A stretch of DNA of 27,094 nt from a virus. A program made the translations under genes and the position numbers. Under the pieces are notes generated by a model. The model was not told where the DNA came from, searched no databases, and worked only from the letters and a program-made list of their open reading frames with translations. Below are positions 1 through 27,094 of this stretch, piece by piece. Numbering within the stretch: position 1 is the first letter of the stretch; every line of letters starts with the position of its first letter. The stretch is taken from IMG/VR virus record IMGVR_UViG_3300047553_000375, positions 1 through 27,094 of that record, one strand, 5' to 3'.

Positions 1-227
1 ATATCTTCATCTATAAAATCATTTTCCGATATCTCTCCGTAATCTATATTTCTTGATTTCCAAGTATCTCCAGAATGTCTTTTTCTTATAAAGCCCTCAT
101 GACCAGCTTTATTGTAAGGTGGACTTGTTATAATTAAATCTATACAATTTTTCGGAAGTTTTGACATTGTATCAAAACAATTTTCATTGAATACTTTTTT
201 ACTATTAATTAATTCTAAATAATCCAT
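1..227 (-). CDS. DNA methyltransferase (N4/N6 amino type), N-terminal part, cut by window edge
   Basis: Reading the minus strand from an ATG at 227 gives an open frame to the window edge (about 75 residues). It contains the motif LIITSPPYN at about residues 32-40. This is motif IV (catalytic TSPPY) of amino-methyltransferases that modify cytosine N4 or adenine N6 in DNA. Having motif IV near the N-terminus suggests the beta-type motif order, with the AdoMet-binding FxGxG motif expected later, outside the window. A CA-repeat leader (228-250) precedes the start. The gene is strikingly AT-rich compared with its neighbours, which suggests recent acquisition. A role in protecting phage DNA from host restriction is inference. 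The family assignment is fairly sure; base specificity cannot be told. Confidence 0.75.
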   Translation of the reverse strand, partial: MDYLELINSKKVFNENCFDTMSKLPKNCIDLIITSPPYNKAGHEGFIRKRHSGDTWKSRNIDYGEISENDFIDED

Positions 228-250
228 CTTATTTGTTTTGTGTGTGTTAA
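228..250 (-). promoter_or_regulatory. CA-repeat translation leader of the DNA methyltransferase
   Basis: On the minus strand the leader reads TTAACACACACAAAACAAAT, then AAG before the ATG. It belongs to a family of CA-rich leaders in this window and there is no Shine-Dalgarno sequence. Confidence 0.5.
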
Positions 251-257
251 AAATTAA

Positions 258-344
258 GGCCGCTGTGCAGGAGTCGAACTTGCATTTACACCAATGGGTG
301 CATTTTACCTTGGTCTTCATTGAGACACTTAAACTAACAGCGGC
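258..344 (-). tRNA. tRNA-like gene, isotype not assignable (possibly degenerate)
   Basis: Minus-strand ends form a perfect 8-bp acceptor-like stem (GCCGCTGT with ACAGCGGC). Just inside the 3' side lies a good T-arm: GCAAG, loop TTCGACT, CCTGC, with one mismatch. A 6-bp hairpin with a 4-base loop (TGCACC CATT GGTGTA) would fit a class II variable arm, and the total length of about 87 nt fits class II. A 4-bp hairpin GTCT/AGAC has a 6-base loop. No standard 5-bp/7-base anticodon arm and no GG in the D-loop could be found, so the anticodon is unknown. It lies between the helicase terminator and the DNA methyltransferase. It could be a decayed tRNA or a tRNA mimic. Confidence 0.4.
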
Positions 345-372
345 AACCTATGTAAACTATCTGAGATATCCA

Positions 373-401
373 ATAAAACCCCAGATGTAGAAACATCCGG
401 G
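373..401 (-). terminator. Rho-independent terminator after the helicase gene
   Basis: On the minus strand CCCGGATGT, loop TTCT, ACATCTGGG form a 9-bp stem with one G-T pair, followed by GGTTTTATT. It lies about 30 bases after the helicase stop codon and ends the early operon. Confidence 0.7.
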
Positions 402-433
402 TAAACTAACCCTTATGTCAGAACTGTCCAAAA

Positions 434-1702
434 CTAACTCTGTGAAGTTATGTTAAAATCCTTTTTAAAATGATGTAGCGTGTAATCTTTCTTATCCTTC
501 ACCCGCTTATATATCTTTGACTCAATTCCACCAATGGCAAATACCCAGTACACTTTTGCCGGCTTCGTTCTGTCTTTGCTCTGCAGCCTGGCTCTTGCCT
601 GCCAGTAGCTCACCGCACTAAAGTCAATGTTGTACATCACAAGGCAGTCAGCAGATGAAAGATTAATACCCTCACGGCCGGATTGTATCTGAGAGATGTA
701 GACAGCGTTCTCCCCGCTCATGTTAAAGCTCTCAGGAGTATCCACCACCCGCGTTCCGAACACTGAGCGTATGGCCATCTCTTCAGCTTTGAACTTGTAG
801 AAGATGGCAATCTTTTGCCCGGCAAATTTGTCACAAATATGCTCTGCTTTTGTGACATCAAATATCTGTGCAGTAGACTCACCGCTCTCCGTCTCATCTA
901 CTATCACAGTGCCGCTGTATATCTGCTGCAGCTTTGACATGACCTTGACCGCTGTGTCTGCCACCACAATACCTTCAGATGTGCGTAGTACTTTATCCTT
1001 GCGCAAACGATCAGCGGCGGTGTAGGTTTTATTAAGCATATACACCTTTATCACCTCCTCCTCCACCATCTGCTCAAAGCCTGCTTCCTCCTGCGTGAAC
1101 GATATGAACAGATGCTTGGTGTCGCGCTCTATCTTCTCCCGGTCTGCATTGGTGTAGTCATTTATTTCCCGGTTGTAGATGTACCGCTTCTTGACCGTAA
1201 CAAAATCCTTGGCCCATGCGTAAAAGTTCCGGAACTGCTTCCAAGGTGTATGGGCAGAGATGTATAGCTGATGATACAGCTGGCTCCATGACTCAGGAGT
1301 GGGAGTGCCGGAGAGCAGGATGAGCAGTCGGTTACCGACAATATTGCGCAGCTGCTTGGTACGTTCTGATGGCAAAGGAAAAGCCCCCAAACAGTGCGCC
1401 TCATCACAGATGACAAGGTCAAATTCTTCAATCTCTTCTGTAGTAAGCTTGTGCAGGCTCTCGTAGTTGATAAGGTCAAGCTCAAATGGGAACTTTACAG
1501 CTTCATAGTCCTTTTCAATGCTCGTCATAGCCTTCTTTCGTGTCACAAATAACACATTAAGAGCTTTGACCTTCTGCGCGATGGACAGGGCTGTAATAGT
1601 CTTGCCTGTACGCACCTCCATCGCAAGGTAGAGGATAGAGTGAGAGAGAAGCACCTCAGTGCCCCTCTCTACGATCTCACGCTGGTATGGTCTTAATTTC
1701 AT
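434..1702 (-). CDS. SNF2-like superfamily 2 DNA helicase/translocase
   Basis: An ATP-driven DNA translocase or helicase, probably working in phage replication or recombination. Counting from the longer start at 1720, visible motifs are: LRPYQ near the N-terminus; Walker A MEVRTGKT (34-41); DEAH box (106-109); SGTP motif III (137-140); motif V SGREGINLS (347-355); motif VI YWQARARLQ (372-380) with the arginine-finger region. At about 425 aa it contains only the two helicase domains with no added domain, like small phage SNF2 proteins. I prefer the start at 1702 (MKLRPYQ), because this motif usually lies right at the N-terminus; 1720 is also possible. Both overlap the end of the gene upstream. 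It is the last gene of the early operon, next to a RecB-like nuclease, and a terminator follows. Family call is sure; exact substrate is not. Confidence 0.9.
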   Translation of the reverse strand: MKLRPYQREIVERGTEVLLSHSILYLAMEVRTGKTITALSIAQKVKALNVLFVTRKKAMTSIEKDYEAVKFPFELDLINYESLHKLTTEEIEEFDLVICDEAHCLGAFPLPSERTKQLRNIVGNRLLILLSGTPTPESWSQLYHQLYISAHTPWKQFRNFYAWAKDFVTVKKRYIYNREINDYTNADREKIERDTKHLFISFTQEEAGFEQMVEEEVIKVYMLNKTYTAADRLRKDKVLRTSEGIVVADTAVKVMSKLQQIYSGTVIVDETESGESTAQIFDVTKAEHICDKFAGQKIAIFYKFKAEEMAIRSVFGTRVVDTPESFNMSGENAVYISQIQSGREGINLSSADCLVMYNIDFSAVSYWQARARLQSKDRTKPAKVYWVFAIGGIESKIYKRVKDKKDYTLHHFKKDFNITSQS

Positions 1703-2201
1703 CGTGCAGTATTTTGACAAATTCGTAGATGAGATCAGCCAGCTCTTTGTTCTTGGTGCGATGGATTATGACATAGTCATTCTCTTCCTCGTCTTCCCCC
1801 GGCTTGGGGTTATAGAAGTCGCAGTGAATGTCATAATTCACAGACAGGTCAGGCTCAAACAAAGGTATCAGCTGCACGCCCGTCCACTCTCTTCCTTTCT
1901 GAAAGCAGCATGATATAAGCTCTGCCATGTCTTCGGCCTGTACATGTCCCATGACACCGATAAACTCAAGAATGATATTCGTCTGTACGAAGCAATACTT
2001 TGCTCGCTGCTTTATCTCTGGATGGCCTTGTAAAAGCTTTACAGCATCCATAAGGCTATCAGCTGCATATCTGCCGGTGTGCATGTGAGCGTAGCTGTAC
2101 CTGGCATTCATAACGCGTGGCACTCCGGTGATGGTGTTCTCGATCTGCTCAAGCTTATTGAACCACCCGCGCGGCATTCTTTCGATGATCTGGTGACTCA
2201 T
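1677..2201 (-). CDS. Hypothetical protein between nuclease and helicase
   Basis: A 174-aa protein I do not recognise. The start at 2201 (MSHQIIERMPRG) overlaps the nuclease stop in an ATGA arrangement (2198-2201). The longer frame starting at 2273 would read through a CA-rich stretch and is unlikely. The sequence looks soluble and globular, with an acidic run (PGEDEEEND) near residues 136-144 and no membrane segment. Its 3' end overlaps the helicase start. Tight coupling to a nuclease and a helicase suggests a part in DNA metabolism, but this is inference from context only. Confidence 0.75.
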   Translation of the reverse strand: MSHQIIERMPRGWFNKLEQIENTITGVPRVMNARYSYAHMHTGRYAADSLMDAVKLLQGHPEIKQRAKYCFVQTNIILEFIGVMGHVQAEDMAELISCCFQKGREWTGVQLIPLFEPDLSVNYDIHCDFYNPKPGEDEEENDYVIIHRTKNKELADLIYEFVKILHDEIKTIPA

Positions 2202-2947
2202 TTGCTTTCTTTTTTGTGTGTGAGTGTGTATGAAGCTTTCTTCGGCCTTGCATCTTTGTTCTGCTCCTGCCACAGGTCCATAGTCTTGATGAACAGGCTC
2301 ATCTCTTTAGCACTGTCACGCTGAGCCACCAGCTGCCACCCCTGCCCTTGTATCGCCCCAATTTTGCCCTCTGTTCGGGTCTTTGCGTTCAGGTGAAGTA
2401 TTCCTATCATGTTGACCTCTATGCCCATCTGTGAACGCAGGAGCTCCCTGTAAGCGGCAAGTTGCAGCCAGTACTGGTCGTGTATGACATTGGATGTCTT
2501 TATGTCGATAAGGTATCTGAGGCCATTCAGCTCAATCACCCGGTCAAGCGTTCCTGCGAAGCCTAAAAATGGGCTGACAATATTCTGCTCACTCATTACG
2601 ATCTTAGGCTTGAACTTGTTGCAGAATTCAACATACCGCTCAAACATGCTCCATTCAAGCATCTTGTACTGCAAATTCCCGTCAGTGTTCAGCAGGCTGA
2701 CCTCTTCGCCATTGTCATACATCTCGGTAAGCTGATGCACGACTGAACCTCTGCGGCCGGCCTCATCCCTGATAGCATCGGCATCAGTGCCGACTTCTTT
2801 GAGCCACTTGTAAAAGTGGGCATCTTTAGGGTAGGCTTCCAGAATGGTGGTGACGGATGGGACGAAGTCCCCGTGCTCGGTGTAATAAAACCTTGCATCC
2901 AGCATGGTCAGCTGTTTGCTTTGTAGGTCAATGATAAATTTACTCAT
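2198..2947 (-). CDS. PD-(D/E)XK nuclease, RecB/Cas4-like
   Basis: A probable DNA exonuclease of the PD-(D/E)XK superfamily. Motifs in order: RGSVVH with H71; E120; GTLDR with D135 (132-136); DIK (148-150) with K150; QLAAY (162-166). This is the layout of RecB-nuclease and Cas4-like domains: metal ligands H71, D135 and D148, catalytic K150, and the Q..Y motif. No C-terminal cysteine cluster is seen, so an iron-sulphur Cas4 is unlikely. Length 249 aa fits phage single-domain versions. The start at 2947 is supported by the leader AAACACAC directly against the ATG. It probably acts with the SSB-like protein and the helicase in recombination or end processing. Confidence 0.85.
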   Translation of the reverse strand: MSKFIIDLQSKQLTMLDARFYYTEHGDFVPSVTTILEAYPKDAHFYKWLKEVGTDADAIRDEAGRRGSVVHQLTEMYDNGEEVSLLNTDGNLQYKMLEWSMFERYVEFCNKFKPKIVMSEQNIVSPFLGFAGTLDRVIELNGLRYLIDIKTSNVIHDQYWLQLAAYRELLRSQMGIEVNMIGILHLNAKTRTEGKIGAIQGQGWQLVAQRDSAKEMSLFIKTMDLWQEQNKDARPKKASYTLTHKKESK

Positions 2948-2957
2948 GTGTGTTTAG
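2948..2957 (-). promoter_or_regulatory. CA-repeat leader of the nuclease gene
   Basis: Minus strand CTAAACACAC abuts the ATG. It is a short member of the CA-leader family and lies in the 6-base gap plus the 3' edge of the regulator gene. Confidence 0.45.
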
Positions 2958-3181
2958 TTTATTTCGATTGTGATATCCAAAATCTGTGCAATGACAAAAA
3001 GTGTGTGCGCGCTTGGTATCATAGCTCCTCGCTCGTATCTGCAGATCATGACGCTCGAATTATGTCCTAACTTGTTGGCGACATCTATCTGCTTTATTCC
3101 CTTGTTTTCTCTTTCTCGTTTTAAGAGAGCACCCAAGGACCGGGCAAAGTCCTTGGAGTGCTGGTCTGTTTTCTTACCCAT
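2954..3181 (-). CDS. Cro/C1-type helix-turn-helix regulator
   Basis: A 75-aa XRE-family DNA-binding protein. Residues about 13-70 match the family: LGALLKRERENKGIKQIDVANKLG is helices 1-3 up to the turn, then SSVMICRYERGAMIPSAHTL holds the recognition helix and the following helix. Such proteins bind operators as dimers and control phage early genes or other DNA-metabolism genes. It lies within the early operon between the SSB-like gene (3-base gap) and the nuclease. That is not the usual divergent repressor position, so it may autoregulate its own operon. No partner repressor or divergent promoter is seen. Confidence 0.85.
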   Translation of the reverse strand: MGKKTDQHSKDFARSLGALLKRERENKGIKQIDVANKLGHNSSVMICRYERGAMIPSAHTLFVIAQILDITIEIN

Positions 3182-3184
3182 AGC

Positions 3185-3775
3185 TTAAAAAGGTACATCG
3201 TTATCATCCTCTGCCCCGATGGTGGTGCTCTCTGAGCTGCGAAGGTTCGGCCTGATGTTATTGGCCACATACGACTCAAGTGCCTCCATCATGTCACTAT
3301 CATCCCACTGCTCCACACCTTTGACCTTGACCTTCTTGAGACCGGGAAGGGAGCCAGGATTGTCTTTAGTCCACTTCCACCTGATGATGGTGTCATCTTG
3401 TATAAGCATGACAGTAGTGCGTTTCTTATCGCCGTTCATCTCGCTCCTGGGCTTAATGGTGATGGGCTTTGTCAGGTCCGCGTTGGGGATGGCCTTGAGG
3501 AAGCTGGACGCATTGCCTCCGCTGTACTGGAATTGCAGGGTATAAACATCAGAGCCATCCACGAGCCGAACGTTCCAAAATTTGCCGTAGTCGCTGTCTT
3601 TGGTGCTGATGTCGGTGATAAGTCCGGAGACATAGTCATAAGACTCCTCATGCACAATCTTGCCGGTCTTGCTGGTGCGCTGCTTGCTGTTAGCTGTTGG
3701 TTCCTTAAACCTTCTTACAATCTTGCCATCTGCGATGGATAGGTAGATCGTGCTGTTGCTGTTGCCGAGAGCCAT
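3185..3775 (-). CDS. Putative single-stranded-DNA-binding-type protein with acidic C-terminal tip
   Basis: A 196-aa protein. I do not recognise a canonical SSB domain. The middle (about residues 44-135) is beta-rich with spaced aromatic residues (YDYVSGLITDI, FWNVRLVDG, YTLQFQYSG), which could be an OB fold. The C-terminus ends EDDNDVPF, closely resembling the acidic tip (DDDIPF) with which bacterial SSB recruits replication and repair partners. Downstream neighbours are a Xre regulator, an exonuclease and a helicase, so an SSB or recombination-mediator role fits. The N-terminal 35 residues are basic. The tip is seen directly; ssDNA binding is inference. A DUF-type phage protein with only a mimic tip is the alternative. 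Confidence 0.6.
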   Translation of the reverse strand: MALGNSNSTIYLSIADGKIVRRFKEPTANSKQRTSKTGKIVHEESYDYVSGLITDISTKDSDYGKFWNVRLVDGSDVYTLQFQYSGGNASSFLKAIPNADLTKPITIKPRSEMNGDKKRTTVMLIQDDTIIRWKWTKDNPGSLPGLKKVKVKGVEQWDDSDMMEALESYVANNIRPNLRSSESTTIGAEDDNDVPF

Positions 3776-3827
3776 AGTTGAATGATTAAATGGTAATTGA
3801 TGATTGAATTGATGGATAGTGAATGAT

Positions 3828-4163
3828 TTACTTAAATATTTCTATAATACTTTTAAGACAAGCTAACTCTGCTTCTTCGTATGATTCATGTACCGATATT
3901 GCACGTATTGATCCGTTTGTATTGCAATGTCGCGACAACCATTTTTTGTACTGCTCGCTAAATTCAATCAATGGATAGTATCCATACTTCTCACGAAAGA
4001 AACTAAATGCTTGTTGATATAGTGGCGCAGCAGTAAAATAATCATCACTCGTAAATTGGACCGAGGAATCAAAAGTTTCGCCGATGTAAGTTGCGAAACA
4101 ATGTTCATTAAATCCAAGGTTCTTAAGTGCTATCGCTTCTTTAAATGGGATAAAATATTTCAT
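3828..4163 (-). CDS. Hypothetical small phage protein
   Basis: A 111-aa soluble protein. The layout (EAIALKNLGFNEHCF near the N-terminus, APLYQQAFSFFREKYG in the middle, SYEEAELACLKSIIE at the C-terminus) resembles a family of uncharacterised proteins often found in Bacteroidota phages and mobile elements. I know no function for it. The ATG is preceded by an A-rich leader (AATTTAAA) rather than a CA-repeat. It lies in the run of small early genes, where products often change host metabolism or block defences, but nothing here shows that. Confidence 0.7.
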   Translation of the reverse strand: MKYFIPFKEAIALKNLGFNEHCFATYIGETFDSSVQFTSDDYFTAAPLYQQAFSFFREKYGYYPLIEFSEQYKKWLSRHCNTNGSIRAISVHESYEEAELACLKSIIEIFK

Positions 4164-4169
4164 TTTAAA

Positions 4170-4478
4170 TTAGTTAGCATTGACCTGATAAAGTACGCGG
4201 AGATCTAAAGACTTATGCATCTGCTCGACAAAGTACTCTACCCGCTCCCGTTCGATAATCTCTGCCCAGCGTTCCTTAAAGGCTGAGATGAGGCTATTCC
4301 CGTCAATGTAGGTGACAAGCTTAAGAGCCTCCTGTGTCTGCAGATAGTCCTGGACAAATTCCTCTTCGACCTGGTACCTGTCCATGCGTGCGCAGTATTG
4401 CTGTCGGTATTCGATGGCAACATAAAGTCCGCTGACGAAAAGAATGGCTGAGATGATGGTGATGATGGCAGTAATCAT
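4170..4478 (-). CDS. Small protein with N-terminal membrane anchor
   Basis: A 102-aa protein. Residues 1-22 (MITAIITIISAILFVSGLYV) form one hydrophobic transmembrane helix. The rest is charged and probably helical (EEEFVQDYLQ, ERWAEIIERERVEYF), so it should sit on one face of the inner membrane. The start at 4478 is chosen because a CA-repeat leader abuts it; an upstream ATG at 4700 would overlap the HTH gene in another frame. Function unknown. A membrane protein expressed early could be an exclusion or host-takeover factor, which is speculation. Confidence 0.65.
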   Translation of the reverse strand: MITAIITIISAILFVSGLYVAIEYRQQYCARMDRYQVEEEFVQDYLQTQEALKLVTYIDGNSLISAFKERWAEIIERERVEYFVEQMHKSLDLRVLYQVNAN

Positions 4479-4500
4479 TGTGTGTGTGTTTTTGTGTTCG
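4479..4500 (-). promoter_or_regulatory. CA-repeat leader of the membrane-anchored protein gene
   Basis: The whole 22-base gap between the two genes is CA-rich. Minus strand: CGAACACAAAA followed by five CA units directly against the ATG. The longest open frame reads it as the residues NTHT. Confidence 0.6.
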
Positions 4501-4722
4501 TTAAAGAATAGATTGAATGGTTTTGTGAAGTGCTGCGTAATTTTTAGCCCGCTCGTCATAATAGGCGGCCATGATGTTGAAGAGCTTTTCTGAGCATTTG
4601 CCCGACCTGTATACATTGTAAACGTTCTGCGGGGTGCAGTCGGCTTGGTCTGCAATAATCTTGACATCGCCGGGCTGTCGGAGCTGCATCCAGCCTTCAA
4701 TTATTTCTTGTTGAATGGTCAT
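4501..4722 (-). CDS. Small helix-turn-helix-like protein
   Basis: A 73-aa protein. The central part, DVKIIADQADCTPQNVYNVY at residues 19-38, has the pattern of a helix-turn-helix: a first helix (KIIADQA), a turn (DCT) and a recognition helix (PQNVYNVYRSG). It ends with an amphipathic helix (KLFNIMAAYYDERAKNY). Such short proteins are common in early operons of Bacteroidota phages and probably bind DNA as regulators. The CA-rich leader (TACACACT) supports the start. No target site could be identified. It may equally be an adaptor with a degenerate HTH fold. Confidence 0.65.
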   Translation of the reverse strand: MTIQQEIIEGWMQLRQPGDVKIIADQADCTPQNVYNVYRSGKCSEKLFNIMAAYYDERAKNYAALHKTIQSIL

Positions 4723-4740
4723 AGTGTGTATTTGTTTTAG
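4723..4740 (-). promoter_or_regulatory. CA-repeat leader of the HTH-like gene
   Basis: Minus strand CTAAAACAAATACACACT runs directly into the ATG at 4722. It overlaps the stop region of the gene upstream. Confidence 0.5.
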
Positions 4741-5000
4741 ATTGTTTCGATGACAGTGTAGGTGATAAAGCGGCCTTCAGCCATGTAAGTAAACCAGTCC
4801 CACTCGTCAACGCCGGCAAACTCAAGGTCATCACCTGCGATGGTGACAGTTACAAGCGGTCGCCGGGCATTGAAGCCGCCAAGGCTGACGATTTTACTGA
4901 TGCCGCCATACGGAGCGTTTGGATTACGGGAAGGGGCCTCCCATTTGATGAACTTACCGAAAAGACTTTCGATGTTGCGAAGCTTTAGTTGCTGTGACAT
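4737..5000 (-). CDS. Hypothetical small early protein
   Basis: An 87-aa protein I do not recognise. The start at 5000 (MSQQLKLRNIES) lies directly after a CA-repeat leader. The longer frame from 5072 would have to translate that leader and a folded non-coding element, so it is rejected. The sequence looks like a compact alpha/beta or all-beta fold (LVTVTIAGDDLEFAGVDEWDW) without membrane helices. Function unknown. It is the second gene after the early promoter. Confidence 0.6.
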   Translation of the reverse strand: MSQQLKLRNIESLFGKFIKWEAPSRNPNAPYGGISKIVSLGGFNARRPLVTVTIAGDDLEFAGVDEWDWFTYMAEGRFITYTVIETI

Positions 5001-5012
5001 AGTGTGTGTGTT
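5001..5012 (-). promoter_or_regulatory. CA-repeat leader
   Basis: Minus strand AACACACACACT abuts the ATG at 5000. It is nearly the same as the leaders at 20120 and 16610. Confidence 0.6.
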
Positions 5013-5034
5013 ATGATGTATGATTAATAAAGTA

Positions 5035-5118
5035 AAGAGCCACGCTAAACCTACAGACCCATTTATGGACATTCTGACGGCGGGATTCGAACCCTCATAT
5101 TAGCCCATCGTGGCTCTT
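5035..5118 (-). ncRNA. 84-nt tRNA-like folded element between early genes
   Basis: A perfect 10-bp inverted repeat (AAGAGCCACG and CGTGGCTCTT, 5035-5044 and 5109-5118) closes the element, and CTAA/TTAG extends the stem past a 5-base bulge. Inside are a T-arm-like hairpin on the minus strand (GGG, loop TTCGAAT, CCC) and a short CCA-TAAA-TGG hairpin. The T-arm-like hairpin lies next to the 5' side of the closing stem, not the 3' side as in a tRNA, so a normal tRNA is not formed. It lies in the 156-base gap between two early genes and would be part of their transcript. Strand is assigned from operon direction. Confidence 0.4.
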
Positions 5119-5127
5119 ATTATTTAT

Positions 5128-5149
5128 GCCGGGGAATTTCTCCGCCGGC
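5128..5149 (-). other. GC-rich hairpin after the first early gene
   Basis: GCCGG (5128-5132) pairs with CCGGC (5145-5149), with two more inner G-C pairs, in AT-rich surroundings. It starts just after the stop of the gene at 5157-5363. There is no T run, so it is not a classic terminator; it may stabilise the transcript or attenuate transcription. Confidence 0.4.
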
Positions 5150-5156
5150 GTTTATA

Positions 5157-5363
5157 TTAAATCCATTTCACGAACACCTCTCTCGGTGCGCGGCTTTTAC
5201 CGACTTGCTTAAACTGATACCATGCTTTTGCGATGTAATCTATCTGAAATTCGCAAAGTTGATCATCGATGATACATTGAACGTAGTTTGTTGATTTTAC
5301 CAGAACCTCGTTTGTTTTTACGATGTCGATGATCTGCTCGGCGGTAGTTTTAAGCGTTGTCAT
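5157..5363 (-). CDS. Hypothetical first gene of the early operon
   Basis: A 68-aa protein. The start at 5363 (MTTLKTTAEQIID) is preferred to the ATG at 5396, because the latter lies on the promoter's predicted start site and in the CA-rich leader. The N-terminal part is a probable helix (AEQIIDIVKTNEVLV). The C-terminal part is basic and aromatic (AWYQFKQVGKSRAPREVFVKW). No family recognised. As the first gene after the early promoter it is likely to be made first after infection. Confidence 0.6.
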   Translation of the reverse strand: MTTLKTTAEQIIDIVKTNEVLVKSTNYVQCIIDDQLCEFQIDYIAKAWYQFKQVGKSRAPREVFVKWI

Positions 5364-5387
5364 TATTCTCAGTTTGTGTGTGTTTTG
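5364..5387 (-). promoter_or_regulatory. CA-rich leader of the first early gene
   Basis: Minus strand: AAAACACACACAAACTGAGA then ATA before the ATG. It contains the CA tract followed by a 12-base spacer. GAGA might act weakly as a ribosome site. Confidence 0.5.
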
Positions 5388-5393
5388 ATAGAT

Positions 5394-5426
5394 CAAAGAT
5401 AAAGCATTTTCAAATTACCAAACAAA
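5394..5426 (-). promoter_or_regulatory. Bacteroidota-type promoter of the early operon
   Basis: On the minus strand the -7 box TATCTTTG (5401-5394) matches TAnnTTTG exactly. Two TTTG copies (5426-5423 and 5422-5419) lie 21 and 17 bases upstream, matching the -33 box of primary sigma factors in Bacteroides and Flavobacterium. The terminator of the late module lies just upstream (5476-5505), so this marks the start of a new transcription unit. Confidence 0.75.
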
Positions 5427-5475
5427 TATTTTTAAATAATTATTGAAATATTTTTTAAAAATACATATCTGCCAT

Positions 5476-5505
5476 AAAAAAGCCCACCCATAGATATGGG
5501 CAGGC
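5476..5505 (-). terminator. Rho-independent terminator of the late module
   Basis: On the minus strand GCCTGCCCAT, loop ATCT, ATGGGTGGGC form a 10-bp stem with two wobble pairs, followed by six T. It lies 30 bases after the spanin stop codon. Confidence 0.9.
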
Positions 5506-5535
5506 ATGGCGAAAAACACACACAAGAGAAAACTA

Positions 5536-5991
5536 CTATTTCATAAGTCGGATACCTACCATGAAGATTAGGCACAGGCTCAGCACGACAATGGCCCAAA
5601 TGAGTGACTTGTTGGCGGCTTTCTTTACACTAAGCTCCGCATTCTTCTGCTCTAATACTGAGCGCAGATGCTGGGCAGCACCATGATCGCTCAAGACCTG
5701 ATACATAGTGTCGGTGACCTGTATAGTCTTTATAATGTCCTGCCATCTGGTCTTCCGGATATAAATGGTGTCTTTTATGCGGATGGTGTCAACGTAGATA
5801 TTCTCATTAACTATCGTATCATACCGCACCCGCTCCACCCCCTGCAGATACACTGTGTCCGATGGCCTGGGATTGTCAAGTACCCACTGGGCGATGGCTG
5901 CATCAATCTCAGCCTTCTTGCGTAGGGACCGCTTGACCGGATCGCAGGACCACAGCAGGACAAGAGCCAATAAGGTCAGCAAGAGCCTCAT
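5536..5991 (-). CDS. Probable unimolecular spanin (lipoprotein with C-terminal membrane helix)
   Basis: A 151-aa protein. The N-terminus MRLLLTLLALVLLWSC followed by D is a lipoprotein signal with the relaxed SC lipobox usual in Bacteroidota (lipid-bearing C16). The middle is a periplasmic stretch with a beta-like run of alternating VDT/KDT repeats (about 43-85) and a helix (about 104-127). The C-terminus has one transmembrane helix (SLIWAIVVLSLCLIFMVGI, about 129-147) and a short basic tail. A lipid anchor in the outer membrane plus an inner-membrane helix in one chain is the layout of u-spanins such as T1 gp11, which fuse the two membranes at the last step of lysis. It follows the holin-like gene with an ATGA overlap and ends the late operon. 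Sequence homology is not shown; the call rests on topology and context. Confidence 0.75.
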   Translation of the reverse strand: MRLLLTLLALVLLWSCDPVKRSLRKKAEIDAAIAQWVLDNPRPSDTVYLQGVERVRYDTIVNENIYVDTIRIKDTIYIRKTRWQDIIKTIQVTDTMYQVLSDHGAAQHLRSVLEQKNAELSVKKAANKSLIWAIVVLSLCLIFMVGIRLMK

Positions 5992-6218
5992 TTGCTGTCA
6001 GGCTTAAGCAACTGATCATTGCTGTTCGTGAACATGTTCTTGAGCAGATAAGACACCGCAGCTGTGCCGGCAACCTTTGCAATGCCCAGCCATTCCTGAG
6101 CTGTTGGCAATGCACCGGCATCCAGGATGACAGACAGAGATGAAGTAATGATGGCAAGCACTGCCACCAGCATGCCTTTGAACAGGTCTTTGCCGTTCAG
6201 CTTTAAAAAGTCGCTCAT
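5988..6218 (-). CDS. Holin-like small membrane protein
   Basis: A 76-aa protein with two hydrophobic segments: about 13-34 (LFKGMLVAVLAIITSSLSVI) and a second, weaker one at about 42-62 (WLGIAKVAGTAAVSYLLKNM), with charged ends. Size and topology match class II holins, which form inner-membrane holes that release or activate the endolysin. Neighbours support it: an endolysin upstream in the same operon and a spanin overlapping its stop codon. The other candidate holin is the 71-aa protein before it. Confidence 0.65.
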   Translation of the reverse strand: MSDFLKLNGKDLFKGMLVAVLAIITSSLSVILDAGALPTAQEWLGIAKVAGTAAVSYLLKNMFTNSNDQLLKPDSK

Positions 6219-6229
6219 ATTATTTGATT

Positions 6230-6445
6230 TTATTGGTGACGTGATGCGATAGACACCCTGATGTCGTTTATCATCTCCATCAGCTTGTCAAGCTTCTCAT
6301 TCATGGCATTGTCCGTTCGCTCCAGTCCCTTTACACGGATGTCCAGCTCTTTCATTTTAGTCTCCATACGCACATAAATGCCCAAGATTGAGCCGATGAC
6401 AGTCACTCCAAGGCCTACCATCCACATCACTATCTGCTGGCTCAT
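6230..6445 (-). CDS. Small membrane protein with coiled coil (XhlA-like layout)
   Basis: A 71-aa protein. One transmembrane helix at about 6-26 (VMWMVGLGVTVIGSILGIYV) is followed by a charged heptad-like helix from about 28 to 65 (METKMKELDIRVKGLERTDN, then more of the same pattern). This is a mirror of the XhlA layout, a haemolysin-type lysis protein with coiled coil plus one membrane helix. It is coupled by ATGA to the gene upstream and is followed by the holin-like gene, so it may be a holin partner or antiholin. This is inference from topology. Confidence 0.6.
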   Translation of the reverse strand: MSQQIVMWMVGLGVTVIGSILGIYVRMETKMKELDIRVKGLERTDNAMNEKLDKLMEMINDIRVSIASRHQ

Positions 6446-6951
6446 CCGACTTTATTTATGGTTACAATGACTGAAGGTGTTGCCGGTCGTGTAGGCGTTG
6501 ACTGAGAAGCTATGTAGTTCAGGAAGACAGATGCATCAGGAGATGACCAACACAGCTCGTAGTAATCCCCGGCAGCTGCATTCACAAAAAAGTTCCATGC
6601 GGCCACATGCTTGCCGTTATTACCGCTCAAGACCATCTGCGTATTTGTGTTGGCCACATTGCTGCCATTTTTGCACAGCCATATGTCAACATTATCATCA
6701 CCGCTGTCAGTCTTGTCGAACTGAGCGGAGAACTGGATGTTGTAAATACCGGCATTGGCAATCGTGATTCGCGAACTGCTAACAATGCTGACCCCATTGC
6801 TCACATCAGTTGTGTTCAACGTCATCTTATTGGCCGTGTTTGCCCCTGCGCTGGCTTGGTCCTGCGTGCTGTAAAATGAGCCAAAGTAAGCAGGAGTTCC
6901 TACCTGCACATTTATGTCATTGCCGCTGACTGTTACATTTACATCGCTCAT
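6442..6951 (-). CDS. C1q/TNF-like beta-jellyroll virion protein
   Basis: A 169-aa protein. Residues about 20-165 have the pattern of phage C1q/TNF-like jellyroll domains: FYSTQDQ, a conserved ISSSRITIANAGIYNIQFSAQ-type strand pair (about 55-78), then VDIWLCKNG and AAWNFFVNAAAGDYYELCWS. In phages this domain often forms trimers at the tip of fibres or decorates virions, where it may bind host receptors. The short N-terminus (MSDVNVTVSGNDINVQVG) could be an attachment strand. It overlaps the neighbouring genes by ATGA. A receptor-binding or decoration role is inference. Confidence 0.65.
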   Translation of the reverse strand: MSDVNVTVSGNDINVQVGTPAYFGSFYSTQDQASAGANTANKMTLNTTDVSNGVSIVSSSRITIANAGIYNIQFSAQFDKTDSGDDNVDIWLCKNGSNVANTNTQMVLSGNNGKHVAAWNFFVNAAAGDYYELCWSSPDASVFLNYIASQSTPTRPATPSVIVTINKVG

Positions 6952-7286
6952 GTTGTGATGTCTTTAACTACATTAAAATTCCCTTTGAGATATGTCGACA
7001 CCACACCACTGGCAAAAGTTGCCTGAAGGTCATAGTAAAGCGCACAGCTATCAGAGATGCTGACCACCTTGCTGATTGTGATAACATTATTGCCGGCACC
7101 GCTGACTGTGATGCCATCTCCTTCGGTCAGCGTCATCTTTATGTCTCCGTCCGGCTTTGTCCTGACCTCAATTTTGACGGCTGCCGTTGCCAGGCTGATG
7201 GGATTATTGCTGCCATCCACCAGCGTGATGGTACGCTCTAAGGTATCCCCTCTGTATGCCGTGATGTTGTATATGCCTGGTGTCAT
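6948..7286 (-). CDS. Small beta-rich virion protein, BppU-like N-domain
   Basis: A 112-aa protein. The start (YNITAYRGDTLERTITLVDG, residues 6-25) and the phrase AVKIEVRTKPDGDIKMTL resemble the N-terminal Ig-like domain found in baseplate upper proteins and other tail-fibre adaptors (YRGDT...DLT...K..VR pattern). It is probably a baseplate adaptor for the C1q-like protein encoded next; the two genes overlap by ATGA. No membrane helix. The family match is from pattern memory and is moderate. Confidence 0.6.
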   Translation of the reverse strand: MTPGIYNITAYRGDTLERTITLVDGSNNPISLATAAVKIEVRTKPDGDIKMTLTEGDGITVSGAGNNVITISKVVSISDSCALYYDLQATFASGVVSTYLKGNFNVVKDITT

Positions 7287-7783
7287 ATGTTTACATATCC
7301 GTTTTTGATATTGCCGGCTTTGTGCATGGCAAGAAGTTGCCTAACGCTATAGCCAAATGTCTTTTGAAAGTGTGGTGCATCATAAAACTTCCAGTCTCCT
7401 CCCCACTCCCAGCCATACTCCTTAAATATCTGCACCACCTCAATCCAGTCGCTCTTACCATCTCCGTCAAAGTCACTCTTAGTGTCCCAGACAGCTTTCT
7501 CGTAGTTGCCGTCTCCGTTGACATCTTTGATTAGCACAATGTCAATTGCCAAACCCCAATTATGGTAGCTATGTCCTCCGCGTGCCTTGGTCACTATTTT
7601 GCCGGCAATTGTACGACCTTGGGAAAATAGCTTGTTCTGTTCCGCAATAGTACGCAGCGTGAACGTAAAGCGGCAGATGGCACGGCCTGTCAAACTCTTG
7701 CATATCTCCTGATAAATTTCAAGAGCTTCATCCCGCACCTTTGGGTGCAGCAGCTTAATTCGTTCAAGCGTGACCGGGTCCAT
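7283..7783 (-). CDS. Endolysin, M15-type L-alanyl-D-glutamate peptidase with EF-hand-like loops
   Basis: A 166-aa zinc peptidase that should cut the peptide stem of peptidoglycan at lysis. It matches the T5 endolysin family: RTIAEQNKLFSQGR (44-57), then GGHSYHNWGLAID (69-81) with zinc ligands H74 and D81, and DAPHF (135-139) with H138. Between them lie two acidic loops: DVNGDGNYE (87-95) and DFDGDGKSDWIE (104-115). The second fits a full 12-residue EF-hand loop, suggesting calcium control as known for T5 endolysin. There is no signal peptide, so it needs a holin for export. It is coupled by overlap to the next gene and lies in the lysis/baseplate cluster. Confidence 0.9.
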   Translation of the reverse strand: MDPVTLERIKLLHPKVRDEALEIYQEICKSLTGRAICRFTFTLRTIAEQNKLFSQGRTIAGKIVTKARGGHSYHNWGLAIDIVLIKDVNGDGNYEKAVWDTKSDFDGDGKSDWIEVVQIFKEYGWEWGGDWKFYDAPHFQKTFGYSVRQLLAMHKAGNIKNGYVNI

Positions 7784-7788
7784 TCAGC

Positions 7789-8148
7789 TCAGTTTTTGAG
7801 TGCTCTCCGATCCCTGTCGTTGACATTCAAATAACGCATCACCATGACGACTGCCCTATCATTCCAATTAGCCAGCGTTGACAGCCTTATGTAGTCTTCA
7901 CCTTTGATGACCACGTTGCCATCGCTTACAATCGCTCCGGTGCTATCCTGAAGCTTGTAATAAAATGTGGCAGATGTCTCCATGTCATTAAATGCGCAGA
8001 CAATATCAATGTCATCCGCATCATACACCCTCCCATCTTTCCAAACTTTTATGCGCTCAATAGGCTTCTTACGGCTGGTTTTCGTGCTATCCTGTGCAAA
8101 TACGCCAAGGCTGAAAGACACTAAAATGATTGTCAGTAATTGCTTCAT
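7789..8148 (-). CDS. Small secreted protein of unknown function
   Basis: A 119-aa protein with a clear secretory signal (MKQLLTIILVSFSLGVFAQ; cut expected after residue 18). The mature part starts with a basic stretch (KTSRKKPIERIKVWKDGR) and continues as a beta-rich domain (SATFYYKLQDSTGAIVSDG). No family recognised. It stands between the membrane protein gene and the endolysin, in the late operon. An exported product from this position could act in the periplasm at lysis, in exclusion, or be a host-derived cargo protein; none of these is shown. Confidence 0.65.
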   Translation of the reverse strand: MKQLLTIILVSFSLGVFAQDSTKTSRKKPIERIKVWKDGRVYDADDIDIVCAFNDMETSATFYYKLQDSTGAIVSDGNVVIKGEDYIRLSTLANWNDRAVVMVMRYLNVNDRDRRALKN

Positions 8149-8179
8149 ATTGCTTCAAAATTAAGTCTTAAAATGTTGT

Positions 8180-8416
8180 TCACTTTTGAGCATTCTGTTC
8201 CCCCACCTGCTTCGCCACTTTTGCCCTTATCCCCTCGCTTACCTTTGCCGGGAGTTCCCCAAGTGCATCATAAATGACTTGCACCTCTTGCGTTGTTAGT
8301 TCAAGTTTGTAGGTTTTCGTTTGTTGTGGTATTGTGAATGCCATCGTAAGCGTAAACACTCCAAGCAAAAACGTAGCGATAATAACGTAACCGATTTTTT
8401 TGTCTATATTTTTCAT
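8180..8416 (-). CDS. Small membrane-anchored protein
   Basis: A 78-aa protein with one hydrophobic helix (GYVIIATFLLGVFTLTMAF, about 9-27) followed by a 50-residue hydrophilic tail with a helical stretch (TTQEVQVIYDALGELPAKVS). It may be an uncleaved anchor or a cleaved signal. Positioned 9 bases after the fibre gene. Function unknown; the tail resembles short regions found in many Bacteroidota proteins of unknown role. Base composition resembles the distal part of the fibre gene. Confidence 0.6.
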   Translation of the reverse strand: MKNIDKKIGYVIIATFLLGVFTLTMAFTIPQQTKTYKLELTTQEVQVIYDALGELPAKVSEGIRAKVAKQVGEQNAQK

Positions 8417-8425
8417 TTGATAAAG

Positions 8426-10579
8426 TTAATGAAGGTCTACCCAAGTTGTGCCGTTATACACCTTTAGTTTGTTATCATCCGTATCATAGTAAACCGTTCC
8501 GGCTTCTGCGGTTGGTGCAGCGGATTGCCCTACGAATTTCAGGCCACCGTTTGCGTGTACCCGCAATCTTTCCGTTGGTGTTGACCCATTTGATGCAGAT
8601 GTCTCAAATCTAATATTAGCATTGCCCGATGCGCCTTCTATCGCTATATCCGCAGCTGCTTTATTTGCATCCGAAAATGCACCCGTTGAAGGGTTACGAT
8701 TCACGCCTAAAATTGCGAAATCATTAAACGTACCCGCATACAAATAATTCGATGTGTTGGTTTTAATTCCAAACGCTTGATTTGCGGTTACCCCCATGTC
8801 TAATCTTACGCCCGGTGTTGATGTACCTATGCCGATGTTGCTGCTATTTGTTACCGTGAACGCAGTTGAAAATCCGCTTCCCGATCTTATCACATAATCA
8901 CCCGTGCCACTTGTGCCGAAATCCGTGTATAGTGTACCCGTTGTTCTGATGGCTTGACCACCTCCAATTTGTAACGCTACGGCTGATGGGTTGTTTAAAT
9001 ATGTTGCCCCCGATACTTGTAGTTTATAATCCCCGGCATCGGTGGTGGTGTTTAAAAGTAATTCCCCCGTTCCGTTAAATCTTGCTCGTTCACTTGCAGC
9101 AATGTCAAACGTCAAAGGAACGGCAACACTTGATGGACTGAATCCCGTAAATACGCTAACCACTTCATTTGGTGTGCCTCCGATTAACGATGCCCTATCT
9201 CCGAACGCTCCGGTAGTTCCACCGTTGACAACATTTTGTATTAATAAGGATGCACCTTGATTTGATGAATTACCTGATATCATTCTGATATAAGCAACCC
9301 CGGTATCTTGCACATCTAAAGTAACCACGGGATTTCTATTTATTCCAATCTTAATGCCATTTTCACGAATGATACTATTCCCAATCGTACTCGTCCCCGT
9401 AAACTTCGGCACATAGTTAGTCGTACCCGTTCCGGTGACCGGATTCGTTAGTACGTTCTGTTTAACGAGTGCCAATGAATCCACGACCTTGCCCACTCTC
9501 AAACGTGATGCAATCAATGCCGTGTCCGCTGAAATCGTTCCTGTTGTGGTGATAGTTCCGCCGAATAGTCCGTAACCCGTAGCGACTGACGTAACCGTTC
9601 CGCTTCCTTTCGTTGCGATGATTGCACCTAAACTATCGTCACCCTTTTGTCTCCACGCCCTTGTCGAAATGTATGTCGTGTCAATCAAGTCGGTCGGTGT
9701 GGATGATGCAGATAATACCCCGTTGGCATCTGCGACTACTGAACGTGTACCCGTACCCGTCAATGAATTGAGTCGAAACGTTCCATCTGTTTGAAAACGA
9801 CCTCTTAAACTTCCTTGAGTATAAAATCGGATATCGCCGGCACTCAGGTTATTAATGTCCATTGTCGAACCATTGTGCGACCAATAGCCACGTGCCGTGT
9901 CGGCTTTGCGCAGTACCAAGACCGATGCAGTCGAACCATTGATGTCAAATGTTCCGTATCCGGAAGATGAAATATACGGACTCGTAGTGTTGAACATTAA
10001 ATTAGTTCCCGTTTCGTAAACCTTCGAATCAACAATAGAACGGGATGCGTTGAACTTTGGTAGATAGTTTGCAGTACCTGAACCTAACATATATGGTGAC
10101 AGCATGCTGGCTGTGTCACTGATGTTTACCTTTAGATTTATCCTGTTGCTCAAAAATGCTGTGTCACTTTCTTTCAGATAAGGTGCAAGCATGGCTGTCG
10201 TGTCAGTCTTCCTGAGATATGGCAGGAGCATGGCTGCAGTATCCGCTGAAGTGATGGCAGAGCCAGTCGATCCGGTAAGGTCTGCCCACTTTGATCCTGC
10301 ACTATCCCATACCTGCATCTTGTTCTTCTGCACAGAGAAGATTAGAAGGCCGTTACGCTTGTTTGCGACCACTACAGCAGTATCTACCACGATTGGCGGC
10401 ATCATGCCCCTGACAGCCCCGTAACGAGGCCCTACGCTGAAGTATGCAGCTGTGTCAGTGACTGTGCTACGACCGGAACTCATCTTGTTTGCAAAAGTGT
10501 AGTCCGTCACAGGATTCACTTGCTGAGCATTTGTAAAAATTGTGACGATTGTGAAAATAAAAAGTAGTAGGTATCTCAT
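8426..10579 (-). CDS. Tail fibre-like protein with secretory signal peptide
   Basis: A 717-aa protein. The start at 10579 forms an ATGA overlap with the gene upstream and begins MRYLLLFIFTIVTIFTNAQQ, a typical signal peptide; the longer frame from 10633 is unlikely. Residues about 112-163 carry repeats of the type DTAxMLxPYL, probably a fibrous trimer region. Two later modules share a GT-NY-PKF-pattern (GTANYLPKFNASRS at about 168 and GTGTTNYVPKFTGTS further on), and GIGTSTPGVRLDMG follows. The C-terminus (GTVYYDTDDNKLKVYNGTTW) is a common end of Bacteroidota fibre and surface proteins. No S74 chaperone domain is seen. It follows the distal tail genes, so a receptor-binding fibre is likely; the signal peptide is odd for a virion protein. 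It could instead be displayed on the host surface. Confidence 0.75.
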   Translation of the reverse strand: MRYLLLFIFTIVTIFTNAQQVNPVTDYTFANKMSSGRSTVTDTAAYFSVGPRYGAVRGMMPPIVVDTAVVVANKRNGLLIFSVQKNKMQVWDSAGSKWADLTGSTGSAITSADTAAMLLPYLRKTDTTAMLAPYLKESDTAFLSNRINLKVNISDTASMLSPYMLGSGTANYLPKFNASRSIVDSKVYETGTNLMFNTTSPYISSSGYGTFDINGSTASVLVLRKADTARGYWSHNGSTMDINNLSAGDIRFYTQGSLRGRFQTDGTFRLNSLTGTGTRSVVADANGVLSASSTPTDLIDTTYISTRAWRQKGDDSLGAIIATKGSGTVTSVATGYGLFGGTITTTGTISADTALIASRLRVGKVVDSLALVKQNVLTNPVTGTGTTNYVPKFTGTSTIGNSIIRENGIKIGINRNPVVTLDVQDTGVAYIRMISGNSSNQGASLLIQNVVNGGTTGAFGDRASLIGGTPNEVVSVFTGFSPSSVAVPLTFDIAASERARFNGTGELLLNTTTDAGDYKLQVSGATYLNNPSAVALQIGGGQAIRTTGTLYTDFGTSGTGDYVIRSGSGFSTAFTVTNSSNIGIGTSTPGVRLDMGVTANQAFGIKTNTSNYLYAGTFNDFAILGVNRNPSTGAFSDANKAAADIAIEGASGNANIRFETSASNGSTPTERLRVHANGGLKFVGQSAAPTAEAGTVYYDTDDNKLKVYNGTTWVDLH

Positions 10580-11406
10580 GTCTTGTAAAATACTTTTATA
10601 ATCTCTCCGTATGATAAATCTTCTGTGAACCATATTTTTTGATTCACTTCATCAATAACGCACTGGTTGAATGGCACATTTGTAGATGTGGCAATGGCTG
10701 TAATGGTCACGGTCCCGGTCACACTATCGCTATATGTATAAGTAGATAGAGCGTCAGTGAGATATGCCTCCACACTACCCGTCAGCGGCACTAATGCGCC
10801 AAAGGCCAATGATGTCGGTGGCGTTGATAGTGTCGGCCATGTGAATGGGTCGGTCTTCTCTTCGATTATGTAGCTGATCGTAGATATTACCACATAGTAG
10901 CCCTTCTTATATATCTGACTGCCTATCTTGGTAAACAGATCGACCAAAGTACCGGTGATGTCTATTTGTATGCGATCAGTGCCGATCGGTGTGCACACAA
11001 CAGTAGTGCCCCATGCAGTGGCATCTATCTCTGTAATAATCGCATCCCTGACATCTTCTGCCGTGTCCCCGGTCTGCACCACATACGATGCGATGATGCT
11101 GCCCGAATATACCGAGAATACAAAGCCTGCTATCGGAGTGCTTTGCACCTTCAGAATAATCTGCCTGTCTGTGCCAGAGATGTAATCACTAAGTACCTTC
11201 AGGTCATTTGTGGCCGTTGGTGTCTCCGTCTTTATGCCATAGTATTCGTAAGTCAGCAGGTCCACATCCTCGCTGCCCGGAAAATAGGTGATATGCTTTA
11301 CACCGATGCCGTTTCGGTCAACAATAATGACATCCTGCGCATCAATGCCTGATACATTGATGTATGGACGTGGTACCCCATTGGTGTATGTAGATGCTCC
11401 GAGCAT
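10576..11406 (-). CDS. Distal tail/baseplate structural protein
   Basis: A 276-aa beta-rich protein, not matched to a named family. The N-terminal region has DVIIVDRNGIGVKHITYF (about 24-41), which is similar to the C-terminal domain of the protein encoded just upstream (LDVRRNGIGVEFITTG). The C-terminus (VIDEVNQKIWFTEDLSYGEI followed by KVFYKT) fits the same small beta-domain pattern, in which a description of a value ends in a strand before an I-V-F-Y-like terminus. The mid-part contains DRQIILKVQSTPIAGFVFSV. It is probably part of the tail tip between the hub and the fibre. The fibre gene starts in its stop codon. Confidence 0.55.
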   Translation of the reverse strand: MLGASTYTNGVPRPYINVSGIDAQDVIIVDRNGIGVKHITYFPGSEDVDLLTYEYYGIKTETPTATNDLKVLSDYISGTDRQIILKVQSTPIAGFVFSVYSGSIIASYVVQTGDTAEDVRDAIITEIDATAWGTTVVCTPIGTDRIQIDITGTLVDLFTKIGSQIYKKGYYVVISTISYIIEEKTDPFTWPTLSTPPTSLAFGALVPLTGSVEAYLTDALSTYTYSDSVTGTVTITAIATSTNVPFNQCVIDEVNQKIWFTEDLSYGEIIKVFYKT

Positions 11407-11407
11407 A

Positions 11408-12085
11408 TTAGTCTAAGAACAGTACAAGTATCCACTCACCCGCGGAAAGTGCCGTGCCAAAAGTAAGCTCTCCGGTCAACGCTGTGTACAGCACCTGGCT
11501 GCTTGTTGGTGTGCCTGTTGTAATAAATTCTACCCCGATGCCATTCCTTCTTACATCGAGTAGACCAACGCCGATGATGGATGCATCGGAGATGGTAGTC
11601 TCTCCTCCTGTGGCCGTATAATCCCAGTAGTCCACATCTGTAAGCGGCTGTGTTATGGGTGTCTGATTATATTCAGGGTCTCCCGACATTGTCAGCGAGA
11701 AGCTATATGTGGCAAGCTGCCCAACAGTGCCGGTGAAAGTCACCTCGTCAATTAAGCACGGCACCTCATAGGTCTTGAAGTTACCCTGTGGGTCAGTGGT
11801 CGTGTATTTTGTAAGTATAATCTGATGCTGCAGCTGGTAATCTATAAGGTCAAAGATGCCATATTTATTTGCATCTGCCACCACCTTTACTACACCGCTG
11901 CCTGTGATAGTGCCGGATGTACGGCCATAGATATATGACCTCCATTTACCTGTCGTATATGGTGCCAGCTCAAGCTTATCAGTCGTTTGTGAAATCGTCA
12001 CTTCTTTGGCACATGCAAATGGGTAGTAATTAGCCCCCAGCTTTACATAGAAGACTACATCTTTACCCTTTACTGCATCTGCCAT
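11408..12085 (-). CDS. Tail protein with tail-tube-like N-terminal domain
   Basis: A 225-aa protein. Residues 1 to about 148 follow the pattern of siphovirus tail tube proteins (GKDVVFYVKLGANYYPFACA, then TISQTTDKLELAPYTTGKW and later GTVGQLATYSFSLTMSG). Residues about 168-225 are a small beta domain with the RNGIGV motif and the ending ILVLFLD. A separate, shorter tube protein lies at 16686-17126, so this one, encoded after the tape measure and hub, is likely a distal tail component with a tube-like fold rather than the main tube. That is inference from gene order. Confidence 0.6.
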   Translation of the reverse strand: MADAVKGKDVVFYVKLGANYYPFACAKEVTISQTTDKLELAPYTTGKWRSYIYGRTSGTITGSGVVKVVADANKYGIFDLIDYQLQHQIILTKYTTTDPQGNFKTYEVPCLIDEVTFTGTVGQLATYSFSLTMSGDPEYNQTPITQPLTDVDYWDYTATGGETTISDASIIGVGLLDVRRNGIGVEFITTGTPTSSQVLYTALTGELTFGTALSAGEWILVLFLD

Positions 12086-12094
12086 GTCTTTTGT

Positions 12095-14116
12095 TTATTC
12101 GTAGTAAAAGTCAAAACTGTATACATCATTTACTGTTGGCTCATTGCTATCTTCTGTCACATCATACACTTCTACAAGAGTTGCTTGCCAGGTGCAAGCC
12201 ATAAAATCTATCTGCTTCAAATTCACAATGGCGTAAATCTTTGCCGGGTCATCGTCTACAAATCTGATGGTGTTGATTAGGCCAATTGGAAAGTATGTAC
12301 TGCTGCTATCTTGCCATTTTAGCCCGTACAAATTTACATCGAGCTTTGTCTTGTAGGACCTGTTCATGAACCACCTGGAGAGCGTATTATGCCGCTTAAA
12401 TGTCAGCCGCTCGTCAGTAGCTACATCTCCGTTAAAATTCTTCCTTCTAAACCACTGGTCACCCGTCTTTGTTATGCCATCGGCTTCAAAGATAGTACCG
12501 TTCTGCATTGCGCTGTCAGTGTCATCAAAGTATATTTGCATTTCACTCGCCTTCTTTACCGTGCGAGCTATGGTATACCTGTCATAGTCTCCTGTTATCG
12601 CAGGATCATAGCCGCCATTCTTCTGCGGCCTTATGGTAATCTCTATATCCTTGTAGTGATGGGCAGGTGAACCTGTGGCAGGCTTGTATAGCAGCACTCT
12701 AAAAATGCCTGCATAAGGCACAGGAGCTGATTTATAGCTGTAGCTATTCCATTCGTTGGCCAGCGTTGCAGGGTCTAACTGCGTTGACAGATAAGGCACG
12801 TTTGCACTATTCCAGTCAGTTGTTGCAAGCACCCAGTCTCCAGCATTATTTAGACCATAACGATACTGCAGTGACCTGTCTCTTTTAAACAGCACCTGCA
12901 TAAATTGTATGTCACCACCAAAGTTGCCTTCTACCTTAAATTCAAAGCTTATATCAAGCTTATCACCGGCCATCAGTTCAACATCGCATGACTGAATCCA
13001 TGATGCAGCCGTCAGGTCAACATCCATGTCAAGGTAGTTGTCGTATATTTCATTGGTGGCATCAAAAATGTACCTTCTCTGCCAAGGTGCAGTAGATGCA
13101 ACAGGTACTTCTTTACTTGTCTTGTACCTGTTCCAGTCGCTTATAGTGTACACCTTTTCAGTTGCCGTCTCGCTTGTTAAAGTCCCATCCTGAAATAGTT
13201 GATTGCAAAGTATCTCAGGTGGGTATTCAAATTTAAAGATTGTAGTAGTCGTTTTGCTTGGCTTTATGACTGTCTTTAGCATCTCAGGAGTGATCGGCTT
13301 TATATCTTCCTGAACGCCTACAAAAACATCATACCTTTTATTAACTGCCTGACGATTTCCGACAGTCGGCCTGTTTGTGTTAAAACCAGTTAATACACCA
13401 TCAGTGAATAATTCAGGCAATCTTAAAATTACCCACAAGCCATTCCATTGGAATACTGTTTGATTCCACGCCCGATTTATTTTTTCTACAACCGTGTAGC
13501 CGTCCTCAAATTCATCCACGTTCTTCTCAAATGTCCGGACATTTACCACGCATTGGTCTATGCCCGTCTGGTTTGCTGACGATGACATAGATGTGTGCAG
13601 CAAATTCGAATAAATGCGGGTATAAAAGAAGTTGCCCACTACATCACTTAGCGCATATTGTATGAGATTAAAGAAATCATGTGTGCCTGCTAAGTTTGCC
13701 CCGGTCCCGTCATTTAAAGGAGTCTCCTTTGTACGGCCAAAGCCTTCATCTGCTCTCAGAGTTAGGATGTGGTTCGTACTTATCCATGTTTCCTCTATAT
13801 CTTCCTGGGAAAGATATCCTTGCCAATAGTTTGTAAAACTGCCGTAATCGAAAGCAACAATGACATCTGTGTCATTAGTTGTAATAAAGTCCATCAATTC
13901 AACACCTCCGGCTGATGCAAGCACCTGAATTGTTGCCTGCTGTGGTCGCATTGGTTTAAATAGGTCATCATCAGTGTTATACTCGCCAAGCACAAAAGGC
14001 TGAGGACCTCCGTACAATTGAATGGCATCACCAGTATAATCATCATAAATGAAACGAACTGCACAAAGGTCTTCCTGTGCATTCTTAAATTCCATGATGA
14101 ACTTTGTTGCTGCCAT
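12095..14116 (-). CDS. Large distal tail/hub-type protein
   Basis: A 673-aa protein directly after the tape measure, coupled by a TAATG overlap. This position is usual for the distal tail and hub (Dit/Tal) proteins that close the tail tube and hold fibres. It is beta-rich with many aromatic residues; early phrases such as FIMEFKNAQEDLCAVRFIYD and ITTNDTDVIVAFDYGSFTNYW resemble the equivalent proteins of other Bacteroidota siphoviruses. The part at about 350-520 looks like a carbohydrate-binding-type beta sandwich (LDISFEFKVEGNFGGDIQFM). No peptidase or lysozyme motif was found. The role is inferred mainly from order. Confidence 0.6.
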   Translation of the reverse strand: MAATKFIMEFKNAQEDLCAVRFIYDDYTGDAIQLYGGPQPFVLGEYNTDDDLFKPMRPQQATIQVLASAGGVELMDFITTNDTDVIVAFDYGSFTNYWQGYLSQEDIEETWISTNHILTLRADEGFGRTKETPLNDGTGANLAGTHDFFNLIQYALSDVVGNFFYTRIYSNLLHTSMSSSANQTGIDQCVVNVRTFEKNVDEFEDGYTVVEKINRAWNQTVFQWNGLWVILRLPELFTDGVLTGFNTNRPTVGNRQAVNKRYDVFVGVQEDIKPITPEMLKTVIKPSKTTTTIFKFEYPPEILCNQLFQDGTLTSETATEKVYTISDWNRYKTSKEVPVASTAPWQRRYIFDATNEIYDNYLDMDVDLTAASWIQSCDVELMAGDKLDISFEFKVEGNFGGDIQFMQVLFKRDRSLQYRYGLNNAGDWVLATTDWNSANVPYLSTQLDPATLANEWNSYSYKSAPVPYAGIFRVLLYKPATGSPAHHYKDIEITIRPQKNGGYDPAITGDYDRYTIARTVKKASEMQIYFDDTDSAMQNGTIFEADGITKTGDQWFRRKNFNGDVATDERLTFKRHNTLSRWFMNRSYKTKLDVNLYGLKWQDSSSTYFPIGLINTIRFVDDDPAKIYAIVNLKQIDFMACTWQATLVEVYDVTEDSNEPTVNDVYSFDFYYE

Positions 14117-15951
14117 TATCCTACCCTCCCTATTCGTGCGTTAGATGAATTTAGAACCCCTACAAGATCAGCCCCTCGCTGAGTGAAGACTACCTGGCCG
14201 CCAAGCTGCAGACCCCCCGTGAAGGCAGTATTGCCGGAGAAGGTTGGAGCAGCCGCTCCTGATAATCTTGGAATACCACCGCCGCCAAGAAGTGTGCCAA
14301 GTATACCACTTGACAACCCACCACCTGCACCGAACAGGCCGCCTGTGGTCACAGCCCCGGCACCTGGAATAAACTTCAATGCAGCTGACAATATTAAAGC
14401 CTTTGCAGCATTGGCCGCCAATTGTATCAGGAGGCCTTTTAGGCTTGTTTTAAGCCCTTCAATTACTGATGTGCCATTCTGTATTGAATTGAAAACTGAG
14501 TCGATTGCTGGAGCTATAAGCGTGTTAAAGCCTTGTATAACTGTGCCTACAGTCTCTTGTAGTTTTGTTCGTAATTGCTCAGCCTGTACAGCCGCATCAG
14601 TGAAAGACTGAGGAGGAATTATCTTGAAGTCGCTCGGCAGCTTTGGGATGGTAGCAATAATTCTATCACCAATTGACTTAAATTGTTGCAGCCCATCATC
14701 ATACGCTGCCTTGAGCCTGTTAAAATTGTCAGCCAGGTTCTTCTCGTCAATTTTGAAACCGATACCGACCACCGGCACCAATGTCGCAGCATTTGCAAGA
14801 CGTGCATCAAGACGAGCAATGCGTTTAGCTTCAAGCTCTGCCTGCCTTTTAAGTTCAGCATTATTCTTCTTTGCTGCCTCAGCTGCCTTCTTGTCTGCCT
14901 CCTCTTTTTTCTTCTGAGCTTCAGCCGCCGCCTGTGCTGGTGCTATCAGACCATTGTATCTGTTAATGCTGGTATTGATGCCTGCATTCAGTTCAACAAG
15001 CTGCTTTCTCAAGTCCTGAACGACCTGGTTCTGCTCTATGTAGGCATTGGTGGCATCCGCGGCGGCAGAACCGATCCGGGATTGTTCGGCCGCTTGAGCA
15101 AGACCAGGCAAAGCCTGTGATTGTGAACGTTGTGCCGCTGCCGCTTGTCCAAGCCTTGGTATAAGCTTATCAAGTACCCTCTGTTGCTTATCAAGCTCCA
15201 CGCTTACCCGTCCAATCTCTGACTCAAAGCCTTTCGTGACAGCTGCCTGAATTGTTGCCTGCGTGTACGCATTGACAGCAGTGGTCAACTTACCAAGCTT
15301 TACACCTTCCTCGTCAATGTCACCGAAGTATGTTTTGTTGATTTCTTGGAGAGCCTTCAGCGCACTATTCCGCTCATTGTAGCTCTTCGTCTGATCAGTG
15401 ACGATTGTAGCAAGAGTCTTTACCTTGGATATCTCACCCTGCACACTGCTGGCCGCTTGACCTTGGATGTCAGCTGTAGTCTTTAGTTCCTTATTGAATT
15501 TAGCATAAGAGTCGGCCGCATCTTTTGTCAGCTTTACAAGTTCATCCTGTGAGCCAAAAAGTGCATTGATGGCATTACCTAAACTACCATATTTCTGAAC
15601 GGCCACCGTGATGGCAGAGGATACAAGTGAAAAGCCAAGCAATAAACCTCCCGGACCTATTAATGATGCGCCCAATGCCTTAAGCGTTCCACCGATACCT
15701 CCTGATGCTTTGCCAAGCCCTTGCAGAGACTGAATCAGCGGCTCAATGTTGTTGGCTATAGCTATGAATCCAAACGGAGCATCAGAAGCAACACGACCAA
15801 GATTTGAGAGTGCCAGAGTGGCCTGACCTGACGAGCTGACAGTCTTCTTTACGTTCTTATCAAATGTTTCAACGGCCGCTGTTGCCCTCTGCAGACCAGT
15901 CTCCAGACCTTTAGTGTCCGCGCCTATATTTATCTGGAGTTGTTCGCTCAT
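14116..15951 (-). CDS. Tail tape measure protein
   Basis: A 611-aa protein that sets tail length and passes out at DNA entry. Evidence: N-terminal start MSEQLQINIGADTKGLETGL with coupled helices, long helical regions rich in A, K and Q (for example residues 335-375, AEAQKKKEEADKKAAEAAKK), hydrophobic segments at about 94-118 and 500-530, and a Gly-rich C-terminal part (GGLFGAGGGLSSGILGTLLG). It follows the frameshifted tail assembly chaperone pair, the standard order. At about 0.15 nm per residue the tail would be about 90 nm, a rough rule. No lytic domain is seen. Confidence 0.9.
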   Translation of the reverse strand: MSEQLQINIGADTKGLETGLQRATAAVETFDKNVKKTVSSSGQATLALSNLGRVASDAPFGFIAIANNIEPLIQSLQGLGKASGGIGGTLKALGASLIGPGGLLLGFSLVSSAITVAVQKYGSLGNAINALFGSQDELVKLTKDAADSYAKFNKELKTTADIQGQAASSVQGEISKVKTLATIVTDQTKSYNERNSALKALQEINKTYFGDIDEEGVKLGKLTTAVNAYTQATIQAAVTKGFESEIGRVSVELDKQQRVLDKLIPRLGQAAAAQRSQSQALPGLAQAAEQSRIGSAAADATNAYIEQNQVVQDLRKQLVELNAGINTSINRYNGLIAPAQAAAEAQKKKEEADKKAAEAAKKNNAELKRQAELEAKRIARLDARLANAATLVPVVGIGFKIDEKNLADNFNRLKAAYDDGLQQFKSIGDRIIATIPKLPSDFKIIPPQSFTDAAVQAEQLRTKLQETVGTVIQGFNTLIAPAIDSVFNSIQNGTSVIEGLKTSLKGLLIQLAANAAKALILSAALKFIPGAGAVTTGGLFGAGGGLSSGILGTLLGGGGIPRLSGAAAPTFSGNTAFTGGLQLGGQVVFTQRGADLVGVLNSSNARIGRVG

Positions 15952-16265
15952 TGACTATCCTTTGACCGCAATTTACGAAACATCTCGGCGATGTCATCCT
16001 CGGATGGCCCGGTCGGCTCATCGCCAGGTAATTTCCACAAATCCTCAGGAGTGGCAGGGGCTTTTTTCGGGTCATCCCACATGCGTGCCATCATGTACAT
16101 GATAAGCCTGGTGTTCTTGTAGTCATGAACCATTCTGTCGCTGTAGCCTTGAATGACCAGCATCACCTCTCTGAATGTCATAGCTGCATAGTTCGTGCAG
16201 CCTATCTCACCGGTGACGTGCGCTTCTAACTTGTCCCACCCTTCTTCTGTCGAGAGGTCGAACTT
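15948..16265 (-). CDS. Tail assembly chaperone, T part, read by -1 frameshift
   Basis: This frame is open from the A9 run to the stop at 15948 and continues the upstream chaperone in the -1 frame. After the slip it reads KFDLSTEEGWDKLEAHV and goes on to MTFREVMLVIQGYSDR. It would add about 105 residues to give a fusion of about 220 aa, like lambda gpG-T. The helical domain is typical of the T extension that contacts the tape measure. An ATG at 16181 exists, but the open frame upstream and the slippery run make the fusion the better reading. Its stop overlaps the tape measure start. Confidence 0.8.
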   Translation of the reverse strand, partial: KFDLSTEEGWDKLEAHVTGEIGCTNYAAMTFREVMLVIQGYSDRMVHDYKNTRLIMYMMARMWDDPKKAPATPEDLWKLPGDEPTGPSEDDIAEMFRKLRSKDSQ

Positions 16266-16609
16266 TTTTTTTGCTCAGGTACGATACTGCTATTAGCTGA
16301 CTCTTGACCACTAACAAGCTTTGAAGTCCAGAGGCATTTTACGATTTCACCAAAGACCTCAGCTTTATCCATGTTGTCTTCAACATATTCAACAACATCC
16401 TCGAATGTAAAGTCAGGGTCTTCCTGCTTGATGTAGCAATTATTGAAAAGTCCCCAGTACACTATAATGGGGATTAAGGCTAAATCAAGGGTTTCACCAA
16501 GAGCTTTTCCGTTCTTTTCACTGTATAATGTGATTTGACGCAGCGCAATAGTGCCGAACTTAATGCCGCGCTTCTTGCCGAGAATGTCGGCTTGCATGTA
16601 TCCGTTCAT
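16226..16609 (-). CDS. Tail assembly chaperone, G part
   Basis: A 127-aa protein between the tail tube and tape measure genes, the place of the tail assembly chaperone that coats the tape measure during assembly. The body (about 10-100) is mostly helical, with LALIPIIVYWGLFNNCYI and PDFTFEDVVEYVEDNMD resembling such chaperones in other siphoviruses. After residue 111 (VPEQKK) the zero-frame end SSTSRQKKGGTS is short and basic, as usual for the non-shifted product. The slip site is at 16264-16272. The start follows a CA-repeat leader. Confidence 0.85.
   Translation of the reverse strand: MNGYMQADILGKKRGIKFGTIALRQITLYSEKNGKALGETLDLALIPIIVYWGLFNNCYIKQEDPDFTFEDVVEYVEDNMDKAEVFGEIVKCLWTSKLVSGQESANSSIVPEQKKSSTSRQKKGGTS
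16264..16272 (-). promoter_or_regulatory. Slippery A9 run for -1 ribosomal frameshift
   Basis: Nine A on the minus strand, read CAA AAA AAA AGT in frame zero. Slipping one base back on the two AAA codons gives AAG TTC and a 105-codon open frame. It has the A AAA AAA form of known slippery sites. A stimulatory hairpin was not analysed. Confidence 0.85.
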
Positions 16610-16622
16610 AGTGTGTGTGTGT
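16610..16622 (-). promoter_or_regulatory. CA-repeat leader of the tail assembly chaperone
   Basis: Minus strand: six AC units plus T, directly against the ATG at 16609. It is the longest pure repeat of the set and follows a hairpin. Confidence 0.65.
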
Positions 16623-16634
16623 AGAATTAAGAAG

Positions 16635-16674
16635 CCCCGGCATGGTGCGCAGGTCTGCGGGATGCGTGCCGGGG
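16635..16674 (-). terminator. Hairpin/terminator after the tail tube gene
   Basis: CCCCGGCA (16635-16642) pairs with TGCCGGGG (16667-16674). Inside is a second hairpin, CGCAG/CTGCG. On the minus strand CTTCTTAATT follows. The T run is imperfect, so partial termination or 3'-end protection of the tube mRNA is likely. Confidence 0.6.
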
Positions 16675-16685
16675 ACTGTTATATA

Positions 16686-17126
16686 TTAGGCAGTGATATC
16701 AAGCGTGCCAGTAGACTGGATAGTGCCGGAGAAGTTGATGTATGCTCCACCTGCTGCATCCTGGTTCAATGTCAAATCGGTGAAGTATGCTTCAGCTTCA
16801 TGATAGTAAAGCGTTCCGATGGATGCACCAGTAACAGTCGGATTCTGGAAGCGGACCTTCACCTTTGTCTTGTTGACAATAGCACCGAGACAGTCCTCAT
16901 AGCTTGCCTGTGAGCCGCTTGGAGATACCTCGCAGATGGCATCAAAGGAGAAGGTAAAACCAGGCTCCCCGATAGATGTGAGCTTTCCGCAGTTGGTCTC
17001 CTCTTCAGTGACTGTTACCGTGGTGTTGACTGATGATGTACGCAAACAAACGAGAGTCTTGTAAGTGCTCGTTGGTGCGAAATCTATTTCAATGTTCTGG
17101 ACTGATCCAGCGATTCCTGTAGCCAT
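16686..17126 (-). CDS. Major tail tube protein
   Basis: A 146-aa beta-rich protein placed after the tail terminator gene and before the tail assembly chaperone, exactly where siphoviruses encode the tube subunit. Pattern: SVQNIEIDFAPTSTYKTLVC at the N-terminus, GEPGFTFSFDAICEVSP in the middle, and a C-terminal YINFSGTIQSTGTLDIT, typical of tube folds where the last strands end in a T-G-x-L-x-I motif. It is short for the family (no extra Ig domain). The A-rich leader (AAAATAAATAGACA) and the strong hairpin after the gene fit high expression. Confidence 0.75.
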   Translation of the reverse strand: MATGIAGSVQNIEIDFAPTSTYKTLVCLRTSSVNTTVTVTEEETNCGKLTSIGEPGFTFSFDAICEVSPSGSQASYEDCLGAIVNKTKVKVRFQNPTVTGASIGTLYYHEAEAYFTDLTLNQDAAGGAYINFSGTIQSTGTLDITA

Positions 17127-17133
17127 TGTCTAT

Positions 17134-17559
17134 TTATTTTTGAAAGATTGCTTGGGATAAAATTATGATTTTCCTGAGAATGAAGTATGAGCCGTCTGGT
17201 TCTATCAAATAGTTCACGCTGTCAACGTTCGGATTCATGAACTGGAAGTCTGTATCTTCTTGCTGGCTGTATGAAAAAGGCAGCAAAGTATTCAGCACTT
17301 CCTGACCTATGCCATCCACTGTGTCATAGTCCAGTTTTTTATACTGTTTACATACTATGTCAAGCGTTACCGAGCCGTCAAATATGAAGCAATTATTGTT
17401 CCCGACCTGGGAATATGTCATGGCATTGATGTACACATATCTGTCAGGAGTCGTTTCAATCGGGTAGCTATCATACACAGTCACGCTCTTGCCATTATAT
17501 GTGAGATTAGCAAGAGCTGCCGCGTATAACTGCCTTAATGATTTGCCCGGATTCTTCAT
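17134..17559 (-). CDS. Tail terminator/completion protein, DUF3168-like
   Basis: A 141-aa protein. It begins LRQLYAAALANLTYNGKSV, then DSYPIETTPDRYVYINAM and SVTLDIVCKQYKKLDYDTVD, and ends with a RKIIILSQAIF strand. This is the layout of DUF3168/gpU-like proteins that cap the tail tube. The start overlaps the stop of the gp10-like gene (ATGA at 17556-17559), and the tube gene follows after 7 bases. Call by pattern and order. Confidence 0.7.
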   Translation of the reverse strand: MKNPGKSLRQLYAAALANLTYNGKSVTVYDSYPIETTPDRYVYINAMTYSQVGNNNCFIFDGSVTLDIVCKQYKKLDYDTVDGIGQEVLNTLLPFSYSQQEDTDFQFMNPNVDSVNYLIEPDGSYFILRKIIILSQAIFQK

Positions 17560-18080
17560 CGTTTTCTATTCACTACGGCCCTGATATTTGCTACTAATTT
17601 ACTGCGCTCTGCCACGAAAGCAGGCCAAAGGTACGGCTGTGGTGCAATACCTTCTTTGTATATCTTCCTGGCTATATTCAAAGCATGGTTCTTGTCACCC
17701 TTCTTGATGATTTTCTTTTTTGTCCCCCACAGATAAATAGATTCAATGAACTGTTTGAAGTTACCGCGTGAGCCTCTGCCCTTTATACCCTGTGCCACAC
17801 TCTCAAGCTCTGCAGGTACGCTAACTTTTCCGCGTGTGCCGAATTCAACATATGGAGCATAGAAGGCAGATGCGAAAAGCGAATACCTCAGCTTACTTTC
17901 TTTTGTATTGCCTATACTATTCCTTAGCTGGCTGAAGTTGCTTGGTGCGTTTCTTTTAGCTGTCGTAGTCATTTTATTGACAGATGCCTGCAGCTCTCCA
18001 TCAACCTCTGCGCTAATCTCGTTCTCAACCTTTGCAAGTTGGTTGATAATCTTCTGCACACCGGTCAGCTTCAGATTCAT
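17556..18080 (-). CDS. HK97 gp10-like head-tail joining protein
   Basis: A 174-aa protein of the HK97 gp10 family, a part of the neck that joins head and tail. Typical features: start LKLTGVQKIINQLAKVENEI; KMTTTAKRNAP (about 32-42) near LRNSI; then FASAFYAPYVEFGTRGK (about 69-85), the Y-A-x-x-V-E-F-G-T core of the family; and QPYLWPAFVAER near the C-terminus. An insert of about 35 residues (SVAQGIKGRGSRGNFKQFIE onwards) with basic residues is longer than in many homologues. ATGA overlaps link it on both sides. Confidence 0.85.
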   Translation of the reverse strand: MNLKLTGVQKIINQLAKVENEISAEVDGELQASVNKMTTTAKRNAPSNFSQLRNSIGNTKESKLRYSLFASAFYAPYVEFGTRGKVSVPAELESVAQGIKGRGSRGNFKQFIESIYLWGTKKKIIKKGDKNHALNIARKIYKEGIAPQPYLWPAFVAERSKLVANIRAVVNRKR

Positions 18081-18586
18081 ATCGGCACCCTCCGCTGGTA
18101 TTGTGTGGCCAACATTGGGAAGTCTACCAAGTTCGCCCCTTCATTTGACAAGTCTATTCCCCTGTTCTGATAAGTGTAGGCCGTTATTGAAAGAATGTCA
18201 TTCTTTGCATCTTCTGGAATGGTTGTAAAGCCATAGGTCAGGAAAATTGCATAGATGCCATCTGCATACACGCGAATTTGTGAGCCGAGCAAAGTATTTG
18301 CAGGACAATCCCCATATTCTACTGATGTGATACTATCAACCGACTGCACAGGACCAGGAAGCTCGTACCACTCTCCGGCAGTCATCTCAATGGTAAGCTT
18401 TACCGAACGTGTGCCGTATGCCTTGCCGGTGTAGTTCTCGAGCCATATCCTGGCATTCTTGATTAGCGACTCAATGAGCGTATCATCATCTGAAAAGTTG
18501 ACCTTCATGTAAGCCTTTGCTGTTGCCACGCTGACGGGCTCAGTAGTGTAGTCTTGAAGTACCTCGGTATCTAAAAGCAGATTCAT
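18077..18586 (-). CDS. Head-tail connector protein, gp6-like
   Basis: A 169-aa protein of the HK97 gp6 / SPP1 gp15 connector family, which docks under the portal. The N-terminal part shows the family pattern: EPVSVATAKAYMKVNFSDDD (17-36), then TLIESLIKNARIWLENYTGKAYG, ending in a small beta part with YELPGPVQSVDSITS. The C-terminal helix (PEDAKNDILSITAYTYQNRG) is also usual. Coupled by ATGA to the end of the glycosyltransferase gene, which therefore stands between capsid and connector genes. Confidence 0.85.
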   Translation of the reverse strand: MNLLLDTEVLQDYTTEPVSVATAKAYMKVNFSDDDTLIESLIKNARIWLENYTGKAYGTRSVKLTIEMTAGEWYELPGPVQSVDSITSVEYGDCPANTLLGSQIRVYADGIYAIFLTYGFTTIPEDAKNDILSITAYTYQNRGIDLSNEGANLVDFPMLATQYQRRVPI

Positions 18587-18930
18587 ACTCTACGTTTATA
18601 GTCCTCAATCGAGGATGCCATAAAGGTACGAAGTTCTGCAAGCTTTGCCTGTGGGTCAAGCTCACGGCTTCGCTTCTTGGCCGCATTGCTCCACTTTTCG
18701 TAAAGCTTTGGCTTGTCTAATTCCTCAATTTTGTCAACCCATAGCTTTACTTCGTCCCGGTCAAGATAAATGCCTGCCTTGCCGCAATTCTCCCGAAGGC
18801 CAGGAGTGCCAGAGGATATGACCGGTATGCCGCTGCACATGGCCTCTGTAGCCGTTCGCCCCCAGCTCTCATACTTTGATGGCATGATAAGTATCCTTGT
18901 CTGGCGATAAATCGCTTTAATGTCATTTGT
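18583..18930 (-). CDS. GT4 glycosyltransferase, C-terminal part (shifted frame)
   Basis: About 115 residues reading TNDIKAIYRQTRILIMPSKY and on. The nucleotide-sugar-binding half of a GT-B fold glycosyltransferase is clear: ESWGRTATE is the E-x7-E motif, followed by AMCSGIPVISSGTPGL and a final helix rich in charge. It has no start codon of its own at the joint; the first in-frame ATG (18885) lies inside the domain. It continues the upstream frame after a -1 step at 18930-18933. Its stop overlaps the connector start in an ATGA, as expected for the end of an intact gene. If joined, the enzyme is about 330 aa. Confidence 0.8.
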   Translation of the reverse strand, partial: TNDIKAIYRQTRILIMPSKYESWGRTATEAMCSGIPVISSGTPGLRENCGKAGIYLDRDEVKLWVDKIEELDKPKLYEKWSNAAKKRSRELDPQAKLAELRTFMASSIEDYKRRV

Positions 18931-19574
18931 TTTGGCAATACTGTCACATTTGGCGGCTGGTTAACATGCTGCCCAATATCTGACGGCTCTGAATAGCTGC
19001 CCATCACACCAATAAACTTCTTATGCGGCATTGCCTCCGCTATCTGCCGGAGGATATGGCCGCCCTTGTTTTGGTCAAGATTAATGAGTGTGATCGCTTC
19101 GTTGTACGATGGGTCAACATTGGTGTCATAATGCCGCCAGTCTACAGGAGGAGGCACCACGATGCTGTCATGTTTATATCCCAGCTGCTCCTTTGCCCAT
19201 TCGCTGTTGTAGACAATGTACTGAGGCCTGTCAGCCATGACAATGCGTCCATATGTGGATGTATTGTGAATCAGATGGAAGATGGGTTTCTTCATCACCT
19301 CCCCCATTCCAATAGTCCAGTCAGTGTAATCCAGATGTGTCATCACCGCATCGGACCACCAGAAAAGCTTCTCAATCACCATCTGCTCAGGAGGGAACAC
19401 ATCAATGCCGTCATAGACATACATGCTGTTTATGTGGTAGTGCCGTGCCTGGTGGAGCAATATCCTCACATCGCCGCCGTTGCCCTGTATGTCCTTGTTT
19501 ATCCAATGAGCCATAAACTCTGCACCGCATGTGTGCTGTGGTGGGTAAAGATGGATGCTGTTTAAGAGCTTCAT
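18747..19574 (-). CDS. GT4 glycosyltransferase, N-terminal part (frameshifted)
   Basis: The first 215 codons encode the acceptor-side half of a GT-B glycosyltransferase: MKLLNSIHLYPPQHTCGAEF at the start, PIFHLIHNTSTYGR, YIVYNSEWAKEQLG and VVPPPVDWRHYDT, then ITLINLDQNKGG at the start of the second domain. After PPNVTVLPK the real protein continues in the -1 frame; the tail in this frame (QMTLKRFIARQG and on to 18747) is not protein-like. The ATG overlaps the methyltransferase stop (ATGA at 19571-19574). The break lies at GCC AAAA C, so a lost A, a sequencing error or a real -1 frameshift are all possible. The likely role is sugar transfer to a virion or cell-surface target. Confidence 0.8.
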   Translation of the reverse strand: MKLLNSIHLYPPQHTCGAEFMAHWINKDIQGNGGDVRILLHQARHYHINSMYVYDGIDVFPPEQMVIEKLFWWSDAVMTHLDYTDWTIGMGEVMKKPIFHLIHNTSTYGRIVMADRPQYIVYNSEWAKEQLGYKHDSIVVPPPVDWRHYDTNVDPSYNEAITLINLDQNKGGHILRQIAEAMPHKKFIGVMGSYSEPSDIGQHVNQPPNVTVLPKQMTLKRFIARQGYLSCHQSMRAGGERLQRPCAAAYRSYPLALLAFGRIAARQAFILTGTK

Positions 19575-20119
19575 TGCTTGGTGATTTTAACGACAAGCAT
19601 CATGTACCCCATGTCATCCTGACTCCCGTCTTTTATCACCTCAAGGCCTGCCATGCCAAAAAAGTCAGTAAAGTGCCATAGGCTCTTGTGCCGCTCAAAT
19701 TCGTTGCCATATGCCGCTCCCTGCTCTATCCATACAGCAGGAGTAGATATGAGCAGGATGCCACCTTTCTGCAAGCATGAGAGGCATTGCTGTATAACTG
19801 CATGACCTTCGTCCTTGTCGAAGTGCTCAAGAACATCAGTCATCAGTATGCAGTCGAATTGCGCGGGAGTCTGAAGGAAGTGTGCAATATCTTGCACATA
19901 TACTTGATCGTAACATTGCCATAGTGGTGAGGCATAATCCTTGAATCCCTCCACGCCGACCAGGTGGGTCCTGTATGGCCTGACACCAAGGTCAAGCCAG
20001 TTCCTCACTCCGGCTCCATTGATGCCGTGGCCTATACCAAGGTCAAGCACTGACTTAGGAGAATGCATCAGGACCTGACGCATAATGTCCCTAAATGAAG
20101 AATAAGAGCCGATAGGCAT
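19571..20119 (-). CDS. Class I SAM-dependent methyltransferase
   Basis: A 182-aa small-molecule-type methyltransferase. Motif I VLDLGIGHGING (24-35) binds AdoMet; VGVEGF (54-59) holds the acidic residue E57 at the end of strand 2; ILMTDVLEHF (91-100) is motif II/post-I; GGILLIST (119-126) is motif III. DVLEHF and the HKSLWHFT stretch are usual in sugar or natural-product O/N-methyltransferases, not DNA ones. The start at 20119 follows a CA-repeat leader; the frame from 20158 would start inside a terminator hairpin. Translationally coupled with the glycosyltransferase, so both probably build or modify one glycan. Confidence 0.85.
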   Translation of the reverse strand: MPIGSYSSFRDIMRQVLMHSPKSVLDLGIGHGINGAGVRNWLDLGVRPYRTHLVGVEGFKDYASPLWQCYDQVYVQDIAHFLQTPAQFDCILMTDVLEHFDKDEGHAVIQQCLSCLQKGGILLISTPAVWIEQGAAYGNEFERHKSLWHFTDFFGMAGLEVIKDGSQDDMGYMMLVVKITKQ

Positions 20120-20139
20120 AGTGTGTGTTTTGTGTGTGT
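20120..20139 (-). promoter_or_regulatory. CA-repeat leader of the methyltransferase
   Basis: Minus strand: ACACACACAAAACACACACT directly against the ATG at 20119. Two CA tracts with an AAA between them. It follows the terminator after the capsid gene. Confidence 0.65.
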
Positions 20140-20143
20140 AAAG

Positions 20144-20174
20144 AAAAGGGAGAGGCAATTAAGCCCCTCCCCTT
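20144..20174 (-). terminator. Terminator after the major capsid gene
   Basis: On the minus strand AAGGGGAGGGGC, loop TTAATT, GCCTCTCCCTTT form about 12 bp with two wobble pairs, followed by TCTTT. It lies just after the capsid stop codon and before the methyltransferase. Confidence 0.75.
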
Positions 20175-20187
20175 GTTATGGTGTCAG

Positions 20188-21333
20188 TTAAGAAGCTGAA
20201 CCGTATACCGCAGCAGTCGGCTGGAAGGACAGCAGTCCAACACGAGCCTCAGCGCGATAAGTCACCAGGTTCTTGATGAAGTCATCCTGGTCGAACTCAG
20301 TGCTTCGTACAGCAAGACCAGAGGCCTGACCGATGGCGAAGGCATTGGTGTTCATCACATAAATCTTGCCGCTCACGATCTGGCTGTGAGGCACGACCGG
20401 AATACCGATGATGCGGGTCTCCCCGTTGGCACCGATGGTGATGCCACCCGGTACGCCATAAGATCCGTTAGTCGGCTGAGTCTTCAGGATAGAAGCCCAT
20501 ACTGCATGCGTGGTCAGGATCAAGTTAGGCTGACCGAGACCGAGAGCCAGGTGTTGAGCAGTGTAGTCAATGACACGCTCGGCAACCGGAGTAGCAGACG
20601 TGCTACCTGCAGTTGCAGAAGCCGTGATGGTGGCCATGAAGCTGTTATTGACAGCACGGTTCCAGTCCTCAAGCAGAGACTGAGACAGGTAAGCCTGAAG
20701 GAAAGGCAGGTCTTGCAGCATCTGACGAGATACCTTGGCATAGCCAGCGATGAAGGACAGGCTGGTGTTGACCATCGTCACATCGTAATCCACCTGTGCC
20801 TTCGCGTTGCCTTCAGTCTGCGTGCCGAATGAACCTTCGCCGATACCGGCGTTTCCGCGGGGAAAAGTCACGTTGCCAGTGGCAGTCGGGATGATGCGGA
20901 AAACATCATACAGATGCGGGTTGTAGAAGCTGCGCAGGATCGGGTTGTCGGTGTAGCTGATTTGGCTTGTGCCGGTCAGGTTGTTACCGAGAGTCATGGT
21001 GCCTACAGCCTTTGCGCTGTTGAAAGGAGTCTCAGACTTAATGGCATCGAAGTTCTCAGCCACAATGTCGTTCAGCAATCCTTTCATGCTCTTCTGGCGG
21101 TCAGCGAAAGCATCAGCTTCGATGGCATTTTTGAGCTTGCCATTGGAAGCAATGAGGCCATTCACCTTCTCGCGCAGTTCGGTCAGGCTTTCACCCTTCT
21201 TCTGGGCATCTTCGTTCAGCTGTGCTACAGTTGCAGCATGCTTGCTGTCAAGTGCTGCAACATCAGCAGCCACTTGATTCTTGATTTCGGCAATTTTGGG
21301 ATCGAGTGCCGCCACGATGTCTTTTACTTCCAC
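20188..21333 (-). CDS. HK97-fold major capsid protein
   Basis: A 381-aa capsid subunit. Residues 1 to about 85 are a coiled-coil scaffold (delta) domain (for example LTELREKVNGLIASNGKLKN), probably removed by the protease encoded just upstream. The rest fits the HK97 major capsid fold: DNPILRSFYNPHLYDVFRII (N-arm and E-loop entry), SFIAGYAKVSRQMLQDLPFL (spine helix), GIPVVPHSQIVSGKIYVMNT and the last VGLLSFQPTAAVYGS strand. Start codon is GTG at 21333; no in-frame ATG lies nearby. The leader is AAAACCAATAAC. A terminator follows the gene. Confidence 0.95.
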   Translation of the reverse strand: MEVKDIVAALDPKIAEIKNQVAADVAALDSKHAATVAQLNEDAQKKGESLTELREKVNGLIASNGKLKNAIEADAFADRQKSMKGLLNDIVAENFDAIKSETPFNSAKAVGTMTLGNNLTGTSQISYTDNPILRSFYNPHLYDVFRIIPTATGNVTFPRGNAGIGEGSFGTQTEGNAKAQVDYDVTMVNTSLSFIAGYAKVSRQMLQDLPFLQAYLSQSLLEDWNRAVNNSFMATITASATAGSTSATPVAERVIDYTAQHLALGLGQPNLILTTHAVWASILKTQPTNGSYGVPGGITIGANGETRIIGIPVVPHSQIVSGKIYVMNTNAFAIGQASGLAVRSTEFDQDDFIKNLVTYRAEARVGLLSFQPTAAVYGSAS

Positions 21334-21344
21334 GTTATTGGTTT

Positions 21345-22508
21345 TTAGAAGTGTTTGTAAATTAAAATGTCCAAAGCATCTTTAACCGCCTTAGTCTCGT
21401 CAACCTTTGGCTCTACCGGTTCTTGCACGGATGCCGGCACGTTACTCAAGTCTTCGACCAGTTGGTTCAGTTGTTTTATCTCCAACATCAGAAGCTCAAT
21501 CGTCTCATCTGTGGCATCACTATGCTTGATGAATTTCTCAAGCCTCTTGATACGCTGCACCCGGTCATCTGCTGTCTTCAGACCAAGCAGAGGCGTATAC
21601 TCATTCGCACCCCACGATGTTAACGAGCTCCCTTCATACAAAACTATGTCATAAATTTCATTGGTATTTTCAGCCTTGCGCTGACCCTTGATGTTGAAGC
21701 CAATGCTATGTTCTTTCACCAGGTCAGACTCTACCATCTTTATGAAGTCCTGCCCCAGATTGTGCTTACCAATTTGGCTCTCATAGTACAGGCCGTAGCT
21801 ATCCTCACGCAGTTCTGTGATCTTTCCCAGCGGCTGCCTTGGGTCATGGTTTAGCAAATGCTTGATCCTGCCCTTTGGCTGCCATTCTTCGATGCTCCGC
21901 TTGAAGCTACCGGGTAGGATGATGTCGCCGTCAGAGTCCTTTATATTGAAGGCTGAGAAGTAGCCGGTCACGATGCCCTTCTTTGCATCGACATCCTTGA
22001 TGTCCTGACTCAGCCGCTTGTATCCGTATATCATGCTCGTTTTTTTGCTGTCAATCTGCTGCAATTTACTGATTGCCCAATTTATGCCTGCATCACCTCC
22101 CCACGCATCCCACATAATGCCACCGCAGCCCTCATCGTATGGCACATCTTTATTCTGCTGATGGCGTTTGAAGGATGCCATCCGGGCAATAGTGTCCCGA
22201 CTTATGCGCTCTCTATTTGCCAGCTGCCTGGCTCTCGTCCAGCCGACAGGAGTGCCACATGAAGATCCATTCTCTTCTTTGTAGGCAAGCGCACGCTTGG
22301 CATTATTCGTGGCAGCTTGAGGGTAGTCATTGTAGGTCTCTTCCTTGAGAGCCTTCATGTCATCGTCGTCTTCGTACTCTTCATATTCCTCATCTGCTTC
22401 GATGGCAAGATAAGCGGCATATGCCCGGAGAGCTGCTGCCTCTGTGTTGTAGACACATTCACCATCTCCGATGCGATATTTGCCGTTGCTGCATTGTTCT
22501 ACTGGCAT
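21345..22508 (-). CDS. Prohead protease (HK97 gp4-like) with N-terminal extension
   Basis: A 387-aa protein. Residues about 174-315 are the U35/HK97 protease domain: GIVTGYFSAFNIKDSDGDII, GSFKRSIEEW, HLLNHDPRQPLGKI (catalytic-type His) and VKEHSIGFNI (catalytic-type Ser), then LTSWGANEYTPLLG. Before it are two other modules: residues 4-34 (CSNGKYRIGDGECVYNTEAA) and 84-150 (GTPVGWTRARQLANRERIS, later WDAWGGDAGINWA). Both occur in other phage head proteins, so this is a known but poorly understood extension. An acidic run (EADEEYEEYEDDDD) links them. The C-terminal helix may act as scaffold. It should mature the capsid encoded next. Confidence 0.88.
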   Translation of the reverse strand: MPVEQCSNGKYRIGDGECVYNTEAAALRAYAAYLAIEADEEYEEYEDDDDMKALKEETYNDYPQAATNNAKRALAYKEENGSSCGTPVGWTRARQLANRERISRDTIARMASFKRHQQNKDVPYDEGCGGIMWDAWGGDAGINWAISKLQQIDSKKTSMIYGYKRLSQDIKDVDAKKGIVTGYFSAFNIKDSDGDIILPGSFKRSIEEWQPKGRIKHLLNHDPRQPLGKITELREDSYGLYYESQIGKHNLGQDFIKMVESDLVKEHSIGFNIKGQRKAENTNEIYDIVLYEGSSLTSWGANEYTPLLGLKTADDRVQRIKRLEKFIKHSDATDETIELLMLEIKQLNQLVEDLSNVPASVQEPVEPKVDETKAVKDALDILIYKHF

Positions 22509-22512
22509 GATA

Positions 22513-23322
22513 CTATCGTTTAGGTATTAACCTTCCCTGTGCGTCTCTTTTGTTTTCAAACCCAAGCACGCATCTACAGTTTATCGTGAAGGCTGCCGGA
22601 GCTGCCGGGTCAAGCGGGCATTCAGCCACAGCCATGATGCCATTGGTTCGTCCCATTTGCTGAAAGTCCTCATACATCTCTATTACCTTCCCATCAAGAA
22701 GCGCATGGTCATACTGGTCCTTCTCGCTGAATCTGCGGGTCCTGAAGTCAATGGCAGATATCCATTCCTTGGTTACAACATAGTTCTGAAGCTTTGCGGC
22801 CTCTAAAGCCGCAAGATTGGCCGCTCTATTGCTCTCCGTTCGTGTAATAGTCAAAGCCCTGACTGGGGATGCAACCTCTTGCTCTATCAATCTGGATGTC
22901 TCAAAGAAAGTTAGCTGCTCTGTAGTGCTTTCGGTCAGGATATTCAGTATCCGCTCCTTTGTCGTGTTTTCCACAAGTGTCAGCAGCACAAGAGCCTGCC
23001 TGGTTAGTATCTCCGTGATGGTCAGCAAGAAGTTAGCATTGAAGAAGCCTATCTTCTGCCCCTTCTTTAGCTCCCTGTTCACCATCATGCCGAATTCATT
23101 GGCAACCTGCTTATGCATCTGGTTGACGGCCGTGAGCAGTTGCTCATTGACAAGCTTAAGAGATTTGTAGGCCTGCTGAAAGCCGACATCCTCAGCCTCT
23201 TTGATCAGACGCTTGGCCTCATCAGTCAGAGCCTTCTGAACGCGTGGCAAAAATTTATCCTCGTGCTTCTTCAGCAGTTGGTGCCACCTCCTCCAGTATG
23301 ATCTTCTTTGCCTTGATGTCAT
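22513..23322 (-). CDS. Minor head protein, SPP1 gp7/Mu F-like
   Basis: A 269-aa head morphogenesis protein. The N-terminal half is helical and charged. The C-terminal half matches the family: TRTESNRAANLAALEAAKL (about 158-176), then KEWISAIDFRTR, HALLDGKVIEMYEDF and INCRC (about 248-252), a pattern with conserved cysteines and histidines seen in the ADP-ribosyltransferase-like fold of this family. It binds the portal and is thought to be injected with or near DNA. The start lies 68 bases inside the 67-aa gene; no better ATG exists. Confidence 0.88.
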   Translation of the reverse strand: MTSRQRRSYWRRWHQLLKKHEDKFLPRVQKALTDEAKRLIKEAEDVGFQQAYKSLKLVNEQLLTAVNQMHKQVANEFGMMVNRELKKGQKIGFFNANFLLTITEILTRQALVLLTLVENTTKERILNILTESTTEQLTFFETSRLIEQEVASPVRALTITRTESNRAANLAALEAAKLQNYVVTKEWISAIDFRTRRFSEKDQYDHALLDGKVIEMYEDFQQMGRTNGIMAVAECPLDPAAPAAFTINCRCVLGFENKRDAQGRLIPKR

Positions 23323-23458
23323 TTATCAGTCTTTGCCGGTATGCCTCTCTCGCCGCTTGCCTCATGTTAAATTCAGTCAAACAAGTACGCTCTGTTGCAA
23401 TCTTTGGAAACCGTTGGTAAACGATTACGTTGATTGCCGCCAGTTCGTCTCTTGTCAT
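23255..23458 (-). CDS. Small hypothetical protein between portal and minor head genes
   Basis: A 67-aa basic helical protein (FNMRQAAREAYRQRLINDIK). The start overlaps the portal stop in an ATGA (23455-23458), and its 3' end overlaps the minor head gene by 68 bases. The tight coupling to both makes it a real gene, but no family is recognised. It might be a small head-assembly factor or a separate N-terminal part of the minor head protein. Confidence 0.6.
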   Translation of the reverse strand: MTRDELAAINVIVYQRFPKIATERTCLTEFNMRQAAREAYRQRLINDIKAKKIILEEVAPTAEEARG

Positions 23459-24834
23459 AGCTGCCCAAGGTTTTCACCGCCGCTCAAGTCCATAGCCGCC
23501 TGGTCAATCGGTATCATACCCTGTGCAATGTATGCACTGTCAAACGCCCCACCCTTCGGCTCGTAGTTCATCGCTACTCTCTTTTCGTCAAATGTCAACC
23601 AGTCAGCGGAGCGGAGGCTATTGACCATCTTCTCCATGTCGCGCTGCAGTTCAGGCAGAGCCATGATGTCAAAGTCAATGAAAACATTCTTATCTCCCAT
23701 CCTGGGCACCAGCCACCTGTTCAGCTCATCACGAAGCTGAGCGCACATGGGCACGATTGTATTCGTCACAAGGTCACGCAGTGCATTCTGATAGTTGTTG
23801 TCGGCCATGTTGTCAGCACTAAACAGCACCACAGGCATACTGAACACCCGGCACCATTGTTCAAGGCTGAACTTCAGCGTATCAACAAGAGCCATCTCTG
23901 AACTTGTCAAACCGAAATTCAGGAACTCCCACGGAGTCTGCAACATAGCAACCTGGCCATAACGGTCGTTATTGTTTACCCTGTCCGTCAATGCCCTCTG
24001 CATGTTGGCTGCTGTCTTCTCATCAACCAAGGGAATCTGGTTGCCCACTGCTTTGGGCACAAGCGCACCCTTTGCGCCTCCATTGGCCATAAGCTTTGCA
24101 GCTGCAAGGCTTGCCTCTTTACCCATCAGGTAGTTATTCCAGGCAGCCTTTATCGGAGATACACCACGCAAATGCACGCGGGTAACAGAGTCGAATTGCG
24201 GATTCCAGCTCTTCCATTGCAGCACATCACTCTTCTGCAGTGCTATGTTTCCGGTGGCACTTGTCAGATACCATCCTGCAATGCCGAACAGGTCGTTCGG
24301 GTCAGCGACAATGTCCATGAACTGGCTTGGCATGATGAGCAGCTCAGTGAACTGCCCTTCATCTACACTGCCATCGTTGCCCCACATGATGCCTTCGCCT
24401 GTCAGGAATCGCATGCCGAATAGCTGTTCAAAGAACTGGTCTTGCCCCTGATACCCGTTTGGCTTCTTGAGCAGCGCAGCCGTTGGACTATTATCCACGA
24501 TCATCTCCTCGTCATATGCTGCCTTCCTCTCTGCAATGGCTCGGTCAAGTGCGCCCGGATGCCCAAGGCCTTTCGTCAGTTGCTTATACCTTTCAAGGCT
24601 TACCCGTGCCTTTGCCCCGCTCTTCTTCTCGTACACATACCACGGAATAGATGCGGCCTTACGCGCAAGGAAGCTGACAATGGCATACACATCGGCATTA
24701 TCCTCGTAAGCCTGGGTATACTTCTTGCTGTTAAACTGGGTAAGTATCTGCCCTTGGTTGACAGGGACTATGCCGTAATTGGCAGTTGCAGGGTTCAAGC
24801 CTTTGCGTCTCAGGATACGGTCAAGTATGCTCAT
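23455..24834 (-). CDS. Portal protein, HK97 family
   Basis: A 459-aa portal subunit, the ring through which DNA enters the head. Start at 24834 (MSILDRILRRKG) overlaps the terminase stop in ATGA; the ATG at 24846 is less likely. Family pattern: AIVSFLARKAASIPWYVYEK near residue 55, LLKKPNGYQGQDQFFEQLFG, MRFLTGEGIMWGN, GWYLTSATGNIALQKSDVLQ, GVSPIKAAWNNYLMG, and the C-terminal helix region with FSMPVVLFSADNMADNNY, LRDELNRWLVPRM. A normal length for the family. Confidence 0.92.
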   Translation of the reverse strand: MSILDRILRRKGLNPATANYGIVPVNQGQILTQFNSKKYTQAYEDNADVYAIVSFLARKAASIPWYVYEKKSGAKARVSLERYKQLTKGLGHPGALDRAIAERKAAYDEEMIVDNSPTAALLKKPNGYQGQDQFFEQLFGMRFLTGEGIMWGNDGSVDEGQFTELLIMPSQFMDIVADPNDLFGIAGWYLTSATGNIALQKSDVLQWKSWNPQFDSVTRVHLRGVSPIKAAWNNYLMGKEASLAAAKLMANGGAKGALVPKAVGNQIPLVDEKTAANMQRALTDRVNNNDRYGQVAMLQTPWEFLNFGLTSSEMALVDTLKFSLEQWCRVFSMPVVLFSADNMADNNYQNALRDLVTNTIVPMCAQLRDELNRWLVPRMGDKNVFIDFDIMALPELQRDMEKMVNSLRSADWLTFDEKRVAMNYEPKGGAFDSAYIAQGMIPIDQAAMDLSGGENLGQL

Positions 24835-26000
24835 AGTACTCCCCAAGTGAGCCTGGGCTGTTTTAGTTTTGTGAATACGGCATATCGCATGGCATCTACA
24901 AGGTGGTCATCCATCTTGACCGGCTCCTTGTCGATTACCTTCCCATTCATGTCAGTCTTCCACTTATATTTTCTCAATTCGTTCAGAAGGTTGGTGCTGC
25001 TGGCCGTTACGTACAAAGGTAATGACTTCACTTTCATGATACCTGCATACACATCCTTGTCGGCAGGCTTGACATTTAGCCCCGCACGATAAAGCTCTTC
25101 GATGGTCTTTGGCTCTGCCGCATCGCAGTAAATCTCAGCCATATGGTCAAGCACCTTGTCGGGTATGATCTCTATCAATTCGCCAGTAGTTACACCCGAT
25201 TGATAGTACATCTCATGCACATAGATGCACTCATCAGCCAGCGTCACCCTGACCATTGCAGTCGGGTTGCGATATCCAAAGTCAAGGCCATAGAATACCT
25301 CTCCCTGCGGGACACTGTCAACCACCTTGAAGTGTGTGTAAATCTGCTCCTGGCTCGCTCCCCTCTCCCCAAGACCGAAGACCTTCCACATCATCGGGTC
25401 TGCATCCTGATAGCCTTCAATGACCTTGCGCTGTGGTGCAGGTAAAAATGCATTGTCCTGATAGGTTGAATGAATCTTAACCGCATCATCGGAGTCAGCC
25501 AAGTGATAACACCAGATGTCAAAGTCAGACGGGTTCAGGTCTGTGATGACCTTGAACCGCGTCCGCATGTCAAGCTGGTCAAAGAGTGCTTTGCTTAACA
25601 GATTCGCCTCATTGCAAAATAGCAGGTCCCTGCCTGGACCCTTTGCCCGGTCATGGTCCTCAAGGCCGAAGAACTCCACATATGATCCACTGTCGAAATG
25701 GTAGATGTTGTCGGTCTTGTTATGCATTGACTCATCGTACCACTCCCATGACTCAAGAATGTCAAAGAAGTCGCGCATGGCCCCACGCTTTAGGTGCGGA
25801 AGGGAGTGGCTCACCACGCTGATCTTCTTCTTGCTGTTATTCGTCCCCCACCATATCAGACATTGCATGATGCCATAGGTCTTGCCTGACCTTGCACCAC
25901 CCTCATGGCAGATGTACCTGTGCTGGCCACCCAAAGCCTTTGCCGTCAGCCGTGCCGGCCGGTTCAACCTAACCCTGATCTCCTGACTCGTCTGACTCAA
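24831..26000 (-). CDS. Terminase large subunit
   Basis: A 389-aa DNA-packaging motor of the PBSX/Terminase_3 type. ATPase: Walker A GGARSGKT (34-41), Walker B LLFCNEAN (126-133, E131 catalytic) and the coupling motif TDLNP (153-157). Nuclease: FYGLDFGY (D240), YCDAAEP (D293) and DDHLVDAMRYA (D365/D369). All catalytic residues are in place. Its start lies 32 bases inside the end of the small-terminase-like gene. It packages DNA into proheads made by the next genes. Confidence 0.96.
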   Translation of the reverse strand: MSQTSQEIRVRLNRPARLTAKALGGQHRYICHEGGARSGKTYGIMQCLIWWGTNNSKKKISVVSHSLPHLKRGAMRDFFDILESWEWYDESMHNKTDNIYHFDSGSYVEFFGLEDHDRAKGPGRDLLFCNEANLLSKALFDQLDMRTRFKVITDLNPSDFDIWCYHLADSDDAVKIHSTYQDNAFLPAPQRKVIEGYQDADPMMWKVFGLGERGASQEQIYTHFKVVDSVPQGEVFYGLDFGYRNPTAMVRVTLADECIYVHEMYYQSGVTTGELIEIIPDKVLDHMAEIYCDAAEPKTIEELYRAGLNVKPADKDVYAGIMKVKSLPLYVTASSTNLLNELRKYKWKTDMNGKVIDKEPVKMDDHLVDAMRYAVFTKLKQPRLTWGVL

Positions 26001-26331
26001 AGATTACCTTTTTATGCGACAGATTGACATCTGCATTGACCTTCTGAGTGTTCAGCCGGGCCAGTTCATCGTCAGATGACAGTAGCTTAAACTCAGCTAT
26101 CTGCAGCGTGGCATTGTCACTGTTCCTCCAGTTACGGCGCATCTTTTTTTTGATGGCAGTCTTTTGTGCCTCTATGGCCTTCTTTATGTCTTCGTCTTTA
26201 TTGAGTTCATGAGTGTACAAGGTAGCTATGTGAGCCTTCATGTACAGGTGAATCTCTCCGAAGGTTGTAATCTCCTCCCGGTCGATTATTTCTAAAGCCT
26301 GACGCTTTAGTTCGTCTCTATCGTATGCCAT
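25969..26331 (-). CDS. Probable terminase small subunit
   Basis: A 120-aa protein immediately upstream of, and overlapping, the large terminase, the usual place of the DNA-recognising small subunit. It is highly charged and mostly helical: MAYDRDELKRQALEIIDREE, a helical stretch KDEDIKKAIEAQKTAIKKKM, and ATLQIAEFKLLSSDDELARL, which resembles the helical oligomer part of small terminases (typical phrase on many: ADWKLLEKRSKDEW...). No clear helix-turn-helix is seen. Assignment rests on position and general type. Confidence 0.6.
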   Translation of the reverse strand: MAYDRDELKRQALEIIDREEITTFGEIHLYMKAHIATLYTHELNKDEDIKKAIEAQKTAIKKKMRRNWRNSDNATLQIAEFKLLSSDDELARLNTQKVNADVNLSHKKVIFESDESGDQG

Positions 26332-26332
26332 G

Positions 26333-26773
26333 TCACAAATTTACACCATTGTCATGCACCTGAAAGTCATGCCCCCACTTTGACAGCTTAGATGTCAATT
26401 CCAGTAGTTGGTCAGGATGTACGTCAATAGTGACAGTTATGCCCTTCCTGGCTGTCTGATCAAGCTTACGCATCACCTCGTTAGTCATGCTTATGACAAT
26501 TTCGTCTCCGACGCTTGCTAAATCGTTTAAGTTTTCGATTGCATGTATAACCGTGGTATGATGCCTTACTTTACCATTTGACGCCTCAAATAGCCTCGCA
26601 GACGCGCTAAATGTCATCCCGAAGATATCCCGTGCTACCTTGTAGCCGATGGCTCTTGCCATTACTGTGTGCCTCTCGCGGCTTCTGCTCATTAGTTTAG
26701 CCCGGCTAATGCTGAAGGTCTGGCATAGTGTGTCAACCAGTAGCTCTCTGTTCTCTTGTGTGTTTAGTATCAT
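26333..26773 (-). CDS. Stand-alone DnaA domain IV-like DNA-binding protein
   Basis: A 146-aa protein. Residues about 8-86 look like the DNA-binding domain IV of the replication initiator DnaA: FSISRAKLMSRSRERHTVMA (20-39), ARAIGYKVARDIFGMTF, then the signature GKVRHHTTVIHAIENL (67-82), close to G-RDHTTVIHA of DnaA. There is no AAA+ domain. The last 55 residues are unknown. It sits just before the terminase genes and starts in the stop of the 68-aa gene. It may bind DnaA-box-like sites to control replication or packaging, or regulate late genes; in this position it could also be a terminase-type recogniser. Domain call is strong, role is open. Confidence 0.8.
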   Translation of the reverse strand: MILNTQENRELLVDTLCQTFSISRAKLMSRSRERHTVMARAIGYKVARDIFGMTFSASARLFEASNGKVRHHTTVIHAIENLNDLASVGDEIVISMTNEVMRKLDQTARKGITVTIDVHPDQLLELTSKLSKWGHDFQVHDNGVNL

Positions 26774-26976
26774 AGTTCAAGTTTTACGCGTGGCTTTGTT
26801 ATCTCTCCGGTCTCAAGGTTTGCCACCCACCATCTGGGAGTGGTGCTGACATACTTCAGTGGCTGGTCCTCTAAAAATTTCATGAATGCCATTAATGCCT
26901 GCTCTTCTGTAAACGGCCCCCTGGCTAAAACTTTGTCCGGAGTAACCTCAAGTAGTACAATGTTCATCTTGCTCAT
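26770..26976 (-). CDS. Small hypothetical protein, first gene of the late module
   Basis: A 68-aa protein (MSKMNIVLLEVTPDKVLARG and on) that I do not recognise. The pattern of strands and helices (N-terminal strand, helix EEQALMAFMKFLED, C-terminal strands WWVANLETGEI) suggests a compact alpha/beta fold. It has a C/A-rich leader (CCAAAAACCAAACACC) before the ATG and overlaps the DnaA-like gene by ATGA. It follows the AT-rich upstream region that likely holds the late promoter. Confidence 0.6.
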   Translation of the reverse strand: MSKMNIVLLEVTPDKVLARGPFTEEQALMAFMKFLEDQPLKYVSTTPRWWVANLETGEITKPRVKLEL

Positions 26977-27094
26977 GGTGTTTGGTTTTTGGTTTTTCCC
27001 ACATTCCCACTTTATTTTCCTTTCTTATATACATATATACATGTATGTATGTATTTATTATATTTTATTACTTTTTTGTATATTAGTTATAAAT
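26977..27094 (-). promoter_or_regulatory. AT-rich upstream region with palindrome and TACA/TATG repeats
   Basis: 118 bases upstream of the first late gene with no gene. It is strongly AT-rich, with a perfect palindrome ATACATGTAT (27037-27046) inside a run of repeating TATG/TACA units, and a C/A-rich leader close to the ATG. No clear TTTG / TAnnTTTG promoter was found. It may hold a late promoter with a non-standard site and an operator. Confidence 0.4.

Follow-up and report, generated by a model that had tools for sequence, protein, structure and literature searches.

Tail fibres normally fold in the cytoplasm and are fitted to the tail there, and the question raised by this locus is why a protein with the body of a phage fibre should begin with a secretory signal peptide. 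The window analysed is a complete IMG/VR virus record of 27,094 bases, in which the gene occupies positions 8426-10579, as the sequence-only reading had placed it, but on the minus (−) strand; the plus strand of this interval is rich in stop codons, whereas the minus strand is open over 717 amino acids. The start at 10579 overlaps the stop codon of the upstream gene (10576-11406, −) as ATGA. A longer reading frame from 10633 is possible, but several relatives carry a stop codon just 0-8 codons ahead of the leader, which makes 10579 the better start and agrees with the coupled start proposed earlier.

The gene closes the tail module. Read towards lower coordinates, the gene order is terminase, portal, protease, capsid, head-tail and tail tube genes, tape measure, a 673-aa tail protein, a tail tube-like protein (11408-12085, −), a 276-aa protein (10576-11406), the fibre, a 78-aa membrane protein (8180-8416, −), a small leadered protein (7789-8148, −), endolysin, the small genes 6948 and 6442, a pair of holin-like genes and, last, a lipoprotein that has a membrane segment at its C-terminus (5536-5991, −). 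The labels derive from translations and family matches, and several are our own reading. The 276-aa protein just upstream of the fibre is a possible virion partner and is present in 27/27 loci with the N-terminal domain of the fibre. By eye, it and the tube-like protein (together 10576-12085, −) share a VxRNGIG-like motif, which suggests a common small domain. Among the head and tail genes, a glycosyltransferase-like gene (18583-19574, −; label by eye) is split over two frames, and since a near relative, L057, has a single open frame, the gene is interrupted or misassembled in the window.

Behind the predicted signal peptide (10526-10579, −), the fibre has a conserved N-terminal domain (QQVNPVTDYTF...WADLTGS; 10250-10525, −) with three D-S/T-A sequons, which is found only in phages in the searches made. 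It is followed by the N-terminal half of the stalk (9470-10250, −), with the remaining nine D-S/T-[AILVMT] sequons at residues 113-367, and by a sequon-free C-terminal body (8426-9470, −) related to leaderless fibres. The fibre-like repeats noted in the initial reading proved to be genuine, as GIGTxxP, GTTNYxPKF and YYDTDDNKLKVYNGTTWVDL also occur in other phage fibres, and the body is homologous to the fibres of related phages. No significant family was found for the fibre in Pfam or NCBIfam, and the structure model of the N-terminal domain is uninformative (mean pLDDT 45). The identities of a T9SS cargo or an S74 chaperone fibre were considered and rejected: no T9SS sorting domain was detected by NCBIfam in eight exported fibres or by Pfam in seven, and Pfam gave no C-terminal Peptidase_S74 match in the exported fibres scanned. 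No lipobox was seen in the N-termini examined. Among 50,697 annotated phage records there was no relative of the N-terminal domain, the whole fibre, the small leadered protein or the 12095 gene, and the only matches of two other exported fibres there were to fibre bodies, from cyanophages, pelagiphages and others.

The leader, MRYLLLFIFTIVTIFTNA followed by QQ, begins with a basic segment, continues into a hydrophobic core and ends with small residues at −3 and −1, the predicted signal peptidase I cut falling before Gln19. Most signal peptidase I substrates of Bacteroidetes expose a glutamine that is then cyclised, known as the Q-rule (PMC10653852), and judged from its sequence the leader is a Bacteroidota signal peptide of this type. 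Searching viral contigs with the fibre brought up 55 relatives; among the 56 fibre-recruited loci (L002-L057, including one repeat of the L002 contig) 31 have a leader, 12 are cut at the 5′ end and 13 have none. All 31 leaders leave Gln at +1, although the heuristic scorer of our own that assigned them, together with reading by eye, gave a small bonus for this residue. The N-terminal domain, used as the query, picked out 27 viral loci, every one with a leader followed by QQ, a regularity beyond chance that bears out the signal peptide described in the initial reading. With the window included, +1 is Gln and −1 is Ala or Gly in 28/28, while the leaders themselves comprise 23 distinct sequences with a pairwise identity averaging 0.28, compared with 0.79 over the first 75 residues of the mature protein; the mature domain is the more alike part in 268 of 276 pairs. 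Recruitment by the tube-like protein, which picks loci regardless of the fibre, found a leader in 27 of 31 loci, and the remaining four contigs end 1-711 bases downstream, so that all 27 readable slots are leadered. Several quite unrelated N-terminal domains of other exported fibres also stand behind a leader and Gln. When 837 ORFs of the fibre loci were put through a loose scorer without the Gln bonus, 144 leaders were obtained, and the 49 with Gln at +1 are by eye the fibre, the small leadered protein and a single 66-aa protein related to the 78-aa membrane protein. In another genome whose ends are repeated, a further large protein with a leader and +1 Gln, of 440 aa, is encoded outside the fibre locus (L096; G003 28998-30320, −). 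In L026 (2650-7734) an exported-type fibre is apparently broken into an ORF with leader and Gln and a separate body ORF.

The mature part of the exported fibres is rich in a host modification motif. Bacteroidota attach O-glycans to exported proteins at D-S/T, the next residue being mostly L, I, V, T, A, S or M, and an above-chance frequency of this sequon serves as a glycoprotein signature (PMC12871550, PMC8729774). In 29 exported fibres (the window included, L009 dropped as an apparent near-copy of L006) there are 317 occurrences of D-S/T-[AILVMT] where composition predicts 111.2, whereas 48 leaderless fibres have 51 against 180.6; L026, at first sight a leaderless fibre with sequons, was excluded from the latter set because of the leader and Gln in the preceding ORF. 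The leaderless value, 0.28 of expectation, is a deeper depletion than in other cytoplasmic phage proteins. In the exported fibres D is the most raised first residue (2.85), followed by G (1.57), only S and T exceed 1.1-fold at the second position, and the third fits the motif except for Ile (11 seen, 15.9 expected). The first 100 residues past the leader hold 97 sequons where 12.1 are expected, and their density, 3.4 per 100 residues directly past the leader, has dropped to about 0.2 by residues 700-800. Tested singly, 27 of 30 exported fibres have a sequon count reached by no more than 20 of 500 shuffles, the exceptions being L006, L030 and L035.

The same excess follows hydrophobic leaders more widely. 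Over 696 ORFs the ratio of observed to expected sequons is 0.82-1.04 without a hydrophobic leader and 2.9-4.9 with one. Among families (37 of 226 have at least four members) the spanin-like lipoproteins reach 8.77, the small leadered protein 2.55 and the mixed fibre family 2.18, and two leaderless families reach 2.24 and 2.17 with small counts. The excess is strongest in the spanin-like lipoproteins (114 seen against 13.0 expected over 22 members; 5 against 0.54 in the window protein), and lysis proteins of the phage may thus be glycosylated by the host as well. For the fibres the excess has to be read with the repeats in mind: when like contexts are removed, 64 of 314 sites remain, below the 86 of the shuffles. 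Many of the sites are copies of one repeat, and the sequon evidence therefore rests on three unrelated exported families jointly. Structural repeats are unlikely to be the sole cause of the whole excess, given that the lipoproteins and the small leadered protein also display it, but they may be for the fibre taken alone. As a predicted non-cytoplasmic protein enriched in D-S/T-[AILVMT], with the reservation about repeat expansion, the fibre would with reasonable probability be O-glycosylated in a glycosylating host.

The small leadered protein encoded at 7789-8148 appears to be a dedicated companion of the fibre. Its leader, MKQLLTIILVSFSLGVFA, is followed by QDSTKT, and its core carries a DSTG sequon. 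The structure model (mean pLDDT 78) matches only uncharacterised phage proteins in BFVD and nothing in the PDB at E 0.001. Across the family the core comes either with a leader, a linker and a mostly DSTG-type sequon or with none of these. Among contigs whose fibre is exported, 25 of 27 have a leadered companion, as against none of the nine whose fibre is leaderless (naive Fisher p 6e-7, although the lineages are not independent); L025 and L081 combine an exported fibre with a leaderless companion. The sequon is found in 25/25 leadered companions versus 2/11 leaderless ones. Leaderless homologues near leaderless fibres were observed in L156, L183, L184, L189, L199, L202, L204 and L224. Since the two proteins gain and lose export together, they are likely to meet.

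The relation to leaderless fibres is clearest where the two kinds replace each other. G013, with an exported fibre, and G018, with a leaderless one, have repeated ends and were taken as complete genomes; their portals are 55% identical, the two following genes 60% and 45%, and the fibre is the third gene after the portal in both. In loci recruited by the G013 portal the slot is readable in 15 of 18, with 10 exported and five leaderless fibres. Recruitment by the G018 portal (80 loci kept of 547 found) gave 55 fibre N-termini, none with a leader, the internal starts flagged in L189 and L196 not being leaders; of the other loci, 21 are without the slot, mostly at contig ends, and four have another or a cut ORF. 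Bodies are also exchanged: of 34 exported fibres, 12 have a stretch of 90 bases or longer that is 80% or more identical to one in a set of 49 leaderless fibres. The best such stretch, 957 bases at 99.3%, lies inside the L021 gene, and in the exported L040 the last coding segment and the next gene have 362-363 bases at 99.4-100% in common with leaderless L042 and L044 and also with L029, the partners coming from other metagenomes. An assembly chimera is possible for L040 and less likely for L021. In 20 records, the matches to P0001 represent by eye one fibre gene per record, two records being cut inside the gene; this search is blind to other kinds of fibre. The leaderless fibres, of the MANKKISEL type in the same portal lineage (G018, for example), thus resemble the exported ones in slot and in body repeats, have recently traded body and C-terminal segments with them, and differ in having no signal peptide, another N-terminal domain, depleted rather than enriched sequons and a leaderless companion. 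The leader is kept in all 27 homologues with the same N-terminal domain, whereas homologues without one do exist, but only behind a different domain.

Taken together, the sequons that follow the leader, the companion leader that switches with that of the fibre, and the slot and body segments shared by leadered and leaderless fibres make functional export of the fibre very probable. One of the two options proposed at the outset was that the protein is exported and displayed on the host surface; export is well supported, but surface display is less fitting than a fibre role in view of the shared slot and the recent body exchange.

Several other explanations of the leader were weighed. The main rival to a virion fibre is that the exported protein acts in the envelope or outside the cell, in exclusion, receptor masking, as a free adhesin or as a decoy released on lysis, with the virion binding through another protein, for example the products of the two leaderless genes at 6442 (169 aa) and 6948 (112 aa, phrog_1084; together 6442-7286, −). 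The former is jelly-roll-like by a weak Pfam match to BclA_C, and the two are shared (73% and about 36-38%, respectively) by two phage lineages that have exported fibres but are otherwise different, while relatives occur in 0/34 and 1/34 leaderless-fibre loci. A pair that travels with the exported fibre and is nearly absent beside leaderless ones could be the real receptor binder of the virion, and functional export, with 27/27 leaders, the sequons and the companion, would suit an envelope role. Against this, the exported-fibre lineages L020, L028, L039 and L050 have no match to either gene in the stretches compared, the fibre gene occupies the slot of leaderless fibres and has exchanged body segments with them at up to 99-100% identity, and no surface anchor was found, be it a T9SS domain or a lipobox. 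An envelope role is on this balance regarded as unlikely. A function in lysis, in which fibre and companion would act in the periplasm as the cell opens or would brake lysis, gains some plausibility from the position of the genes directly before the endolysin and holin-like genes in the window and its relatives; in the G013 lineage, however, the fibre lies on the portal gene side and the companion elsewhere, and this function is considered quite improbable.

The remaining alternatives deny the leader a present role in secretion. Leaderless fibres demonstrate that such a body can be made in the cytoplasm, and the hydrophobic N-terminus could then be an uncut anchor for virion assembly; yet its letters drift while the basic start, the Ala or Gly at −1 and the Gln at +1 are kept, and both the companion leader and the sequons follow the fibre leader. 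The invariant +1 Gln within a drifting leader led to the rejection of this explanation, which is held to be very improbable. Bacteroidota surface proteins often carry similar tail-fibre-like repeats, and the leader might on this ground be a relic of a captured host surface gene, an origin that the sequence-only reading had offered as its other option for the module. Two scans of the genome collection found no host-genome relative (0/47 and 0/80 candidate stretches), although distant ones could be missed, since a candidate has to match a short peptide pattern after back-translation. The leader is moreover universal in the lineage and kept under change, and neither a T9SS sorting domain nor a lipobox points to a surface protein. 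An origin from the host surface is thereby disfavoured and ranks as the least probable of the explanations considered.

The explanation preferred here, and held to be somewhat probable on the sequence evidence, is that the protein is a Sec-exported tail fibre or fibre-like adhesin that is O-glycosylated and joined to virions at or after lysis. In the initial step, which is well supported, the Q-rule signal peptide would direct the fibre to the periplasm, where signal peptidase I would cut before Gln19 and the host would cyclise the glutamine. Glycosylation by the host at the D-S/T-X sites, densest directly past the leader, would follow and is supported by the sequon counts. The companion, with its own sequon, would work with the fibre in the same compartment, as the correlated leaders suggest. 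Finally, the fibre would do the job of the leaderless fibres and be joined to the tail not in the cytoplasm but once the cell is opened by the lysis proteins. Given the slot and bodies common to exported and leaderless fibres, the simplest role for the protein is that of a tail fibre, and an exported tail fibre would consequently have to meet the tail at lysis; attachment to the virion is, in our judgement, marginally probable. In other phages, fibres or spikes are known to be added to already finished particles as the last step, but no tailed phage is known to export a virion fibre before lysis.

Related systems offer partial parallels. PblA and PblB are phage tail proteins displayed on streptococcal cells and, like the fibre, may act at the host surface, but their host is Gram-positive and they are reported to reach the surface without a signal peptide. 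Phages of P. gingivalis encode Q-rule proteins that have a Sec leader with +1 Gln as the fibre does; there are five such genes, of unknown function, and the available part of that report does not term them fibres (PMC10367356). The general O-glycoproteins of Bacteroidota are likewise exported and rich in D-S/T-[LIVTASM], but they are host proteins, and glycosylation of the phage fibre is predicted from its sequence (PMC12871550, PMC8729774). In the literature surveyed, consisting of titles and abstract openings with subscription journals and preprints outside the scope, no Sec-exported or O-glycosylated tail fibre was reported for Bacteroidota phages. As to the host itself, the best-ranked TerL matches are phages of Parabacteroides and Phocaeicola at 36-37%, and neither scan of the genome collection turned up a prophage. 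The Q-rule and the sequon are both mainly Bacteroidota features (PMC10653852, PMC12871550, PMC8729774), but the argument is partly circular, as both are themselves used as host evidence and only the terminase is independent.

A broader proposal, offered tentatively and considered possible rather than probable, is that tailed phages of Bacteroidota can shift a fibre and its dedicated companion to the periplasm by acquiring Sec leaders, with a pyroglutamylated and O-glycosylated fibre being fitted only at lysis. Many fibres of Bacteroidota phages are unannotated, and the combination of leader, +1 Gln and sequon density provides a simple genomic test for exported proteins of these phages. If the proposal is true, tail assembly finishes outside the cytoplasm and the fibre carries host glycans, and a virion part matured in the periplasm, possibly with host sugars, would have consequences for host range, receptor binding and defence.

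Follow-up and report, generated by a model that had tools for sequence, protein, structure and literature searches.

A free-standing DnaA domain IV encoded between the replication and terminase genes of a tailed phage

The DNA analyzed here, hereafter the window, is the stretch of 27,094 nucleotides from positions 1 to 27,094 of the IMG/VR virus record IMGVR_UViG_3300047553_000375, and it carries the terminase, portal, capsid, and tail genes of a tailed phage. Positions 26333..26773 (minus strand) hold an ATG-initiated gene for a 146-residue orphan DnaA domain IV protein, hereafter DnaA-C, which is kept in about 30 related viral contigs (loci designated L001, L003, and so on) and is therefore no chance open reading frame. 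It is followed by the gene for a putative small terminase of 120 residues (TerS; 25969..26331, minus strand), the member of a conserved family that precedes the terminase large subunit (TerL; 24831..26000, minus strand; Pfam Terminase_3/Terminase_3C). On its other side lies ORF68 (26770..26976, minus strand), a 68-residue frame with no family match that in most members shares the bases ATGA with the beginning of the DnaA-C gene. Beyond ORF68, an intergenic stretch of 22% G+C, recognized by comparison with relatives, runs to the contig end (26977..27094) and contains two copies of TTCCCAC, the weak type B repeat described below (26996..27002 and 27004..27010, plus strand). The opposite contig end encodes a SNF2/ResIII-type helicase, a replication or recombination gene (434..1720, minus strand), and a PD-(D/E)XK nuclease (2198..2947, minus strand). 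Elsewhere in the window, a SAM-dependent methyltransferase-like gene (19571–20158; Methyltransf_23) directly follows the major capsid gene.

The preliminary description of this DNA, made from the letters alone, read the protein as a DnaA domain IV without the AAA+ ATPase, and proposed profile comparison and structure prediction as checks; both return DnaA domain IV. The Pfam family Bac_DnaA_C (PF08299) matches the helix-turn-helix (HTH) region, residues 12–80 (26534..26740, minus strand), with an E-value of 1.7e-9 and 38 bits, above the curated cut-off of 31.5 bits. Full-length DnaA models of NCBIfam match with their C-terminal part alone (the last ~80–100 positions), far below their full-length cut-offs, and the 146-residue protein contains no AAA+ domain III and so is not a full-length DnaA initiator. 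An AlphaFold model built from 16 homologues has a mean pLDDT of 84.5, and its residues 2–109 superimpose on DnaA domain IV with Z scores of 15.1 (3pvp), 14.9 (1j1v), and 13.9 (8btg); the best non-DnaA structure reaches 5.7. A TrpR fold, the alternative raised at the outset, does not appear among the structural matches listed, in which DnaA is far ahead. The protein is thus securely a free-standing DnaA domain IV without AAA+ or helicase-loading domains. Its domain-IV fold spans residues ~3–109, and a short helix-containing tail makes up residues ~110–146. The C-terminal 55 residues had been called unlike DnaA: an unmatched tail does exist, but because the structural match reaches about residue 109 it is shorter, ~37–40 residues. 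The short strands that this model shows near the C-terminus are not kept in a second prediction, from 24 sequences, and we claim no fold for the tail.

In E. coli DnaA, bases are contacted by R399, P423, and residues 432–435 and 438–439 (PMC5043019, PMC7561715). The DnaA signature KVRHHTTVIHA, noted at the outset, is indeed present at residues 68–78 (26540..26572, minus strand), and alignment equates R70 with R432, H71 with D433, H72 with H434, T73 with T435, T74 with T436, I76 with L438, and H77 with H439; outside the signature, R40 corresponds to R399 and S56 to P423. Along with the fold (Z 15 over ~95 residues), the window protein shares with DnaA domain IV (PF08299; 1j1v, 3pvp) the equivalents of the basic-loop Arg399 and of His434, Thr435, Thr436, and His439. 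It differs in lacking domains I–III, in having Ser for Pro423 and His for the base-contacting Asp433, in an insertion of about five residues before the recognition helix, and in its extra tail of ~37 residues. Among 16 family members the equivalents of R399, H434, and T436 are invariant, and position 435 is T or S. At position 433 the window's clade and L011 carry His, and the L014/L015 and L024–L041 groups carry Asp; L073, L074, and L076 deviate from the signature in the alignment. The contact columns exceed the rest of the HTH in conservation by little more than chance would give (p 0.066). Judged by its modeled fold, the protein should bind DNA, but the site recognized by the version in the window may differ from the canonical box: given the changes at D433 and P423 in the window's clade, that box is possibly not read at all.

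Phages were already known to encode orphan DnaA domain IV proteins, with records from pelagiphages (PMC6811365) and Polaribacter phages (PMC4615864), and the window protein adds a member. The pelagiphages HTVC010P, HTVC100P (gp21), Greip, and Skadi, of ~34–35 kb, likewise encode a free-standing domain IV, among their early genes and in several cases annotated 'DNA replication initiation'. Unlike the window protein, these have an N-terminal extension and no C-terminal tail, and their genes adjoin those of nucleases and annealing proteins rather than terminase; a pelagiphage orphan is 34% identical to the window protein over 73 residues. Free-standing domains IV also occur in Polaribacter phages P12002L/S, Freya, and Danklef, Cellulophaga phage phi19:1, and Rhizobium phage RHph_N28_2, with other tails and, where the neighborhood was read, with no adjacent terminase; the Polaribacter and Rhizobium genes read in this way lie among replication and recombination genes. 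Relatives in BFVD place stand-alone domains IV in many uncultured phages as well as in phi19:1. Of 24 family members, 16 match PHROG 16091 (unknown function), four PHROG 30669, and two PHROG 27829 (both replication initiation, DnaA-like) at E≤0.01; the window protein itself matches PHROG 16091 at E 0.033. L016 1119–1493, picked by eye as a divergent relative, was dropped (profile E 26, no Pfam match). The literature searched yielded annotations of phage orphan DnaA-C proteins and no functional papers. Polaribacter and Cellulophaga belong to the Bacteroidota. The closest cultured terminases are those of Parabacteroides and Phocaeicola phages (36% identity), and from this kinship a Bacteroidota host is likely for the window's phage; TerS and TerL alignments revealed no host or prophage in bacterial genomes.

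Position directly before the likely small terminase had seemed odd for a replication factor. The gene does adjoin TerS, but the oddity arises from where the contig stops, which hides replication genes on the other side. In relatives the order is helicase, iteron region, ORF68, DnaA-C, TerS, and TerL: a primase-helicase gene of about 830–870 codons (Prim-Pol or DUF5906 matches) precedes the full AT-rich stretch of about 200–360 bases, which in turn precedes ORF68. In L048 and L049 a SNF2-type helicase and a PD-(D/E)XK nuclease come before the primase-helicase; their counterparts occupy the opposite end of the window, as expected of a map that is cut within the replication region. Taken together, this order and upstream context place the DnaA-C gene where the replication module meets the packaging module. 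The AT-rich stretch resembles a phage origin and promoter region, the origin being suggested by its iterons and A+T richness. ORF68 is the regular partner of DnaA-C in relatives, missing from the L014/L015/L022 group, and is possibly a functional partner as well.

Natural recombinants among these contigs separate DnaA-C from its neighbors on both sides. On the origin side, we compared loci with three main primase-helicase types: A (n=9; L003, L004, L008, L028, L038, L041, L076, L080, L081), B (n=11; L001, L009, L024, L026, L027, L029, L031, L058, L072–L074), and C (n=3; L014, L015, L022). Types A and B are at most 30% identical in their helicases. The hexamer AGTGCA occurs in 6–11 copies in the stretch of 9/9 type A loci, 0/11 of type B, and 0/3 of type C; CCATTA (4–8 copies) marks the three type C loci, TTCCCAC-like repeats most but not all type B loci, and AGTGCG the stretch of L011. 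Yet the DnaA-C HTH of L028 (type A, with AGTGCA iterons) is 93–97% identical to that of L027 and L029 (type B, without them), and the crossing is repeated in the pairs L038 (A)/L031 (B) and L008 (A)/L009 (B), each with near-identical DnaA-C proteins. As far as ORF68, the entire intergenic stretch goes with the helicase rather than with the DnaA-C allele. Iteron type likewise tracks helicase type regardless of that allele; the repeats thus belong to the primase-helicase, and the sequences present a clean case of modular exchange of helicase and origin. Co-segregation of iterons and helicase is perfect across distant types (L003 1505–1862, L028 7100–7343, L015 6979–7186, and equivalents).

The packaging side behaves similarly. 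L027, L028, and L032 have identical TerS HTHs (100%), yet the DnaA-C HTH of L032 is only 51–52% identical to those of L027 and L028. The HTH-like half of TerS is exchanged independently both of its own C-terminal half and of DnaA-C; in L004, TerS identity falls to 43% in the HTH with the C-terminal half at 97%. This division, an exchanged N-terminal half and a C-terminal half up to 97% identical, is seen in TerS of the window (25969–26331), L004 (2843–3211), and L022 (9995–10393). In L065 and L072–L080, the gene before TerL has no TerS profile match, and ORF68 and DnaA-C are kept where the contig reaches; the DnaA-C protein of L065 is almost unchanged from that of L038 beside an unrelated TerS. 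A ParB-N and N6/N4 DNA methyltransferase gene (L065 3495–4670) lies between DnaA-C and the replaced TerS. The DnaA-C genes of L102 and L111 stand 3.2–3.9 kb from the terminase genes, the L111 copy directly behind an HNH-like frame, and no DnaA-C was found beside the TerS relatives in L012, L013, L020, L021, and L103–L105.

The DnaA-C protein itself is variable. Its HTH is 43–73% identical between phages whose ORF68 proteins are 84–99% identical (for L024 and L041, 44% and 99%); with synonymous sites close to saturation in many pairs, exchange of alleles cannot be distinguished from rapid evolution. ORF68 divergence values for L027 were left out owing to a missing residue or a frameshift in the contig: ORF68 there (1494–1700) lacks one residue and shows abnormal nonsynonymous divergence, possibly from a frameshift or assembly error. 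As for binding sites in phage DNA, TTATNCACA is absent from the window, where 1.4–1.5 copies are expected, and is near expectation in relatives; neither the window nor its relatives show DnaA-box enrichment or a cluster. No repeated word across ORF68, DnaA-C, and TerS consistently exceeds codon shuffles, and L048 and L049, with nearly the same DnaA-C protein, share no intergenic word of at least 8 bases. Lambda-O-like iterons inside the DnaA-C gene were also considered and rejected, none standing above codon shuffles.

These observations bear unequally on what the protein might do. A specific initiator of the phage iteron origin, comparable to lambda O or a plasmid Rep protein, would have the fold of an origin-binding domain and sit beside an AT-rich iteron stretch, as DnaA-C does. 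However, the iterons accompany the primase-helicase whatever the DnaA-C allele, no iterons co-vary with DnaA-C among the loci compared, and the gene contains no internal iterons of its own; this candidate was dropped on the helicase–iteron co-segregation, and the earlier suggestion that the protein loads replication on phage DNA at the iteron origin is opposed, leaving it a minimal likelihood. Scarcely more probable is recognition of packaging sites or partnership with TerS, also suggested earlier. The DnaA-C and TerS genes are adjacent in most relatives, overlapping or abutting, and are usually found together, but independent swaps of TerS, including non-homologous ones, make a packaging role very unlikely: DnaA-C stays when TerS is replaced by unrelated families or a methyltransferase intervenes, its own HTH differs beside an identical TerS HTH, and TerS relatives occur without it. 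Neither co-variation nor obligate linkage of the two was found, and the TerS swaps led us to drop this candidate too.

Two regulatory roles retain more weight. DnaA-C may be an accessory or regulator of phage replication that binds phage DNA near the origin at sites other than the helicase-matched iterons, modulates initiation or the early-to-late switch, and partners any primase-helicase. Its constant place beside the primase-helicase and origin-like stretch in the window's group, the replication and recombination genes that adjoin it in the Polaribacter, Rhizobium, and Pelagibacter phages and in L111, and PHROG relatives named replication initiation protein all favor this reading, which we consider possible, if on the unlikely side, as the stretch up to ORF68 follows the helicase and neither the three genes nor the intergenic DNA of L048 and L049 offers a repeated or common motif. 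In Firmicutes phages, the late-operon regulators RinA and ArpU have their genes immediately before that of the small terminase. A similar role in transcription of the late (packaging) operon would suit a lone HTH protein whose gene heads the terminase operon and which diverges as rapidly as is typical of phage regulators. We find it doubtful: the position fits the window's group but not L102 and L111, and the upstream promoter-bearing stretch is exchanged without the DnaA-C protein.

The reading we favor, with a probability of roughly 0.38, is that DnaA-C is a box-binding competitor or regulator of replication initiation that would act on host DnaA sites; its portability between phages with different origins and packaging systems inclines us this way. 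Like domain IV, it would bind DnaA-box-like double-stranded sites, but it would be incapable of assembling an ATP-dependent DnaA filament, of melting DNA, or of loading helicase; it would therefore compete or regulate at DnaA-type sites outside the exchanged phage modules. The likeliest targets would be sites on the host chromosome (oriC and DnaA-regulated promoters), and host initiation would be damped during phage replication, for which the phage would use an iteron origin and a primase-helicase of its own. The DnaA IV fold, the contact residues, the portability, the TerS swaps, and the absence of a TTATNCACA cluster from phage DNA are consistent with host competition, another of the functions suggested at the outset, and in other phages orphan DnaA-C genes also lie among early replication and recombination genes. 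Phage proteins that restrain host DnaA have precedents in lambda P and YfdR (PMC4776307). Against host competition, the gene is probably co-transcribed with terminase, given the overlapping or abutting frames, and thus later than expected of a host-shutoff gene; a protein aimed solely at the host DnaA box, itself highly conserved, would not be expected to diverge so rapidly; and the window's clade has His at D433 and Ser at P423. More tentatively, phages could use the detached domain IV family as a whole as weapons or decoys aimed at the DnaA boxes of their hosts; its members would for that reason be freely interchangeable among phages that differ in origin and packaging system.

Many phages encode orphan DnaA domain IV proteins, which are routinely labeled 'replication initiation protein DnaA'. 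The recombinants tell against the initiator label for the window's lineage, since the iterons belong to the primase-helicase, and phage pairs that differ only in the neighbors of DnaA-C make the alternative of a competitor or regulator directly testable.
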